A DNA stretch of 64,000 bases from Luteibacter rhizovicinus (GTDB taxonomy: Bacteria > Pseudomonadota > Gammaproteobacteria > Xanthomonadales > Rhodanobacteraceae): contig NZ_SMCS01000001.1 of assembly GCF_004342265.1 (NCBI RefSeq), forward strand, positions 62,001-126,000, read 5' to 3'. A model generated the notes under the pieces. The model did no database searches. It saw only the letters and a program-made list of their open reading frames with translations, and was not told where the DNA came from. Every line of letters starts with the position of its first letter. Position 1 is the stretch's first letter. This document shows, in pieces, positions 1 to 64,000 of the stretch. The translations under genes and the position numbers were made by a program.

Positions 1-36
1 GATTCGCGAGGTCAACGAAGCGCGCGTGTCGAAAGG

Positions 37-2199
37 TCAGGACGGAAGCGCTATCGGCCCGCAGAACTTTTCGAGCAACTGAGCCTGTACGTCGCGCGAA
101 GGCTGACCGGACGACGGTTGGGTGAGCACATAGCTTCCGTCCGAATGCATGTTCCAGGCTGACACGTTGTCGGTGAGATACAGATCCAGCTCTTTCTTCA
201 CACGCTGCTGGAGCTTCTTGCCCTCGATCGGGAAGCAGGTTTCCACGCGGCGTTCCAGGTTGCGCTCCATCAGGTCCGCGCTGGCCAGGAACAGTTTTGG
301 CTCATCGTCGTTCTGGAACCAATAAGCGCGGCTATGTTCCAGGAAGCGACCGACGATGGAGCGTACGCGGATATTGTGCGACACCCCCGGCACGCCGGGC
401 CGCAGGCAGCACATGCCGCGCACGATCAGATCGATTTTCACGCCGGCCTGGCTGGCGCGGTAAAGCGCGCGGATGATTTTCGGATCGGTGATCGCATTGA
501 CCTTGCAGATGATCTGCGCGGGTTTTCCCGCCGCCGCGTTGGTCGCTTCGCGCGCGATGAATTCGAGGAAGGTTTTTTTCAGCGTGAAGGGCGCATGCAA
601 CATGCGCTTCATCTTCAGCACCTTACCCATGCCGGTCAGCAGACGGAAGAGGCGATGCACGTCGTCGCACAGCGCTTCGTCCGAGGTGAGCAGGCTGTAA
701 TCGGTATAAAGACGCGCATTGCCGGAATGGTAATTGCCCGTGCCCAGATGCGCGTAGCTTACGAGCTTGCCGTTCTCGCGACGCTGCACGAGCATCAGCT
801 TGGCGTGTGTTTTGACGCCGACCACGCCGTAGATCACTACCGCACCGGCCTGTTGCAGGCGCGAGGCAAGGGTCAGGTTCGACTCTTCGTCGAAACGCGC
901 GCGCAGTTCGACCACCGCGGTCACTTCCTTGCCCGCGCGCGCGGCTTCCACCAGCGCGTCGACGATTTCGGAATTGGCGCCGCTACGGTAAAGCGTCTGT
1001 TTGATCGTCAGGACCTGCGGATCTTTCGCCGCCTGGCGAAGCAGGTCGACGACCGGCGAGAACGACTCGTAGGGATGCAGCAGAAGGATGTCCTGCTTGC
1101 CGATGACCTGGAACATATCGTCGGCATCGCCGAGCGCCTTGGGCAACGATGGCACGAACGGCGGGTATTGCAGGTGTGCGTAGTCGGGCTTCAGCGTGAT
1201 CGCGAACAGACGCGCCAGATTGACCGGTCCATTCACTTCGTACAGCGAATCCACTTCCAGCGAGTACTGCTTCAGCAGGTAATCGACCAGCGGTTTGGGG
1301 CAGTTGTCCGCGACCTCCAGACGCACGGCATCGCCGTAACGTCGCGAGAACAGTTCGCCGCGCAACGTGCGCGCCAGGTCTTCGACGTCTTCCGGATCGA
1401 TCGTCAGATCGGCGTTGCGGGTAAGGCGGAACTGATACGAACCAAGCACGCGCATGCCCGGAAAGAGATCGTCGGCGTGCGCGTGAATAATGGAAGAGAG
1501 CAGCACATAGTTATCGCCGCCATCGCACACTTCGTCCGGAATACGCATGATGCGCGGCAGGACGCGCGGCGCGGGCACGATTGCCAGGCCGGAGTCGCGG
1601 CCGAACGCATCGGTGCCTTCCAGTTGCACGATGAAGTTCAGGCTCTTGTTCACCAGACGCGGGAAGGGATGCGTGGGATCGAGTCCGATCGGCGTCATCA
1701 GGGGCGCGACTTCCTGGCGGAAGTAGCGACGCACCCAGAGCTTCTGTTTGTGCGTCCACTGGTTGCGGCGCACGATACGGATGCCGTGGGTTTCGAGCTC
1801 GGGCAGGATCTTTTCGTTGAGGATCGCGTACTGGCGTTCGATCTGCCGGTGCGCGATCTCGCCGATCTCGGCCAGTGCGCGCTTCGGCGACACGCCATCG
1901 GCGCCAATGACTTCGTGGTCGAACGCGATCTGCTGTTTCAGGCCCGCGACGCGGATCTCGAAGAACTCGTCGAGGTTGTTCGAGAAGATCAGCAGGAACT
2001 TCAGCCGCTCGATCAGCGGCTTGGATTCGTCGAGCGCCTGGTCCAGTACGCGGATGTTGAACTGCAACTGCGACAGTTCGCGATTGACGTAGAGGCTGGC
2101 GTCCGAAAGATCGATCGGAGAGGCGTCGACGCCAGCGGCGCTTGCCTTGGCGGCAACCGAATGACGTGTGGCGCTCGGGGCGTCGGTAGAAGTGGTCAT
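37..2199 (-). CDS. ppk: Polyphosphate kinase 1
   Basis: Makes inorganic polyphosphate reversibly from ATP, acting at the inner face of the cytoplasmic membrane. The 720-aa product has the PPK1 layout: an N-terminal domain beginning near LYVNRELSQLQFN and FSNNLDEFFEIRVAGLK, a central head domain, and the C-terminal catalytic domains. The motif HLGTGNYH is the family signature region that carries the autophosphorylated histidine, and the later RSIVGRFLEHSR stretch is also typical. The frame is open upstream to 2340. I chose the ATG at 2199 (MTTSTDAPS) because homologous sequence starts shortly after it; ATGs at 2232 and 2340 are possible and no strong ribosome binding site decides. The gene is complete at its 3' end. 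No exopolyphosphatase gene is visible, but the window edge lies only 36 bases downstream. Confidence 0.95.
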   Translation of the reverse strand: MTTSTDAPSATRHSVAAKASAAGVDASPIDLSDASLYVNRELSQLQFNIRVLDQALDESKPLIERLKFLLIFSNNLDEFFEIRVAGLKQQIAFDHEVIGADGVSPKRALAEIGEIAHRQIERQYAILNEKILPELETHGIRIVRRNQWTHKQKLWVRRYFRQEVAPLMTPIGLDPTHPFPRLVNKSLNFIVQLEGTDAFGRDSGLAIVPAPRVLPRIMRIPDEVCDGGDNYVLLSSIIHAHADDLFPGMRVLGSYQFRLTRNADLTIDPEDVEDLARTLRGELFSRRYGDAVRLEVADNCPKPLVDYLLKQYSLEVDSLYEVNGPVNLARLFAITLKPDYAHLQYPPFVPSLPKALGDADDMFQVIGKQDILLLHPYESFSPVVDLLRQAAKDPQVLTIKQTLYRSGANSEIVDALVEAARAGKEVTAVVELRARFDEESNLTLASRLQQAGAVVIYGVVGVKTHAKLMLVQRRENGKLVSYAHLGTGNYHSGNARLYTDYSLLTSDEALCDDVHRLFRLLTGMGKVLKMKRMLHAPFTLKKTFLEFIAREATNAAAGKPAQIICKVNAITDPKIIRALYRASQAGVKIDLIVRGMCCLRPGVPGVSHNIRVRSIVGRFLEHSRAYWFQNDDEPKLFLASADLMERNLERRVETCFPIEGKKLQQRVKKELDLYLTDNVSAWNMHSDGSYVLTQPSSGQPSRDVQAQLLEKFCGPIALPS

Positions 2200-2356
2200 C
2201 GTGTCCAGGATCGGCGCTCCGGTAGGTGGCATGCGGCGCGTGCCAGGTACAGGTGCTTGGACCATGGTACGCCGGTACGGCGTCGACATGCCGTTAGCGT
2301 TCGTAAGGTATGACGAGGTTCTTGCAATGCTGTGACACACGCCGTGGCATCTGTCC

Positions 2357-2495
2357 TGTAGGAGCCCGCTTGCGGGCGAAAGCCAACAGGGCGAGGAAGA
2401 CGGATGCTCACCTTCGCGAGCCCGGTCTATGGGCTGCGGATGTAACGCACATCGTCTCCGCTACGTTGTCTTTCGCCCGCAAGCGGGCTCCTACA
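2357..2495. repeat. Palindromic element, TGTAGGAGC family, copy 1
   Basis: Arms at 2357-2382 and 2470-2495 (26 nt each) are perfect inverted repeats starting TGTAGGAGCCCGCTTGCGGG. A looser stem continues inward. The element is 139 bp, exactly the length of the copy at 11540-11678, and the central parts are clearly related (shared GCGAGGAAG, TTCGCGAGCCCG and GGCTGCGGATGT). The right arm overlaps the stop codon of the AraC-type gene (TAG read on the minus strand at 2491-2493). It resembles REP/BIME elements of gammaproteobacteria. No transposase of the matching (RAYT) type is seen here. Confidence 0.85.
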
Positions 2496-3261
2496 GAAAA
2501 TAGCGGCTTGGGGGTGCGCCCAGGATTTTCTTGAATGCCGCGGTGAACGCGCTCGAGCTGGCGTAGCCCAGATCGGCCGCGACGCGAGTGACCGACTCGC
2601 CCTGGCCCAGCCGCGTCAGCGCGGTCATCAGGCTGGCCTGCTGGCGCCATGCGGTGAAGCTCATGCCGGTTTCGCTGCGGAACAGGCGGGTGAAATGTCG
2701 CCGGCTCATGCCGATGCGCGAGGCCATCGTATCCAGGTCGTCTTCGCGCTGCGGATGTTCGAGCAGGGTGCGACACAGGCGCGCAAGTCGCGCATCCACG
2801 GGCAGCGGTGCATTGAGTGGAAGCGCAGGCATGGTCGCGACTTCCGAAAGCAGCAGGCGCATGATCTGGCCGCCACGTCCGTCGAGGTCGTAGCAGGCTG
2901 GCAGGTCCACCGCTTCCGTCAGCAAGGCATGCAGCAGGGGCGAGACGGCGATGACCCGGCAATGTGCCGGCAGACCCGCCGCGGTCGCCGCGTCGTCGCG
3001 CACATAGGCGCTACGGGTCGAGACATCGCCGTTCATCCGCACTTCGTGCTGTACGCCCGCGGGAATCCACAGGGCGCGGCGAGGAGGCACCAGCCAGCTA
3101 CCCTGCTGCGTGAAGACCGCGACCACGCCGTTCGATGCGTACAGTAACTGGCCGCGCCGATGGCTGTGCGGGGGAAGGGAGCCACCGTCGGGATACTCGT
3201 TTCCAGTCGCCACCACGTCGCGCGGGGTGTCTTCGTATAAATCGACCCGCGTATTGCGCAT
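2491..3261 (-). CDS. AraC-family regulator with N-terminal cupin (NimR-like)
   Basis: Probable transcription activator or repressor of the divergent exporter gene. The 256-aa product has an N-terminal cupin-like sensor (PPHSHRRGQLLY, then LWIPAGVQHE) and a C-terminal double helix-turn-helix of AraC type (MASRIGMSRRHFTRLF and VAADLGYASSSAFTAAFKK). Length and layout match the NimR/YeaM group, whose E. coli member sits beside and controls an MFS exporter gene. I prefer the ATG at 3261; a TTG at 3282 in the same frame is the alternative. The stop codon lies inside the right arm of a palindromic repeat, so that repeat sets the 3' end of the gene. The inducing compound is unknown. Confidence 0.85.
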   Translation of the reverse strand: MRNTRVDLYEDTPRDVVATGNEYPDGGSLPPHSHRRGQLLYASNGVVAVFTQQGSWLVPPRRALWIPAGVQHEVRMNGDVSTRSAYVRDDAATAAGLPAHCRVIAVSPLLHALLTEAVDLPACYDLDGRGGQIMRLLLSEVATMPALPLNAPLPVDARLARLCRTLLEHPQREDDLDTMASRIGMSRRHFTRLFRSETGMSFTAWRQQASLMTALTRLGQGESVTRVAADLGYASSSAFTAAFKKILGAPPSRYFL

Positions 3262-3386
3262 GGGATGGCCCGAATTCGACAAAAATTGACCCGAAAGCGA
3301 ATGCGGGCCGTCTCAGGCCACTTTATGGTGTCGATACCCGGCGTACAACCCCCTCGCTGCGCCGGTATCCCTTGTCGAGGAAGCCC

Positions 3387-4628
3387 ATGTCCGCGCGTAT
3401 CGAAGCCATCCCTGTCGATGTCGATTCCAGCAGTCCGGCGATAGTTTCCGCTGTCGAAAGTCCGGCGTTCGGCATCATCGGGGCGATCAGCCTTTCGCAT
3501 TTCCTCAACGACATGATCCAGTCGTTGATCCTTGCGATCTATCCGATTCTGAAGAGCGGGTTCCATCTGAGCTTCGGGCAGGTCGGCCTGATTACGTTGA
3601 CCTATCAGGTCACGGCATCGCTGCTGCAACCCGTGGTCGGCATGTTTGCCGATCGCCGTCCGATGCCTTACTCGTTACCCGTGGGTATGGGTTTTACCTT
3701 GTTCGGTCTGTTGCTGCTGTCCCGGGCGCAGACCTTCGACATGTTGCTGGTGGCCGCCGCGCTGGTCGGCACCGGATCGTCGATATTCCATCCCGAATCG
3801 TCGCGCGTCGCGCGCATGGCGTCGGGTGGACGTCACGGCCTGGCGCAGTCGTTGTTCCAGTTGGGCGGTAACGCGGGATCGTCCCTGGGGCCGCTGCTCG
3901 CAGCGTGGGTGATCGTGCCCCACGGGCAGGGAAGCATCGCGTGGTTCTCGCTGGCGGCGCTGCTGGCGATCGCGGTATTACTGCAAGTCAGCCGCTGGTA
4001 TGCGCTGAATCATGCGGCGCATAGCGTGTCGCGTCGGCAGCATGTGCCGGGTGTACGGCTGTCGAAGTCCACGGTCGGCTTTTCGCTTGCCGTACTCGGC
4101 GTGCTGGTTTTTTCGAAGTATTTCTATCTCGCCAGCCTGAGCAGCTATTACACGTTCTATCTGATCCACCGTTTCGGCGTATCCGTGCAGAACGCGCAGA
4201 CCCATCTTTTCGTTTTTCTTTTCGCGGTCGCGGCGGGCTCGGTCATCGGCGGTCCGGTCGGCGACCGGATCGGACGCAAGTACGTCATCTGGGCGTCCAT
4301 TCTCGGCGTCGCGCCGTTCACCCTGCTGCTGCCCTACGCGAATCTTTTCTGGACCGGCGCGTTGAGCGTGATCATCGGCGTGGTGCTGGCCTCCGCGTTC
4401 TCGGCCATCCTGGTTTATGCGCAGGAACTGGTACCGGGTCGCGTCGGTATGGTGTCGGGCATGTTCTTCGGCTTCGCGTTCGGCATGGGCGGTATCGGTG
4501 CGGCGGTGCTCGGTCGTCTGGCGGATAGCCATGGCATCGAATACGTCTACCACCTGTGCGCGTATCTGCCGTTGATCGGCGCGCTGGCGCTGTTCCTTCC
4601 TAATGTCGAGCGTGTGCGGTCGCGCTAG
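3387..4628 (+). CDS. fsr: MFS exporter of the fosmidomycin-resistance (Fsr) family
   Basis: Inner-membrane proton-coupled exporter, 413 aa with about 12 hydrophobic segments. Several stretches are diagnostic of Fsr: LSHFLNDMIQSLILAIYP, TYQVTASLLQPVVGMFAD, VGTGSSIFHPESSRVARMAS and GRHGLAQSLFQLGGNAGSSL. The frame is open back to 3135, but ATG 3387 is the likely start because GAGGA lies at a good distance upstream and the family begins here. It is divergent from the AraC-type regulator, with about 125 bp between them holding an imperfect dyad (3334-3343 with 3360-3368) that could be an operator or leader hairpin. E. coli Fsr exports fosmidomycin; the natural substrate here is not known. No terminator is evident; the palindromic repeat follows. 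Confidence 0.92.
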   Translation: MSARIEAIPVDVDSSSPAIVSAVESPAFGIIGAISLSHFLNDMIQSLILAIYPILKSGFHLSFGQVGLITLTYQVTASLLQPVVGMFADRRPMPYSLPVGMGFTLFGLLLLSRAQTFDMLLVAAALVGTGSSIFHPESSRVARMASGGRHGLAQSLFQLGGNAGSSLGPLLAAWVIVPHGQGSIAWFSLAALLAIAVLLQVSRWYALNHAAHSVSRRQHVPGVRLSKSTVGFSLAVLGVLVFSKYFYLASLSSYYTFYLIHRFGVSVQNAQTHLFVFLFAVAAGSVIGGPVGDRIGRKYVIWASILGVAPFTLLLPYANLFWTGALSVIIGVVLASAFSAILVYAQELVPGRVGMVSGMFFGFAFGMGGIGAAVLGRLADSHGIEYVYHLCAYLPLIGALALFLPNVERVRSR

Positions 4629-4682
4629 CGTGGCATTTCGAAATTAATATGCGCGCTTCGATTGACGATCTGGGGGGGGGGC

Positions 4683-5009
4683 GGCTCGGCTTCGCCATCG
4701 CTTTCGCGCTCGGACGTTTCGGGGAGAGCCGTCGGCCACCACCCTCGACGCTCCGGCTTCACCGTCGCTCGGGAAGGGAGAGCCGCTTTGCGGCTTTTGT
4801 CTGATGGCTGCGCCCCGTCGCGCCCGCGCTGCGGGCGGGGGTTTTCGATTCGGCATCCCTGCCTCAGCGAAAACGGCGGACCGTCCAGGTCCGCCCCCTG
4901 CGGGCCTTTTCCGCCCGCCGCGCTCGGTTGCGCAAGTCGCGTCGAGGGTGGTGGCCGACGGCTCTTCCGGATGTTGCGGTCACGTAGGGGAAGGCATTGC
5001 GTCGACGCA
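4683..5009. repeat. Long palindromic dispersed repeat A, copy 1
   Basis: The core at 4725-4965 (241 bp) is bounded by perfect 26-nt inverted arms (4725-4750 and 4940-4965). Similarity to copy 2 (56615-56943) extends outward to about 4683 and 5009. In the core I count 10 differences from copy 2 by eye, about 96% identity. Smaller hairpins lie inside, for example GCGGACCGTCCAGGTCCGCC and CCCGCGCTGCGGG followed by a short T run. It fills the gap between fsr and murB. ORFs across it are not convincing coding sequence. It could be a non-autonomous mobile element or a structured RNA. Target-site duplications were not identified. Confidence 0.85.
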
Positions 5010-5036
5010 CGAGCGTGAGGCGGCTGTCCTTAAAGA

Positions 5037-6074
5037 TCAGACGACCAGCGGCTCCGGTTCCAGACGCACACCAAAGCGGGCTTCCACGCCCGCCATGACC
5101 TTGCGAGCGAACGCCAGCAATTCCGGTCCGGTGGCCTTGCCGTAATTGACCAGCACCAGCGCGTGACGGTTCGAGATGCCGGCGTCGCCGTCGCGCTGGC
5201 CTTTGAAGCCCGCGCTTTCGATGAGCCATGCGGCCGACAGCTTCGCCGTACCGCCGACGTGCGGCCAGACGGGCAGGCCGGGGTGTGCCAGCGCGAGGGC
5301 GTCGGCTTGTGTGGCGCCGACGATCGGGTTCTTGAAGAAACTGCCCGCGTTGCCGATGACGGCGGGGTCGGGCAGTTTGCGGCTGCGCAGACGTACCACG
5401 GCTTCGGCGACATGGAACGGCGCGGCTTTCGTCACGCCCATTTTTTCGAGTTCGTCGCCGATGCCCGCATAGTCGAGACTGAGCGGACGTTCGCGCGGCA
5501 GGGCGAAGGTGACGGCGGTGATGATCCAGCGGCCGGCCTGTTGCTTGAAGCTCGAATGGCGGTACGAGAACGCGCAGGCGGCGCGATCCAGTATGACGAA
5601 TGCATTCGCATGCGTGTCCCACGCCTCGACGCTGTCGACGAATTCGGCGACTTCCACGCCGTAGGCACCGATGTTCTGGATGGGAGCGGCGCCCACGGTG
5701 CCGGGAATCAGGATGAGGTTTTCGAGTCCCGCGAAACCCTGGCCGAGCGACCAGCGGACGAAGTCGTCCCACCGCTCGCCGGCGGCGACGCGCAGCAAGA
5801 CGCGATCCTCGCGTTCGATGGTTTCCACGCCGCGCGTGGCCATGACGATGACCGTGCCGTCGAAGTCGCCGGCCATCAGCACGTTGCTGCCTTCGCCGAG
5901 AACGAGGACCTTGCCGCCCTGTACCGCCGGATAGGCGAGCAGTTCGGGCAGCTTGGTCGGATCGTTTACTTCGGCGAGCAGTTTCGCGCGCGCATTGACG
6001 CGCAAGGTGTTGCGCGCGCCGAGGGGCGCGTCGCTGGAGAGCGAAAAGCCGCCCATGTCGACCGTCTGGTTCAT
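5037..6074 (-). CDS. murB: UDP-N-acetylenolpyruvoylglucosamine reductase
   Basis: FAD enzyme of cytoplasmic peptidoglycan precursor synthesis. It uses NADPH to reduce UDP-GlcNAc-enolpyruvate to UDP-MurNAc. The 345-aa length is close to the E. coli enzyme (type I). Motifs include VLGEGSNVL for FAD binding, [17 protein letters not shown], and [10 protein letters not shown], which carries the catalytic serine. The frame is open further upstream, but ATG 6074 gives the family start and overlaps the pyrD stop in the classic ATGA arrangement, so the two are translationally coupled. The 5' end lies within a minus-strand run with pyrD and possibly the methyltransferase. Confidence 0.95.
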
Positions 6075-7102
6075 GCGTCCGCCTGCTGCTGGCGACGGAT
6101 TTCCTCGACCGCTTCGGCGATCAGTTTCGGTCCGCGATACACCAGTCCGGAATACAGCTGGACGAGCGAAGCGCCCGCCGCGATCTTCGTGGCGGCGCCA
6201 TCGCCATCGAGAATGCCGCCCACGCCGACGATGCCGATCTTGCCGGCGAGACGACGCGACATGCCGCGCAGGACGTCCGTCGATCGTTCGAACAGCGGAC
6301 GTCCGGACAGGCCACCGGTTTCGCCCGCATACGGATCGCCGGCGACGGCGTCGCGCGCGATGGTCGTATTGGTGCAGATGACGCCATCCACGCCAGCCGA
6401 AAGAAGCACTTCGGCGATGGCATCGAGTTCGGTTTCGGAGAGATCGGGCGCGATCTTCAGCAGCATGGGCTTGCGCGCGCCGTGCTGGCTGGCGAGCCGT
6501 TCCTGCGCATCGCGCAGCGTACCGATGAAGCGGCGCAGCGTTTCCTCTTCCTGCAGATCGCGCAGGCCCTGCGTGTTCGGCGAGGAAATATTCACCGTGA
6601 CGTAGCTGGCCAGCGGATACACGCGTTCCAGGCAATGCAGATAATCGTCGACGGCACGTTCGTTGGGCGTGTCTTTGTTCTTGCCGATATTGATGCCGAG
6701 TACACCGCCGAACGACGCGCGCTGCACGTTGCGCACCAGTGCGTCGACACCGGCGTTGTTGAAGCCGAGGCGATTGATGACGGCTTCGTGCGCGGGCAGG
6801 CGGAACATGCGTGGCTTGTCGTTGCCGGTCTGTGGACGCGGCGTGACGGTGCCTACCTCCACGAAACCGAAACCGAGCGCGGCCAGTCCATCGAGATGAT
6901 CGGCGTTCTTGTCCAGACCGGCGGCCAGTCCGACCGGATTCGGGAAGTCGATGCCGAAGACGTGCACGGGCAGCGCGGCGGGCGGTTTCGCGATCAGGCC
7001 GGACAGGCCGCTGCGTTGCGCGACATCGCTGGCATAGAGCGTGAGGCCATGCGCCGTTTCGGCGTCCAGCGCGAACAGCAGCGGTCGGATCAGTTCATAC
7101 AT
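6071..7102 (-). CDS. pyrD: Dihydroorotate dehydrogenase (quinone)
   Basis: Class 2 membrane-associated flavoenzyme of pyrimidine biosynthesis. It oxidises dihydroorotate to orotate with quinone as acceptor. The 343-aa protein starts [20 protein letters not shown], the amphipathic N-terminal quinone-site helices typical of class 2. It continues with [50 protein letters not shown] (the segment with the class 2 catalytic Ser region), LKIAPDLS and GGLSGRPL. It overlaps murB by 4 nt and lies 15 bp downstream of the methyltransferase stop, so the three may share a transcript. Confidence 0.96.
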
Positions 7103-7117
7103 CGTGGAGGCAATCCG

Positions 7118-7894
7118 TCAGGACGTGGCAGGGTGCACGGAGCCCGCGAAGATGCGGGTGTCGTAGTCGAAGTCGACACGGCCATCGCTGGCGCAGGCGT
7201 CGTACAGGGCGCGCAGTTCGTACAGCATCGGTTCGTAATTGATGTGCCCGGGCTTCGGCGCGTAGGAGGACGATAACAGACGTCCCTTCAGTGCATCGAA
7301 GTCGAGCTTCTGTGTATGCGGGAACGAGGCCATGCCGCGATATCCGTCGCCGAAATAGCGGGCCATGTCGTCGTCCGTGGCATAGCGTTCGGCGACACCC
7401 ACATAATCGTTGCCGTACTCGTGCAGCAGACGCTCGTAGCCTTCCAGGAACGGTGTGCCGACGAGGCGCCGCGAATTCCAGAACACCGCGACCAGACCGC
7501 CCGGCCGGAGAATGCGCGCGAACTCGCGACGCGTCGCTTCCTCGTCGAACCAGTGGAAAGCCTGGCCCGCGGCAACGAGGTCGACGCTGTCCTCCGAGAG
7601 TCCCGTGGCTTCCGCCGTGCCGTCGATCGTACGAAAGCGCCGGTCGCCGCCCAGCCAGTGGTCGGACGCTTCGCGCATCGCGGCATTTGGCTCCACGCCG
7701 ATCACGTCATGGCCGACATCCAGAAACATCCGGCTGGAAATGCCCGTGCCCGAACCGATGTCGGCGACGACCCAGTCCTCGCCGACTCCCAGATCGCGCA
7801 GCCACTCGATCAGCGCGGGAGGATAGTCCGGGCGATAGCGGACATAGTCCTCGACGCGGTCGGAGAATCGTTCGGTGGAGCGCAGGTCGTTCAT
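7118..7894 (-). CDS. Class I SAM-dependent methyltransferase
   Basis: Predicted cytosolic methyltransferase of 258 aa with unknown acceptor. Motif I is VADIGSGTGISS, followed by an acidic SAM-ribose strand end (VIGVEPNAAMREAS) and the FHWFDEEATRREFARILRPGG segment seen in the Methyltransf_11/25 type. The N terminus (STERFSDRVEDYVRYRPDYP) matches a common UbiE-like group annotated only as class I methyltransferase. It lies between an SDR gene (12 bp upstream) and pyrD (15 bp downstream) on the same strand, so it is probably co-transcribed. The neighbours give no clear clue to its substrate. Confidence 0.85.
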   Translation of the reverse strand: MNDLRSTERFSDRVEDYVRYRPDYPPALIEWLRDLGVGEDWVVADIGSGTGISSRMFLDVGHDVIGVEPNAAMREASDHWLGGDRRFRTIDGTAEATGLSEDSVDLVAAGQAFHWFDEEATRREFARILRPGGLVAVFWNSRRLVGTPFLEGYERLLHEYGNDYVGVAERYATDDDMARYFGDGYRGMASFPHTQKLDFDALKGRLLSSSYAPKPGHINYEPMLYELRALYDACASDGRVDFDYDTRIFAGSVHPATS

Positions 7895-7906
7895 GGCACA
7901 ACCCTC

Positions 7907-8692
7907 TCAGGTAAGGATCTGACCGCCGTCGACCGACAATGTCTGCCCGGTTACCCAGGCGGCCAGGGGAGAGCACAGGAACAGCGCGGCGTTGGCGATG
8001 TCTTCCGGCCGGCCGAAACGACCGAAGGGAATCGTTGCCAGCGTCCGCTGGTAGAGCTCCGGGTCTTCCGTCCGGCGACGGTCCCACAGACCGTCCTCGA
8101 AGTCGACCGAACCCGGCGCGATGGCGTTGACGCGAATACCTTCGGGCGCCAGTTCCAGCGCCTGCGACATCGCGTAATGCGATACGGCCGCCTTGATCGC
8201 GGCATAGGGTGCACTGCGCGGACTGGCATAGAACGCGGAAATCGACACCGTATGCAGGATGCACGCGCCCGTACCCTTGCGCAGCCATGGCAAGGCGGCA
8301 CGCGATGTGCGCACCGCACCCATCAGATCGACGCCGATGCTTTTCGCCCAGCCGTCCTCGTCGTTGGTCATGCCGTAGCCGGTGGCGTTGTTCACCAGCA
8401 CGTCGATACCGCCGAGCGCTTCCGCGGCCGATGCGACATAGGCATCGATGGCCGTGGCATCGCCGAGGTCGCAGCTGCCCGAGTGCGCGCGGACGCCGAG
8501 CGCGGCGATCCGTTCGCGAACGTCGGCCAGCGCCGCTTCGCCACGCGCGCAAATCGACACGTCCGCGCCGGCCGCCGCGAAGGCGAGGGCCATGGCACGC
8601 CCGATGCCCTTGCTGCCGCCGGCGACGACGACGCGCTTGCCTGCGAGGCCGAGCGTCGGTGTGTCGACGCCCGGCGTTGCCGTTACGGTCAT
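7907..8692 (-). CDS. Short-chain dehydrogenase/reductase
   Basis: NAD(P)-dependent oxidoreductase of 261 aa with the full classical SDR set: VVVAGGSKGIGRA for cofactor binding, NNATG, a catalytic Ser in HTVSISAFYAS, Tyr and Lys in YAAIKAAVSHY, and a C-terminal SVDGGQILT. The start ATG at 8692 lies 2 bp after the stop of the aldehyde dehydrogenase gene, so the two are probably translated together. The frame is open further upstream, but that part lies inside the dehydrogenase gene. A paired SDR and aldehyde dehydrogenase suggests successive oxidations of one substrate; this is inference and the substrate is unknown. Confidence 0.88.
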   Translation of the reverse strand: MTVTATPGVDTPTLGLAGKRVVVAGGSKGIGRAMALAFAAAGADVSICARGEAALADVRERIAALGVRAHSGSCDLGDATAIDAYVASAAEALGGIDVLVNNATGYGMTNDEDGWAKSIGVDLMGAVRTSRAALPWLRKGTGACILHTVSISAFYASPRSAPYAAIKAAVSHYAMSQALELAPEGIRVNAIAPGSVDFEDGLWDRRRTEDPELYQRTLATIPFGRFGRPEDIANAALFLCSPLAAWVTGQTLSVDGGQILT

Positions 8693-8694
8693 GC

Positions 8695-10230
8695 TCAGAA
8701 CTCGAACTTGATGCCCTGCGCCAGCGGCAGTGCGTCGGAGTAGTTGATGGTGTTGGTCTGGCGGCGCATGTAGACCTTCCATGCGTCCGATCCGGACTCG
8801 CGACCGCCGCCGGTTTCCTTCTCCCCACCGAACGCGCCGCCGATCTCGGCGCCCGACGTGCCGATGTTGACGTTGGCGATGCCGCAATCCGAACCGGCTG
8901 CCGACAGATAGGCTTCGGCGGCTTTCAGGTCCTGCGTGAAGATCGACGACGAGAGGCCCTGCGGTACCGCGTTCTGCATGTCGATGGCATCGTCGAGCGT
9001 CTTGAACGGCATGACGTAGAGGATCGGTGCGAAGGTTTCCGTCTGCACGACGTCGCTGGCGTTATCCAGACCCGTGACGATCGTCGGCAGGACGAAGTTG
9101 CCCTTGCGATCGTCGAGTGCCTTGCCGCCGGTGCGTACCGTGCCGCCCGCGGCTTTCGCCTTTTCGATGGCGGTCAGGAATGCCTGCACGGCTTCGGGAC
9201 TGTTGAGCGGACCCATCAGCGTGCTCGCCTGCGTGGGATCGCCGATCTTCTTCTCTACCTGGCCGTAAGCCTTCACCAGCGTATCGACGACGTTGTCGTA
9301 GATCGATTCGTGGACGAGCAGACGGCGCGTGGACGTGCAGCGCTGGCCGCAGGTGCCGACGGCGCCGAAGACGATCGCGGGAATGGCCAGCTTCATATCG
9401 GCCGTGCGGTCGAGGACGATGGCGTTGTTGCCGCCCAGTTCCAGCAGGCTGCGACCCATGCGCTTCGCGACGCGCTCGCCGACCATGCGGCCGACCTTGG
9501 TGGAACCGGTGAAGCTGATGAGCGGAATGCGTTTGTCGTCGACGAACGTCTGGGCCAGTTCGGTACCGGCATCGTTGAACAGGAAGAACAGGTCCGGGAA
9601 GCCGGCTTCGGCCAGCGCCGCGTTGCAGATTTTCATCGTCGCGATGGCGGACAGCGGCGTCTTCGGCGACGGCTTCCAGATGCAGATGTCGCCACAGATG
9701 GCGGCAAGGAACGCATTCCAGGCCCATACGGCCACCGGGAAGTTGAAGGCGCTGACGATGCCGACCAGACCGACCGGATGCCACTGCTCGTACATGCGAT
9801 GGCCGGGACGCTCCGAATGCATGGTGTAGCCGTAGAGCATGCGGCTCTGACCGACCGCGAAGTCCGCGATGTCGATCATCTCCTGCACTTCGCCGTCGCC
9901 TTCGGGCTTGATCTTGCCCATTTCCAGGGCGACCAGGGAGCCGAGGGCGTCTTTGTGCTTGCGTAGCGCATCGCCGCACAGACGCACGGCCTCGCCACGG
10001 CGGGGCGCCGGGGTGGTGCGCCATACCGCGAAGGCTTCCTGCGCGCGCCGGACGATGGTCTCGTAATCGGCCGGGCTGGTGGCATGCACGGTCGCAATCG
10101 TCTCGCCCGTGGCCGGGTTGACCGGGCCGATCGTGCCGGCATCGCGGGTGGACGACCATTCGCCCCGGCCGAGGTACGTACCGGATTCGGTAGCGGAAAG
10201 GCCGAGCGACTCGAGAATCTTTGCGGACAT
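8695..10230 (-). CDS. amaB: Aldehyde dehydrogenase, family 7 (aminoadipate semialdehyde type)
   Basis: NAD-dependent aldehyde dehydrogenase of 511 aa. The sequence matches the ALDH7 group (piperideine-6-carboxylate / alpha-aminoadipic semialdehyde dehydrogenase, AmaB in pseudomonads): [31 protein letters not shown] with the general-base Glu, and [20 protein letters not shown] with the catalytic Cys. ATG 10230 is chosen because AGGAG sits just upstream; the frame is open to 10398. The symbol rests on family resemblance only. The expected lysine-catabolism partners are not next to it; the SDR gene downstream is the only close neighbour. Confidence 0.88.
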
Positions 10231-10430
10231 GACGGCTCCTGTAGGGGCACGGAAGGAGGCCTCCGCGCCTTGGTAAAACGCCGATTCTAGCAAACGGGCG
10301 GTAAGAGGCCGTTGTGCGCCGCGGTGTGCACGAATGTCGTCGTGACGTCGTAACCCGCCCGCCGTGGCGTTACCGGCCCATGACAGTCGCAGGTTCATGC
10401 TGGACCCTGACTCTGTGAACAGGGATAACC

Positions 10431-10691
10431 ATGCAGACGGTCGTTTTCGAAGTTCCTTACCGCCCCAATGAGAACCTGGCCTGGGATGTCCGGCGGGACG
10501 ATCGCCTCGTGGGCCAGTTTCCTTCGCGCGTGGATGCGCTGCGATACGCCGTGCACGAGGCTGTCCACGCCGGGAACGAGGCGCTTACGGCGTTGGTGAC
10601 GGTCGAAGGCGCGGACGGTGTGCGGCGCTTGTTTGGCGGCGACGTGAAGCGGCCGCTCGAGGAGCTGCCGTTCGGTGCAAGGCCTCACTGA
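10431..10691 (+). CDS. Small hypothetical protein, DUF2188-like
   Basis: An 86-aa cytosolic protein with no signal peptide. The pattern [15 protein letters not shown], then [16 protein letters not shown], then [13 protein letters not shown] resembles the small DUF2188-type fold, where a conserved Trp-Val strand is followed by an Ala-rich helix and a short strand. That match is from memory and weak. The start is supported by AGGGA a few bases upstream. It is a single-gene unit, with a perfect palindromic hairpin downstream at 10717-10740. Its function is unknown. Confidence 0.7.
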
Positions 10692-10716
10692 TAGCGGTGG
10701 TGCGCCCGTTCCACGA

Positions 10717-10740
10717 ATAAGGGCGCCGAAGCGCCCTTAT
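10717..10740. terminator. Palindromic terminator hairpin
   Basis: Perfect 10-bp stem ATAAGGGCGC / GCGCCCTTAT with a CGAA loop. It lies between the small plus-strand gene and the minus-strand sulfatase relic. No long T tract follows. Confidence 0.6.
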
Positions 10741-10768
10741 CCTTATCGGTCGGCGGTTTCGCGGGGCA

Positions 10769-11192
10769 TCAACTGCCTGAAGCCACCTTCGCCATCTTCG
10801 CGAGTGCGTCGTCTAGTGTGAACGTGGCCTCTTTCTGCCACCGCGAAACTATGGATGACGCCACGCGGGCCGAACGTTTTCTTGAAGTTCGGCGAATCCG
10901 GATAGTCGATGTCTTCGGGATCTTTCTCGGCGTTCAGGTGATAAAGGTTGCCGAAGAACTCGTCGAATCCGTGCGCGGTAGGCAGGTATTTATTAAGGTC
11001 GCCAAGATGGTTCTTGCCGAACTGTCCGGTCGCGTAACCCAATGGTTTGAGCAGTTCCGCGATCGTCGGATCTTCTGCCTGCAAACCGACCTCCGAGCCG
11101 GGAATGCCCACCTTGGTCAAGCCGGTGCGGTAGCCCTTTGCCTGGTAATGAACGAAGCGCGTCCGGTGGTGCACGACTGCTCGACGCCAGAA
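10769..11192 (-). pseudogene. Arylsulfatase relic (truncated, frameshifted, internally deleted)
   Basis: Read on the minus strand, three sulfatase pieces lie in order but in different frames. Near 11145-11192 is [15 protein letters not shown], which carries the active-site Cys region. After a frameshift, 10850-11145 encodes [55 protein letters not shown] and [16 protein letters not shown] second shift leads to a tail [21 protein letters not shown] that ends at the TGA at 10769, which looks like the normal C terminus. Most of the middle of a roughly 500-residue sulfatase and its N terminus are missing, so no active enzyme can be made. An ORF of 143 codons at 10743-11174 bridges the first junction but is not a real gene. 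It lies next to the tRNA-Arg gene. Confidence 0.8.
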
Positions 11193-11425
11193 CTATTGCG
11201 CGCGGGCATAGTTCTTCGGTAGCGCATATTTACTTGGGCGATACGCGTGAATTTGCTAGGTACATCCCGGTCGGGCAGGGAGCGTGTCGCGGCTTATTCC
11301 GGGCAAACCGGCATGCCCGCGATGTTTCGGCTGGCGGAAGCGGCGGCCGATCCTGCGTAAGTAAATTCCCGGAACCCGGCCCCGTGGTTTCGTCCCGGGC
11401 CCGTCCCCGCTATCCTTCGCACCTT

Positions 11426-11502
11426 GGCCCCGTAGCTCAGCTGGATAGAGCGACGCCCTCCTAAGGCGTAGGTCGCCCGTTCGAATCGGGCCGGGGTCAC
11501 CA
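11426..11502 (+). tRNA. tRNA-Arg (anticodon CCU)
   Basis: A 77-nt cloverleaf. The 7-bp acceptor stem GGCCCCG / CGGGGTC has one G-U pair. The D arm is GCTC...GAGC, the anticodon stem ACGCC/GGCGT encloses the loop CTCCTAA with anticodon CCT, the T arm is GCCCG TTCGAAT CGGGC, and CCA is encoded. It decodes AGG. No integrase or attachment duplication was seen beside it. Confidence 0.95.
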
Positions 11503-11539
11503 TTCGTCGGGCTTTATGGCCTTCTGGCTCCTGGCTTTT

Positions 11540-11678
11540 TGTGGGAGCGCGCCTGCGCGCGAAAGCCAACGGAGCGAGGAAGCTGGGTGCTCACATTCGC
11601 GAGCCCGATCTCCTGGCTGCGGATGTCGCGTACGGCATCTACGCTCCGTTGGCTTTCGCGCGCAGGCGCGCTCCCACA
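11540..11678. repeat. Palindromic element, TGTAGGAGC family, copy 2
   Basis: 139 bp with perfect 37-nt inverted arms (11540-11576 and 11642-11678), beginning TGTGGGAGCGCGCCTGCGCG. The centre resembles the 2357-2495 copy. It lies between the tRNA and the 3' end of the hydrolase gene. A transcript would fold into one long hairpin. Confidence 0.88.
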
Positions 11679-11705
11679 GGTCCACAGGTCCACAGGTCCA
11701 CAGGT
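11676..11705. repeat. 8-bp tandem repeat (ACAGGTCC)
   Basis: About 3.75 perfect copies of ACAGGTCC directly abut the right arm of the palindromic element and touch the stop codon of the hydrolase gene. It is a short repeat prone to slippage. Confidence 0.85.
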
Positions 11706-13132
11706 TATATGTCGGCGCCGTCGACTGGGTTCTGGAAACTTTCCGGCGTCAGGTTCGACGTGAAGCGGAACACGCCTTCCTTCACGCGGCGCGCCAGTAC
11801 GACATCGACTACCGTCGTTTCGTGCGGACCGATCGCATCGAACAGATCGGTCGTTGTAGCCGTTGCGGCCACCAGATGATGAACCAGTCCGTCGATATCC
11901 TTCGGCTCCGCGCGTGCGCCATAGGGGCGATGGGCCCCTATCGCCTTCCGCAGAACCTTTCGCTGATCGCGCGGATCCATCACCGGACCGTCGCCAGCAA
12001 GAACGCCGTGATTGAGAAACAACGTCACCACGCCCGTACTGCGCGAATTGGCCTGCCGGTCGATCATGAAACCCTGTGGCAGTTCGTTGCTGCTGCCATC
12101 CGACCCGGCGGTCAGCTGGAATTGCGTATCGGATAACGACTCGCCGCGATCGTCGGCCAGACGCACGATGAGCATGCTGCGCGGATCGTGGATATGGACG
12201 CGCGGAGAAAAGAGGCCGGCCGGTTCGAGTTCGACCTTGTCGGCGTCGCGCTGCGCGTTCTCGATGGAGAACGCGGCGCAAAGGGCGGCATAGGAGGCCG
12301 GCGAGGAGACGGCGAGGCAGCGCATCACTGTGTCGACGGTAAGCGGTGGGGTCGGATCGCCGGCCATGATGCCGCGATCGCCCGTATGCGCCAGGCCGGC
12401 CAGCAGTTTGAACGCCGTGCGCGGTGCGCGCGTGATAGTTGCGATAAGACGGTTCGTCAGCGGGTCCTGCGAAAGCACCGCATGGGTCGCGTTGAGATTG
12501 GCGGCGGCCAGTCGCACGACGCCGTCCGATCCATCCTCGCCGGTATAGGAGTTGATGTAATCGTAGAGTTTGCGGTCGGGCCGGTCGCCGATCAGCACGA
12601 ACAGATACGTGCCCGACGCGGCGAAGTCCGCGCTGTGGATGAGGTCGACATTCTGCGCAAGCGATTCGGGACTGCCCAGTTCCAGCCAGTCCAGTATCCG
12701 TTGCCCCGGCTCCACGCCGCCGAACCATGCTTTCAGACGTCCGAGGGTACCTTTGCCCAGCTGGGCAAGGGCGGACCCGAAGTTCGCCGGCGCAAGCATC
12801 ACCAGATGACGCAGCGCCAGCGGCGCGTAGCCGGCCGGGCGGTCGCGTTGCGCACGCAGCCAGGCATGGACGATCGGGCCGCCGGTCGAATGCGCGATGC
12901 AGTCGAACTGGCCGTCCGGTAGTGCCAGTCCGCGCAGGGCGCGATCGAACGCACGGACGATATCGTCCAGCGTGACCGTGTCGACGAAGGTGACGTATTC
13001 GGACAGATGGATGTCGACGACGGTCAGCGAACCGCCGGCCTGCGCTACGCGATCGCGTAGCGCGGCCGGCAACTGGCCGTAACTCGATGTGTCGGTGACG
13101 CTCCAGCCGTGCAGGAAAACGAGCGTAGCCAT
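11705..13132 (-). CDS. Alpha/beta-hydrolase, lipase/esterase-like, with unknown C-terminal half
   Basis: A 475-aa protein without a signal peptide. The N-terminal half is an alpha/beta-hydrolase: LVFLHGWSVTDTSSYG forms the oxyanion-hole strand, and FDCIAHSTGGPIVHAWL carries a nucleophile Ser in H-S-T-G-G, a lipase-type elbow seen in PGAP1- and LCAT-like hydrolases. Residues around VMLAPANFGSALAQLG continue that fold. The last 180 or so residues (VHIHDPRSMLIVRLADDRGE onward) are not recognised and look beta-rich. It could be a phospholipase or a secreted effector, but no secretion partner gene is adjacent. It stands alone, downstream of the aldehyde dehydrogenase gene on the same strand. Confidence 0.8.
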   Translation of the reverse strand: MATLVFLHGWSVTDTSSYGQLPAALRDRVAQAGGSLTVVDIHLSEYVTFVDTVTLDDIVRAFDRALRGLALPDGQFDCIAHSTGGPIVHAWLRAQRDRPAGYAPLALRHLVMLAPANFGSALAQLGKGTLGRLKAWFGGVEPGQRILDWLELGSPESLAQNVDLIHSADFAASGTYLFVLIGDRPDRKLYDYINSYTGEDGSDGVVRLAAANLNATHAVLSQDPLTNRLIATITRAPRTAFKLLAGLAHTGDRGIMAGDPTPPLTVDTVMRCLAVSSPASYAALCAAFSIENAQRDADKVELEPAGLFSPRVHIHDPRSMLIVRLADDRGESLSDTQFQLTAGSDGSSNELPQGFMIDRQANSRSTGVVTLFLNHGVLAGDGPVMDPRDQRKVLRKAIGAHRPYGARAEPKDIDGLVHHLVAATATTTDLFDAIGPHETTVVDVVLARRVKEGVFRFTSNLTPESFQNPVDGADI

Positions 13133-13192
13133 GATCGGTTCCGAATGCTTTTACGGACCCAAGCGTAACGTCCGTCGGTCTCAGGTTCTGCG

Positions 13193-14623
13193 TCAGACGT
13201 CCCGAATCACCATCAGCCGGATGTCGCTCATGTCGTCGATCGCGTAACGCACGCCTTCGCGCCCGAGTCCCGAGGATTTCGACCCGCCGTAAGGCATGTT
13301 GTCCACGCGGAAGCTCGGTACGTCGTTGACGATGACGCCACCCTGATCCAGTTCGTCCCAGGCGCGCATCGCATGCCGCAGGTCGTTGGTGAATACGCCC
13401 GCCTGCAGGCCGAAGTCCGAGTCGTTGGCAACGGCCAGTGCTTCGTCGAAGCTGCGCACGCGCTGGAGGAGGGCGACGGGACCGAATACTTCCTGTCGCT
13501 GCACCTTCGCATCGTGCGGCACGTTCTCGAGTACGGTGGCTTCCAGCATCGCGCCCTTGCGACCGCCGCCGCAAAGAATGGTCGCACCGCTGTCACGCGC
13601 TTCCGCGACCCACGCTTCCAGCCGCATCGCGGCTTTCTCGTCGATCATCGGGCCGAGGAAGGTGTCCTTGTCTTTCGGGTCGCCGGCTTTCAATGTCTTG
13701 ACCGCTGCGACGAAGCGTTGTTTCAGTTCGTCGTAGATATCGTCGTGGGCAAGGATGCGCTGCACGCTGATGCAGCTCTGGCCGGATTGATAGAACGCAC
13801 CGAAGACCAGTCGCTCCACGACTTTGTCGAGGCGGTCGCGCTGGTCGGCGTCCACGATGCATGCCGCGTTGCCGCCCAGCTCCAGCGTCACTTTCTTGTG
13901 TCCTGCCTGCGCCCTCAGGTCCCAGCCGATCAGTCCGCCCGTGAACGAAAGCATTTTCAGGCGAGGATCGGTGACCAGCGGCGAAGCCGATTTGCCTTCC
14001 AGTGGCAGAATAGAAAACGCGCCTTCGGGAAGGTCGGTCTCGGCGAGAATCTGTCCGATGATCAGCGCGCCAAGCGGCGTGCGTTCGGCAGGTTTCAGCA
14101 CGAAGGGGCAGCCCGCGGCGATGGCTGGCGCGACCTTGTGCGCGACGAGGTTCAACGGAAAATTGAAAGGTGTGATGAAGGCGACGGGGCCGAGCGGGAC
14201 GCGTCGCGTATAGCCGTGATAGCCGGCCGTACGCGCGGAAATTTCCAGGTTCAGCGTCTCGCCGTTGATACGGACGGCTTCTTCCGCAGCGATCTTGAAC
14301 GTCTCGATCAGGCGGGTGACTTCGCCGATGGAATCGTTGATCGGCTTGCCCGCTTCGACGCATAGCGCATAGGCCAGTTCGTCCTTGCGTTCGCGGAAGC
14401 GCTGCACGCAGTGTTCGAGTACGGCCTGTCGCTGGTAGGGTTTGAACGCCTTCATCGGAGCCGCGGCAGCCTGCGCCGCGGCGATAGCTTTTTCGATGGC
14501 CGCGGCGTCGGGCATGGCTACGTACGTCGCGATGTCGCCCGAATACTTGTCGGTGACCGCGAGATCGGTATTGGGAGCGTATGGCTTGTTAGCCACGTAA
14601 TAGGGATAGCTTTTGTCGAGCAT
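13193..14623 (-). CDS. NAD(P)-dependent aldehyde dehydrogenase
   Basis: Cytosolic aldehyde dehydrogenase of 476 aa. Key parts are FITPFNFPLNLVAHKVAPA, KPAERTPLGAL for cofactor binding, VTLELGGNAACIV with the general-base Glu, and FYQSGQSCISVQRILAH with the catalytic Cys. The short form and the SCISVQR active site resemble the glyceraldehyde-3-phosphate / phosphonoacetaldehyde / lactaldehyde dehydrogenase branch rather than the betaine aldehyde branch. I cannot assign the substrate. The start at 14623 is an ATG matching the family start. Gaps to neighbours are 60-70 bp, so it may be separately expressed. Confidence 0.88.
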   Translation of the reverse strand: MLDKSYPYYVANKPYAPNTDLAVTDKYSGDIATYVAMPDAAAIEKAIAAAQAAAAPMKAFKPYQRQAVLEHCVQRFRERKDELAYALCVEAGKPINDSIGEVTRLIETFKIAAEEAVRINGETLNLEISARTAGYHGYTRRVPLGPVAFITPFNFPLNLVAHKVAPAIAAGCPFVLKPAERTPLGALIIGQILAETDLPEGAFSILPLEGKSASPLVTDPRLKMLSFTGGLIGWDLRAQAGHKKVTLELGGNAACIVDADQRDRLDKVVERLVFGAFYQSGQSCISVQRILAHDDIYDELKQRFVAAVKTLKAGDPKDKDTFLGPMIDEKAAMRLEAWVAEARDSGATILCGGGRKGAMLEATVLENVPHDAKVQRQEVFGPVALLQRVRSFDEALAVANDSDFGLQAGVFTNDLRHAMRAWDELDQGGVIVNDVPSFRVDNMPYGGSKSSGLGREGVRYAIDDMSDIRLMVIRDV

Positions 14624-14694
14624 GTCTGCCTCGCGGGAACGGGACTCGGGATGCGCGAATGATCGGGGAGCGATCGTTCAGCCAGTGTGACAGG

Positions 14695-16038
14695 CTAATC
14701 CTTGCGGACCACCTTGATCTGCCCTTCGCCCAGCATGACCCGCAGCGATTCGCCCGGGGCGACATCCGCCTCGCGGCGAACCACGCGTTCGTTTTCGTCG
14801 AGCACGATGGCGTAACCGCGCTCCAGCGTAGCCAGCGGGCTCACCGCATGGAGCGTGCGTGCCTGCTGCGCCAGACGCAGCCGATCGCGTTCGAGCCGGC
14901 GCTCGATGGCGGATTGCATGCGCTGGCGCAGTTCGACGATGCGGCGTTGCCAGGGCGTGAGTTTCTGCCGGGGATGCTGTGCGATCAGGCGACCGTGCAG
15001 CCGGTCCAGTCGCGCGGAGCGCAGCGCGTTGGCCTGGCGCAAGGATATGAGCAGACGCTGCCGCAATGCTTCCAGTCGCTGACCGTCGCGAGCCAGACGC
15101 GCCTGCGGACGTTGTGCGTTCAGTCGTGCCCGCAGGTGATCGGCGCGTTGCGCCTGCGCCTGCAACCGGCGCGATATGAGTGTGGCCATGCGCTGGCGCA
15201 GCCGATCCAGTCGACGGAACAGATCGTCCGCGTCGGGCACCAGGAGTTCGGCGGCGGCGGACGGCGTGGCGGCGCGCAGGTCGGCGACGAAGTCGGCGAT
15301 GGTGAAGTCGACTTCGTGTCCTACGGCGGATACGACAGGCACGGCGCTGGCATGGATGGCGCGCGCCACCGCTTCGTCGTTGAACGCCCAGAGATCTTCC
15401 AGCGAGCCGCCGCCACGGGTGAGCAGCAATACGTCGTAGCGGCCGCTGGCCGATGCGCGTCGCAGCATCGTGGCAATAGCGGGCGGCGCTTCGCGACCCT
15501 GTACCGGCACGGGCAGCACATCGACTTCGGCGATGGGAAGACGACGTCCGAGAACACTGAGGACATCGCGAACGGCGGCACCGGAGGCCGAGGTGATCAC
15601 GCCGATACGTCGGGGAAAGGCGGGCAGGGGGCGTTTGCGTTCGGGATCGAACAGGCCTTCGGCACCAAGGCGCGCTTTGAGCTGTTCGAATTCGCGTTGC
15701 AGGGCACCTTCGCCGGCCGGCTCCATATGCTCCGCGACCAGCTGGAATTCGCCGCGAGCTTCGTACAGTCCGACCTTCGCGCGGATCAGTACGTGCATGC
15801 CATCCGTCGGCCGAAAACGCAGACGAGATGCGGCCGTGCGGAACATCGCGCAACGGACCTGCGCACTGGCATCTTTCAGTGTGAAGTAGACATGTCCGGA
15901 GGCGGGACGCGCCACGTTGGACAGCTCGCCTTCGATCCACACCATCGGCAGCGCGTCTTCCAGCAGATCGCGCACCAGCCGGTTCAGACCGGACGGTGTG
16001 AGGATGGGCGGGGCCGTGCGGTCGTCGTACTCGGACAT
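14695..16038 (-). CDS. xseA: Exodeoxyribonuclease VII large subunit
   Basis: Catalytic large subunit of the ExoVII single-strand DNA exonuclease, which works with the small subunit XseB. The 447-aa length fits the family. The N-terminal OB-fold is evident (LTPSGLNRLVRDLLEDALPMVWIEGELSN, GHVYFTLKDASAQVRCAMFR), followed by the nuclease core (IGVITSASGAAVRDVLSVL, ILLL-type LLLTRGGGSLEDLWAFNDE, PVVSAVGHEVDFTIADFVAD) and a long Arg/Gln-rich coiled-coil region. xseB is not adjacent; it is usually elsewhere in the genome. The start gives the canonical MSEYDDR-type N terminus. Confidence 0.95.
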   Translation of the reverse strand: MSEYDDRTAPPILTPSGLNRLVRDLLEDALPMVWIEGELSNVARPASGHVYFTLKDASAQVRCAMFRTAASRLRFRPTDGMHVLIRAKVGLYEARGEFQLVAEHMEPAGEGALQREFEQLKARLGAEGLFDPERKRPLPAFPRRIGVITSASGAAVRDVLSVLGRRLPIAEVDVLPVPVQGREAPPAIATMLRRASASGRYDVLLLTRGGGSLEDLWAFNDEAVARAIHASAVPVVSAVGHEVDFTIADFVADLRAATPSAAAELLVPDADDLFRRLDRLRQRMATLISRRLQAQAQRADHLRARLNAQRPQARLARDGQRLEALRQRLLISLRQANALRSARLDRLHGRLIAQHPRQKLTPWQRRIVELRQRMQSAIERRLERDRLRLAQQARTLHAVSPLATLERGYAIVLDENERVVRREADVAPGESLRVMLGEGQIKVVRKD

Positions 16039-16131
16039 GGGTCGCCGAGGTTAGCACGGCGACAAGGAATGTCGATGGGGCAGTGACTTAGCGGTCGCAC
16101 CTAATGCGATGTCTCGCCTGTTTTCGTGCGC

Positions 16132-17739
16132 CTACATACGAAACACGCCGAACCTGCCCTGTTCGATCGGGGCATTCAGGGACGCCGAAATCGCCAGGCC
16201 CAGTACGCGGCGGGTGTCGGCCGGGTCGATGATGCCGTCGTCCCACAGGCGTGCGCTGGCGTAGTACGGGTGGCCCTGGTGTTCGTACTGTTCGCGGATG
16301 GGGGCCTTGAACGCTTCTTCGTCTTCGGCGCTCCACTGGCCGCCGCCGGCTTCGATGCCGTCGCGGCGGACGGTGGCCAGCACGGAAGCGGCCTGTTCGC
16401 CGCCCATGACGCTGATGCGGGCGTTGGGCCACATCCACAGGAACCGAGCGCCATACGCGCGACCGCACATGGCATAGTTGCCCGCGCCGAAGCTGCCGCC
16501 GATGACGACGGTGAACTTGGGCACGTGCGAACAGGCGACGGCGGTGACCATCTTCGCGCCGTCCTTCGCGATGCCGCCGTTCTCGTACTTGCGGCCCACC
16601 ATGAAACCCGTGATGTTCTGCAGGAAAACGAGGGGCACATTGCGCTGGTTGCACAGTTCGATGAAGTGCGCGCCTTTCTGTGCGGACTCGCCGAACAGAA
16701 TGCCGTTGTTGGCGACGATACCCACCGGATAGCCGTGGATGTGCGCGAATCCGGTCACCAGCGTCTTGCCGTAGCGGGCCTTGAATTCGTGGAATTCGGA
16801 GTCGTCGACGATGCGGGCGATGATCTCGCGGATATCGAACGGACGGCGGGTGTCTTCGGGAATCACGCCGTAAAGCTCGTCGGCCGCGTAACGCGGCGCG
16901 ATGACCGGACGGACGGCAAGCGGTACATGTTTGACGCGATTCAGACTGCCGACGATGTCGCGCGCGATGGACAGCGCGTGCGTGTCGTTCTCGGCGAAAT
17001 GATCGGCCACACCCGATATGGAGGTATGCACATCCGCGCCACCCAGTGCTTCGGCATCGACGATTTCGCCGGTAGCGGCTTTCACCAGCGGCGGACCGCC
17101 CAGGAAGATCGTGCCCTGCTCGCGGACGATGATGGTTTCGTCGCTCATGGCGGGCACATAGGCGCCGCCGGCGGTGCAGGAACCCATGACGACGGCGATC
17201 TGCGCGATGCCCTGCGCACTCATGCGCGCCTGGTTATAGAAGATGCGGCCGAAGTGCTCGCGGTCGGGGAATACTTCGTCCTGCAGCGGCAGGAACGCGC
17301 CGCCCGAATCGACCAGATACACGCAGGGCAGACGGTTTTCCATCGCCACTTCCTGCGCGCGCAGGTGTTTTTTCACCGTCATCGGGAAGTACGTGCCGCC
17401 CTTGACCGTGGCGTCGTTCGCAAGCACCACCACTTCCTGTCCCATGACCCGGCCGATCCCCGCGATGAGACCGGCGGCCGGCGCGGCACCGTCGTACATG
17501 CCGTGCGCGGCGAGCGGTGCGATTTCAAGGAACGGCGAGCCCGGGTCGAGCAGGGCTCGGATACGTTCGCGCGGAAGCAATTTCCCGCGGGCCTCGTGCT
17601 TTTCGCGAGCTTTTGCTCCACCTCCCTCCGCGGTCTTTCGCAGCGTTTCGCGAAGATCGTCGGTCAGCGAGCGCAGGCGCAGGCTGGCGGACTGGAAATC
17701 GGGCGAACGGGGATCGAGCGCTGACGTAAGGATAGGCAT
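16132..17739 (-). CDS. mccB: Methylcrotonyl-CoA carboxylase, carboxyltransferase (beta) subunit
   Basis: Carboxyltransferase that moves CO2 from biotin to 3-methylcrotonyl-CoA in leucine breakdown. The 535-aa length and [76 protein letters not shown] and [15 protein letters not shown] are typical of the beta subunit rather than of propionyl-CoA carboxylase. Its partners (biotin carboxylase alpha subunit, methylglutaconyl-CoA hydratase, HMG-CoA lyase) are not adjacent. The next pathway enzyme found is isovaleryl-CoA dehydrogenase, about 5 kb away on the same strand. The symbol liuB is used in pseudomonads. A palindromic repeat lies upstream. Confidence 0.92.
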
Positions 17740-17831
17740 GGTCGGTCGCGATGGGGCTAAACGGCCATGATAGCGGGGTGGGGGAACGGACTAACGCTGC
17801 GGTTGCACAACCCGATGCGGCGATGGCTCTC

Positions 17832-17925
17832 TGTGGGAGCGAGCCTGCTCGCGAAAGCAATCTTGCGTGGAGCATCGGCTGTGCGATGTCGCGATCGGGT
17901 TTTCGCGAGCAGGCTCGCTCCTACA
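17832..17925. repeat. Palindromic element, TGTAGGAGC family, short copy
   Basis: Inverted arms at 17832-17857 and 17900-17925 begin TGTGGGAGCGAGCCTGCTCG. The total is 94 bp, shorter than the two 139-bp copies, and the centre differs. It sits between mccB and the lipoprotein gene. Confidence 0.85.
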
Positions 17926-17940
17926 GAAAGCAGACGGCAC

Positions 17941-17972
17941 AAAAAAACCGGCCGCCCAAGGGCGGCCGGTTT
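17941..17972 (-). terminator. Rho-independent terminator of the Ala-rich lipoprotein gene
   Basis: Read on the minus strand, an 11-bp GC-rich stem (ACCGGCCGCCC / GGGCGGCCGGT) is followed by seven T residues. It lies just downstream of the lipoprotein stop codon. Confidence 0.9.
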
Positions 17973-18000
17973 CAATACAGCAAGAACGGAGGCGGAAGCC

Positions 18001-18405
18001 TTAGTTCTTCTTGGCGTCGTCCGCAGCCTTCTTGGCGGCGTCGGCAGCGTTCGAAGCAGCGTCCTTCGCCTGATCCGCAGCCTTACCGGCGGCGTCTGCA
18101 GCGTTGGAAGCGGCGTCCTTCGCCTGGTCGACGGCAGCGCCGGCCGTGGAAGCGGCACCGGCAGCAGCGGCCTGAGCCTGGCCAGCAGCGTCCTTGGCCT
18201 GGTCGGCAGCGCCCTGGGCCTGCGAAGCAGCCTGGGTCGTTGCCTGGTTCGTTGCCGAGTCAGCCGCCTGCTGAGCCTTGTCAGCCTGCTGCTGAGCATC
18301 AGCAGCCTGCTTCTGGGCGTCCTGCGCGGAATCCTGCGCGCCGTTGCTGCAAGCTGCCAGAAGCGCGACGAGCGCAGAGGCGAGAAGGGTACGCGTCAAA
18401 TTCAT
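18001..18405 (-). CDS. Ala-rich coiled-coil lipoprotein
   Basis: A 134-aa lipoprotein. MNLTRTLLASALVALLAACS is a clear type II signal with lipobox LAAC, so the mature protein is lipid-anchored, probably to the outer membrane. After the Cys nearly all residues are Ala, Asp, Gln, Lys and Ser, forming a long helix. An 18-residue unit (DQAKDAASNAADAAGKAA) is repeated almost exactly near the C terminus. It resembles Lpp-like or LEA-like helical proteins, not a known enzyme. AAGGAG lies 9 bases before the ATG, and a strong terminator follows, so it is a well-expressed single-gene unit. A stress or envelope role is only a guess. Confidence 0.85.
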   Translation of the reverse strand: MNLTRTLLASALVALLAACSNGAQDSAQDAQKQAADAQQQADKAQQAADSATNQATTQAASQAQGAADQAKDAAGQAQAAAAGAASTAGAAVDQAKDAASNAADAAGKAADQAKDAASNAADAAKKAADDAKKN

Positions 18406-18587
18406 TTTTATTTCTCCTTAGCCGTGGAATGCCATTAGGCGGGCGTATTAATAGCGCAGTCGTTCATACTTCGCCACTTATTTACCGTGGTCGCTTCAGG
18501 GGGCATTAAAGCCCGCTACCCAACGCGCTTTGTTTAAACTCTGGCGTGCACTATTTATCGCAAAGCCGAACTTAATCGGCCCCCTGT

Positions 18588-19769
18588 TTACAGACGCTCG
18601 ATAGCGATGGCTGTCGCCTCGCCACCGCCTATGCAAAGGGCTGCGACGCCCCTTTTTGCCCCACGGGCTGTCAACGCATTGAGAAGGGTCACCACGATAC
18701 GGGCGCCACTGGCACCGATCGGATGGCCAAGCGCGCATGCACCGCCGTTGACGTTGATCTTCTCGTGGGGGATGCCGATTTCGCGCATAACCGCCATCGG
18801 AACCACGGCAAAAGCCTCGTTGATCTCGAAAAGATCCACGTCGTCGGCGGTCCAGCCTGCCTTGGCCAGCAGCTTCTGGATCGCACCGACAGGCGCCGTG
18901 GTGAACCATTCCGGTTCCTGCGAATGGGTGGCATGGGCGACGATGCGGGCCAGCGGTTCGATACCGCGTGCCTTCGCATCGCCGGCTTCGAGCAGCACCA
19001 GCGCGGCCGCGCCATCGGAAATGCTGGAGGAGCTGGCAGCGGTGATCGTGCCGTTTTCCTTGCGGAAGGCAGCTTTCAGCGTGGAGATTTTTGCGATATC
19101 GGAACGGCTGGGCTGTTCGTCTTCCACGAAATCCTGGCTACCTTTGCGACCCTGCACGGTGACCGGGACGATTTCGGAAGCGAACGCGCCCGACTGCTGA
19201 GCGGCCTGTGCGCGCCTTACGGATTCGATGGCGTAGGCATCCTGCTCTTCGCGGGTGAAGTGGTACTTGTCCGCGCAACCTTCGCCGAACACGCCCATGG
19301 CTTTGCCATCGTACGGATTGGTGAGGCCGTCCCATGCCATGTGGTCCACGAGCTGACCGTCGCCGTAGCGGATGCCGGTGCGTGCATTGACCATGTGCGG
19401 GGCGTTGGTCATCGACTCCATGCCGCCCGCGACCACCACCGTGGCGGAGCCCGCCTTGATCAGATCGTGACCGAGCATCAGGGCCTTCATGCCCGAACCG
19501 CATACCTTATTAATGGTGGTGCAGCCGGCGGCGGTCGGCAGGCCTGCTTCCAGGGACGCCTGACGGGCAGGCGCCTGGCCAAGGTTGGCGGGCAGCACGC
19601 AGCCCATGATGACTTCGCTGACGTCCTTGCCGTCGATACCGGACTGTTCCAGCGCGGCGCGAATGGCAATGGCGCCGAGCTTCGGCGTGGGAACGCCGGT
19701 GAACTGGCCGAGGAAGGAACCGATGGCGGTGCGCTTGGCACCCGCGATGACAACGCTGGCGTCGGACAT
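18588..19769 (-). CDS. Acetyl-CoA C-acetyltransferase (thiolase)
   Basis: Biosynthetic-type thiolase of 393 aa, condensing or cleaving acetoacetyl-CoA. The acyl-accepting Cys is in TINKVCGSGMKALML, the His in LGHPIGASGARIVVTLL, and the second Cys in AALCIGGGEATAIAIERL. The N terminus VVIAGAKRTAIGSFLGQ is also typical. Likely names are phaA or atoB, and the sequence does not separate them. In this setting it may finish leucine or fatty-acid breakdown. It is transcribed alone toward the lipoprotein gene, with about 180 bp between them. Confidence 0.93.
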   Translation of the reverse strand: MSDASVVIAGAKRTAIGSFLGQFTGVPTPKLGAIAIRAALEQSGIDGKDVSEVIMGCVLPANLGQAPARQASLEAGLPTAAGCTTINKVCGSGMKALMLGHDLIKAGSATVVVAGGMESMTNAPHMVNARTGIRYGDGQLVDHMAWDGLTNPYDGKAMGVFGEGCADKYHFTREEQDAYAIESVRRAQAAQQSGAFASEIVPVTVQGRKGSQDFVEDEQPSRSDIAKISTLKAAFRKENGTITAASSSSISDGAAALVLLEAGDAKARGIEPLARIVAHATHSQEPEWFTTAPVGAIQKLLAKAGWTADDVDLFEINEAFAVVPMAVMREIGIPHEKINVNGGACALGHPIGASGARIVVTLLNALTARGAKRGVAALCIGGGEATAIAIERL

Positions 19770-19991
19770 GGGGACTCCGTGGGACTCGGGTGGCCGCGCT
19801 TTTTCACGCGGGTAACTTTGCGAGTATCGCAGCGGGGGAAGGGTCCGGGCAAACGGTGGAAGGAAGTCCGGACGTCAGGCTGCCGATTCTTCGACATTTC
19901 TCCCCCTCGCCCTGTGGCAACATCCGAGCAGGGGCGCGGGCGCGGAGGTGATGCCAGCGCAGGACATTGATGTCGAACTGGGGAAACACTA

Positions 19992-22796
19992 GTGAACGTA
20001 GTGATTGCACCGCGCCGCCGCGAATTGACGCTGGCGATCTGTGTCGCTTTCGGTGTAACGGCGTGCGGCGGAGGTGGTAGCGGCGCTACCAGGCCGGTCG
20101 GGCTGCCTTCGACACCCTCCACGCCCGCGCCGCCGACCAACCCGACGCCGCCTCCCGTCCAGCCGCCCCTGGATGCGCAACTCCGGCTGACCAACACCAC
20201 CGCGGCTCACGCCGCTGGCTTTACGGGTCAGGGCGTGACCATCGGTATCGTGGACAGCGGCGTGACGCGGACGCATCCCTCGCTGGTGGGACGGGTTATT
20301 TCCAACCTCAACTACGTCGACCCGTCGACCAATAACCTCGGTGTCGACGATGTGGTCGGTCATGGTACCGCCGTCGCGCAGATCGCGGCAGGCCGGCCGT
20401 TCGGTCAGTTTCCCGGCGGCATCGCCCCGGACGCGCAGATCATTTCCGCGCGCATCGTCAGCGACAAAGCGCCGACGGACGACGGTTCGGGTCAGGGCAC
20501 CAAGGTGACGTCCGCCGACCCGTTGCAGACGGTGAACGTCAATCTGTACAACGCCGGCGTGCGGGCCATGAATAACTCGTGGGGTGGGCTCTACTGGGAT
20601 GCCACGGATGCGGCGACGACGAAAAGTTTCCACGACGCGTATGCGCTCTTCGTAAGCAAGGGGCTTGTCGTGTTCGCCGCCGGAAACGACGGCAAGCCCA
20701 ATCCTTCGGATGTCGCCGCGCTTCCTTCGCGCGCGCCGGACCTGGCGACCGGCTGGCTTACCGTCGTCGCCCTCGACAGCAACAATCCGACCCAACTGGC
20801 GTCGTACTCGAATCGCTGCGGGATCGCGATGAGTTATTGCCTCGCCGCTCCCGGCTCGGTCATCACGACAGGCACCAAAGACACCTCCGCTAACCCGTCG
20901 TATGCGATCTGGACAGGGACCTCCCTGGCCGCGCCGCAGGTGACGGGCGCCGTCGCCGTGGTCTGGAGCGCGTTCCCGTCCTTTTCCAATGACGCGGTCA
21001 GGCAGATCATCCTCGGTACGGCCGACGATCTGGGTGCCGCGGGTCCCGATGCCGTGTTCGGCTATGGCTCGTTGGATGTGGGACGCGCCGTCCGCGGCCC
21101 CGCGAAACTGGACTGGGGCACGTTCAACGCCGACATGGGTGGCCGCAATGCCGAGTTTGCCAACGATATTTCCGGTGCAGGCAAGCTCAGCGTCAATGGT
21201 CCCGGCACGCTGACGCTCTCGGGGCAGAACACCTATCTGGGCGGCACGGCAGTCACGGGCGGTGCCATCCTCGATGCCCGCAAGGCGCTGCCCGGCGTCC
21301 TCGGCATTCTGGGATCGACGGCGATCGCCCGTGGCGATATCGGTGGCAGCGTGACGAATTCGGGCACGCTGCAAACCGACAATGTCGCCGTGCATGTCGG
21401 TGGCGATTACACGCAGGGTGCCGCCGGTCGGTTATCGCAGAAACTGGGTGCGCCGCTTCTGGTCGGCGGTGCCGCGACGCTCAACGGCGACTTTCAGGTG
21501 GCCGGTGCGGTACCCGGATACGTCGTGACGTCGCACCAGTCCGTGCTTACCGCAGGCAAGGGCGTGCAGGGGAAATTCGCTTCGACGAGCCTTGCGCAAG
21601 GCGTTTTCCTGAGCAGTACGCTCAATTATCTGCCGACCGAAGTCTGGGTCGACACGACGTCGCTCAGCGTGACGCAAGTGGCGACGCAGAGCATGTCCGC
21701 CTCGCCGGTCGCGCTCGCATCCGCGCAGCGTCTGGACGGCGCGTTCCAGCAGATCAACCAGAACCTCGCCGGTTCGTCCGCCAGCACGGCGTCGCTGGAC
21801 CAGAAACTGTTGCTCGCCGCTGGCAGCATCCAGCAGTCGCCGACGACGCGGGTAGCGCAGGCCTCGCTGGAATCGTTGTCCGGGCAGCTCCATGCCGCGA
21901 GTACCGCGGTGACGTTCGCGGGCATCGACGCCAGCAACGATGCGTTGATGGCGCATTTCGACCAGATGTCCGGTGGCGGCGCGTGGATGCAGTCGCTCGG
22001 TCATCAGGGCAGCCTGAGCCGCGGCGGTTTCGGAAACGTGGGTTTTGCCCTCGACGGCGGACTCGTAGGCAGCGACATCCGCCTTGGCAATTCCGGTTTC
22101 GCGGGCATGGCCATCGGGCAGAGCAGCAGCATCGGTCAGCTTGCCGATAGTGCCGATCGCAGCCGCAGCCGCGGTACCGAAGGCATGTTCTACGCGGGTA
22201 CGCGTGGCAGTCATTGGTATGGCGTTGGCCGCGTCGGTTTCGGCAGCTACCGGGAAAACATGCAACGCATGCTGCAACTCGGCGAGCAGGCCGCGTTCGT
22301 GGGCAGCGATGCGACCGGTCGCTACAACGTCGCCTATGGCGAATTCGGTTATCGCGCCGACACGAATGCATTCGCGTTCATGCCGTTCATGAATCTGCAG
22401 TACGCCAGCATCCGTCGCTCGGCGTTTCAGGAATCGGGCGGCGACGGCTTCGGTCTGAGCGCCAACGCGCAGACGACGTCGCGCTGGCAAGCCGGCATCG
22501 GCGTTCGCGGTGGGCGTTCGTGGCTGACGTCGTGGGGCACGATTCGTCTGGATGCGCGACTGGGGTGGCAGAACGCATTCGCGACGCGCGGGGAAGTGTT
22601 CTCGGCGCGTTATACGGGTATCGCCCAATGGGCACCCGTCGAAGGCATCGGCCTGTCGCGCCGCGCGGGAACGGCGGGCGTCACGTTGGGTTGGCAGATG
22701 AGCCCGCGCACGCAATTCGGTTTCAACGTCGATCAGCGACTGGCCGATCGGGATAATTCGCGTTCGGCCAGTGCTACGTTCCGGATGGTTTGGTAG
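19992..22796 (+). CDS. Subtilisin-like autotransporter serine protease with lipobox
   Basis: A 934-aa type V secreted protease. The N terminus (AICVAFGVTACGGGG) ends in a lipobox-like VTAC, followed by a Pro-rich linker. The S8 domain has catalytic Asp88 (GIVDSGVTR), His124 (VGHGTAVA) and Ser311 (GTSLAAPQVTGA). Next comes an autotransporter repeat (GPGTLTLSGQNTYLGGTAVT) typical of beta-helix passengers, then from about residue 640 a C-terminal beta-barrel with aromatic end ATFRMVW. The start is GTG at 19992 with GGGG upstream. A lipid-modified subtilase autotransporter recalls NalP of Neisseria, which sheds other surface proteins; that role here is inference. A strong palindrome follows the gene. 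Confidence 0.92.
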   Translation: MNVVIAPRRRELTLAICVAFGVTACGGGGSGATRPVGLPSTPSTPAPPTNPTPPPVQPPLDAQLRLTNTTAAHAAGFTGQGVTIGIVDSGVTRTHPSLVGRVISNLNYVDPSTNNLGVDDVVGHGTAVAQIAAGRPFGQFPGGIAPDAQIISARIVSDKAPTDDGSGQGTKVTSADPLQTVNVNLYNAGVRAMNNSWGGLYWDATDAATTKSFHDAYALFVSKGLVVFAAGNDGKPNPSDVAALPSRAPDLATGWLTVVALDSNNPTQLASYSNRCGIAMSYCLAAPGSVITTGTKDTSANPSYAIWTGTSLAAPQVTGAVAVVWSAFPSFSNDAVRQIILGTADDLGAAGPDAVFGYGSLDVGRAVRGPAKLDWGTFNADMGGRNAEFANDISGAGKLSVNGPGTLTLSGQNTYLGGTAVTGGAILDARKALPGVLGILGSTAIARGDIGGSVTNSGTLQTDNVAVHVGGDYTQGAAGRLSQKLGAPLLVGGAATLNGDFQVAGAVPGYVVTSHQSVLTAGKGVQGKFASTSLAQGVFLSSTLNYLPTEVWVDTTSLSVTQVATQSMSASPVALASAQRLDGAFQQINQNLAGSSASTASLDQKLLLAAGSIQQSPTTRVAQASLESLSGQLHAASTAVTFAGIDASNDALMAHFDQMSGGGAWMQSLGHQGSLSRGGFGNVGFALDGGLVGSDIRLGNSGFAGMAIGQSSSIGQLADSADRSRSRGTEGMFYAGTRGSHWYGVGRVGFGSYRENMQRMLQLGEQAAFVGSDATGRYNVAYGEFGYRADTNAFAFMPFMNLQYASIRRSAFQESGGDGFGLSANAQTTSRWQAGIGVRGGRSWLTSWGTIRLDARLGWQNAFATRGEVFSARYTGIAQWAPVEGIGLSRRAGTAGVTLGWQMSPRTQFGFNVDQRLADRDNSRSASATFRMVW

Positions 22797-22801
22797 CGAC
22801 A

Positions 22802-22835
22802 TTGGCGTTGCGCTCCGCACGGAGCGCAACGCCAA
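22802..22835. terminator. Bidirectional hairpin between convergent genes
   Basis: Perfect 16-bp inverted repeat TTGGCGTTGCGCTCCG / CGGAGCGCAACGCCAA with a CA loop. It sits between the autotransporter and isovaleryl-CoA dehydrogenase stops. It has no T tract. Confidence 0.7.
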
Positions 22836-22838
22836 CGA

Positions 22839-23996
22839 TCACGATTTCCCGTGAAACAACTCGCGCCCGATCAGCATGCGGCGAATCTCGTTCGTACCGG
22901 CGCCGATTTCATAGAGCTTGGCATCGCGCAAGATGCGTCCCGCCGGAAACTCATTGATGTACCCATTCCCACCCAGCGCCTGAATGGCTTCGAGAGCCAC
23001 CTTGACCGCATTGGTCGAGGCATTGAGCAGACATGCCGCAGGATCGATACGCGACTTGATGCCCGTGTCGAACTGCTGCGCGACCATATAAGCGAAACCG
23101 CGCGAGGACTGCAGCGCCGTATACATATCGGCGACCTTCGCCTGCATCATGCCGAACGTTCCGATCGGCGCGTTGAACTGCTTGCGCTCGCGTATATACG
23201 GAAGCGTGAGATCCAGGGCCGCCTGCATCAGTCCGATGGGACCGCCGGAAAGCACCAGCCGCTCGGTGTCCAGACCGCCCATGAGAACGCGCACGCCTTC
23301 GTTGACCTCGCCGACGATGTTCTCCGCCGGAATCTCGCAGTTTTCGAACACCAGTTCGCAGGTGTTGGAACCGCGCATGCCGAGTTTGTCGAGTTTCTGC
23401 GCCGTCGAGAAACCCTTCATGCCCTTTTCGACGATGAAGGCCGTCATGCAGCGGCTGCCCGCGGCGCGCGGCGCGGTGCGCATATAGACGAGGAGTACGT
23501 TCGCATCGGGACCATTCGTGATCCACATCTTGGAACCGTTGGCCACCCATACGTCGCCGACGAGTTCCGCACGGCAGCTCATGGAACCGACTACGTCGGA
23601 ACCGGCGCCCGGCTCGCTCATCGCCAGCGCGCCGATCCATTCGCCGCTGGACAGTTTCGGCAGGTACTTCCGGCGCTGGGCGTCGTTGCCATTGTGATAA
23701 ATGTTCTGCACACACAGATTCGAATGCGCGCCATAGGAAAGACCTACCGAGCCCGAGGCGCGCGAGATCTCTTCCATCGCGACCATGTGTGCGAGAAAAC
23801 CGAGGTCGCTGCCGCCGTATTCGCCGGGAATGGTGATGCCAAGGAGGCCCATGTCGCCGAACTTGGCCCAGAGGTCTTCGGGGAAGAGGTTGTCGCGGTC
23901 GATCCGGTCCGCGCGCGGCGCGATTTCTTTTTCGGCGAAGGCATGGACGCTTTCACGCAGGGTGTCGAGGTCGTCGCCGAGGGGGAACGGACGCAT
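22839..23996 (-). CDS. ivd: Isovaleryl-CoA dehydrogenase
   Basis: FAD acyl-CoA dehydrogenase of 385 aa that converts isovaleryl-CoA to 3-methylcrotonyl-CoA, the step before methylcrotonyl-CoA carboxylase. Typical parts are [83 protein letters not shown], and the catalytic Glu in [19 protein letters not shown], whose position (near residue 245-250) is the one used by IVD-type enzymes. The C terminus has the [17 protein letters not shown] ending. The pseudomonad symbol is liuA. It is preceded by an ordinary promoter gap and is not operonic with other leucine genes. Confidence 0.92.
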
Positions 23997-24082
23997 GGAA
24001 GAACTCCGGAAGGAAGAAAAAAGCTACCCATCGTAACGCGGCGGCGGTGGCAATCCTTGGCGCAACGCACAACGCATTCAGG

Positions 24083-26209
24083 CTACATCTCGGCCAGAAG
24101 GGCCGCGAAACGGTCGCCGTCCCGCGCCAGCAGCAGGCATTGCTGGGTAATCAGGCGTTCCGTCCCCGACCGGCGTTCCGCGCGCAATTCGAGTTCCGCC
24201 ATCCATGCCGACTGGGTCAGTGGCTGTGGCGGCGTGCGCGTCCGTGCCGACATGGCCAGCGTACCGAACGCGGCCGCGAGCCGTTCCGCGTCGGCGAGCG
24301 TCGACTCTGCCTCAGCCCCCGGGGTCAACGCCTCGCGATGCGCGCCCAGCGTCGACAGATGCGCGAGCGTGGTTTGCGACTCCGTTACCAGCCGCAGGAC
24401 GACCTCGCTCCGCTCGCGCGAATGCACCGGCTCGGCGAGCATTTCGGTCACCGACCCCGCAAGCGCGGCATGGGCGTTATGGGCATCGCGACGGGCGACA
24501 CGGTAGGGCAGGTCGTCGACCTTGCCGCCGACGTACTGGTTGGCGATATGGCGCAGGTAGGCCCCGTCCGCATCGATCACATCGGCCAGCAGGTCTTCGA
24601 GCTGGCGTGCGCGCCAGTCGGGCAGCACGAAATGAAGCGCCGCCGCGGCAATGACCGAGCCGAGCACGGTGTCGAGGAGGCGTGGGCCGATGGCGTCGTA
24701 TCCCGCGCCGATCTGGTCGAAACACAGCACGACGAAAAGAGTGATCGTGGCGGTGGCGACGGTATAGCGCTTGTGACGGAAGGCAAAAAACGCAGCGCCG
24801 GAAACGATCGTGACGGGAAGCCGCCAGTCGCCTCCCGGTAACAGGCGAAGAAATGCCCAGCCGGCGATCAGCCCGAGCATCGTTCCGCCAATGCGCTGGC
24901 CCAGCCGGCGCCGCGTGGCGCCGTAGCCAGGCTGGCATACGAAAAGCGTCGTCAGCAGGATCCAGTAGCCGTGCCTGGGATGCACGGCCAGCAGCAGCGC
25001 ATAGCCTGCAAGCATGCCTGCGGCGAGGCGCACCGCATGCCGGAAACGCATCGACCGGCGCGTGGTCTGTACGCGGATGCGCGCGACCGCCTCGCGCCAT
25101 GTCGGCGGGTCGTAATTGCGCAGGCCGAAATCGGTATCCCGCAGACCTTCGCTCTCGGTTTCGAGCGACGACTGAAGCCGTTCGACATTGCGTAGCAGAC
25201 CGGCAAGGGCTTCGTCGATGCGCGGTTCGCGAGGCTGGCCGTGAGCGAGCGCGGCACGGACATCGTCCAGCGCGCCATGCGGCAGTGCCAGCGAGCCGGG
25301 CGGCAAGGTGCGGCGTACTTCGTCCGCGCGGGTATGGCAGGCCTGCGCCTGCAACCTCAATAGCCGGCCGAAGCGGAACATGATGTCGCTGTGAAAAAGC
25401 GCATCCACCAGCGCTTCGTAGGGATAGTGGGTGGAGCTGATGCGCTCGTGTATATCCTGCGCGGTGAAGTAAAGACGCAACCGCTGCGCCGTCCGGCCGC
25501 GCGGCTGGCGTCGGCCCATGCGATCGAGCAGGGCGCCGTGCGCTTCGTTCATGGCGTCGACCGTGCGGCCGTTGCGATGGGCGAGCTCGATTTCCAGCGC
25601 GTGACGGTCCAGGTCGTGAACAGGCTCGAACAGAGCGGCCTTCGTTTCCATCTGCGCGGCCAGCGCCTCGAATACGCGGGCGAGGGCCAGCCGTACGGCG
25701 CGTTGCGGCGCGAATACGCTCCACAGGAGCGACAGCGCGCCATACCACGCGGCGCCGGCGAGAATATGGACCGTGCCGACCCAGTTGCCACCCGTGGGGC
25801 CGGCGGCGTCCGCATCGATCATCGTATAAACCGAGAGGATGAGCGTCGCGGCCACGATGGTGGCGTAACGGCCGCTGGCGGCTCCGAGCATGACCAGCGC
25901 GAACGTTCCGACCGGCAACGCCAGCGCGAAAAGCCACGGCCATGCGATCAGCCAGCGCACGGTGGCCGCGGCGATCGCGAAACAACAGAGTGTCACGACG
26001 AGTCCGCGAAGGCGCCCGCGCCAGGCATCGTCCGTTTCGGCCAGCGCGCAGGCGATGACGCCGAGCAGCGCGGGAATCGCGGCCGAGCGGGGACCATGCA
26101 GCACGCACCACGCCAGCACGCCGGACAGCGCCAGCAATACGCGCACGACATCCGCGAGCCGATCGGATTCGGCGATCGAAGAAATCCGCTGTCGCAACTT
26201 GAATGGCAT
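24083..26209 (-). CDS. yccS: FUSC-family inner-membrane protein, YccS-like
   Basis: A 708-aa protein with two sets of about five membrane helices separated by a soluble region, the layout of YccS/YhfK and of aromatic acid exporters (FUSC family). The first set covers roughly residues 20-165 (VLLALSGVLAWCVLHG and on). The soluble middle has VHDLDRHALEIELAHRNGR and FHSDIMFRFGRLLRLQAQAC. The second set begins near AVRLAAGMLAGYALLLAV, followed by HGYWILLTTLFVCQPGYGAT, which is strongly conserved in YccS. A cytoplasmic tail follows. Its substrate is unknown. It stands alone, with a REP-like hairpin just upstream of the start. Confidence 0.85.
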   Translation of the reverse strand: MPFKLRQRISSIAESDRLADVVRVLLALSGVLAWCVLHGPRSAAIPALLGVIACALAETDDAWRGRLRGLVVTLCCFAIAAATVRWLIAWPWLFALALPVGTFALVMLGAASGRYATIVAATLILSVYTMIDADAAGPTGGNWVGTVHILAGAAWYGALSLLWSVFAPQRAVRLALARVFEALAAQMETKAALFEPVHDLDRHALEIELAHRNGRTVDAMNEAHGALLDRMGRRQPRGRTAQRLRLYFTAQDIHERISSTHYPYEALVDALFHSDIMFRFGRLLRLQAQACHTRADEVRRTLPPGSLALPHGALDDVRAALAHGQPREPRIDEALAGLLRNVERLQSSLETESEGLRDTDFGLRNYDPPTWREAVARIRVQTTRRSMRFRHAVRLAAGMLAGYALLLAVHPRHGYWILLTTLFVCQPGYGATRRRLGQRIGGTMLGLIAGWAFLRLLPGGDWRLPVTIVSGAAFFAFRHKRYTVATATITLFVVLCFDQIGAGYDAIGPRLLDTVLGSVIAAAALHFVLPDWRARQLEDLLADVIDADGAYLRHIANQYVGGKVDDLPYRVARRDAHNAHAALAGSVTEMLAEPVHSRERSEVVLRLVTESQTTLAHLSTLGAHREALTPGAEAESTLADAERLAAAFGTLAMSARTRTPPQPLTQSAWMAELELRAERRSGTERLITQQCLLLARDGDRFAALLAEM

Positions 26210-26223
26210 GCCCCAGCTTACCG

Positions 26224-26251
26224 TGTAGGAGCGCTCTGGAGCGCTCCTGCA
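26224..26251. repeat. Single REP-like hairpin
   Basis: Hairpin TGTAGGAGCGC / GCGCTCCTGCA around a short loop, of the same TGTAGGAGC family as the longer elements but with only one unit. It lies between the FUSC gene start and the FabG-like stop. It could also act as a terminator for the FabG-like gene. Confidence 0.7.
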
Positions 26252-26266
26252 AACGAAGCGAAAGTT

Positions 26267-26995
26267 TCAGCACAGTCCGCCGTTGACCGCCAGGACCTGC
26301 CGGGTGACGTACCCCGCATCCGGACCGACGAGAAACTGCACCGCCGCGGCGACTTCTTCCGGCGTACCCATGCGTTGCATCGGGATCATCGCCAGGATTT
26401 CCTCCAGCGGAAGTTCGCCGTCGACCATGTCGGTGTCGATCAGTCCCGGGGCGACGCAGTTCACGGTGATCTTCCGCTTGGCGAGTTCGACGGCGAGTGC
26501 TTTCGCCGCGCCGATGACACCGGCTTTCGACGCGCTGTAATTCACCTGGCCGCGATTGCCGATGATGCCGGACACCGATGTGATGCATACGATGCGACCC
26601 GGTGCGCGGCGACGGATCATCGGCATGATCAGCGGGTGCAGCACATTGTAGAAACCGTCCAGGTTGGTCCGCAGTACCTGGTCCCAGTCGTCGCCGGTCA
26701 GCGCGGGGAACGCGCCGTCACGGGTCAGGCCGGCGTTGCAGACCACGCCGTAATAAGCGCCATGCTCCGCGACATCGGCCTCCAGCGCGGCCGCGCATGC
26801 CGCGCGGTCGGAAATGTCGAACTGGAGGATGCGAGCCTGGCGACCCAGCGCGACGATGTCCGCCAGTACGGTTTCGGCTTCGTCGCGACGCGAGCGGCAG
26901 TGCAGGACGATGTCGTATCCGGCGGTGGCCAGTCGCAAAGCGATAGCGCGTCCGATACCGCGGCTCGAACCGGTGACGAGGATGGTATCTGCCAT
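26267..26995 (-). CDS. FabG-like 3-oxoacyl-ACP reductase (SDR)
   Basis: NADPH-dependent SDR of 242 aa with ILVTGSSRGIGRAIAL, CNAGLTRDG, VCITSVSGIIGNRGQVNYSA (catalytic Ser and Tyr), SKAGVIGAAKALAVELAKR and PGLIDTDM. It reads as a FabG-type ketoreductase but is far from any fab cluster. Its sequence is like the second FabG found in aryl-polyene or xanthomonadin gene sets, yet no other such gene is here. It probably acts on an acyl-ACP or acyl-CoA in fatty-acid or polyester metabolism. A terminator separates it from the leucine dehydrogenase gene upstream. Confidence 0.85.
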   Translation of the reverse strand: MADTILVTGSSRGIGRAIALRLATAGYDIVLHCRSRRDEAETVLADIVALGRQARILQFDISDRAACAAALEADVAEHGAYYGVVCNAGLTRDGAFPALTGDDWDQVLRTNLDGFYNVLHPLIMPMIRRRAPGRIVCITSVSGIIGNRGQVNYSASKAGVIGAAKALAVELAKRKITVNCVAPGLIDTDMVDGELPLEEILAMIPMQRMGTPEEVAAAVQFLVGPDAGYVTRQVLAVNGGLC

Positions 26996-27029
26996 GGCGG
27001 GATTCCTGTGTGGCGGGAAGTGTAAAGCA

Positions 27030-27061
27030 GAAGGGCCGCCGGATCGCTCCGACGGCCCTTC
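27030..27061 (-). terminator. Terminator of the leucine dehydrogenase gene
   Basis: Stem GAAGGGCCG / CGGCCCTTC with an imperfect inner part, 20 bases downstream of the leucine dehydrogenase stop. Weakly T-rich sequence follows on the minus strand. Confidence 0.7.
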
Positions 27062-27082
27062 GTCAGCTACTTTACTTTCCGC

Positions 27083-28186
27083 TTACTGACCGCGCATGCG
27101 GCCCTGGAAGCGCGGCGCACCGTTGCCCATGTGCGGCAGACGGATCTTGCCGATGGCGGAGATACGTTCTTCGGCCATGCGGTCCGCGGCCTTGTAGGTC
27201 GGGATGTTGTCGCGGGCCGAGATTTCGAAGATGCGACCGACGTTGTAGTAGATCGTGCGCATCATGCGCATCGCGCGCTCGCGGTTGTAGCCGTCGATTT
27301 CCAGCGAGACGTTCATCACGCCGCCGGCGTTGACGGCGTAGTCCGGAGCGTAAATCACGCCACGGCGGGCCAGTTCGTCGCCGATGGCGTCCGTGGCCAG
27401 CTGGTTGTTCGCCGCGCCGCAGACGATCTTCGCCTTGATGCGGTCGATGGTCTGCTCGTTGAGCGTGCCGCCCAGTGCACACGGGCTGTAGACGTCGGCG
27501 TCGACGTCGTAGATTTCGTCCAGGCCCACGGCTTCGCAGCCCAGTTCGTCGACGCAACGCTGCACGGCATCCTTGTTGATGTCCGTGACGAATACCTTCG
27601 CGCCCTGTTCGCGCAGCAGCTTGATGAACTCGCTGCCGACGTGGCCGCAACCCTGCACGGCGTAGCTGTACTTGCCGACGTCTTCGTTGCCGTGCTTGAA
27701 CTGCAGCGCGGCCATCAGGCCCTGCAGCGTGCCGAACGCGGTGAACGGCGACGGATCGCCCGAGCCGCCGTGGACCTGGTGCACGCCAGTGACGTACTCG
27801 GTTTCACGGAACACGTATTCCATGTCGTTGACGTCGATGCCGACGTCTTCGGCCGTGATGTAGCGACCGTTGAGCGAGTTGACGAAGCGGCCGAACGCGC
27901 GGAACAGCGCTTCGGACTTGTCCTTCGAGGGATCGCCGATGATGACGGCCTTGCCACCGCCGAGATTCAGGCCGGCCACGGCGTTCTTGTAGGTCATGCC
28001 GCGGGACAGACGCAGCACGTCGTTGACCGCGTCCTGCTCGGTCTTGTACGGCCACATGCGCAGACCGCCCAGCGAGGGGCCGAGCACCGTATTGTGGATC
28101 GCGATGATGGCCTTCAGGCCCGCGTCTTTGTTATGGCAAAAGACGACTTCTTCGTGACCCGTATTGGCGATGGTTTCGAAAATCAT
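27083..28186 (-). CDS. ldh: Leucine dehydrogenase (Glu/Leu/Phe/Val dehydrogenase family)
   Basis: NAD-dependent oxidative deaminase of branched-chain amino acids to their 2-oxo acids, 367 aa. Signature parts are AIHNTVLGPSLGGLRMWPY, the substrate Lys in LSRGMTYKNAVAGL, the catalytic Lys in LNLGGGKAVIIGD, ITAEDVGIDVNDMEYV, a Rossmann segment YAVQGCGHVGSEFIK, and IVCGAANNQLATD. It is the first enzyme of the leucine route whose later steps (ivd, mccB) lie within 12 kb, and the 2-oxo acids it makes also feed iso-fatty acid primers. It has its own terminator. The symbol ldh/bcd is from Bacillus usage. Confidence 0.92.
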   Translation of the reverse strand: MIFETIANTGHEEVVFCHNKDAGLKAIIAIHNTVLGPSLGGLRMWPYKTEQDAVNDVLRLSRGMTYKNAVAGLNLGGGKAVIIGDPSKDKSEALFRAFGRFVNSLNGRYITAEDVGIDVNDMEYVFRETEYVTGVHQVHGGSGDPSPFTAFGTLQGLMAALQFKHGNEDVGKYSYAVQGCGHVGSEFIKLLREQGAKVFVTDINKDAVQRCVDELGCEAVGLDEIYDVDADVYSPCALGGTLNEQTIDRIKAKIVCGAANNQLATDAIGDELARRGVIYAPDYAVNAGGVMNVSLEIDGYNRERAMRMMRTIYYNVGRIFEISARDNIPTYKAADRMAEERISAIGKIRLPHMGNGAPRFQGRMRGQ

Positions 28187-28280
28187 CGAACGCAGACTCC
28201 AGTAAACATTCGGCGGCGTTGCATAAGGCCGCTGGCAGGTGAAAACCGGTGGTGGGGACCGCCGGCAAAGATGGACCGCT

Positions 28281-28314
28281 CAAAAAAACTCGCCCCAGCA
28301 AGGGCCGGGGCGAG
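28281..28314 (-). terminator. Rho-independent terminator of the WXXGXW gene
   Basis: On the minus strand, a stem CTCGCCCC / GGGGCGAG is followed by seven T residues, about 65 bases after the stop codon of the WXXGXW-repeat gene. Confidence 0.88.
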
Positions 28315-28378
28315 GTGTTCAGCTGCGTAGTTTAGTACCTGAAGGCGCGTCGTGTAGGTGCGCCGCAACAACCCGGGG

Positions 28379-28726
28379 TTAGCGGCGCCCGCGCCACTGC
28401 GGATCGCGGTCCCAGCGCTCGCGCTCGTAACGCCATGCGTGGCCGTACGGACGATACACGGGCGGGCGATAGATATAGCCCGGACGCGAGCCGTACCACC
28501 GTCCGCCGATCCAGATATAGCGCCCGCCCGCCCAGTTCCAGTATCCGGGTGCCCAGACATAACCCGAACGCGGGGGCGGCCTGCGTTCATAACGCGGCGG
28601 CGGTGGACGGGTGCCGACAGTCACCGACACATAACCTTGCGCCGCGGCGGGCGGCACATAGGCGGTCGCGCCGACCGCGAGGCCAAGGCCCGCCAGAAGG
28701 GCCAGTTTCCGGGTCAACGTGGTCAT
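28379..28726 (-). CDS. Secreted WXXGXW-repeat protein
   Basis: A 115-aa exported protein. The signal peptide is LALLAGLGLAVGATAYVPPA, with probable cleavage after AAA near AQG. The mature part is rich in Pro, Arg, Tyr, Trp and Gly and carries two WXXGXW units, WAPGYW and WIGGRW. This is the YXWGXW/BcpO-related repeat found in small periplasmic or surface proteins of beta- and gammaproteobacteria. The C terminus is Arg-rich. Its function is unknown. It is expressed alone, with a strong terminator downstream, and lies divergent from the alpha/beta-hydrolase gene. Confidence 0.82.
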   Translation of the reverse strand: MTTLTRKLALLAGLGLAVGATAYVPPAAAQGYVSVTVGTRPPPPRYERRPPPRSGYVWAPGYWNWAGGRYIWIGGRWYGSRPGYIYRPPVYRPYGHAWRYERERWDRDPQWRGRR

Positions 28727-28885
28727 TGCGAATCGCTCCTCGTTACGTCCGCGAATGCGGAGTCAGGATCGAAAACGGCGGCGGCCGCTACCCGTTGACG
28801 ATACGCCCGGCGCTTCGTTCATGTTTGTGACGGTCGTGCGGCACCGCTGTATCGCACCACGTCCTGCCCCCACAATGCTTGGCAT

Positions 28886-29782
28886 ATGACTCCGATCCCG
28901 TCCCCGAAAACGAAACCCGCACCGCGCTTCCGGCTTCGCGACATCGCGACCCTGCTCGGGCTGCGAGCCGCCTACCGTATCGGCAGTGTTGTCGCGCCCG
29001 AACGCACGGTCGCGCATGCGGCACGGTTGTTCCAGACGCCGTTGCCCAGCAGCAGGGCCCGCGCCGCCGCCGCGCCCGACGTGCCCGATATGCGTCGCGA
29101 GACGATCGCGGTGAACGGCGAATCGATCGCGACCTACGTCTGGGGCGATCCCGCGACACAGCCCTATGCCTTGCTGGTGCACGGCTGGTCCAGTTTCGGA
29201 CTTCGCTTCGAAAAATGGGCCGCGCTGCTGTCCGCCATGGGCTGGGCCGTCGTGGCGTTCGACCAGCCCGCCCATGGACACAGCGGCGGTTCGCTGTGCA
29301 CGTTGCCGGACTTTGCCCGCACCGTGCGCGAGGTGGGACGCCACTATGGCGATGCCGCGGCCGTGATCGGCCATTCCCTGGGCGGAGCGGCCGTCACGCT
29401 GGCGCTGGACGATGGCTGGACCGCGGAAAAGGTCGTGTTGATCGCTCCCGCCGCCGATCCCCAGGCCGCGACGCGCCGGTTCTCGCGTTTCGTGCGCCTT
29501 GCCGAACGGCTGCGACCCGCGCTGCACAAGGCTTTGTCGGACCGGACACAGGTTCCCATCGAAGCGCTGCATATCGAACGCCACGCGCCGCATCGCCGGC
29601 AGAAAGTGCTGATATTCCACGATGCGAAGGATCGCGACGTCCCGGTGGCCGAAGGCGAGCTGTACGCGAAGCTGTGGCCGGGCGCGCGGCTGATCCGGAC
29701 CGATGGTCTGGGGCATCGAAAAATTGTCGACGATGTCGATGTCGTCAACGTCGCGATGCCGTTCCTGTTCGGGACCGCGTAA
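28886..29782 (+). CDS. Alpha/beta-hydrolase
   Basis: A 298-aa hydrolase. The fold is shown by [18 protein letters not shown] (oxyanion region), [13 protein letters not shown], the nucleophile elbow [17 protein letters not shown] (Ser), a late Asp in [15 protein letters not shown] and His in [11 protein letters not shown], so a complete Ser-Asp-His triad is visible. The N-terminal 60 or so residues are basic and helical, and there is no clear signal peptide. The substrate is unknown, probably an ester. It lies 85 bp upstream of icmF on the same strand and might share its promoter region. Confidence 0.85.
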
Positions 29783-29867
29783 CGATTACGCTGCACTGCG
29801 CAAAAGCGCGGGGAAACCCGCGCGGTACAATCAGCCGGTTCCCCGCATCGGTAGTCCCGGAGTCGCC

Positions 29868-32800
29868 ATGAGTTCGCAGCCCAAGCACGTCCCCGCCAGC
29901 AGCACGCAGACGGAGGCGACACCATTGCGCTTCGTAACCGCGGCGAGTCTGTTCGACGGCCACGACGCCGCCATCAACATCATGCGACGCATCATCCAGA
30001 GCCAGGGTGCCGAGGTGATCCACCTCGGGCATAACCGCTCGGTGGAAGACGTCGTGCGCGCGGCGTTGCAGGAAGACGCCGATGCGATCGCGCTGTCGTC
30101 GTATCAGGGCGGCCACGTCGAGTACTTCAAGTACATGGTCGACATGCTGAAAGAGCGCGGAGCGGGTCATGTCCGCGTGTTCGGCGGCGGTGGCGGCACG
30201 ATTACGCCGGAAGAAATCCGCGAACTGCAGGCCTATGGCGTCGAGCGCATCTATCATCCGAACGACGGCATGAAGCTCGGCCTCGTCGAAATGATCGAAG
30301 ACGTGATGTCGCGCACCCGCGCCGCCGTGGATCGCCGCGCGCAGAACGCGCCGCCCGCGCCCGTCACGGCGAACATCGACGACGAGATTTCCGTGGGCGC
30401 GATGCTTTCGGCTATCGAAGAAGACGCGTTGCCGGAAGCCGAGCTTGCGCGCTTGCGCAAGGAATGGGCGCTTGCCGGCGGCAAAACGCCGGTGCTCGGC
30501 CTGACCGGTACGGGCGGCGCGGGCAAGTCCAGCGTTGTCGACGAACTGCTGCTGCGCTTCCTGCACGCTTTCCCGAACATCCGTATCGCCGTACTCGCCG
30601 TCGATCCGACGCGCCGCCGCAGCGGCGGCGCATTGCTCGGCGACCGCATCCGCATGAACTCGCTGCGCAGCCCGCGCGTCTACATGCGTTCTATGGCGAC
30701 GCGTCGCCAGCACGCCGCGACCAGCATCGTGCTGCACGACTGCATCGATTTCCTGAAGAGCCAGGCCTATGACCTGGTTATCGTCGAGACGGCCGGCATC
30801 GGCCAGAGCGATTCCGAAATCGTCGACCTCGTCGATTTCCCGGTCTATGTCATGACCAGCGAATACGGCGCTGCGAGTCAGCTCGAGAAGATCGACATGC
30901 TCGACTTCGCCGAACTCGTGGTGCTCAACAAATTCGACAAGCGCGGCGCGGAAGATGCGCTGCGCGACGTGCGCAAGCAGTGGAAGCGCAACCGCACCGC
31001 CTTCCAGATGGCCGACGAAAACGTGCCGGTCTATCCCACGATCGCCAGTCAGTTCAACGACCCGGGCGTGACCTGGATGTTCGCCAACCTCTGCCGCCTG
31101 ATGCGCGACAAGCTGCACCTGCCGGTCGAAAACTGGTCGCCCGATGTCGACACAACGCTGCGCGAGCCCCGCGCGACCGTGCTTATTCCGGGTAACCGCG
31201 TGCGCTACCTCGCGGAAATCGCCGAGCAGGGTAGGGGCGTCAACGGCGGTATCGCGAAGCAGGCCGAAGCGGCCAGCAAGGCGCAGCATTATTACGAATC
31301 GCTGAAGGACATCGGGGACGAAGGCGTTCCGCGCGCACTGGATCTTTACGACCACGCATCGCTGAACGTCGAAGGCGACCGTTCGTTGTCGACGCTGCGC
31401 CAGCGCTACAACGAAGCGGTTCGCGAACTTACCAGCGAAGCGATTTCGCTGCTGCGCGAATGGCCGGCTCGCTTCGAGGCCGTCACCGCCGAGTTCAACG
31501 AATACCAGGTGCGCGACAAGGTCATCCGCGTCGAAAACTATCGCACGTCGCTCAGCCACCAGAAAATCGCGAAGGTCTCGCCGCCGAAGACGAAGGACTG
31601 GGGCGAACTGCTCTCGTTCCTGATGCGCGAGAACCTGCCGGGCCACTACCCATATACGGGCGGCGTATTCCCGTATCGCCGCGCCGGTGAAGATCCGACC
31701 CGCATGTTCGCGGGCGAAGGCACGCCGGAACGTACGAACCGCCGGTTCCATTACCTGTCGCTGGGCGGCGCCGCGGCGCGTCTGTCCACGGCATTCGATT
31801 CGGTCACGCTGTACGGCGAAGACCCGGCGCCGCGTCCTGACATTTACGGCAAGATCGGCAACTCCGGTGTTTCCATCGCTACGCTGGACGACATGAAGAA
31901 GCTGTACTCCGGCTTCGACCTGTCCGCGCCGTCGACCTCGGTGTCCATGACCATCAATGGTCCCGCGCCGATCATCCTCGCGATGTTCATGAACACCGCG
32001 ATCGACCAGAACGTCGAGAAATACCTCAACGAAGAGCCCGCGCGCTGGGAAGCCGCGAACGCGCACATCGCTGCACTTTATCCGGATGGCGACCGCCCGC
32101 GTTATCACGGCGGTCTGCCGGAAGGTAACAACGGTCTGGGCCTCGGCCTGCTGGGTGTTTCCGGCGAAGAAGTCGTCGACGCCGAAACCTATGCCCGCAT
32201 CAAGACCTATACACTGGCCACGGTACGCGGCACGGTGCAGGCGGACATCCTGAAAGAAGACCAGGCGCAGAACACGTGCATCTTCAGCACCGAGTTCGCG
32301 CTGCGCATGATGGGCGACATCCAGCAGTACTTCGTCGACCACAAAGTACGCAACTTCTATTCGGTATCGATCTCCGGTTACCACATCGCCGAAGCCGGTG
32401 CGAACCCGATCAGCCAGCTGGCCTTCACGCTGTCGAACGGTTTCACCATCGTCGAGTACTACCTCGCACGCGGTATGAAGATCGACGACTTCGCGCCCAA
32501 CCTGTCGTTCTTCTTCTCCAATGGCATGGACCCGGAATACACGGTCATCGGTCGCGTCGCGCGACGCATCTGGGCCCGCGCCATGCGCGAACGCTATGGT
32601 GCCAGCGCGCGCAGCCAGATGCTGAAGTACCACATCCAGACATCCGGCCGTTCGCTGCACGCGCAGGAAATCCAGTTCAACGACATTCGTACGACGTTGC
32701 AGGCGCTATATGCGTTGTTCGACAACTGCAACAGTCTGCATACGAATGCCTATGACGAAGCCATCACCACGCCGACGGAAGAGAGCGTGCGCCGCGCGGT

Positions 32801-33329
32801 CGCAATTCAGCTGATTATCAATCGTGAACTGGGCCTCAACTTCAACGAGAACCCGTGGCAGGGCAGCTACGTTGTCGACGAGCTGACCGATCTGGTCGAA
32901 GAAGCTGTCTATAAGGAATTCGAAGCCATCAGTGAGCGCGGCGGTGTGCTGGGCGCCATGGATACGATGTATCAGCGCGGAAAGATTCAGGAAGAATCGA
33001 TGTATTACGAGCATAAGAAACACGATGGCTCGTTGCCGCTTATTGGTGTGAACACCTTCCTGCCGAAGGATCATGGTGGCGAAATTTCCACGGAGATCGA
33101 GTTGATTCGTTCTACCGAGGAAGAGAAGGGACAGCAGATCGATAACGTGTTGCTTTATGGTCGTGCCCGTAACTCGCTTGCCCCGGAGAGCCTGAAGCGG
33201 TTGCAGAGTACTGCGCGCGATCGGCGGAATGTGTTCGAGCAGTTGATGGATGCCGTTAAGAACAACTCGCTTGGGCAGATTAGTCATGCTTTGTATGACG
33301 TGGGTGGGGAGTATCGGCGCAACATGTAA
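29868..33329 (+). CDS. icmF: Fused isobutyryl-CoA mutase with G-protein chaperone
   Basis: A 1153-aa adenosylcobalamin enzyme that interconverts isobutyryl-CoA and butyryl-CoA. In some bacteria it also acts on isovaleryl/pivalyl-CoA. Domain order is the IcmF order: B12-binding domain first ([20 protein letters not shown], His32 being the likely cobalt ligand, and [14 protein letters not shown]), then a MeaB-like GTPase (Walker [10 protein letters not shown] near 214-222, [23 protein letters not shown]), then the mutase barrel ([58 protein letters not shown]). The frame is open upstream to 29703, but ATG 29868 has GGAG in place. A self-contained mutase needs no separate MeaB. It links valine/leucine-derived acyl-CoAs to straight-chain metabolism. 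No B12 riboswitch was seen. Confidence 0.94.
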
Positions 33330-33403
33330 GCCGCGTGCGCTTTTGCGCCGTGTTTGACCAGTTATTCGCTTGAAGAGCGTCGTCATTCTGGGCGTCGTCG
33401 CAT

Positions 33404-33597
33404 GGAACCAGCCGTCCCCCTCGCCGGGCCCACGTCGGGCGGTCGCTGCGCGACGCGGGTGGACTGGCGGGGCTTCGTGAGCGGGCTTCCTGCCCGCACA
33501 CGAAGGAAGGGGCGTCCTGCCCCTTCCCCCCTTCGGGGCCTACCCGCCCGACCAGCCTCGCCCTCCTACCGGGCCCGGCGAGGGGGCGGCTGGTTCC
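33404..33597. repeat. Long palindromic element B
   Basis: Arms at 33404-33431 and 33571-33597 (28 and 27 nt) are inverted repeats identical except for one extra base. The arm begins GGAACCAGCCG and ends TCGCCGGGCCC. Between them are smaller hairpins (GCGGGCTTCCTGCCCGC-like, GGAAGGGGCGTCCTGCCCCTTCC-like, CCCCCTTCGGGG). It is similar in build to repeat A but has a different sequence. Only one copy was found in the window. Confidence 0.8.
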
Positions 33598-33674
33598 GCC
33601 GGGCGCTGAGGCGATGGGCATGCAGAGCTAACGAGCAAAGCGAACCGCTGACAATGCCTCGCGCCACCTCACCC

Positions 33675-33822
33675 CTCACCGTCATTCCGGCGCACGCCGG
33701 AATCCGCGGCGAGGTGGTCGGTGGTCGCGAGGGCGATGGCCGCTTTTAAGCGAAAACCTCAGCGTTGGATCTTGCCCCACGTGGTCGCTGCGGACCTCGG
33801 CGTACGCCGGGGTGACGGTGAG
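33675..33822. repeat. Inverted pair of GTCATTCCGGCG-type repeats
   Basis: Units at 33675-33707 and 33790-33822 are in opposite orientation. Each has the form CTCACCGTCA, a dyad around CGGCGCACGCCG, then TCCGC. The first is the clean form; the second has several changes. The same pair type occurs at 40941-41078. Confidence 0.8.
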
Positions 33823-34035
33823 GAAGACGACGTCGTGAGGTGGTCGTCGGCATCACGCGCGCAAACGGCTCATAACCCCAGGATTTTCCCACCGATCGGA
33901 AGGAAGCCGGGGCCGCGACATGGGTGGCCACGGCTTCCTTTGCCTCATCGCCGCACGTTGCGATGCTTTCCCTCACGACAGAAGCGCCGAAATCCACGCC
34001 CCGTAGAGACCGCGCCCGAGAGCGCTCCTACAAGG

Positions 34036-34083
34036 ACAGTGAGGCGCGGGACTAATCGCACAGTGAAGCGCGTGGCTAATCGC
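34036..34083. repeat. 24-bp tandem duplication spanning the exbD stop
   Basis: Two adjacent copies of 24 bp (34036-34059, 34060-34083) with 3 differences. The second copy includes the exbD stop codon (34076-34078), so the 3' end of the gene has been duplicated just beyond itself. Confidence 0.8.
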
Positions 34084-34477
34084 GGCCTATAAAGTCGATC
34101 TTCCCCATACCGTGCGCCTTCGCATCGGTAAGTACGCGGGCAACGGTCTCGTACGCGACGCTGTCGGTGGCGTCGATCTGCAATGCAGGTTGTTCCGCTT
34201 GTGCCGCGGCGATGGTGAGCTGCGTGTCCAGTTGGGCCTCGCTGATAGGCGTGTCGTTCCAGTAGAGAACGCCGTCGCCTTCGATTGCCAGATGGATGGG
34301 TTCGACGGTCGGTAGCTTCGCCTGCTGCGATGCTTGCGGCAGGTCGACCGTCGCCTTGTGGGCGATGACCGGTGCGGAAATCATGAAGATGATCAGCAGC
34401 ACGAGCAGCACGTCGACGAGCGGCGTGACGTTGATGCCTGAGATAGGAGCGTTGTCGACACGAGCAGAGAAAGCCAT
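34076..34477 (-). CDS. exbD: ExbD/TolR-family biopolymer transport protein
   Basis: A 133-aa inner-membrane protein with one N-terminal helix (VDVLLVLLIIFMISAPV) and a periplasmic domain ending in AYETVARVLTDAKAHGMGKI. The family-defining motif ISGINVTPLVDVLLVLLIIF includes the Asp that takes part in proton flow in ExbD/TolR. These proteins normally work with ExbB/TolQ and TonB/TolA, but none of those genes is in the flanking sequence, so this is an orphan copy, maybe serving a complex encoded elsewhere. It is divergent from the DUF3014 gene. Its 3' end carries a tandem duplication. Confidence 0.92.
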   Translation of the reverse strand: MAFSARVDNAPISGINVTPLVDVLLVLLIIFMISAPVIAHKATVDLPQASQQAKLPTVEPIHLAIEGDGVLYWNDTPISEAQLDTQLTIAAAQAEQPALQIDATDSVAYETVARVLTDAKAHGMGKIDFIGRD

Positions 34478-34703
34478 GGTTCTTCCTCCTGGACGAGCTT
34501 GCGATGTGGGATTGCCGGACCGGTGGGGACGGTCGGCGAGTTCAGACTAATACGATTTCAGGACGGAATGCGAGGGGGCATGAGGGTGGTGTTACATGCC
34601 CTTGGCCGCTATGGTTGGCGTTCTTGTGCGTTTGACGTTGCGGAACCATTGGCGTTACGCCCAGTCAGAGCAAGGTTGCTAGTCGCAAAGCAGGTTAAGT
34701 GGA

Positions 34704-35516
34704 ATGAATAAGCAGTCGTCAGGTGTTGCGCGTGTTCTTTGGGTTGTCGTCGTGCTGGCCGCCATCGGCGCCGGGTTCGTGGTCTGGCAGAAAGAGAAAG
34801 CGGCTAAGCCTCAGGAAGCCGCCGTTGCATTGCCTTCCGCCGCTTCGACGTCGATACCTTCTTCCGCATCCGCGGTCCAGCATCCGCTGGGCGCGGCTCC
34901 CGCAGGCGCATCGACCGCGGCGCTGCCTGCGCTCGGCGACAGCGATAGCGCCGTGATTCAGTCGCTGATGGCGCTGGGCGGCGATGGTGCGTTGAAGGCG
35001 CTGCTTGTTCCCGAGCACGTCATTCCCCGGATCGTTGCCACGATCGATGCCTTACCGAAACAGAGCGTGGGTCTGAACGTGTTGCCGTTGCGCACGCCGA
35101 CCGGCTCGTTTGTCGTAGGGCACGACGGAAACGGACAGATGGTGACATCGGGCAAGAATGCCGATCGTTACGCGACGTATATGTATGTCGCGGAGAAGAT
35201 CGATACCGGTGCGCTGGTCGGGTGGTACAAGCGGTATTACCCGCTGTTTCAGCAGTCGTATCGCGATCTCGGTTATCCGGATGGCTATTTCAACGACCGG
35301 CTCGTTGCGGTGATCGATCATCTGCTGGCGGCGCCCGAGCCGAAGGGGCCCGTCGTCCTGGTGCAGCCGAAGCTGCGCTACGAGTTCGCCGATCCGTCGT
35401 TGCAGGCGTTGTCGGCCGGGCAGAAGTTCATGCTTCGCCTGGGGCCGGATGACGAGGCACGGTTGAAGGCCAAGCTACGCGCGATCCGGGCAGGTGTGGT
35501 GGAATCCGGAAAGTAA
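34704..35516 (+). CDS. DUF3014 membrane-anchored protein
   Basis: A 270-aa protein with one N-terminal membrane helix (VLWVVVVLAAIGAGFVVWQ), a low-complexity Ala/Ser/Pro linker to about residue 80, and a periplasmic domain. The domain resembles DUF3014 (VIPRIVATIDALPKQSVGLN, YVAEKIDTGALVGWYKRYYP, YPDGYFNDRLVAVIDHLLAA, YEFADPSLQALSAGQKFMLR). The role of this family is not known. It starts about 225 bp from the divergent exbD and about 100 bp before the next gene, and may share a transcript with it. Confidence 0.82.
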   Translation: MNKQSSGVARVLWVVVVLAAIGAGFVVWQKEKAAKPQEAAVALPSAASTSIPSSASAVQHPLGAAPAGASTAALPALGDSDSAVIQSLMALGGDGALKALLVPEHVIPRIVATIDALPKQSVGLNVLPLRTPTGSFVVGHDGNGQMVTSGKNADRYATYMYVAEKIDTGALVGWYKRYYPLFQQSYRDLGYPDGYFNDRLVAVIDHLLAAPEPKGPVVLVQPKLRYEFADPSLQALSAGQKFMLRLGPDDEARLKAKLRAIRAGVVESGK

Positions 35517-35619
35517 CGGATACGACGGTTCCTGCCGCCGCCGGTTGAAGCGCGGCATGCAAAGTCGCGCCCGTACACATTCCTGAAGTAAGCTCGCCCG
35601 GAACAGGGGAGGGGCAGGG

Positions 35620-36783
35620 ATGATTGACGTCGTCGAGGCTTCGGCGCGAGACGGATGGTGGCGGTTGCCGGTCTGGATCGATAGATCCGGCCGTGTATTT
35701 CGTTGGCTGCTGGTGGTCGCGACGCTCGTCGGCGGTGGCACGCTCTGCTTCTTTGCGCTCGGCATACCGGCCCTGGGGCCATTCGGTGCCACCGTTCTGC
35801 TGGCGATCGTGTGGCAGCTGTCGCGCGTCATCTATCTTGCCGGTACTTATATGGCGGCGCGCCGCGCAGGCATGGTCGTAACGTTCGTGCGCGCGGGATC
35901 GGTCGATCTGCTGCCGCAGAAAGGTTTCTGGAAGATCCGCTGGAAGCGCTATGCAAAGCGCATACCCGCCGTCGTGAACGCGGTGTACGACCCGGCCAGG
36001 CCGGTCGCGCCGCAAATGATCCGGCAGATACTCGGTGGGCCGCTGACGCTCCTCACCGCGGCACTCGTATGCGCGGTTCTTGCATCGATATTTCTCCCAG
36101 GCCGCGCGGGCTTCCTCTTTTGCGCGATGGCGGTGGTCAATGGCGGCATCGGAGTCATCAGCCTGCTTCCTGTTGCGGGGGCCGTGGAAAGCGCCGGCAC
36201 CGCTGCGTACCGATGGCGCTGGAAAACGCCGGATATTTCGGCGCCGCGATTTGTTTATGCGCGCTTCCTGGCCCATTCCGTTTTTGGCCGGGCGACTGAC
36301 GAATGGTCCCTCGCCGATCTGGACCTATTGTCCCGGCAGCCGATGCCGATGCCGTTCATCGCCCTGTGGTGTCGACTGAAGTCTTTACAGCATGCGGGAC
36401 AGTGGGCCGATGCGGCTCATCGTGTCGATGAACTGAGTGCGCTGCTGGACACGGAAGATGCGAAGAACGCGTGGTGGAGCGATCTCGTAGCACAGCTTGT
36501 GGCGGAAATTGCCTTCTCGACTGCGATGGCGACCGGAGATGCATCGGGCCTGACAGATGATTTGCTTACACGCGGTGCGGGATGGTCTTTCCCGGCGTTG
36601 TGGCCGCGTTGCCTGGCGTTGCGGGCGGCGCTGATCGGCGATGTCGAGCAGTGTCGCCATTGGCTGGATGTTGCACGACGACGCGCTGAGGTTTCCGTGA
36701 GCAGGTCGATGCCGGAAAGCGAAGCTATCCTTGCCCGTAGTGTGCTGAGTGTTCTGAAACTGAAGTCGACAGAGGAAAGTTGA
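35620..36783 (+). CDS. Multi-pass membrane protein, possibly a degenerate M50-type protein
   Basis: A 387-aa protein with about four membrane helices in the first 190 residues and a soluble, helical, TPR-like C-terminal half (LKSLQHAGQWADAAHRVDEL). I do not recognise a named family. The stretch IYLAGTYMAARRAGMVVTFV (about 71-90) lines up with the HExGH-x-LAARRAGM pattern of M50 intramembrane proteases, and the later VVNGGIGVISLLPVAGAVES with their N-x-LLP-x-DG segment. The zinc-binding His and Glu residues are missing, so any protease activity is doubtful. AGGGGAGGGG precedes the ATG. The stop overlaps the start of the GYF/RDD gene by one base (TGATG), so the two products are translationally coupled. 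Confidence 0.75.
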   Translation: MIDVVEASARDGWWRLPVWIDRSGRVFRWLLVVATLVGGGTLCFFALGIPALGPFGATVLLAIVWQLSRVIYLAGTYMAARRAGMVVTFVRAGSVDLLPQKGFWKIRWKRYAKRIPAVVNAVYDPARPVAPQMIRQILGGPLTLLTAALVCAVLASIFLPGRAGFLFCAMAVVNGGIGVISLLPVAGAVESAGTAAYRWRWKTPDISAPRFVYARFLAHSVFGRATDEWSLADLDLLSRQPMPMPFIALWCRLKSLQHAGQWADAAHRVDELSALLDTEDAKNAWWSDLVAQLVAEIAFSTAMATGDASGLTDDLLTRGAGWSFPALWPRCLALRAALIGDVEQCRHWLDVARRRAEVSVSRSMPESEAILARSVLSVLKLKSTEES

Positions 36784-37559
36784 TGTCCGAAGAAGCTGCA
36801 ATCTGGTACTACGCGGATCGCAATGGCAGTCAGGCCGGGCCGGTGACGGTCGAGCAGATGTTCTCGCTGCATGATTCGGGCGAGATCGGCGACGAGACGC
36901 TCGTATGGTCCGCTGGCATGGCCGACTGGTCGCCTTACCGCACGATGCTGAACGCATCGCGGACCGGAGTTTCCCTGGTCGATACGCCGGATGAGGAATC
37001 CGTCTTCTCGCGTCCGTTGCCTACTGGGGCACTTTCGCATCCATGGCGCCGGTACTTTGCCAAGAGCCTCGACATTTCCACGTCCGGGTTCCTTGGCGTT
37101 TTTGTAATTTTCATCGTGATCGCCATCGTGGCGCCCGATTCGGTCGATATGGCGGTCAAGGCGACAAGCACGCCCCTGGTCGGCTCGATTCTGGTGCTGC
37201 TGGTGTGGTTTCCGATCGAGGCGTTTTGCCTGGCGGCCTTCGGCTCGACGCCCGCTCGCTGGCTATTCAAGATCAGGGTGCGAACCGTCGATGGCCGCCG
37301 ACTCGATTTCCGGCAAGCATTCGGGCGAACCATCCGGATGAGCCTGCAAGGTCTTGGCGCCGGCATTCCGCTGATTTCGCTCGTCTGCTCGATCGTGTCG
37401 TACCAGCGGCTGACGAGAACAGGTACGACGGCATGGGACGAATCCCAGGGCCTTGTGGTCACGCACGGCGAGTGGAGCGGCGCACGCGCGGCCGTGGCGA
37501 CGATCGTGACGATCGTCGCGTTAATCGTGATGTCCGTGCTTGCTTTGGTGGGCGAGTAA
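36783..37559 (+). CDS. GYF_2 plus RDD membrane protein
   Basis: A 258-aa two-domain protein. Residues 1-55 form a GYF_2 domain (WYYADRNGSQAGPVTVEQM, IGDETLVWSAGMADWSPYR), a small fold thought to bind proline-rich or partner segments. Residues 75-250 are an RDD domain with three or four membrane helices, starting HPWRRYFAKSLDISTSGFL and with TPARWLFKIRVRTVDGRRLD and FGRTIRMSLQGLGAGIPLIS. The ATG at 36783 shares its A with the stop of the previous gene, with GAGGAAAG as binding site. The tight coupling suggests a membrane complex of the two products. A perfect hairpin follows. Confidence 0.85.
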   Translation: MSEEAAIWYYADRNGSQAGPVTVEQMFSLHDSGEIGDETLVWSAGMADWSPYRTMLNASRTGVSLVDTPDEESVFSRPLPTGALSHPWRRYFAKSLDISTSGFLGVFVIFIVIAIVAPDSVDMAVKATSTPLVGSILVLLVWFPIEAFCLAAFGSTPARWLFKIRVRTVDGRRLDFRQAFGRTIRMSLQGLGAGIPLISLVCSIVSYQRLTRTGTTAWDESQGLVVTHGEWSGARAAVATIVTIVALIVMSVLALVGE

Positions 37560-37573
37560 CGAAGCCTCGTGTC

Positions 37574-37607
37574 GAGTCGTCGCCCGGTTCTCGCCGGGCG
37601 ACGACTC
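37574..37607. terminator. Bidirectional hairpin terminator
   Basis: Perfect 14-bp stem (GAGTCGTCGCCCGG with its complement) and a 6-base loop, between the RDD gene and the convergent cyclophilin gene. Confidence 0.75.
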
Positions 37608-37612
37608 CACGA

Positions 37613-38539
37613 TTAGGGCGCTTTTTTCGTCGGGTCGCGCACCGGGATCGAGATATTGCAGATATCGATCTTTCCGGCCGGTAGCGTGTAGAAGTCGTCC
37701 TTGCGATTGCGCTTGGCGTCGATCACAGCGGTGAACGTCTTGCTGTCGGTGCGCAGGACCTGGATCGGCGTGCGTTCGGCTTCCGGAACATCGGCCGCGA
37801 GACGGACGGTTTTGATCGTGACGCGCTGTTCGGGTTTGTCGTAGAAGCCCATCGGCTCGCCGCCGCGCGGATAGGCGGACAGGATGGGCATACCCTGAAT
37901 CACGCGGCCGGCGACGGCCAGATTGCGATCCAGGTTGCGCGGCGCCTGGCCGATGATGGCGTACAGCGAACTGCCGTTGCCGGTTTCCGCGCCTACGTCG
38001 CGTGCGACGCCAACCGCTCCGTAGCAATGCGTCAGCCACGCCTGCCCGTGCGCGGTGTCGCGCGCGGCGGGGAAGCCATCGGAGAACCCGACTTCGGGCG
38101 CGTATACGTCGCCGTCCGGCAGCTTCGCGAACGGAATGGACTTGTCGAGCTTGCGTGTGAATTCCGGCGGAAGCGTCTGCTTTGCCGTACCCAGGCTTTT
38201 CGCCTTGGCCTTGTCGTCGCCATCGGGATCGCCCCACTGCGTGACGAAATTGTCCTGCACGCGGATGACGGCCGTGCCGTCGAAATAATGCTCGCGGATC
38301 AGCGTGCGTATATTCGCCGCGTGTTCGGGCGACCAGTCCTGTGCCAGTTCGATGATGACCCGGCCCTGCGGCAGGTCCATGTAGACCAGGTTCTGCGGAT
38401 CGGGCGTGCGCCATTCGACGGGGCTGGCCTTCGCGAGCAGTTCTTTCGCGGTCGGCGTATGGGCTTTCTTTGCCTCGTCGGCGAGCGTGGGCAGGGCGAG
38501 CGTGGCGAGTGCGATGGCGAGGCAGGTGCGGTGCAGCAT
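37613..38539 (-). CDS. Periplasmic cyclophilin-type peptidyl-prolyl isomerase
   Basis: A 308-aa exported protein with signal peptide CLAIALATLALPTLA then DE. The domain is a divergent cyclophilin: VYMDLPQGRVIIELAQDWSP, HYFDGTAVIRVQDNFVTQWG, then LTHCYGAVGVARD, SLYAIIGQAPRNLDRNLAVA and GRVIQGMPIL. This is longer than E. coli PpiA and matches the xanthomonad-type secreted isomerases with a C-terminal extension (here DDFYTLPAGKIDICNISIPV). It probably assists periplasmic or outer-membrane protein folding. It is a single gene, divergent from the DUF5916 gene. Confidence 0.88.
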   Translation of the reverse strand: MLHRTCLAIALATLALPTLADEAKKAHTPTAKELLAKASPVEWRTPDPQNLVYMDLPQGRVIIELAQDWSPEHAANIRTLIREHYFDGTAVIRVQDNFVTQWGDPDGDDKAKAKSLGTAKQTLPPEFTRKLDKSIPFAKLPDGDVYAPEVGFSDGFPAARDTAHGQAWLTHCYGAVGVARDVGAETGNGSSLYAIIGQAPRNLDRNLAVAGRVIQGMPILSAYPRGGEPMGFYDKPEQRVTIKTVRLAADVPEAERTPIQVLRTDSKTFTAVIDAKRNRKDDFYTLPAGKIDICNISIPVRDPTKKAP

Positions 38540-38673
38540 GGTATCCCCTGAGCGATTGGCGGCTGCAAGAAAGTAGCAGAGTCGAGGGCATTCGCGCGGT
38601 ATAGGCCACCAGTCATGCGTAACCTTTTACGGATGCGCCGCATCCTTCTACGGATTCCATCGACGGCGCATCC

Positions 38674-40899
38674 ATGTTTCGCTTCGCTTTTGCCCTTGCA
38701 CTCTGTTTTCTCGCTACTGTCGCGAACGCCGTCGAAATCGATGGAAAGATCGACCCCGGCGAATGGGCGGGGGCGCGGCACATCACGGATTTCCGCGATA
38801 CGCAGCCGCTGACCGGCAAACCCGGGAGCATGCCGACCGAGGCGTGGGTGATGTCCACGCCCAAGGGGCTGGCCATCGCCATTCGCGTCACCCAGCCGGC
38901 CTCGATGCCCCGCACGCGGCAGAAGACCCGGCGTGACGAATCCGCACTGGTGGACCGGATCAACGTCATGGTCGATTTCGATGCGGACGGACGCACAGGC
39001 TACGACTTCGAAGTGACGTCGATGGGCGGTGTCGCGGACGAGGTGATCACCAGCGAATCGAATTTCAGTTACGACTGGGACGGCCACTGGGAGCATGCGG
39101 TTTCCGAGGACGCCGACGGATGGTCGGTGGAAGTGCTGATCCCGTGGTACATCGCGCCCATGCGCGCCGCTACGGGCGATACGCGCACCATTGGCCTGTA
39201 CATCGACCGCGTCGTCGGCACCACGGGCGAGCGCATGTCCTGGCCTGCGGCGAGCTTCAATCGTCCGCGCTTCCTGTCCGATTTCGAACATGTGGAATTG
39301 CCGGCCTATTCGCAAGCTTTGCTGGCCGTGACGCCGTACGTGGTGGCGCGAGCCGACCGGGCCCATGGCGGCACGAGCTTTCAGGAGGGCGCGGACATTG
39401 TCTGGAAGCCGAATGGACAAACCCAGCTGACGGCGACCATCAATCCCGACTTCGGTCAGGTGGAAAGCGACGACCTGGTAATCAACTTCACTCCCGAGGA
39501 AACCTTCTTCACCGACAAGCGGCCGTTCTTCACGGAAAACCAGGGCATCTTCGATTTCAGCCTGCTCGAAGACTATACGCAGCTGGTCTATACACGGCGC
39601 GTGGGCGGCGCGGCGGACGACAGCAACGATGCGGCGGATATCGCGGGCGCCATGAAGCTCAACGGCAGCGTGGGCGACATGAGCTACGGCGTGCTCGCGG
39701 CGCAGGAGAAAGGCGACGCCGGTCGCACGTTCGGGGCGTTGCGCCTGAGCGAGAATTTCGGAACGCAGAGCCTGGGTATGCTTGCCACGCATGTCAGTCA
39801 CCCGTATCTCGATCGCGATGCGAACGTGCTGGGCATCGATCATCGCTGGAAGCCGAATGCGAAGTTCACCATTACCAGCAACATCGTCGGTAGCAAGATC
39901 GACCAGCCGAACAATCGCTCGACCGGTTTCGGCGCGACGACGATAGCCGAATACGAAATGACGCCGGTATGGAGCCAGCAATGGCTGGGCATGCATTTCG
40001 GCGACACACTGCAGGTCAACGATTTTGGCTATCTGCCGCGCAACGATTTCGACTACGCCCATTGGGAAGTCCGCCAGCGTCTGACCGCGCTTCCCGATGA
40101 TTCCGCGTATTCGTCGCATCTGTGGCGATATCGGATCATTGGCGTCAACAATACCGAAGGGCTGCGGCTGGAGCGGCAGTTCCGCATCATCCGCGACAGT
40201 CAGCGTCGCGACGGCGGCGAGGAATTCTGGAAGATCAATGTCGATAGCGCGGCATACGACGACTTGCTGACCCGCGGAGGCAATCCGCTGCACACGCCAC
40301 CGAACCTGACATTGATCTACGAGCGCGTGCGGCCGCGCATCGGGCATTGGTCGTGGAAGGCGGATGCCGAGATCAAGGGCAATCAGCTGACGGGTCTTCA
40401 TCGCGTCGGTTATATGGTCAAGTTCGTTCCCACGTATTTCTTCAGCGACGAGTTGAGTATTTTCACCGGAGCCAGTTACGAGACAACGCCGAACTGGATG
40501 ATCTGGCAGCACGATAACCTGGTGGGAGCGTTCGACGGTCGTACGATCGGTATCGACATGGGCATGAACTGGAACATTGGCAACCGGCAGGAAGTGCGCG
40601 TGAAAGTGCAGGCGCTGGGTGTCGGCGCGCGGCTGCGTCAGGCCTATGTGATCGATCGCGACGGGCGTGCAGTGGAAAGCAATGAACCTGTCAAGGATTT
40701 CGGTGTAGCGAATCTGGGCTTCCAGATTCGCTATCGCTATGAGATCGCGCCGTTGTCCAATCTGTATATCGTTTATAACCGTGGCGGGTATGAGACCGAG
40801 GACGGTGTAAGTGACGCTAACGAGCAGTTTCGGCACAGCCTTGGTTTGCGTGACACCAATGAGGCGCTGGTAAAGGTGGCTTACCGGTTGGAGTTTTGA
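38674..40899 (+). CDS. DUF5916 / CBM9-like outer-membrane protein
   Basis: A 741-aa exported protein. The signal peptide is FAFALALCFLATVANAVE. Residues 20-210 look like a family 9 carbohydrate-binding-like domain (VEIDGKIDPGEWAGA, VMVDFDADGRTGYDFEV, WSVEVLIPWYIA). The rest is the DUF5916 region, a predicted outer-membrane beta-barrel, with the hallmark TINPDFGQVESDDLVINFTP then FFTDKRPFFTENQGIFDFS. The alternating hydrophobic strands and final RLEF fit an outer-membrane protein. Its substrate is unknown. It lies divergent from the cyclophilin gene with about 130 bp between them, and a repeat pair follows. Confidence 0.85.
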   Translation: MFRFAFALALCFLATVANAVEIDGKIDPGEWAGARHITDFRDTQPLTGKPGSMPTEAWVMSTPKGLAIAIRVTQPASMPRTRQKTRRDESALVDRINVMVDFDADGRTGYDFEVTSMGGVADEVITSESNFSYDWDGHWEHAVSEDADGWSVEVLIPWYIAPMRAATGDTRTIGLYIDRVVGTTGERMSWPAASFNRPRFLSDFEHVELPAYSQALLAVTPYVVARADRAHGGTSFQEGADIVWKPNGQTQLTATINPDFGQVESDDLVINFTPEETFFTDKRPFFTENQGIFDFSLLEDYTQLVYTRRVGGAADDSNDAADIAGAMKLNGSVGDMSYGVLAAQEKGDAGRTFGALRLSENFGTQSLGMLATHVSHPYLDRDANVLGIDHRWKPNAKFTITSNIVGSKIDQPNNRSTGFGATTIAEYEMTPVWSQQWLGMHFGDTLQVNDFGYLPRNDFDYAHWEVRQRLTALPDDSAYSSHLWRYRIIGVNNTEGLRLERQFRIIRDSQRRDGGEEFWKINVDSAAYDDLLTRGGNPLHTPPNLTLIYERVRPRIGHWSWKADAEIKGNQLTGLHRVGYMVKFVPTYFFSDELSIFTGASYETTPNWMIWQHDNLVGAFDGRTIGIDMGMNWNIGNRQEVRVKVQALGVGARLRQAYVIDRDGRAVESNEPVKDFGVANLGFQIRYRYEIAPLSNLYIVYNRGGYETEDGVSDANEQFRHSLGLRDTNEALVKVAYRLEF

Positions 40900-40940
40900 G
40901 GTGGGGTTGTCGGCGGTGGGGTAAGTCTCACTGCATCGCT

Positions 40941-41078
40941 GCGGATTCCGGCGTGCGCCGGAATGACGGTGAGGGGGTAGCGTGTCTGCAAGTCACATCG
41001 TGGCCCCATGGAGCGCATCAGGATGATGGACGCGTATCTGCAACCCTCTTCGTCATCCCGGCGCACGCCGGGATCCGC
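40941..41078. repeat. Inverted pair of GTCATTCCGGCG-type repeats
   Basis: Units at 40941-40973 and 41051-41078 face each other. Both hold the dyad CCGGCGCACGCCGG (or its reverse) flanked by GTCAT and TCCGCAGCG. They lie between the convergent DUF5916 and NmrA-like genes and may serve as a terminator. Confidence 0.85.
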
Positions 41079-41111
41079 AGCGACCACGTATGGCCAGCGA
41101 CATCCCGTCTT

Positions 41112-41990
41112 TCAGCCTTCCCACGTACGCGCAGCTTCGATCGCAAAATCGCGATACGAACGCGGCGCATGACCCAGCAAGGCAGTCATCTTTGCCACCG
41201 CCTCCTTCGTCGCCACCATGCCGTCCAACTGAAAGCGGCTGGTCATGAGTCGTATGTCGCGTGCCGTCCAGGACGGAAAGCCGAATGAGACCAGCTTCGC
41301 TTCAAATGCATCCGCATCGGGCTTCGGCGCGACGATGGGCTTACCCAGGATGTCGGACCATATCTTCGCCACACCGGTAGCGGTAACCGGTTCGGGCCCG
41401 ACGAGTTCGATGACCTGTCGCGGCAAGCGTGCCGGGGCGTTCTCGCGGCGAAGCAGCTCGGCGATGGCGACCTCCGCGATGTCCCTGACGTCCACCATCG
41501 AAAGACCGATTTCGCCGATGGGCATCGGATACAGCGCGTTGCCGAGCAGCATGTCTTTCTGGCTCAGGTCGTTCTGCATGAAATAGTTCGGCCGGAGAAT
41601 CGTTGCCGGCAAGTCGAGCTGTTCGATCATGCGTTCGGCTGTGTACTTGCCAGTGAAATGCGGCACATCGACGTAGGTGTCCGCATGGAAGACAGAGAAG
41701 TACACGATGCGTTCGATGCCAGCGTCGCGCGCGAGGCTGAGGGCGATGATGGCCTGGGTGACTTCGTCGGCCGTGACGGCGTTCAGCAGGAAGAGTGTGT
41801 CGACGCCTTCCATGGCGGCACGTAACGAGGAAACGTCGGTCATATCGCCTTTCACGGTCGAGACGCCGGCGGGGAAGGTGGCCTTCGCCGGATCGCGTGC
41901 AAGAGCGCGAACGCGGGCTCCCTTCGCGGCCAGGCCGTTGACGACGAGAGAGCCGATGGTTCCGGTGCTGCCTGTGACGAGGATGGTCAT
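41112..41990 (-). CDS. NmrA-type NAD(P)-binding protein
   Basis: A 292-aa atypical SDR of the NmrA/quinone-reductase (QOR2-like) kind. TILVTGSTGTIGSLVVNGLA is the Rossmann motif, followed by VRALARDPAKATFPAGVSTV, DVSSLRAAMEGVDTLFLLNA, IERIVYFSVFHAD and LRPNYFMQND. It binds NAD(P) and may act as a redox sensor or reductase. The start ATG 41990 has GGAG upstream; the frame is open further but that would enter the divergent promoter. The gene faces a LysR-type regulator and is its probable target. Confidence 0.85.
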   Translation of the reverse strand: MTILVTGSTGTIGSLVVNGLAAKGARVRALARDPAKATFPAGVSTVKGDMTDVSSLRAAMEGVDTLFLLNAVTADEVTQAIIALSLARDAGIERIVYFSVFHADTYVDVPHFTGKYTAERMIEQLDLPATILRPNYFMQNDLSQKDMLLGNALYPMPIGEIGLSMVDVRDIAEVAIAELLRRENAPARLPRQVIELVGPEPVTATGVAKIWSDILGKPIVAPKPDADAFEAKLVSFGFPSWTARDIRLMTSRFQLDGMVATKEAVAKMTALLGHAPRSYRDFAIEAARTWEG

Positions 41991-41999
41991 GTCGTGTCT

Positions 42000-42022
42000 C
42001 CATGGATTAGGTGTATCCATGG
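42000..42022. promoter_or_regulatory. Candidate LysR-type operator
   Basis: Perfect dyad CCATGGAT-N7-ATCCATGG in the 101-bp space between the divergent NmrA-like and LysR genes. It contains a T-N11-A spacing (42003 to 42015) expected of LysR binding sites and lies just upstream of the NmrA-like ribosome binding site. Confidence 0.45.
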
Positions 42023-42091
42023 TGCGCGTTCCAATATCGGTACGATAGACGTAGTATTGAGACAACTCGTCCCGTATATGGAACACATGTC

Positions 42092-42985
42092 ATGGACCTT
42101 CACGCGCTGGCCGACTTCAACGCAGTGGTCGCCCATGGCGGCTTCGGGAAGGCCAGCCGCGCGACGGGGCGTCCCAAGGCGAGTCTCTCCCGGCGGATCA
42201 TGCAACTGGAGCAGGAGCTCGGCGTTCGCCTGTTCGAGCGCGGTTCGCGAATACTGGTGCTTACCGAAGAAGGCATGGCGCTGCGCGAGACCACCATGCG
42301 GCAGCTCGATGAACTCGAAGCCGCGACGCATGCGATCAGTACACGGTCGCAGCGGCCGACCGGCAGGCTGCGGGTCAGTGCTCCCTCTGCGGTGGCCTAT
42401 GAAGCATTGGGCGAACTGGCCGCGACATACATCGCGCGATATCCCGAAGTCCGCCTTGAGGTGATTGCCGAAGATCGCTTCGTCGATCTGATCGCCGAGG
42501 ACTTCGACATCGTTATCCGCGCCAACCCGGCACCCGATACCGATCTGGCAGGGCGCTGCTTCTTTCGCGATACATTCGTGGTGGTGGCCGCGCCGGCTGT
42601 GGGGATGCTTTATCCCGAACCTGCGCGTCGGGAAGGGCATCCCGTTCCCGCCGTCATGCTGCCCGGTGGCGGGAACAGCGCGTGGCGTCTTGCGAACGAT
42701 CGCATCGTGAACGTCACGCCGGTCGTTCGCCTGTCGTCCATCTCGATGATCCACGACGCGGCGCTGGCGGGCGCGGGCGCCGCGGTGTTGCCTTACTCGC
42801 GCGCCCAGGCGGACATTGCCGCCGGGCGCCTCGAAAACTGGGGCGCGCTGGAGGGCCGGGGTGTCGAAGCCTGGGCGTTATACGCCACGCGCCGCTTGCT
42901 GAGTCGCAAGATCAGCGCGTTTATCGATCTTCTGGTCGAATCGTACGAAGGGAAAACGAGCGATTACCAATCCGTCGGACGGTAG
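42092..42985 (+). CDS. LysR-family transcriptional regulator
   Basis: A 297-aa regulator with an N-terminal winged helix-turn-helix (LHALADFNAVVAHGGFGKAS, then ATGRPKASLSRRIMQLEQEL) and a substrate-binding domain (GRLRVSAPSAVAYEALGELA, DFDIVIRANPAPDTDLAGR, GAGAAVLPYSRAQADIAAG). ATG 42092 is chosen over the upstream open frame from 42011 because it gives the usual LysR start. It is divergent from the NmrA-like gene, the common layout for a regulator and its target. Its last 22 bases overlap the 3' end of the convergent SDR gene. The ligand is unknown. Confidence 0.9.
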   Translation: MDLHALADFNAVVAHGGFGKASRATGRPKASLSRRIMQLEQELGVRLFERGSRILVLTEEGMALRETTMRQLDELEAATHAISTRSQRPTGRLRVSAPSAVAYEALGELAATYIARYPEVRLEVIAEDRFVDLIAEDFDIVIRANPAPDTDLAGRCFFRDTFVVVAAPAVGMLYPEPARREGHPVPAVMLPGGGNSAWRLANDRIVNVTPVVRLSSISMIHDAALAGAGAAVLPYSRAQADIAAGRLENWGALEGRGVEAWALYATRRLLSRKISAFIDLLVESYEGKTSDYQSVGR

Positions 42986-44544
42986 TCCTTGAGGAACTGG
43001 CCCCAGACGTGTTCGCCGGAATTGATGCCATGGATGATGGGATCGACGATGCGCGCCGCGCCGTCGACGATATCCAGCGGTGGATGGAAACGTTCCTCCA
43101 GCACCTTCTTCGCCGCGAGTTCCGCCGGATCTTCATCGGTTACCCAGCCGGTGTCCACGCTGTTCATGTGGATACCGTCGTTCTGGTAATCGGTGGCGGA
43201 CGTGCGCGTCATCATGTTGAGCGCGGCTTTCGCCATATTGGTATGCGGATGACGCGTGGTCTTGAAGCTGCGGTAGAACTGGCCTTCCATCGCCGATACG
43301 TTGACGATGTGCTTGTCGCGTTCCGGCGTACGCAGCATCAACGGTTTGAGGCGGGCATTGATGAGGAACGGCGCGATGGCATTGACCAGCTGCACTTCCA
43401 GCAGCTCCACGGACGGCACCTCGGCCATCAGCAGGCGCCACGAATTGCGCTCGCGCAGATCGATCTGCTGCAGGTCCTGATCCAGCCGGCCCTCGGGGAA
43501 CAGGTGTTGTTGCGCGAGAAGCTCCTCGGGAAGCAGGGGCACCTGCGACAGTTCGGCGGCGCGTGTCAGACCGGGTACGGCCGAACCGTGACCGGCAAGC
43601 GCAACCGGCGAAGCTTTCGTGTCGGACAGGATGTTGGAACCACGCATGCCTTCGTAGTCGCCGACCAGCGCACGCACATGCTCCGGCAGGTCATGCAATG
43701 CGGCGGTCTCGCCTTCCATCATGTGCGCGTAGAAATCGGGCGGACGGCGTACCGTCTGGCACGCGTTGTTGATGATGAAATCCAGTCGCGGACGGGTTGC
43801 GATGAGTTCCTGACAGAACGCTTCCACGCTCGGCGTATGACGCAGGTCCAGACCGTAGATCTGCAGACGGTCTTTCCAGTCGGCGAAGTCGGGTTCTTCC
43901 GCGTAGCGTGCCGCCGAGTCGCGCGGGAAGCGCGTGGTAACGATCAGCTCCGCACCGGCGCGCAATAACTTCAGGCCCGCCTGATAGCCGATCTTCACGC
44001 GGCCGCCGGTCAGCAGCGCTACGCGTCCGCGCAGATCGGTAGTCTCCGTGCGCTTCGTATAGTTGAAGGCCGCGCACGTGGGGCACAGCTGGTCGTAGAA
44101 GAAGTGAATGGTCGTGTATCGCGTCTTGCACACGTAGCAGTGCTGCGGCAGCGTGGATTCGCGCGGCTTGCTGGCATCCACATCGGGATGCACGTCAAGC
44201 GGCTCGAAACCTTCCGGTGCGAAGACGTTCGGCGTACTGAATACCGGTTTGCGGCGCAATGCACGAATACCCGTGTTATCCAGAACCGCATCGTCGGCCT
44301 GAATTTTCGACGCGTAGTGCGCTTTCTCCGCCGCCTTCAACTTCACCCGGCGTGCGACGGGATCGGGATGGTAAACGCTGGCTACCGCCTGATGCAGGCG
44401 TCCACGTTCCTGGCCGGATACCGCTTCCAGCAACTGCGGATCGACAGCGATCGACTCGAGCAGCTCGGTCGCGGCGCGCAGGCGAGCAAGGAGGGAAAGG
44501 TCCCCGTCATCCTGCACGGGCAGGGCGGTGGTGTCGGTATTCAC
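42964..44544 (-). CDS. SDR-fold protein with Cys4 motif and no catalytic Tyr
   Basis: A 526-aa protein, about twice the usual SDR length. Residues 1-130 are helical and unrecognised. Cys136 and Cys139 (CYVC) with Cys154 and Cys157 (CPTC) form a likely zinc ribbon. From residue 173 there is an SDR fold: GRVALLTGGRVKIGYQAGLK for NAD(P) binding, DLRHTPSVEAFCQELI, and FIINNACQT in place of the usual NNAG. A Ser is kept in IVNVSAMEGQF, but where Tyr-x3-Lys is expected the sequence reads TNMAK, so the catalytic Tyr seems absent. The cofactor may be bound with altered chemistry. The product and pathway are unknown. It is a single gene with a long upstream gap. Confidence 0.8.
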   Translation of the reverse strand: MNTDTTALPVQDDGDLSLLARLRAATELLESIAVDPQLLEAVSGQERGRLHQAVASVYHPDPVARRVKLKAAEKAHYASKIQADDAVLDNTGIRALRRKPVFSTPNVFAPEGFEPLDVHPDVDASKPRESTLPQHCYVCKTRYTTIHFFYDQLCPTCAAFNYTKRTETTDLRGRVALLTGGRVKIGYQAGLKLLRAGAELIVTTRFPRDSAARYAEEPDFADWKDRLQIYGLDLRHTPSVEAFCQELIATRPRLDFIINNACQTVRRPPDFYAHMMEGETAALHDLPEHVRALVGDYEGMRGSNILSDTKASPVALAGHGSAVPGLTRAAELSQVPLLPEELLAQQHLFPEGRLDQDLQQIDLRERNSWRLLMAEVPSVELLEVQLVNAIAPFLINARLKPLMLRTPERDKHIVNVSAMEGQFYRSFKTTRHPHTNMAKAALNMMTRTSATDYQNDGIHMNSVDTGWVTDEDPAELAAKKVLEERFHPPLDIVDGAARIVDPIIHGINSGEHVWGQFLKDYRPTDW

Positions 44545-44752
44545 TGGGTTCGATCCGTATCGGCGTGTAGGGAGAGCGGGGCCAGTAGGGGGTCATGGCC
44601 GCTGCAAGCCCGCTATTTTGCCTGAATTTTACAAGGGGTGAGGCCGGGCGCGCTGACCCGTATGACGTTCGCACTAGATTACCGCCGGGATTATGGGGTT
44701 CCGAAAGGCTGCAACAAGTGATAGTTAGGCACCGTAGTCATCCAGGAGACTT

Positions 44753-45190
44753 ATGACCACAACCCCTATAACTAAAATGAAAAGACCAGAAGATGCGCCA
44801 GGTGCATTCCAGGCCGCCTGGAACGCTCACGACATGACTGCTCTCGGCGGCCTGTTCGATGAAGACGCGACGTTCGTAAATCGCTTTGGGCACTATGTCC
44901 AGGGCATCGATGAGATCGTGGCGCTCCACGCTCCCATTCACGAAACAATCTATCGCGACTCTACGCTGGAAAATGAGCTGATCGATGTCGTTCACATTGC
45001 CGACGGAGCGGTGGTCATCCATTTCTGGAGCCGCCTGGCGGCCGGTGCCGCTCACCCGGCCGGGCCACATGAGGTGGATACGCTGATCCTCGCGGTACTG
45101 ACGAGGCAGAACGATATCTGGCGCATTCGGGCGCTCGAGAATGTAACCCTTGCAAACCCGCGGACCGGGGAGCCAATCTTGCGCGGTTAG
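44753..45190 (+). CDS. SgcJ/EcaC-family small protein (SnoaL/NTF2-like)
   Basis: A 145-aa protein of the NTF2-like fold. FQAAWNAHDMTALGGLFDED, ATFVNRFGHYVQGIDEIV, and the final strand DIWRIRALENVTLANPRTG follow the SgcJ/EcaC pattern. These proteins are usually small enzymes or binding proteins acting on polyketide-like or unknown compounds. AGGAGA lies just upstream of ATG 44753. It lies 42 bp before the dihydrofolate-reductase-like gene and is probably in the same transcript. Confidence 0.8.
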   Translation: MTTTPITKMKRPEDAPGAFQAAWNAHDMTALGGLFDEDATFVNRFGHYVQGIDEIVALHAPIHETIYRDSTLENELIDVVHIADGAVVIHFWSRLAAGAAHPAGPHEVDTLILAVLTRQNDIWRIRALENVTLANPRTGEPILRG

Positions 45191-45232
45191 TGCAGCGTTG
45201 CGACGTAGATACATGCATGCGAGAGGAAAATC

Positions 45233-45865
45233 ATGAGCAAAGTATTCGTCAACATTGGACTTAGCCTCGATGGCTACATGGCACCGGAAGGAATGACCAT
45301 GGGCAAGCCCGAGTACAAGAACTGGGGCGCCAAGTGGGGTGCGATGATGGCCTGGATCCTCAATCAACAGTACTTCCGCGAGAACATGCTCAAGCTCGGA
45401 CCGGGGGGAGAGACCGGCCCGGTCAATGACCTGCTTCGCAGCACTACCGAACGCATCGGCGCCAACATTATGGGCAAGCGAATGTTCGACCAGGGCGAGA
45501 GCACGTGGCCAGATGAGGCTCCGTTTCACACACCGGTATACGTTCTTACCCATGAGAAGCGCGAACCCTGGGTGCGCCCCGGTGGGACGACGTTTTACTT
45601 CGTCAATGAGGGGCCCGAGCGTGCCCTTGAGCTGGCCCGGGAATCCGCGGGCAGTCGCGATATTCGTATCTCGGGCGGAGCGGATGCGATCCAGCAGTAC
45701 CTGAACCTGGGTGTCGTCGACGAGCTGGAAATCGCCTTGGCACCCGTGTTGTTCGGCGGCGGGCGGCGTCTCTTCGAGAACCTACGCGAGCCCGGACCGC
45801 AGTTTCGCATTGACAGGGTTCTCGATGGTCCAACTGCCACACACTTGCGCTATGTGCGTCAGTGA
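45233..45865 (+). CDS. Dihydrofolate reductase-family protein (RibD C-terminal type)
   Basis: A 210-aa protein. KVFVNIGLSLDGYMAPEGM is the typical start, followed by NIMGKRMFDQGESTWPDEAP, PVYVLTHEKREPWVRPGGTT, and VVDELEIALAPVLFGGGRRLF. This matches the RibD C-terminal / dihydrofolate reductase-like group common in actinobacteria and proteobacteria, members of which bind NADPH but mostly lack a known substrate. GAGAGGAAAA precedes the ATG. It is probably in an operon with the SgcJ-like gene. It converges on the small membrane protein gene, with only 18 bp between stops. Confidence 0.85.
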   Translation: MSKVFVNIGLSLDGYMAPEGMTMGKPEYKNWGAKWGAMMAWILNQQYFRENMLKLGPGGETGPVNDLLRSTTERIGANIMGKRMFDQGESTWPDEAPFHTPVYVLTHEKREPWVRPGGTTFYFVNEGPERALELARESAGSRDIRISGGADAIQQYLNLGVVDELEIALAPVLFGGGRRLFENLREPGPQFRIDRVLDGPTATHLRYVRQ

Positions 45866-45883
45866 GGGCGGACTGACCACCGG

Positions 45884-46042
45884 TCAGCCAGCCGAGGGCG
45901 CCGTTACCGCAACAGGGGCGTGGCTGGCGGCGAGCGTCGTCGCCACGGTTGCGTGCGACGTGAGCATGGCACCCAGGGTCAGGAAGCAGACCAGCAGGCC
46001 GGCGGCGAAAAAGCTCTGCAGCATCAGGGTTTCGAATTTCAT
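45884..46042 (-). CDS. Small single-pass membrane protein
   Basis: A 52-aa protein starting MKFETLMLQSFFAAGLLVCF, with one hydrophobic segment and a short Ala/Thr/Val tail. GGAG sits 9 bases before the ATG at 46042, which favours a real gene inside a longer open frame that runs up to 46222. It could be a small membrane protein or a cleaved signal with a tiny secreted peptide. It faces away from the PadR-HAAS operon, with about 240 bp between them. Its function is unknown. Confidence 0.6.
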   Translation of the reverse strand: MKFETLMLQSFFAAGLLVCFLTLGAMLTSHATVATTLAASHAPVAVTAPSAG

Positions 46043-46280
46043 GGTGGTTCTCCGCGAGTGATTGGATGAGGTCTTCGAGAGGTATATGGCAAGGGCCGTG
46101 CCAACGGTCCAAATCTTCGCCAGGCCGCATTCCTTCGCCATTTCGCTGGAAGCCTCGCAGCGAGGGAGACTGTCCGCGGACGATGTCGGGGCTGTCCGGA
46201 CAGCCCATGACTTCAAGCACACGCAGTAGTGTTAACTTCGTACTAGATTGATCTCCAACCTAGCGGTCCGGGGAGGGGAT

Positions 46281-46646
46281 ATGGACGACATCGCTGCCTA
46301 TCTGAAGAAATTCCAGAAGGAGCTTTCGGCCGGCACCGTTTCCCTGGTGCTGCTGGCGGTGCTGGGGCAGGCCTCCGAGCCGATGTACGGCTATCAGATC
46401 GCCAAGCGGCTGGAAGGGGCCGGCGAAAGCGTGCTGGCCGGAAAGCAGAGTGCGCTCTATCCCGTGCTGCGCAATCTCGAAGGCAACGGATTGCTCGCCA
46501 GCGAGATGGAGCCGTCCATCAGCGGACCGCCCCGTCGTTATTACCAGATCACCTCTCTGGGCCGCGCCGTTCTCGCCGAATGGACTTCGGCCTGGCACGC
46601 CACGCGCGCTTCCGTCGACACCGTTTTGCAAGGAGGTATCTCATGA
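46281..46646 (+). CDS. PadR-family transcriptional regulator
   Basis: A 121-aa regulator with the PadR winged helix: LSAGTVSLVLLAVLGQASEP, MYGYQIAKRLE, ALYPVLRNLEGNGLLASEME and PPRRYYQITSLGRAVLAEW. ATG 46281 is preceded by GGAGGGG and starts a typical PadR N terminus. It overlaps the next gene by 4 bases (ATGA), so the two are co-translated. PadR proteins usually repress the gene they are paired with, here the HAAS membrane protein. Confidence 0.9.
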   Translation: MDDIAAYLKKFQKELSAGTVSLVLLAVLGQASEPMYGYQIAKRLEGAGESVLAGKQSALYPVLRNLEGNGLLASEMEPSISGPPRRYYQITSLGRAVLAEWTSAWHATRASVDTVLQGGIS

Positions 46647-47533
46647 ACACGCCGCGCACCATCGCCGAATATCTCGAACAGCTGCGCGACGCATTGCGTG
46701 GCCAGGACCGGGCGCTGATCCAGGACGCGTTGTACGACGCCGAGGAGCATCTGCGCGCCGAACTTGCAGAGCAACCGGATCGCAGCGAAGCGGACATGCT
46801 GGCGCATGTGGTCAACAGCTATGGCAATCCGGAAGAGGTCGCCGAGATCTACCGTGGCCGGGAGATTACGGTGCAACGCGCGCTACGCCCGCCGCCGCCA
46901 CCCGCCAAAAAGTCGGTCCTCGGTGGCTTCTTCGGCGTGGCGCTCGACTCGCGTACGTACGGCAGCCTTTTCTACATGCTGCTGGCGCAAGCGACGGGCA
47001 CCCTCTACTTCACCTGGGTGGTGGTGGGCATCAGCCTGTCGCTGGGCCTTTCGATTCTGATTATCGGCATTCCGTTCGCCATTCTGTTCATCGGCACCGT
47101 ACGCGCCTTGTCGTTGTTCGAAGGGCGGATCGTCGAGTCGATGCTCGGTGTGCGCATGCCGCGCCGTCCGCCGTATCCGGAGCGCGAAGGCGGCATGATG
47201 GCGCGCATCGGCGCGATGTTCACGGATGCGCGGACCTGGGGCACGCTGTTTTACATGCTGGCGATGTTGCCGTTGGGTATCGTGTATTTCACCGTGACGG
47301 TGACGTTGCTGGCGGTGTCGCTGGCGTTTGCGCTTGCGCCCTTCGCACGTGCCATCGTCGGTGCGGGCTGGTTCGGCCTGGACATAAACGATATCCACGT
47401 GGGCGCGAACTGGTGGGAATGCATCCTGCTCGGCATCCTCGGGGTCATCCTACTGTTCGCCACGCTGCATCTGGTCCGCGGCATAGGCTACGTCCACGGC
47501 CAGATCGCGAAGCACTTCCTGGTGAAAATCTGA
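46643..47533 (+). CDS. HAAS/DUF1700-type membrane sensor protein
   Basis: A 296-aa inner-membrane protein. The cytoplasmic N-terminal 80 residues (TIAEYLEQLRDALRGQDRAL, ALYDAEEHLRAELAEQ, MLAHVVNSYGNPEEVAEIYR) form a HAAS helical domain, the kind found in DUF1700 proteins coupled to PadR regulators. From about residue 100 there are at least five membrane helices in two similar halves, each starting near DSRTYGSLFYMLLAQATGT or DARTWGTLFYMLAMLPLG, an internal duplication. AGGAGGT lies 6 bases before the ATG. It is probably a stress sensor or membrane effector under PadR control; no signal is known. Confidence 0.85.
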   Translation: MNTPRTIAEYLEQLRDALRGQDRALIQDALYDAEEHLRAELAEQPDRSEADMLAHVVNSYGNPEEVAEIYRGREITVQRALRPPPPPAKKSVLGGFFGVALDSRTYGSLFYMLLAQATGTLYFTWVVVGISLSLGLSILIIGIPFAILFIGTVRALSLFEGRIVESMLGVRMPRRPPYPEREGGMMARIGAMFTDARTWGTLFYMLAMLPLGIVYFTVTVTLLAVSLAFALAPFARAIVGAGWFGLDINDIHVGANWWECILLGILGVILLFATLHLVRGIGYVHGQIAKHFLVKI

Positions 47534-47562
47534 ACGAGGCCGGGTACGAAACAGGTCGTCAT

Positions 47563-48216
47563 TCATAGCTTCTCGTAAGCCCCGGCCCTGTTGCGAGAAT
47601 AGCGAGTGCCGCATGGGTCACCATACGAGTTCCGACAATCCTTCGGAATGCTGATCGACGAAGGTTTCGCGTTCTCCCATGCGTCGCCCAGGGTTTCAAT
47701 GGACCCACTGCGTGCTATACGAACAAGGACATAGAGGATTTTTGTCTGACGATCCCGGAGTTCATGTATTCGGTATTTATTCGTATATTGATAGCGTGCG
47801 GCGGGCTGCTTTTCACCCTTGACCACGGGGAGGTCAACCGTCGAATTGTCGAGGATCGTACTACCCAAAGTGCTATAGGCAGGGTCGGCCTCGTTGATGC
47901 AATGGGTAAAGGCGGCGGAGAATTTCGCATCACCTACATTGAACACGGTGTAGCCGGTAGGCGATGGCGGCGGCATATGGTTCATGCCGAGAGCTCTTGC
48001 CGCGTCGCTTGTTGCTGGCGACTCAGGGTAGGATTTCCCTACGGGTTCTTCGCGAAGAATCTGAATGCACGATTCGATAGCGGCGGTAACCGCATCCTGT
48101 GCCGAAGGAACACAGCTTTGCTGCGCATGGGTCTGCGCGCCGAGGCACACCGCGACGATGGCTGCCGAGGCGAATGTCGTTAGTGGGAGGCGCGATATTT
48201 TTCCGACGCTGACCAT
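47563..48216 (-). CDS. Secreted hypothetical protein
   Basis: A 217-aa exported protein. The signal peptide spans LPLTTFASAAIVAVCLGAQT and probably ends near HAQ. Six Cys residues in the mature part (QSCVPS, ESCIQI, THCINE, KDCRNS, DPCGTR and one earlier) suggest disulfides. I do not recognise a family. ATG 48216 is preferred because AGGAGA lies 8 bases upstream, whereas the in-frame ATG at 48222 sits directly against that site. It starts a short distance from the DUF1501 gene but has its own spacing. Confidence 0.65.
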   Translation of the reverse strand: MVSVGKISRLPLTTFASAAIVAVCLGAQTHAQQSCVPSAQDAVTAAIESCIQILREEPVGKSYPESPATSDAARALGMNHMPPPSPTGYTVFNVGDAKFSAAFTHCINEADPAYSTLGSTILDNSTVDLPVVKGEKQPAARYQYTNKYRIHELRDRQTKILYVLVRIARSGSIETLGDAWENAKPSSISIPKDCRNSYGDPCGTRYSRNRAGAYEKL

Positions 48217-48381
48217 TGCCATATCTCCTGTGCGCACATGACCGATGAAGACGCTGCTGGCGAGTCGCCGTGAGTGACGCCAACAGAGTGTTCTCGCGGT
48301 GGATTGTGTGCTTCGGATACGGAGTGCGAAATATGGCGTTGGTTGTAGTCCTGCTCTTGTCTTCGGAGCCGATGGGAAGAC

Positions 48382-49575
48382 CTAGACGAGGCCGAGGTCG
48401 CGTGGCGAGGAACCCGGAAATACCTTCTGCAGATCGCCGCTGGATAGTCCCCAGCCACGCTTCAGCATGCCGCCGATCACGTCGCGGTAATTGTTGAGCA
48501 CGGGATAGTCGCGATTCTGCAGGAGGTTGGCGGCGTTGATAGCCACTTGCTGGCCGGCGATGCGACCGCCGTTGACCTTGCCGCCAAGCACCCAGTACGT
48601 CGTGCCGTGACCGTGGTCGGTGCCTTTGTTTCCGTTTTCGCGGAACGTGCGGCCGAACTCCGATACCACGACCACGACGGTGTTGTTCCATTCGTCGCCG
48701 AGCGCATCGGCGTATGCCGCCAGGCCCTGGCTCAGGTTGTCGAGATTGTTTGCCAGCTGGCCGGTTGCGCCGCCCTGGTTGACGTGGGTGTCCCAGCCGC
48801 CGACATCGACGAAGCCGAGGCGGAAACGATCGCGCATCAGTGTGGCGATGCGCTGTGTCTGCAAGGCGAAGTTTTTCGCGCTGACCGCGCCGCGGCTGGC
48901 GGCCGCCATTTCGGTCTCGAGGTCCTTGGCCACCTGCTGGCGAAGTTCCAGTCCGTCGCTGGCGGCCGCATGCAGCGACGTGCCTGCATACATGCCGCTG
49001 AGGATGGCCGATTGCCGGTCGTCGAATACGGCTTTGCCGACACCCTTCAGAGAGATATTCGGCACATCGCCCGCGCCACGGAAACTGAGCGGAAGCGCGT
49101 CGGTGAATGCGATGGGAGGCGCGCCGCGCAATACGGTGGAAAGGCGCGCCATGAAGCCCGAGCTGTAATCGCTGCGTGCCGCGGCGGACTGACCGGACTC
49201 GATGCTGTCCTGCGTTTCGAAGTGGCTGCGCGACATATCGTCGGTGCCGGCGAAAGGTACGAAGGCCAGCTGGCGCTTGTCCCATAACGGCCCCATGGAC
49301 GTCGCAACGACGGGCGCCATGCCCCAGTGGGCATCGAGCATGCGCGCGCTATTGGGATTGCCGGCGTCGGGTTTCGCCAGCGCGATGGTCGGCCGCGATT
49401 CGTAATAGAAGTCGCTGGAGTAGGGCACGAGAAGATTATTGGCGTCGTAGCCACCGCGCAGGAAAACCAGCAGGAAACGCGGCGTGGAAGCGGGCGCGGC
49501 GAACACCTGGCCGGCGAACGTCAGAGCAGGCACCGTGGCTGCGGCGGCGAGAAGGAACTGGCGACGATTCATCAT
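48382..49575 (-). CDS. DUF1501 protein, probable Tat substrate
   Basis: A 397-aa exported protein of the DUF1501 family (alkaline phosphatase-like/sulfatase-related fold). The N terminus MMNRRQFLLAAAATVPALTF is a twin-arginine signal (RRQFLL). Family parts are FLLVFLRGGYDANNLLVPY, THFETQD-like SRSHFETQDSIESGQ, LGFVDVGGWDTHVNQGGATG and VVVVVSEFGRTFRENGNKGT, with DHGHGTTYWVLGG as a conserved His-rich motif. The enzymatic role is not established. It follows the DUF1800 gene by 14 bp, the usual pairing of these families, so they are an operon. Confidence 0.88.
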   Translation of the reverse strand: MMNRRQFLLAAAATVPALTFAGQVFAAPASTPRFLLVFLRGGYDANNLLVPYSSDFYYESRPTIALAKPDAGNPNSARMLDAHWGMAPVVATSMGPLWDKRQLAFVPFAGTDDMSRSHFETQDSIESGQSAAARSDYSSGFMARLSTVLRGAPPIAFTDALPLSFRGAGDVPNISLKGVGKAVFDDRQSAILSGMYAGTSLHAAASDGLELRQQVAKDLETEMAAASRGAVSAKNFALQTQRIATLMRDRFRLGFVDVGGWDTHVNQGGATGQLANNLDNLSQGLAAYADALGDEWNNTVVVVVSEFGRTFRENGNKGTDHGHGTTYWVLGGKVNGGRIAGQQVAINAANLLQNRDYPVLNNYRDVIGGMLKRGWGLSSGDLQKVFPGSSPRDLGLV

Positions 49576-49589
49576 GATGCGCCCCGGGG

Positions 49590-51101
49590 TCAGTGGTAGT
49601 TGAAGTCGGGCGAGGACAGCAGGAACGTATTCCATTCCTGTTGCGACGTGGCTTGCGCCAGCGCGTCTCTCGTCTTCTGGGAAAGGAACGGATCGATCGT
49701 GTCGTAGTACGTACGCGTCGTCAGTTGCGGAAAGCCGCCCGTGTGGCGCTTGCCTTCGTCGTCCAGGTCGAACAGCCGGTTGGTGCCGCTGCCGATGGAT
49801 CGCGCGATTTCGAAACGACGGGCGAGCTGGCCCGAGCTTGACCACTCCGAATCCGCCGAAGGCCAGCCGTCGGGCGTGATGCGGCCGAACGGGGCCTGTC
49901 CAAGCGCGTTGATCCAGTTCACCAGCGGCTTCGGATTGGGCACCGCGATGCCGTCGTAAGCCAGGCGCATGGTCGATGCAAGGAATTGCGTCGGGTCTTT
50001 GTAACGTTTTCCGAGCGACGCGGTGAATTCCTTCGAGGTCAGCATGGTCCGGACCACTTCGGCGATGTCGCCGTCGGTATGCCGGAACGTTTTCGCCATG
50101 CGTTCGATCAGCGCGGGCGGCGGTGTATCCGACACGAAATACTTCGCGAGCTTCGTCGATACGAAGGTGGCGCACGCCGGTTGCTTCACGATGAGATCGA
50201 CGGCTTTCTGCACTTCGTCGAAGCCGCCGCCGTGGATGGTCTGACCAAGAAAGGTTTTGTCGCCGAAGTCGTGCCGGGCCGGATTGAATTCGAACACGCC
50301 CTCGTGCACGTACAGCCGCTGCCATTCAGGGCGGAACTTGCGCGGCGTGCTGTCGAAATTGACTCCTACGCCGGTAAGAATGCGCGCGAGCTGCTGCACG
50401 TCTTCCTGCGTGTAGCCGCTGCCGACACCCAGCGTATGCAGTTCCATCAGTTCGCGTGCGTAGTTCTCGTTGATCTTGTCGTGGGCATTCTGCGCGTTGT
50501 CGAGGTATTCGAGCATGGCGGGACTTTTCAGCGTGGCCATGACCAGGTCGCGGAACTTGCCGAGGGCATGCGGCCGTATGGTGTTCTGTGCGTAGTCGGC
50601 GACCAGCCAGCGCACGCGGCCCTTCTGCTGGAAGACGCTGAAATGATTCAGCCAGAACCACACCAGCTGTTCGCGTAGCTGGTGTTCGTCGTAAACGACT
50701 TGCAGCATTTCGGCGGACTGGGCTTGCTGGGCATAATCGTTGCCCTGCTTTTGCAGGGCTTTCTTCGCCTGCTCCTGCGCGTCGCCTTCGGGCAGGTCCT
50801 TGATCTGCTTGTACTGGCCGCGCACGCTGTCCATCAAGGTGGTAACGGGCTGGCGAACCGCATCGAAGCCGTCGATCTGCGCGCGCACGTCTTTCGGCAG
50901 GCCATCGCCGCGAGGGTCCAGCTGTTCGTCCAGGAAGCGTCGTCTGCCGATGTCGCGATAGCGCGCCACCGTGGCCGTGTCGGCTCCGAAGGTGACCCGG
51001 TTGAGCCAGGCGACGTCTTCCCGGGTCAGGGCCTCGTCGCGAGCCATGACCGGGGTGGTCGCCAGCAGGAGCAGTGCAGAGACGACGACGGCGTTACGCA
51101 T
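49590..51101 (-). CDS. DUF1800 protein
   Basis: A 503-aa exported protein with signal peptide VSALLLLATTPVMA. It belongs to DUF1800: VAWLNRVTFGADTATVARYR, LREQLVWFWLNHFSVFQQKG, AMLEYLDNAQNAHDKINENY, ARELMELHTLGVGSGYTQED, and DEGVFEFN-like YVHEGVFEFNPARHDFGDKT. The family is helical, often annotated as uncharacterised, and is nearly always followed by a DUF1501 gene as here. The pair probably acts together in the periplasm, with DUF1501 exported by Tat and DUF1800 by Sec. The function is unknown. Confidence 0.88.
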   Translation of the reverse strand: MRNAVVVSALLLLATTPVMARDEALTREDVAWLNRVTFGADTATVARYRDIGRRRFLDEQLDPRGDGLPKDVRAQIDGFDAVRQPVTTLMDSVRGQYKQIKDLPEGDAQEQAKKALQKQGNDYAQQAQSAEMLQVVYDEHQLREQLVWFWLNHFSVFQQKGRVRWLVADYAQNTIRPHALGKFRDLVMATLKSPAMLEYLDNAQNAHDKINENYARELMELHTLGVGSGYTQEDVQQLARILTGVGVNFDSTPRKFRPEWQRLYVHEGVFEFNPARHDFGDKTFLGQTIHGGGFDEVQKAVDLIVKQPACATFVSTKLAKYFVSDTPPPALIERMAKTFRHTDGDIAEVVRTMLTSKEFTASLGKRYKDPTQFLASTMRLAYDGIAVPNPKPLVNWINALGQAPFGRITPDGWPSADSEWSSSGQLARRFEIARSIGSGTNRLFDLDDEGKRHTGGFPQLTTRTYYDTIDPFLSQKTRDALAQATSQQEWNTFLLSSPDFNYH

Positions 51102-51232
51102 GCGGACTCCGTGTAGGGCGTCCCATGCGGACGCGGCTCAAACCCTAAACGATTCCGCGATGCGAACGTTTACGTTATACGTTAAGGCCAGTAACCGCGT
51201 TTATCCTGCAGCCATGCGCAGATTCTTGCGGT

Positions 51233-51556
51233 TCATGCGTCCTCGTCTTCCCGGCCGAACATTTCGTCGTCGTCGGGTCCGAGGAATTCGAGAGCGGCTT
51301 CCATGTTCATCGCGGTGGCTTCCGCGGTAATGCGTACCTGTTCGAGCCTGTTTTTCGGCGCCTGTATTTCAGCGACGTAAGTCGTCGATCCGGCGGTGTC
51401 GTCGGACATCTCGCTGGAGCTGGAATCGTCCCTCATTTCGTTCATCAGGTCGTCGATCTCCTCGACCCGATCGACCTGGTCGACTCCCTCGATGGCGCTC
51501 AGGACGGTGTCGAATGCGTCGCGGGTTCCGGTGACGCGCAGGTGGATGGTGGGCAT
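51233..51556 (-). CDS. Small acidic hypothetical protein
   Basis: A 107-aa cytosolic protein. MPTIHLRVTGTRDAFDTVLS begins a ferredoxin-like (ACT-type) beta-alpha pattern, and residues 35-60 are strongly acidic and Ser-rich (DDLMNEMRDDSSSSEMSDDT), followed by a second strand-helix unit (STTYVAEIQAPKNRLEQVRI). The C terminus is again acidic. AAGGAG lies just before ATG 51556. It resembles a short protein family seen in xanthomonads, but I cannot name it. No operon partner is clear. Confidence 0.7.
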   Translation of the reverse strand: MPTIHLRVTGTRDAFDTVLSAIEGVDQVDRVEEIDDLMNEMRDDSSSSEMSDDTAGSTTYVAEIQAPKNRLEQVRITAEATAMNMEAALEFLGPDDDEMFGREDEDA

Positions 51557-51646
51557 GGGGGCTCCTTAGGCCTCGAAAGGATGATCCGATGCTGCGATGT
51601 GCCATGTATGCCCGAGGTGTATGGCGTTTACCGTTAACATCGCGTC

Positions 51647-52258
51647 ATGGCAAAGACATATGACCAGGCTTATTTCGACAAGTGGTACCGGCATCCGGAT
51701 CACTCCGTTCGTTCCCCGGCCGAACTCAGGCGCAAGGTCTCCATGGTATTGGGACAGGCCGAGTTCTATCTGGGACGATCCGTGCGCAACGTCCTCGATA
51801 TCGGTTGCGGCGAGGCGCCATGGCGCAGCGTGCTCCGGGCGCTGCGTCCGGGTATCGACTACCGCGGCCTGGATGCCAGCGAGTACGTGGTGTCGCGTTA
51901 CGGACGTTCGCGCCATATCGGCCTGGCAAGCTTCGGCCAGCTGGCGGAATTGCGCTTCGACACCCGCTTCGACCTGATCGTCTGCACCGACGTCCTGCAT
52001 TACCTTAAGCCGGCGGAGATTCGCGCCGGGCTGACCGGCGTCGGCGAGATGCTGGAAGGACTAGCCTTCCTGGAGGCCTATACCCGCGACGACGACGTGG
52101 GCGGCGATCGCGACGGTTTTATTTCCCGCGCCCCCGATTGGTACCTGCGGGAATTCTCCGCGGCCGGTTTGTTGCCCTGCGGTTCGCAGTGCTATCTCGG
52201 GCCCCGTCTGGAGCGTCACGTCGCAGCGCTGGAGCGGGCTCGCCTGCCGGTCAGTTAG
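51647..52258 (+). CDS. Class I SAM-dependent methyltransferase
   Basis: A 203-aa predicted methyltransferase with short motif I VLDIGCGEAPWRSVLRALRP, an acidic ribose site near YRGLDASEYVVS, and FDLIVCTDVLHYLKPAEIRA as the later motif. The N terminus AKTYDQAYFDKWYRHPDHSV is distinctive, and the family is annotated as class I methyltransferase with unknown acceptor. Its stop codon overlaps the 3' end of the convergent CPBP protease gene by 8 bases. No substrate clue comes from the neighbours. Confidence 0.8.
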   Translation: MAKTYDQAYFDKWYRHPDHSVRSPAELRRKVSMVLGQAEFYLGRSVRNVLDIGCGEAPWRSVLRALRPGIDYRGLDASEYVVSRYGRSRHIGLASFGQLAELRFDTRFDLIVCTDVLHYLKPAEIRAGLTGVGEMLEGLAFLEAYTRDDDVGGDRDGFISRAPDWYLREFSAAGLLPCGSQCYLGPRLERHVAALERARLPVS

Positions 52259-53057
52259 CCGCAACGAACCAGGCGACCGACGCGAGCGCGTTGTTCATGG
52301 CGTGCGCGGCGAAGGACGGCCAGATCGATCCGGTGCGCACGCGCAGCCATGCGCACGCCACGCCGATCAGCGTGAGGTTGGGTACGGCATACCATGCCCA
52401 GTCCAGGTCGGGCAGGTGGACGGCACCGAAGACCAGCGCACTGGCGGCGATCGACGTCGCCACGCTGAAGCGCCCACGCAGCGAGGAAAGCAGGGCGCCC
52501 CGGAACAGCGCCTCTTCGACCAGTGGCCCCACCATGACCACGATGGGCAGCAGCAAGACGCGCATGCCGACGGATGCGCCGTCTGCCAGCTCGCTGACCG
52601 CCTGCGTGACCTCGTGCTTGCCCGCGAGGAACTGGGTGAGTGCGCCGCCGACGAAGGGGAGCACGATGCCGGCGAGCAGACCCATCGCGAGAAAACGCAA
52701 TTCGGGCCGGTTGAAGCCGAGGCCCGCGGATGCTCCCGACGTCAGCCATGGACGCCACCGCCACACGATCAGCCCCAGGGTGACGGCGCTGGCCGCCAGC
52801 AACGTGCAGACGACCATGCCGAGAAGGATGTCCGGCGCCCGGACGGCCTGCCCGACGGCATGGGCGTCGTCCAGGTTCAGGCCAAGGAGCATCCGGGCGA
52901 CCGCCGCGAATATCTGGCCGAACACCAGTTGCATCAGGAAATAGAAGACGATGACCGCCGCGGCACCGAGCAGGCCGGTCGCGGGACGCAGGGGTGGCGG
53001 GGCCAGGGGCGACGAAGCGGTTGCGGGAAGAATCAGGGGCGTGGAATCGTGAGTCAT
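52251..53057 (-). CDS. CPBP-family intramembrane metalloprotease
   Basis: A 268-aa inner-membrane protein with six to eight helices. The CAAX protease and bacteriocin-processing (CPBP/ABI) motifs are present: EEALFRGALLSSLRGR (motif EExxxR), VFGAVHLPD with a His, and FAAHAMNNALASV (HxxxN). It probably cleaves within the membrane; the target is unknown. ATG 53057 is the likely start, since the longer frame to 53126 adds a non-hydrophobic, Arg-rich stretch. It lies between a convergent methyltransferase and the divergent TerC-CBS gene. Confidence 0.88.
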   Translation of the reverse strand: MTHDSTPLILPATASSPLAPPPLRPATGLLGAAAVIVFYFLMQLVFGQIFAAVARMLLGLNLDDAHAVGQAVRAPDILLGMVVCTLLAASAVTLGLIVWRWRPWLTSGASAGLGFNRPELRFLAMGLLAGIVLPFVGGALTQFLAGKHEVTQAVSELADGASVGMRVLLLPIVVMVGPLVEEALFRGALLSSLRGRFSVATSIAASALVFGAVHLPDLDWAWYAVPNLTLIGVACAWLRVRTGSIWPSFAAHAMNNALASVAWFVAAN

Positions 53058-53180
53058 GGACCACCCTAGCCGACGGCCGGACACCCCCGCAATGGTGTCT
53101 TCCGGCACAGCCCATCGACACGACACCTGTATAGTGTCGCGTCTTATCTGGAGGAACCCTGGCGCTTAAGGCGTCGACCC

Positions 53181-54749
53181 ATGTTCGCTTTCGACTGGCT
53201 TGCCGATCCTTCCGCCTGGGCGGGTCTCCTTACGTTGATCGTGCTGGAGATCGTGCTCGGTATCGACAACCTCGTGTTTGTCGCGATCCTCGCCGACAAG
53301 CTGCCCGCCCGTCAGCGCGATCACGCGCGGTTGCTGGGCCTGGGGCTGGCACTCGTCATGCGGCTGTGCCTGCTGGCGGCGATGACCTGGCTGGTCACGC
53401 TGACCACGCCGTTGTTCAACTGGAACGGTTTCGGGCTCTCATGGCGCGACCTGATCCTCGTCATCGGCGGCGCATTCCTCCTGTTCAAGGCCACGCTCGA
53501 ACTGCACGAGCGGCTGGAAGCCCCCGACGACCACGACGGCAAGGGCGCGCGTCGCGCGAGCTTCTGGCTGGTGGTCGCGCAGATCGTCATCCTGGATGCG
53601 GTGTTCTCGCTGGACTCGGTCATCACAGCCGTGGGCATGGTCGATCATCTCAGCATCATGATGATCGGCGTGGTCGTCGCGATGGCGTTGATGATCGGCG
53701 CCAGCAAGCCGCTGACGACCTTCGTGAATGCGCGGCCGACGATCGTCATCCTGTGCCTGAGCTTCCTGTTGATGATCGGTTTCAGCCTGATCGCGGAAGG
53801 CTTCGGCTTCCATATTCCGAAGGGCTACCTGTACGCCGCGATCGGCTTCTCGATCATGATCGAAGCCTTCAACCAGACCATGCGCCGGAATCGCCGGCGT
53901 TCGTTGCTGGTCGGCGGCCGCATCATGCGCGACCGGACCGCGAAAGCCGTATTGCGCCTGCTTGGCGGTACCGCCGAGGACGAACCGGAAAACGGCAAGC
54001 ACACAGCAACGACGGAAACGGCGGAGATGGCCGTCTTCGGCAAGGACGAACTGGAAATGGTGCAGGGCGTTCTCGATCTGTCGCAGCGTCCGGTGCGTTC
54101 GATCATGACGCCGCGTACGGAAATCTTCTGGATCGATCCGGACGACTCGCCCGAAACGCTGTTGCGCGAATCGCGCGAATCGACCCACCACTGGATGCCG
54201 CTGGCCCGTGGGGATCTCGACCAGTTGATCGGCGTGGCGTCCTCGCGCGATCTTCTCGCCAGCCTCAACGATCACGGCCGCATCGACGTCAAGGCGATCG
54301 TCCGCAAGCCGATCACCGTGCTCGAATCCTTAAGCGTGCTTCGTCTGATCGACGAGTTCCGCCGGGCCTCGTTGCAGATGGCGCTGGTGGTCGACGAATA
54401 CGGCAGCATCCTGGGTCTGGTCACCCCGGCCGACGTGCTGGAAGTCATCGCCGGCGAGTTCCCGGACGACGACCGCGAGGGCGACCCCTCGGCCGTCAGC
54501 GAGGGGGACGGCGCCTGGCTGCTGGACGCCAGCCTCGACGTGCGCCGTGTCGAACACCTGCTGGGCCATCGCCTGCCGGGCGACGGCAATTTCTCGACGC
54601 TGGCGGGCTTCGTCCTGCAGCGCCTCGGGCGGCTTCCGGTTCCGGGCGATCGCTTCGAAAGCGACGGTATGGAGTTCGAGGTCACCGCCATGGACGGAGC
54701 GCGCATCCAGCGGGTGCGCGTGCTCGCGACGGCGAGCGACGAGGACTGA
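53181..54749 (+). CDS. TerC-CBS-CorC membrane protein (YoaE/YegH type)
   Basis: A 522-aa protein. Residues 1-240 are a TerC-type domain of about seven helices, with [20 protein letters not shown] and [20 protein letters not shown], the acidic motifs linked to metal-ion handling. Residues 300-420 hold a CBS-domain pair ([40 protein letters not shown]), and the C terminus is a CorC/HlyC ancillary domain ([20 protein letters not shown]). This layout is that of YoaE and YegH. It probably exports or regulates a divalent cation. AGGA-type sites precede the ATG. It is a single gene. Confidence 0.9.
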
Positions 54750-54757
54750 CGCGCCGC

Positions 54758-55162
54758 TCAGGGTGCGTTGTTTTCCATGATGGCCAGGCCGATACCGCCG
54801 GCCGCCATCAGCATCAGCGCCGCCCAGGCCGCCAGCGAAAGCAGGAAGGCCGGACCGCGACGCGCGGCGTCGCGCGAATAGGCCAGGGCGTACCAGATGC
54901 GGGCCGCAAGCCAGATCAGGCCAGCGATGCCGGCCCAGAGCGGATCGGCGTATTGTGCAGCGAGCCAGAGCGCCGGAATGAACATGACGGCGCTTTCCAG
55001 CGTATTCATCTGCACGCGCCAGACGCGTTCGAAGGCGGGATCGCCGCTGATGGCGGGAGCCTTGATACCGTAACGCGAGCGGGCGCGGCCTACCATCGTC
55101 AGGGTGGCGAAAAGCAGGAGCAGCGTCAGCACGGTGACGAGCGCGGGTAACTGACTGGTCAT
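54758..55162 (-). CDS. MAPEG-family membrane protein
   Basis: A 134-aa inner-membrane protein with four helices. LVTVLTLLLLFATLTMVGRA, RSRYGIKAPAISGDPAFERV with WRVQMNTLESAVMFIPALWL, and IWYALAYSRDAARRGPAFLL match MAPEG proteins, which include membrane glutathione transferases. The conserved N-x-x-E pattern (QMNTLE) is visible. Its substrate is unknown. It converges on the TerC-CBS gene with only 8 bp between stops and is divergent from the metallopeptidase gene. Confidence 0.88.
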   Translation of the reverse strand: MTSQLPALVTVLTLLLLFATLTMVGRARSRYGIKAPAISGDPAFERVWRVQMNTLESAVMFIPALWLAAQYADPLWAGIAGLIWLAARIWYALAYSRDAARRGPAFLLSLAAWAALMLMAAGGIGLAIMENNAP

Positions 55163-55272
55163 GGAACGTCCTGTACGGGGAAGGGGACAGCCGCGTACTT
55201 TAACGGGAAAGGTCCCGTACCATCAGCCGGCCCGGCCCAGAACGGTGCCCCGGATCACCAAAGGAGAGGCCC

Positions 55273-56163
55273 ATGCTTTGGCAGAAAGGTCGTAGAAGCG
55301 ACAACGTGGTCGATGGCGGAACCGGTTCCGATTCCGGCGGCGGCGGTGGAGGCGGTGGCTTCGGCGGGCGGGGGCTGGGTCTGGGTGGCATGGTGATCCT
55401 GGCCATCCTCGGACTGGTGTTCTTCAAGGACCCCACGGCATTGCTGGGGCAGGGCGAGCCGGGTGCGCCATCGGCGCAGGTGCAGCAGCAACAGCAGCCG
55501 AGCAAGCCGCTCGATACCAGTGATCCGCAGGTGGATTTCGTGCGTGCGATCCTCGGCGAGACCGAGGACACGTGGACCGCCATCTTCGCCGAGCGCGGCC
55601 AGACGTACGAAAAGCCGAAGTTGAGCCTTTTCCGTAACGGCGTACGCACGGCGTGCGGGTCCGCATCGTCAGCCGTCGGACCGTTCTATTGCCCTGCCGA
55701 CCACAAGGTCTATCTCGACCTCGGCTTCTTCCAGCAAATGCAGTCGCAATTCCATGAATCGGGCGATTTCGCGCGCGCCTATGTCATCGCGCACGAAGTG
55801 GGTCATCACGTACAGAACCTGATCGGCGTCTTCGACAAGGTGGGCGAGGCGCGCAAACGCGGTGCGTCGCTGGAAGGTGCGACGGGCCTGTCCGTGCGTC
55901 AGGAGCTGCAAGCCGACTGCTTCGCCGGCGTATGGGCCAATAAATCGCAGCAACGCAAGCAGTGGATGCAGCCGGGCGACGTGGAGTCGGCGATCAACGC
56001 CGCCACGGCCATCGGCGACGATTCGCTGCAGGAGCAGTCGCGCGGGCGCGTGGTGCCAGACTCGTTCACTCATGGCACGTCGGCGCAGCGTGTCAAATGG
56101 TTCAAGGCGGGCCTGGAAAGCGGCGACATGGGCAAGTGCAACACTTTCGCAGGTAACCTCTGA
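55273..56163 (+). CDS. ypfJ: Neutral zinc metallopeptidase, YpfJ family
   Basis: A 296-aa protein with an N-terminal Gly-rich stretch and one membrane helix (GMVILAILGLVFFKDPTALL), then a periplasmic peptidase domain with the zinc motif HEVGH in YVIAHEVGHHVQNLIGVFDK. Other family parts are FCGSASS-like TACGSASSAVGPFYCPADHK, VYLDLGFFQQM and QELQADCFAGVWANKSQQRK, whose Glu is a probable third ligand. YpfJ-type peptidases of unknown target are common in proteobacteria. A hairpin at 56171-56196 follows the stop. Confidence 0.93.
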   Translation: MLWQKGRRSDNVVDGGTGSDSGGGGGGGGFGGRGLGLGGMVILAILGLVFFKDPTALLGQGEPGAPSAQVQQQQQPSKPLDTSDPQVDFVRAILGETEDTWTAIFAERGQTYEKPKLSLFRNGVRTACGSASSAVGPFYCPADHKVYLDLGFFQQMQSQFHESGDFARAYVIAHEVGHHVQNLIGVFDKVGEARKRGASLEGATGLSVRQELQADCFAGVWANKSQQRKQWMQPGDVESAINAATAIGDDSLQEQSRGRVVPDSFTHGTSAQRVKWFKAGLESGDMGKCNTFAGNL

Positions 56164-56170
56164 CGTTTAG

Positions 56171-56196
56171 CAGGAGCGCGTTCAAGCGCGCTCCTG
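56171..56196. terminator. Hairpin after the YpfJ-type gene
   Basis: Stem CAGGAGCGCG / CGCGCTCCTG with a short loop, immediately after the stop codon. It is related in sequence to the REP family and probably serves as terminator; no T tract. Confidence 0.55.
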
Positions 56197-56225
56197 TGTT
56201 GCCGCAAACGCCGTAATATCCGCGC

Positions 56226-56576
56226 ATGACCCATCCCTGCCTGTCCTGCGGTGCCTGCTGCGCGCATTTTCGTGTCGCCTTCCACTGGATGGAGTCCGAT
56301 ACCGATGCGGGCGGCATCGTGCCGCCCGAGTTCACCGTGAAGCTCGATAAACATCGGGTCGCCATGCACGGCACGGATCAGGCGAAACCGCGTTGCCTGT
56401 CGCTGGTGGGCGAGGTCGGTCGTGCCGCGCACTGCGGCATCTACGCGCAACGCCCGTCGCCATGCCACGACCTGCAACCGGCGTGGGAAAACGGCGAGGC
56501 CAGCCCGCAATGCGATCGCGCGCGCATCGCGCATGGCATGGAGCCGCTCACACCCGCAAGCTTTGGCTTGTTGTAA
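56226..56576 (+). CDS. YkgJ-family cysteine-cluster protein
   Basis: A 116-aa protein with a Cys-rich N terminus (HPCLSCGACCAHFRVAF) and later cysteines in KPRCLSLVG, HCGIYAQRPSPCHDLQP and SPQCDRAR, the pattern of the YkgJ/CxxCxxCC family thought to bind zinc or an iron-sulfur cluster. No signal peptide. Its biochemical role is unknown. It is the last gene before a repeat-rich gap. Confidence 0.85.
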   Translation: MTHPCLSCGACCAHFRVAFHWMESDTDAGGIVPPEFTVKLDKHRVAMHGTDQAKPRCLSLVGEVGRAAHCGIYAQRPSPCHDLQPAWENGEASPQCDRARIAHGMEPLTPASFGLL

Positions 56577-56614
56577 GAGAGCATAAAAAAGGGTCTTCAC
56601 GCATTGTCGGGGAG

Positions 56615-56943
56615 GGCTCGGCTTTGCCATCGCGTTCGCGCTCGGGCGCTTCGGGGAGAGCCGTCGGCCACCACCCTCGACGCTCCGGCTTCACCGTCGC
56701 TCGGGGAAGGAGAGCCGCTGCGCGGCTTGTGTCTGATGGCTGCGCCCCGTCGCGCCCGCGCTGCGGGCGGGGGTTTTTGATTCGGCATCCTTGCCTCAGC
56801 AAAAACGGCGGACCGTCCAGGTCCGCCCCCTGCGGGCCTGATCCGCCCGCCGCGCTCGGTTGCGCAAGTCGCGTCGAGGGTGGTGGCCGACGGCTCTGCC
56901 GAACGCTGCGGTCACGTGGGGGGAAAGCATGGCGTCGACGCAT
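56615..56943. repeat. Long palindromic dispersed repeat A, copy 2
   Basis: Core 56657-56897 (241 bp, the same length as copy 1) with perfect 26-nt inverted arms at 56657-56682 and 56872-56897. Internal hairpins match those of copy 1 (4683-5009). The outer 42-bp left flank has the same spacing in both copies. Confidence 0.85.
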
Positions 56944-57010
56944 GGGTATAGCTGATCCCATTACGTGCGCAGGCTCGTGCTCTCCCCACAGCCAACCGCA
57001 ACCGACGGTG

Positions 57011-57138
57011 CCGTGGCCGGGTTGGCCCTTGGGGCCGCCTTAGCCGAGGGCCGCGATACCCAGTTGGAGCGAAAGCGGGACTACGGCCCGCTCCCGAAGG
57101 GACGGCGCCGAAGGCTCCAAGGGCCAACCCGGTCGCGG
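57011..57138. repeat. Long palindromic element C
   Basis: Arms at 57011-57036 and 57113-57138 (26 nt) pair at 23 positions exactly, and the three remaining positions would be G-U pairs in RNA. The shared core of each arm contains GGGTTGGCCCTTGG. It is of the same general build as elements A and B but unrelated in sequence. Confidence 0.78.
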
Positions 57139-57207
57139 CTTCCACGACGCACGAGCGTGAGCGGCCAGGCCGCTGATAACACGAGGCGCGCCAGTGCGCA
57201 AAGAACC

Positions 57208-57236
57208 AAAAAAAGCCCCGGCGTTAAGCCGGGGCT
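57208..57236 (-). terminator. Rho-independent terminator of the subtilase gene
   Basis: On the minus strand, a stem AGCCCCGGC / GCCGGGGCT with a short TTAA-containing loop is followed by seven T residues, 27 bases after the subtilase stop. Confidence 0.92.
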
Positions 57237-57262
57237 GCGGTCCACTCCGGACCCACGGGATT

Positions 57263-59197
57263 TTACGGCGCTGTAAAGCTGGCCGAGATCGTGAGCTTGG
57301 TGAAGTCCTTCACGCCGAACACGCGTATGTACCAGATGCCGGCAGCGGGTGACGTCTGCACGACCGACTCGCTATTGCCCGGCTTGACCGAACGGAACTG
57401 CGCATCCGAACCGTCGGCTGCCGGGACCGTGTCGCGCTTCACGTATAGCGAGACGTCTCCGGTGCCGCCGTACGTGCGCAGGTTCAATCCCTTCGCGCCC
57501 GCCGGTACCTCGATGGCGAACAGAAGCGAGTCGCCCACGTAGCCCGAAATACCGCTGACAGCGACCCCGTTGGACAGCTGGGTGGCGGTGGGGTCGGGTG
57601 AGCCGGTATTCGGGTCGATGGCTTTCGTTACGGCCGCATAGGCGTCCAGAATGCCGCCGCCGATGCTCTGATCGGGCTTGGACGGGAAGACACGGGCCGA
57701 GCCGATAAGCACGCTGCGCATCTGCGCCGGCGTCAGCGCGGGAAGCCCGGCTGTGCGGCGTGCCTGCACGATCAGCGCGACGGTGCCTGCCACATGCGGC
57801 GTCGCCTGCGAGGTGCCGGCCATGCCGATGTAGTTCTCGGTGGTGGGTTCGTGTTCGCCTGCGTTACCGGTCGACCAGATGAAACCGGCATCCACCACGC
57901 TGCCACTGCTCGCATCGTTCGGGTAAACGCCGCCGCCCGGCGCGGAAAGGCTGACGTTCGGCCCGAAGTTGGAATAGAACGCACGCTTGCCGGCGATGCC
58001 GTTGGCCGCCACCGTGATGGCGCCCGGGCAACTGGCGGGCGAGAAGTTCGCCGCGTTCGAATTGCTGTTGCCCGCAGCGACCACGACGGTCACGCCACGC
58101 GAAATCGCACCCGCGATGGCCGCACCGGTGACGTCGTCGGCCGTGCATGCGCCGCTGCCCCCGAGACTCATGCTGACGACATCGACGGGCGTCGTGTTGT
58201 CGGGCACGCCGTCGACATGGCCGCCCGATGCCCAGACGATGCCGTCGGCGATGTCGGAGGTGTAACCGCCGCAATGGCCGAGTACACGAACGGGAAGCAC
58301 GCGGGCTTTGTTGGCGACGCCGGCCATGCCGACGCCATTGTTGGTCAGCTCCGCGATCGTGCCGGACACATGCGTGCCGTGCCAGCTGCTTGCTTCGGCC
58401 TGCGAGGGGTCGACGCATCCGGTAACGGGATCGGTATAGGTCGGGTCGTTCGTCCAGTCGCCGGTGTCCCAGCCACCGGAAATGCGGCCTGCGGTCGCGC
58501 GACCGGAGACGAGCGGGTCGCTGGTGAAATCGTAGCCCGCGTCGGCGAGGCTGAGGTCGATATCCGAATGATGGGTAATGCCGGTGTCGAGTACCGCGAC
58601 GGTCACGCCGGCGCCGTCCGCGATGTTCCATGCGCGTGCGACATTGGCGCCGCCGAGGTTCGCGAACGAGGTTGTGTCGCGGCCGATCGTTTCATAGGTG
58701 CCGTCGCCGCCACGCATGTGCCACTGGTATTTGACGTAGTTCGGATCGTTGGGCACGAACGGTGCGTCCGCGACGGGATGCATCAGCACATCGGGCTGTA
58801 CGTGCAGCACGGCGGGGTCCGCCGCGATCTGGGTCATCAGTGCATTGGCTTCGGTTTGCGAGAGACGGCGGCTGGTGCGAACCAGCGTGGCACCCGTGCC
58901 GAGCTTTCGCTGGTAGCTGACGGCCGGTGCGATCGAGCGGCCGTTCGTTGCGGTCGTGACGCCACTGCGCGTCATGGCGGCGGACACGCTTTGCACGGCG
59001 GCGGACGGATTCGCGCGCTGCGTGCTTCCGTCGCGGTATGTGACGATAAAACGGTCGGTGCGCGCGTTCGCGGAAAGCGCGGTGAGATTCGCCCGTGTAG
59101 CGGCCGAAACGACCGCATCGGCGGCGTGAGCCGCCGGCAGCGCCAGGATCAGCGCGGCGGCCAGCGAGAGGCGCCGGGTAAGGCAAGCGTGAGACAT
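57263..59197 (-). CDS. Secreted S8 subtilisin-like protease with PPC domain
   Basis: A 644-aa secreted protease. The signal peptide SLAAALILALPAAHA is followed by an inhibitor-like propeptide (DRFIVTYRDGSTQ, LMTQIAADPAVLHVQPD). The catalytic triad is Asp204 (VAVLDTGITHH), His273 (SWHGTHVSGT) and Ser463 (MAGTSQATPHVAGT), with the oxyanion Asn region in VVVAAGNSNSNAANFSPAS. The C-terminal 100 residues are a pre-peptidase C-terminal (PPC) domain (PAGAKGLNLRTYGGTGDVSL, WYIRVFGVKDFTKLTI). ATG 59197 has GGGGAT upstream; the open frame to 59407 enters the adhesin gene. It lies 91 bp downstream of the adhesin gene on the same strand and ends in a strong terminator, so the two may be co-expressed. Confidence 0.94.
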   Translation of the reverse strand: MSHACLTRRLSLAAALILALPAAHAADAVVSAATRANLTALSANARTDRFIVTYRDGSTQRANPSAAVQSVSAAMTRSGVTTATNGRSIAPAVSYQRKLGTGATLVRTSRRLSQTEANALMTQIAADPAVLHVQPDVLMHPVADAPFVPNDPNYVKYQWHMRGGDGTYETIGRDTTSFANLGGANVARAWNIADGAGVTVAVLDTGITHHSDIDLSLADAGYDFTSDPLVSGRATAGRISGGWDTGDWTNDPTYTDPVTGCVDPSQAEASSWHGTHVSGTIAELTNNGVGMAGVANKARVLPVRVLGHCGGYTSDIADGIVWASGGHVDGVPDNTTPVDVVSMSLGGSGACTADDVTGAAIAGAISRGVTVVVAAGNSNSNAANFSPASCPGAITVAANGIAGKRAFYSNFGPNVSLSAPGGGVYPNDASSGSVVDAGFIWSTGNAGEHEPTTENYIGMAGTSQATPHVAGTVALIVQARRTAGLPALTPAQMRSVLIGSARVFPSKPDQSIGGGILDAYAAVTKAIDPNTGSPDPTATQLSNGVAVSGISGYVGDSLLFAIEVPAGAKGLNLRTYGGTGDVSLYVKRDTVPAADGSDAQFRSVKPGNSESVVQTSPAAGIWYIRVFGVKDFTKLTISASFTAP

Positions 59198-59288
59198 GGT
59201 CGATCCCCGTAGTAAGAAAGTTTGAAGAAAAACTCTGAAGAACAGGAAGCGGCGAATGCGCATCTGGCGCATCCGCCGCGATGGGTCG

Positions 59289-62200
59289 CTACCAGCCGAA
59301 GCTGACGCCGACCGTGCCGCTGGACTCACCGCCCCCCGCGATGCTTCCACCGACCAACACACTGCCGGTCTCCGACACGCGGCTCGAATAGCCCACGGCA
59401 AGAGCACCCTGTCCGCGATAGCCGCCGACCGCCGCGCTGACGCGGTGATCGGTACCCGGCGCGCTGGCTATCGCGCCCGCCATGCCTGCCATGGCCGTGC
59501 CCATCGCACCCACGCGATCGAGGCGGGTATTCACGGTATGGAACTGATCGCTGACCTGGTTTCGGTACGAGTTGAAGTCCGTGCTGGAAACGCTGCTGGA
59601 GATCTTCGTATCGGTGTAAGCCTTCGCGTCGCTGAGCGTCTTCTGGTCGCCGGCATCCGCATAGGATTTGGCGGTGGTCAACGCCTGGTCGACCTGGGCG
59701 ACATTGGCGGCATCGGTGGGCGCCGTGCCGGCCGCGACATTGACGATCTGCCGTTCGCCGCCCACCTTGCCGACCGAGACGGTGTTGGCTCGATCCGCGA
59801 CGGAATTCGCGCCCAGTGCGACGCTGTTGGCGGCGGATGCCTGCGCGCCCTGACCGATGGCCGACGCGGAGGCCGCCGTGACCGTCGTGTCGGCACCGAT
59901 AGCGACGGCGTTGGTTGCCGCCGCGCTGATGTTGGCGTTGTTGCCATAGGCCGTGCTGCCATCCGCGCCGACAAAAGCGTTGTGGCCCACGGCGGTATCG
60001 CGACCGTCGGTGGCTACGCTGCCCGTTCCGAGGGCCAACCCGTTACCGGTGCCCGGGCCCGCTTGCGCACTTCCCTGGCTGACGTTGTTTCCGACCTGGG
60101 TCTTCAGGCTCGACAGGTCGGTCAGCGCGCCGGTGAGGGCTCCGTCCAGTGCGCCGAAGGCATCGCTCATGTTCGTGTAATGCGTGCCCTGCACCGCGAA
60201 CGTGGGCCCGACCAGACCGCCGCTGCCGAGCGACATGCCACCGCCCAGTGCCTGCGACACGGCATGGCCCATGTCGTAAAGCTGGCTCCCGTTCACCACT
60301 TCGCTGCTGTCCGCCGCAATGCGGCCGGCGGCTACGCCGGCGAGCGTGGTTCCGCCCTGACCCGAGAACGTGACGCGTCCCTGATCCAGGTTGTCGTAGC
60401 CGACCGCGTTGACCGCCTGTCCTGTGCTGACGAGATTGTGCACCGTGGCGTCGAGCTGCCCCTTGTTCACCGCGTCGGTGCTTTCGGTGCCTGCGCCGAC
60501 GTTCGTGATCTGGCGCGTCTGCGCGGCATGGACGTTGCCGGCGGCGTCGGTCCATTCGGCGGAGGCGCCGACGGAGACGCTGTTCGCACGGTCCGCGAGC
60601 GATTCCGCGCCGAGGGCGACGCTGTTGGTTGCACTCTTCGTAGTCCACGCGTTGGAGCCGAGCACGCTGGAGTTGGTCGCCTGTGCATAGCTGTTGTAGC
60701 CAACGACGGTCGCGCCGTCTTCGGTCGCCCAGGCTTCGCTACCGAGGGCGGTCGTGTTGTCCGCGTGGGTGAGGCTCGACGTGTCGGCACCGGCCAGTGC
60801 GTTCGTGCCGAGCGACGTGGCGGACATGCCCGTGGCTGCCGAGCCGGCACCGATCGCCGTGCTGTAGTCGCCCGATGCATTCGCGCCGCCACCGAAGAAT
60901 CCGCCCACACTACCGATCGCGGTGCTCGCTGCGCCGGACGCGCTGGATTCGGCGCCTAGTGCGGTCGAATAGCCTCCTCCTGCGTAGGCCGCCGTACCGA
61001 TGGCGGTGCTCTCCCATGCGGCGGCATAAGAGCCCATACCGAACGCGCTGGACTGCCAGGCGTCGGCAAGCGAGAAACTGCCTACCGCCGTGGAGAACGG
61101 CCCGTTCGTCTGCGCGCCCGCACCGATCGCCACACTGAGTGCGCCGTTGGCCTGTGCGCTGTTGCCCATGGCGACACCGCTCGCGGCATTGCTTACGGCG
61201 CCGTAGCCGACCGCCGTGCTGTTGCCTCCGAGCGCCTGACTGTTCGAGCCCACGGCAGTCGTGCCGTCCTGATCGGCCACGCTGTTGCTACCCACGGATG
61301 TACTTTCATTGCCGATGGCCTGCGCGTTTTCGCCATAGGCCGATGTGTGATCGCCTTGCGCCAGCGCGGCATAACCGCTGGCCGTGGCGAACTGGCCGAC
61401 CGAGACCGCGCCCGTGCCGATGGCGGTGCCGCCCGTGCCATAACTCGCCGCACCCGATCCGACGGCCATCGCGAGTTTTCCTTCGGCGATCGCATCGTCG
61501 CCGCTGTCGCCCGTGCCGTTGACCTTGAGGTAATGGCTGGATGCGCCCGCCATCTGGTTCAGTTGCGACACGTTCACCGCATCGTTGGCTTCCGTGCCGG
61601 CGGCGACGTTGGCGATCTGTCGTGTCTGTGCCGGATGGACGGTGCCAGCGGCATCGGTCCAGTCGGCGCCCGCACCGACCGATACCGTGTTCGCGCGATC
61701 GGCAAGGGAACCCGCTCCGAGCGATACGCTATTCGTGGCGTCTTTCGTGGTCCACGCGTTCGAGCCAAGCACGGTGGCATTCGTGGCCTGCGCGTAGCTG
61801 TTGTAACCGAGCACGCTGGCGCCATCCTCGGTCGCCCAGGCTTCGCTGCCGATGGCGGTCGTGTTGTCGGCGTGGCTGAGGCTGCCCGCGTCGGCACCGG
61901 CCAGCGCGTTCGTGCCGAGCGATGTGCCCGACGTGCCCGAAGCGCCGGCACCCGCACCGACGGCAACACCATAGTCGCCCGATGCGTTCGCGCCGCCGCC
62001 GAAGAAACCGCCGATGCCGCCGACGGCCGTACTGGAATTTCCCGTCGCCGATGCTTCGGTACCGATCGCGGTAGCGTATCCGCCGCCCGCATGAGCCGAT
62101 GCGCCCAAGGCCGTACTGCCCCAGGCTTCGGCATAGGAACCGGTACCGTAGGCGGTCGCCTGCCACGCGCTCGCTGTCGAGAACGCGCCCACGGCGGTGG

Positions 62201-64000
62201 AGAAGGGACCGTCCGTGATGGCTTGCGCGCCAATCGCGGTACTCATGGCGCCGTTGGCCTGCGAGGCGAAGCCGATGGCCACGCCGCTCGCCGCATTGCT
62301 CACGCTGCCATAGCCGATCGCCGTGCTGGCGCCACCGAGCGCCTGGCTGCCCGAGCCGACGGCAGTCGTCCCGTCCAGATCGGCCACGCTGTTGCTGCCG
62401 AGCGCCGTGCTTTCGATGCCGTTGGCCTGTGCGTTTTCGCCATAGGCTGCGCTGTGGTCGCCCTGGGCCAGGGCCCCGTAACCGTTCGCCGTGGCGAACT
62501 GACCGACCGACACCGCGCCCGTACCGATGGCGGTGCCACCCGTGCCGTAACTGGCGGCGCCCGAACCGGCCGCCATCGAAAGATCGCCCTCGGCGATGGC
62601 GTCGTCTCCGCCGTCGCCCGTGCCGTTGACCTTGAGGTAGTGGCTGGACGTGCCGGCGGCCTGATTCAGCTGCGCGACGTTCACCGCGTCGGTGCCTTCC
62701 GTTCCGGCGGCGACATTGGTGATCTGTCGCGTTACCGGATCGTGCGTATTGCCGAGTCCATCGGTCCACGACTGATTGCTGCCGACCGACACCGTGCCGG
62801 CACGATCCGCGAGCGAGCCGTGGCCGATCGCTACCGCGTTGTCGGCACCTTTGAGTACGCGGCTGTACGAGCCGAGCGCCGTACCGTTATCGGCCAGCGA
62901 CCATGCGTTCGAACCGAACGATGCCGTGGATGCGTTCTGTGCGTATGCGTTGTAACCCACGGCGGTGCCGTCGTTTCCCGCGCCGGATTCGCCACCGACC
63001 GCGACGCCGCTCACGGCCAGTCCGCCGTTTTCGCCGGTCCAGTCCAGCACCTTCGCATTGAGACCGACGGCGACCGACACCGGCGCGGCAATCGTGCCGA
63101 CACCGGCGGCGACGCCACCGAAAGCTGCCTGGGCGCCAGCGCCATATGCGGTTCCCCAGAACTCGCTTGCATAGGCGCCTGCGCCGATGGCGGTGGTTTG
63201 CCATCCCGTTGCGGTAGCGCCCATGCCCATGGCGATAGCGAAACCGCCGCTGGCCAGCGATAGCGAACCTACCGAGACGCTGAAGGCCGATTGGGCTACC
63301 GCGCCGTTGCCCGCGGCAATCGAAGACGAACCCTGCGCGAGACTGCCGCTACCCAGCGCCACGGCGCCGCCGCCGTGAGCTTCTGCATTTGCGCCAAGGG
63401 CGAGGCCGCGACTATCGGTGGCGAGCGCGTTTTCGCCAAAGGCCGTAGCGCCCGCTTTAAGCGCCTGGGCGTTATGCCCGTTAGCGGTCGACCCGTCGCC
63501 TTGCGCGAGCGCGCCATATCCGGTGGCCGTAGCGAAGCTGCCGACGGCACCCGCCGCGTTGCCCAGCGCTGTCGCGCCTTCGGCCGTGGCGAAGCTGCCG
63601 CCGCCGACCGCCGTGGCGAAGTCGCCTTGCGCGGCACTCTGGCCGCCGACTGCCGTGGCCTGTGTTCCGGTCGCCAGTCCGTTCTGGCCGATGGCGACGC
63701 TCTGATCGCCTTCGGCGTCGCTGCTGCCGCCCAGCGCCACCGTACCGGCACCCTTTGCGATGGCGTACTGACCGAGCGCTTGCGCCTGGTCGCCGTTTGC
63801 TTGCGCCAGGGAGCCCAGCGCGACCGCTCCGTCGCCATTGGCGTAGGTGGCTTCGCCGGGGTCCGGCTGCCCGTTGCCGTTCAGATCGGTCCAGTTGCTC
63901 CCGCCGATGGCGATCGAGGTATTGCCTAAGGCGGCGGCATAGCTTCCGACCGCGATGCTGTGATCGCCGAGCGCCGCGCTATACGGTCCGAGACTGCTGC
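59289..64000 (-). CDS. Trimeric autotransporter adhesin, YadA-like (5' end beyond window)
   Basis: A very large type Vc adhesin; 1569 residues are visible and the frame stays open to the window edge, so the signal peptide and part of the head lie outside. The visible head consists of YadA-type repeats (pattern ATAxGxxAxAxGxxSxAxG, seen dozens of times). It is divided by neck segments RQITNVAAGTEGTDAVN.AQL that recur about four times. Two consecutive head-plus-neck units of 369 residues are close duplicates. The tail has a coiled-coil stalk (DFNSYRNQVSDQFHTVNTRL) and the C-terminal YadA anchor ending GTVGVSFGW with a terminal Trp. It probably mediates surface or host attachment. A subtilase gene follows it. 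Confidence 0.95.
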   Translation of the reverse strand, partial: SSLGPYSAALGDHSIAVGSYAAALGNTSIAIGGSNWTDLNGNGQPDPGEATYANGDGAVALGSLAQANGDQAQALGQYAIAKGAGTVALGGSSDAEGDQSVAIGQNGLATGTQATAVGGQSAAQGDFATAVGGGSFATAEGATALGNAAGAVGSFATATGYGALAQGDGSTANGHNAQALKAGATAFGENALATDSRGLALGANAEAHGGGAVALGSGSLAQGSSSIAAGNGAVAQSAFSVSVGSLSLASGGFAIAMGMGATATGWQTTAIGAGAYASEFWGTAYGAGAQAAFGGVAAGVGTIAAPVSVAVGLNAKVLDWTGENGGLAVSGVAVGGESGAGNDGTAVGYNAYAQNASTASFGSNAWSLADNGTALGSYSRVLKGADNAVAIGHGSLADRAGTVSVGSNQSWTDGLGNTHDPVTRQITNVAAGTEGTDAVNVAQLNQAAGTSSHYLKVNGTGDGGDDAIAEGDLSMAAGSGAASYGTGGTAIGTGAVSVGQFATANGYGALAQGDHSAAYGENAQANGIESTALGSNSVADLDGTTAVGSGSQALGGASTAIGYGSVSNAASGVAIGFASQANGAMSTAIGAQAITDGPFSTAVGAFSTASAWQATAYGTGSYAEAWGSTALGASAHAGGGYATAIGTEASATGNSSTAVGGIGGFFGGGANASGDYGVAVGAGAGASGTSGTSLGTNALAGADAGSLSHADNTTAIGSEAWATEDGASVLGYNSYAQATNATVLGSNAWTTKDATNSVSLGAGSLADRANTVSVGAGADWTDAAGTVHPAQTRQIANVAAGTEANDAVNVSQLNQMAGASSHYLKVNGTGDSGDDAIAEGKLAMAVGSGAASYGTGGTAIGTGAVSVGQFATASGYAALAQGDHTSAYGENAQAIGNESTSVGSNSVADQDGTTAVGSNSQALGGNSTAVGYGAVSNAASGVAMGNSAQANGALSVAIGAGAQTNGPFSTAVGSFSLADAWQSSAFGMGSYAAAWESTAIGTAAYAGGGYSTALGAESSASGAASTAIGSVGGFFGGGANASGDYSTAIGAGSAATGMSATSLGTNALAGADTSSLTHADNTTALGSEAWATEDGATVVGYNSYAQATNSSVLGSNAWTTKSATNSVALGAESLADRANSVSVGASAEWTDAAGNVHAAQTRQITNVGAGTESTDAVNKGQLDATVHNLVSTGQAVNAVGYDNLDQGRVTFSGQGGTTLAGVAAGRIAADSSEVVNGSQLYDMGHAVSQALGGGMSLGSGGLVGPTFAVQGTHYTNMSDAFGALDGALTGALTDLSSLKTQVGNNVSQGSAQAGPGTGNGLALGTGSVATDGRDTAVGHNAFVGADGSTAYGNNANISAAATNAVAIGADTTVTAASASAIGQGAQASAANSVALGANSVADRANTVSVGKVGGERQIVNVAAGTAPTDAANVAQVDQALTTAKSYADAGDQKTLSDAKAYTDTKISSSVSSTDFNSYRNQVSDQFHTVNTRLDRVGAMGTAMAGMAGAIASAPGTDHRVSAAVGGYRGQGALAVGYSSRVSETGSVLVGGSIAGGGESSGTVGVSFGW
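60450..62668 (-). repeat. 1107-bp tandem duplication inside the adhesin gene
   Basis: Sequence around the SSHYLKVNGTG codons at 62622 recurs at 61515, exactly 1107 bp (369 codons) apart, and similarity continues over the whole unit, giving copies at about 61560-62668 and 60450-61560. The units differ by scattered changes, so the duplication is not recent, but recombination between them could change the length. End points are approximate. Confidence 0.85.
63852..63887 (-). other. Calcium-loop-like insert in the adhesin head
   Basis: Codons for DLNGNGQPDPGE interrupt the YadA head repeats. The spacing of Asp, Asn, Asn, Asp and Glu is that of dockerin/thrombospondin-type calcium loops. Metal binding is inferred only from this pattern. 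Confidence 0.5.

Follow-up and report, generated by a model that had tools for sequence, protein, structure and literature searches.

The two long-armed palindromic sequences noted in a 64,000-nucleotide stretch of the Luteibacter rhizovicinus genome (the whole of which is called the window below) belong to a transposase-less mobile element, and the 241-bp core by which they were recognized is one of its modules. Insertion takes place at the U-tract of intrinsic terminators, most often in the space between convergent genes. Our favored reading, which we hold tentatively, is that it is a mobile, terminator-inserting carrier of paired GGA hairpins of the TwoAYGGAY type that may have a role as minus-strand RNA through CsrA/RsmA.

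The original prediction placed two 241-bp cores at positions 4725-4965 and 56657-56897, with about 10 differences between them. Both copies were found at these coordinates, and the exact count is 10 differences in 241 nt. The arms are perfectly complementary, as had been claimed, with a measured length of 27 nt in each core instead of 26. The flanks of both cores match too, in agreement with the prediction, because the cores lie in a 300-nt direct repeat (4677-4976 and 56609-56908) that is 93% identical. What did not hold was the view of 241 bp as the whole element, since these boundaries are too narrow and enclose an inner module of something larger, and the count of two: a third, diverged module in the window had been overlooked (Table 1), and the genome holds 30 near-complete copies. 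The third module has two minus-strand GGA-loop hairpins, as do copies 1 and 2, and its 27-28-nt arms differ from theirs. In copy 1 the 5′ terminal repeat is unrecognizable and the 3′ half is reduced to a short remnant. Copy 1 is flanked by convergent genes for an MFS transporter and MurB, and copy 2 by convergent genes for a CxxCxxCC protein and a subtilase. The minus strand folded as RNA gave a z score of -9.7 and the plus strand folded as DNA a z score of -9.0; in each case 0 of 200 dinucleotide shuffles were equally stable.

Table 1. Features of the element in the window.
Feature	Position	Strand	Remarks
Copy 1 of the element	4672-5036	+	Full hairpin module; shortened copy reaching the end of murB
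Outer stem of copy 1, left arm	4725-4751	+	
Outer stem of copy 1, right arm	4939-4965	+	
Inner hairpin P5, copy 1	4841-4874	-	Loop with GGA; stem GTTTTCG...CGAAAAC
Inner hairpin P6, copy 1	4875-4895	-	Loop UGGAC, then GTTTT (terminator-like)
Third, diverged module	33404-33597	+	Arms 33404-33431 and 33571-33597 (96%)
Copy 2 of the element	~56591-57207	+	Complete element, 617 bp; terminal inverted repeats GGGTCTTCACGC / GCGCAAAGAACC
Hairpin module of copy 2	56657-56897	+	241 bp
P5 and P6 GGA-loop hairpin pair, copy 2	56773-56827	-	
Second palindromic module (hairpin C), copy 2	57010-57139	+	Arms 57010-57036 and 57113-57139
U-tract and terminator-like hairpin of the neighboring subtilase gene	57208-57236	-	Abuts the 3′ end of copy 2

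The other 29 near-complete copies in the genome are 91-96% identical to copy 1, and partial copies are present as well. The aligned copies extend to approximately 690 bp at most and share one layout. Inside the terminal inverted repeats GGTTCTTCACGC / GCGTGAAGAACC, a short hairpin precedes the 241-bp module, and a linker leads from there to a second palindromic module and a 3′ part. Both terminal inverted repeats were recognized, allowing up to 3 mismatches, in 16 of the 30 copies; the second half is shortened in some, and from one copy (L182) the 241-bp module is cleanly missing. Within this genome, departures from the consensus affect 0.3% of sites in the arms versus 2.9% inside. The element has two of the traits that define MITEs, terminal inverted repeats and the lack of a transposase; the same inverted repeats rule out a PATE, a class that has none. 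Four open frames of 113-216 residues overlapping the two window copies had no Pfam match. The prediction had named location within a conserved protein-coding frame as grounds for abandoning it; no reading frame is open throughout, the best one being open in 22 of 35 modules. This, the frames without Pfam match and the covariation described below led us to reject a protein-coding origin. Elsewhere in the window, a very long open frame with internal repeats 1107 nt apart occupies 59289-63740 on the minus strand, and another dispersed palindromic repeat, of the GTCATTCCGGCGCACGCCGGAATCC type, is found at 33672-33823 and 40936-41097.

The prediction of a mobile, non-autonomous element was borne out by comparison with a close relative, G020, chosen as the best match at groEL. 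Seventeen loci were looked up in its genome, and both flanks could be aligned at 14; at 13 of these the element, which has no transposase, is absent. At 11 of the 13 element-free sites the flank matches are separated by no more than 105 bp; the other two (L010 and L028) hold intervening sequence of a different kind, 340 and 1137 bp long. At the fourteenth locus, that of window copy 1, G020 has a degenerate related remnant.

The target is apparent from the sequences next to the ends. In 17 of 30 copies an element end has an intrinsic terminator pointing at it, compared with 29 of 4000 random positions. In this count a copy with an unrecognized 3′ end was unable to score on that side; inspection by eye raised the number of copies with a neighboring terminator to about 23 of 30. 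The terminator is kept at 11 of 15 G020 sites tested. Where both flanking genes were called (28 copies, by crude gene calls), they are convergent in 17 cases and divergent in 1. As judged by eye, many copies have A-runs at both ends, and copies outside homopolymers lack a target duplication. Similar outer stems were seen by eye behind the same terminator at groEL of three other species (L068, L073 and L082), in whose groEL-side sequences a covariance model of the core, R1, found no core. Plasmid or phage spread was not borne out as far as searched, with no match for the window module in the plasmid sequences and none for a relative's element in the phage sequences.

The orientation of the copies is biased. 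All eight copies on contig C1 are on the plus strand and all seven on contig C2 on the minus strand. Read in the direction of the element, GC skew is positive for 24 of the 30 short flanks and, in larger intervals, for which 22 of the 30 copies were used, for 19 of 22, the three exceptions all being on contig C5. Of the copies with a terminator, 7 have it on the 5′ side of the element and 10 on the 3′ side; 10 are read from it on the GGA strand and 7 on the opposite strand. Since it can stand on either side, the terminator is not what sets the orientation of the element. Element orientation follows replication and not the terminator. Replication-linked orientation and terminator targeting together point to a recombination mechanism.

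Covariation was measured in an alignment of 35 modules, drawn from the window and from relatives. Its 61 consensus pairs show 95.3% pairing, and changes on both sides occur in 44 of them. The number of cells changed on both sides is 293, compared to 76 in shuffles and 30-55 with slid partners. The arms are therefore not subject to the random drift that would have spoken against the original prediction; they are kept by compensating changes. The suggestion of a conserved RNA is upheld as far as structure is concerned: covariation between species extends to the arms and the inner hairpins, and the core has a relative in TwoAYGGAY, a known candidate RNA. Among 115 distinct rows, TCC (GGA on the minus strand) is present in the P5 loop of 109 and in the P6 loop of 105, and the two other loops vary. 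The window's own genome shows one and the same GGA pair, at constant spacing, in 30 of 30 copies, and adjacent loop bases vary.

Wobble pairs were used to ask which strand is the structured one. For 18 pairs of P5 and P6, a tally that leaves out the loop-closing pair of P5, the 115 distinct rows contain, on the plus strand, 20 A-C cells (equivalent to minus-strand G-U) versus 2 G-T cells. Many of the 20 are common to related sequences; the counts become 26 versus 2 with duplicates (121 rows) and about 10 versus 2 when related sequences are merged by eye. When all 36 pairs of R1 are taken together, G-T cells on the plus strand number 129 and A-C cells 53; this is due to a single pair with G-T in 94 of the 115 rows and to the weak P5 loop-closing pair with G-T in 8. 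The strand argument is weakened by these plus-strand G-T pairs and by the duplicate rows. Of the 61 module pairs, 57 were tallied on the plus strand and yielded 19 G-T and 35 A-C cells, so that the outer arms are DNA-palindrome-like and at most lean to the minus strand. Hairpin-templated repair could be another way of keeping the arms perfect.

Minus-strand matches to the Rfam family RF01731 (TwoAYGGAY, clan CL00106) were obtained in 7 of 36 sources scanned, and the remaining 29 sources with related modules had none. The sole match above the gathering threshold of 43 bits is L033:1891-1956, at 43.8 bits. Further stretches scored 40.9, 39.4, 38.1, 37.5 and 35.3 bits, L201 had a full-length match of 40.6 and L043 one of 33; similar sub-threshold Rfam scores also fell to unrelated families. 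RsmW, a family of the same clan, gave sub-threshold matches in loci of G077 and a weak one, of 22 bits, in the third window copy. Window copy 1 matched neither RF01731 nor RsmW at E ≤ 10. A scan of the whole window against Rfam at the gathering threshold returned only a tRNA, and a known RNA at curated threshold is thereby ruled out there. The core has the two adjacent hairpins with GGA in their terminal loops that characterize TwoAYGGAY. It does not have AYGGAY in both loops: those in the window hold UGGAC and GGGAU, and relatives such as L033, L040, L041 and L048 have AUGGAU in one hairpin or more. Since window copy 1 stays below the curated threshold, we refer to the element as TwoAYGGAY-like and not as a member of RF01731.

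Related modules are widespread. For this purpose, order, family and genus are the groupings of the genome collection searched, and copy numbers in relatives are lower bounds because few candidates were scored per genome (11 for the module query, 12 for R1 in the family and 7 for R1 in the order). The window module used as a query (E ≤ 1e-5) matched at least 18 of the 22 other genomes of the genus and at least 1 of 14 genomes from other genera of the family; among the matches listed were 0 of 24 genomes from the rest of the order. The covariance model, whose E-values are rough, extended this range to at least 159 of 233 family genomes and at least 22 of 26 genera (E ≤ 1e-4) and, in the order, to at least 142 of 398 genomes and at least 34 of 98 genera (E ≤ 1e-6). 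A search of named genomes with a 22-mer from the arm retrieved three MAG contigs; these matches are probably due to chance because the element profile found nothing in them.

In relatives the module often forms an inward-facing pair, and some pairs enclose 1-3 kb of DNA, sometimes with genes. We examined 20 paired-module regions, chosen mostly for wide gaps and hence uninformative on how frequent cargo is. Above Pfam cutoffs, the cargo consisted of DUF4879 and IS110 only, besides a weak P-loop match; NCBIfam contributed nothing useful, and IS3-like frames were recognized by eye in L102. In G017 (L107-L110), a two-gene cargo encoding small proteins without a Pfam family recurs between paired modules. 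Two diverged versions of this gene pair in one genome are homologous at 29% and 35% identity, which argues that the genes are real. In other genera the core has other surroundings and in several loci stands beside a CTTTGCTTGCCCAAAGAAAAGTAACC-like repeat. At L201, L206, L207 and other loci of such genera, the neighbor of the core is a CTTTGCTTGCCCAAAGAAAAGTAACCAAAAGAAAGGGCACC-like repeat; plasmid-collection records of Burkholderia, Aeromonas and Pasteurella also match short pieces of that repeat. At one G020 locus (L210), a TwoAYGGAY-like core and a C4 antisense RNA (944-1033 and 1521-1587) are about 500 bp apart; C4 antisense RNA is a regulator type of phage P4-like elements.

The P5 and P6 hairpins resemble sites at which CsrA/RsmA, a global RNA-binding regulator, docks, and binding to them is putative. 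One can envisage that a recombinase acting in trans moves the element and that transcripts entering it on the minus strand would expose the paired GGA hairpins. The exposed hairpins would bind a CsrA/RsmA dimer, with titration of the regulator or an effect on the 3′ end of the neighboring transcript as the outcome. In relatives with two inward-facing modules, one GGA pair would be exposed whichever side transcription came from, and such an arrangement would suit a site between convergent genes. A scan covering few promoter types found no σ70-like promoter in either window copy, and a start motif that we take to be that of CsrA was not found in the genome pieces examined. A bolder version, which we regard as rather unlikely, is that the family spreads ready-made RsmA/CsrA docking sites to gene 3′ ends across the whole order and acts as a putative sponge. 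Each element would then set a paired GGA hairpin behind a terminator, and read-through from many operons would jointly set the level of free regulator in a distributed, transposon-built manner.

The proposal of an RNA role has to be weighed against a reading of the element as a purely selfish transposase-less repeat (MITE or SMR type), in which the TCC-loop hairpins would serve recombinase recognition on single-stranded DNA and have no function as RNA. This is a real possibility. It accounts for mobility at orthologous sites and for cargo genes between the modules of relatives' elements, and the replication-linked orientation is what one may expect of a single-stranded target or donor. The near-perfectly complementary arms with little wobble, and the plus-strand G-T at one conserved pair, also fit it. 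Against it stand the excess of minus-strand wobble in P5 and P6, the resemblance of the core to TwoAYGGAY, which others had described as probably an RNA, and the other surroundings of the core in other genera. In addition, it calls for a recombinase, and none was found among the end-motif sites inspected. The end motif has 152 matches in the genome with at most 1 mismatch, 19 of them exact. Of 30 such sites retrieved, the 15 outside known copies were inspected; one is a deleted copy and the rest are coding-like by eye, so that no parent transposon with matching ends was found among them. A pair of ends 887 bp apart (L181) was rejected as a parent, for it has no module by profile and is ordinary coding sequence by eye. 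No transposase recurs as an obvious partner in the 20 regions of relatives examined. A tentative lead was ISL3-type ends.

The module might instead terminate transcription in both directions, as a portable insulator of convergent genes, its insertion beside terminators being tolerated because it adds termination. Both copies do carry a terminator-like hairpin per strand (P6-GTTTT on the minus strand and a CCCGC hairpin followed by GGTTTT on the plus strand). Copy 1 has 2 terminator-like hairpins versus a shuffle mean of 0.6 and copy 2 has 4 versus 0.8, one of the latter being the neighbor's own and two overlapping; the convergent context of 17 of 28 copies also agrees with this role. We nevertheless find it improbable, since the U-tracts are merely four or five T, a terminator has no need for loops that keep GGA, and most target sites have a terminator already (11 of 15 G020 sites).

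Least probable, in our view very much so, is a composite REP/BIME moved by a domesticated RAYT (TnpA-REP) transposase: a Y1_Tnp gene is present in 21 of 23 genomes of the genus, missing in G007 (80% complete) and in G020, which itself has no window-module match among those listed, and a GTAGGA-type REP lies, as seen by eye, outside one or both ends of 6 of 7 G017 elements (4 have it at both, with one side degenerate) and beside L116 of G001, but the ends GGTTCTTCACGC in the window's own genome carry no GTAG tag, three genomes of the genus (G013, G014 and G015) have Y1_Tnp and no module among the matches listed, and G020 has at least 2 diverged partial cores elsewhere, detected by R1. The distribution of Y1_Tnp is, as such, compatible with a RAYT role. 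Among the R1 matches listed, G013 and G014 had no core and G015 at least 5 weaker core matches; G020 is without both a listed module match and a Y1_Tnp gene. The GTAG or CGTC tag beside a hairpin that marks REP/BIME ends is lacking in the window's own genome. A simple REP is thus ruled out, as the original prediction had it. REP-like palindromes do occur in the window as inverted pairs of the GTAGGAGC or GTGGGAGC type (2355-2496, 11540-11678 and 17826-17931), and these resemble the ones beside a Y1_Tnp (RAYT) gene in L184.

Several known systems share features with the element. Like the SMRs of Haloquadratum (PMC3119063), it is transposase-less and has a strong target preference. In the available text of that source, SMRs have inverted ends that resemble no known transposon, lack a target duplication and are mobilized in an unknown way; SMR-A is an archaeal sequence of about 110 bp that targets other mobile elements, whereas the element described here reaches approximately 690 bp and targets terminators. 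With MITEs as outlined in PMC10969869 it has in common the lack of a transposase, terminal inverted repeats, intergenic location and many copies. Unlike them, it has long structured modules, cargo in relatives, no clear target duplication and no parent transposon in the part inspected, the comparison of its ends with transposon ends covering part of the matches within its own genome. REP/BIME sequences with RAYT are likewise palindromic extragenic repeats, and a Y1_Tnp gene is present in the genome; REPs are given as 20-40 bp long and mostly GTAG- or CGTC-tagged in the available parts of PMC8266576 and PMC3733652, and the REP-like pairs of the window stand apart from the element.

For the RNA role that we favor, the RrA/B/F sRNAs of E. 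coli provide a precedent: PMC8144298 presents a CsrA-binding RNA located just after a terminator and made by read-through, as proposed here. These sRNAs are three fixed copies in rRNA operons with phenotypes reported as modest, and the available text does not describe them as mobile. In Xanthomonas campestris, RsmU is an RsmA-binding RNA derived from a 3′ untranslated region (PMC7694677), and changing its four GGA motifs did not abolish RsmA binding. RsmU is set apart from the element by its description, in the accessible text, as a single locus that has no Rfam homologue and is confined to Xanthomonas. The survey published in the same source, as far as accessible, reports no homologues of known CsrB/RsmB-type antagonists in Xanthomonas genomes, so a high-copy source of GGA hairpins in this order would allow a direct test of what counteracts RsmA.

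The closest likeness is to TwoAYGGAY itself, with which the core shares an adjacent hairpin pair with GGA-bearing terminal loops. In the text available, TwoAYGGAY is probably an RNA, from human gut, gamma-Proteobacteria and Clostridiales (PMC2864571), and is proposed to be CsrA-binding (PMC4333381); the accessible portions of the literature on it contain no mention of mobility and no experimental test of CsrA binding. Unlike TwoAYGGAY, the core described here is housed in an element that moves and that has long palindromic arms and terminal inverted repeats, with cargo added in relatives. A literature search, with subscription papers mostly beyond its reach, recognized no published description of the element. 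Each half of the picture has a precedent, one in transposase-less repeats with inverted ends and the other in TwoAYGGAY. What is new is a TwoAYGGAY-like core on a terminator-targeting mobile element, a combination for which the search recognized no paper; through it, an orphan RNA motif becomes linked to mobile DNA that has a defined target.
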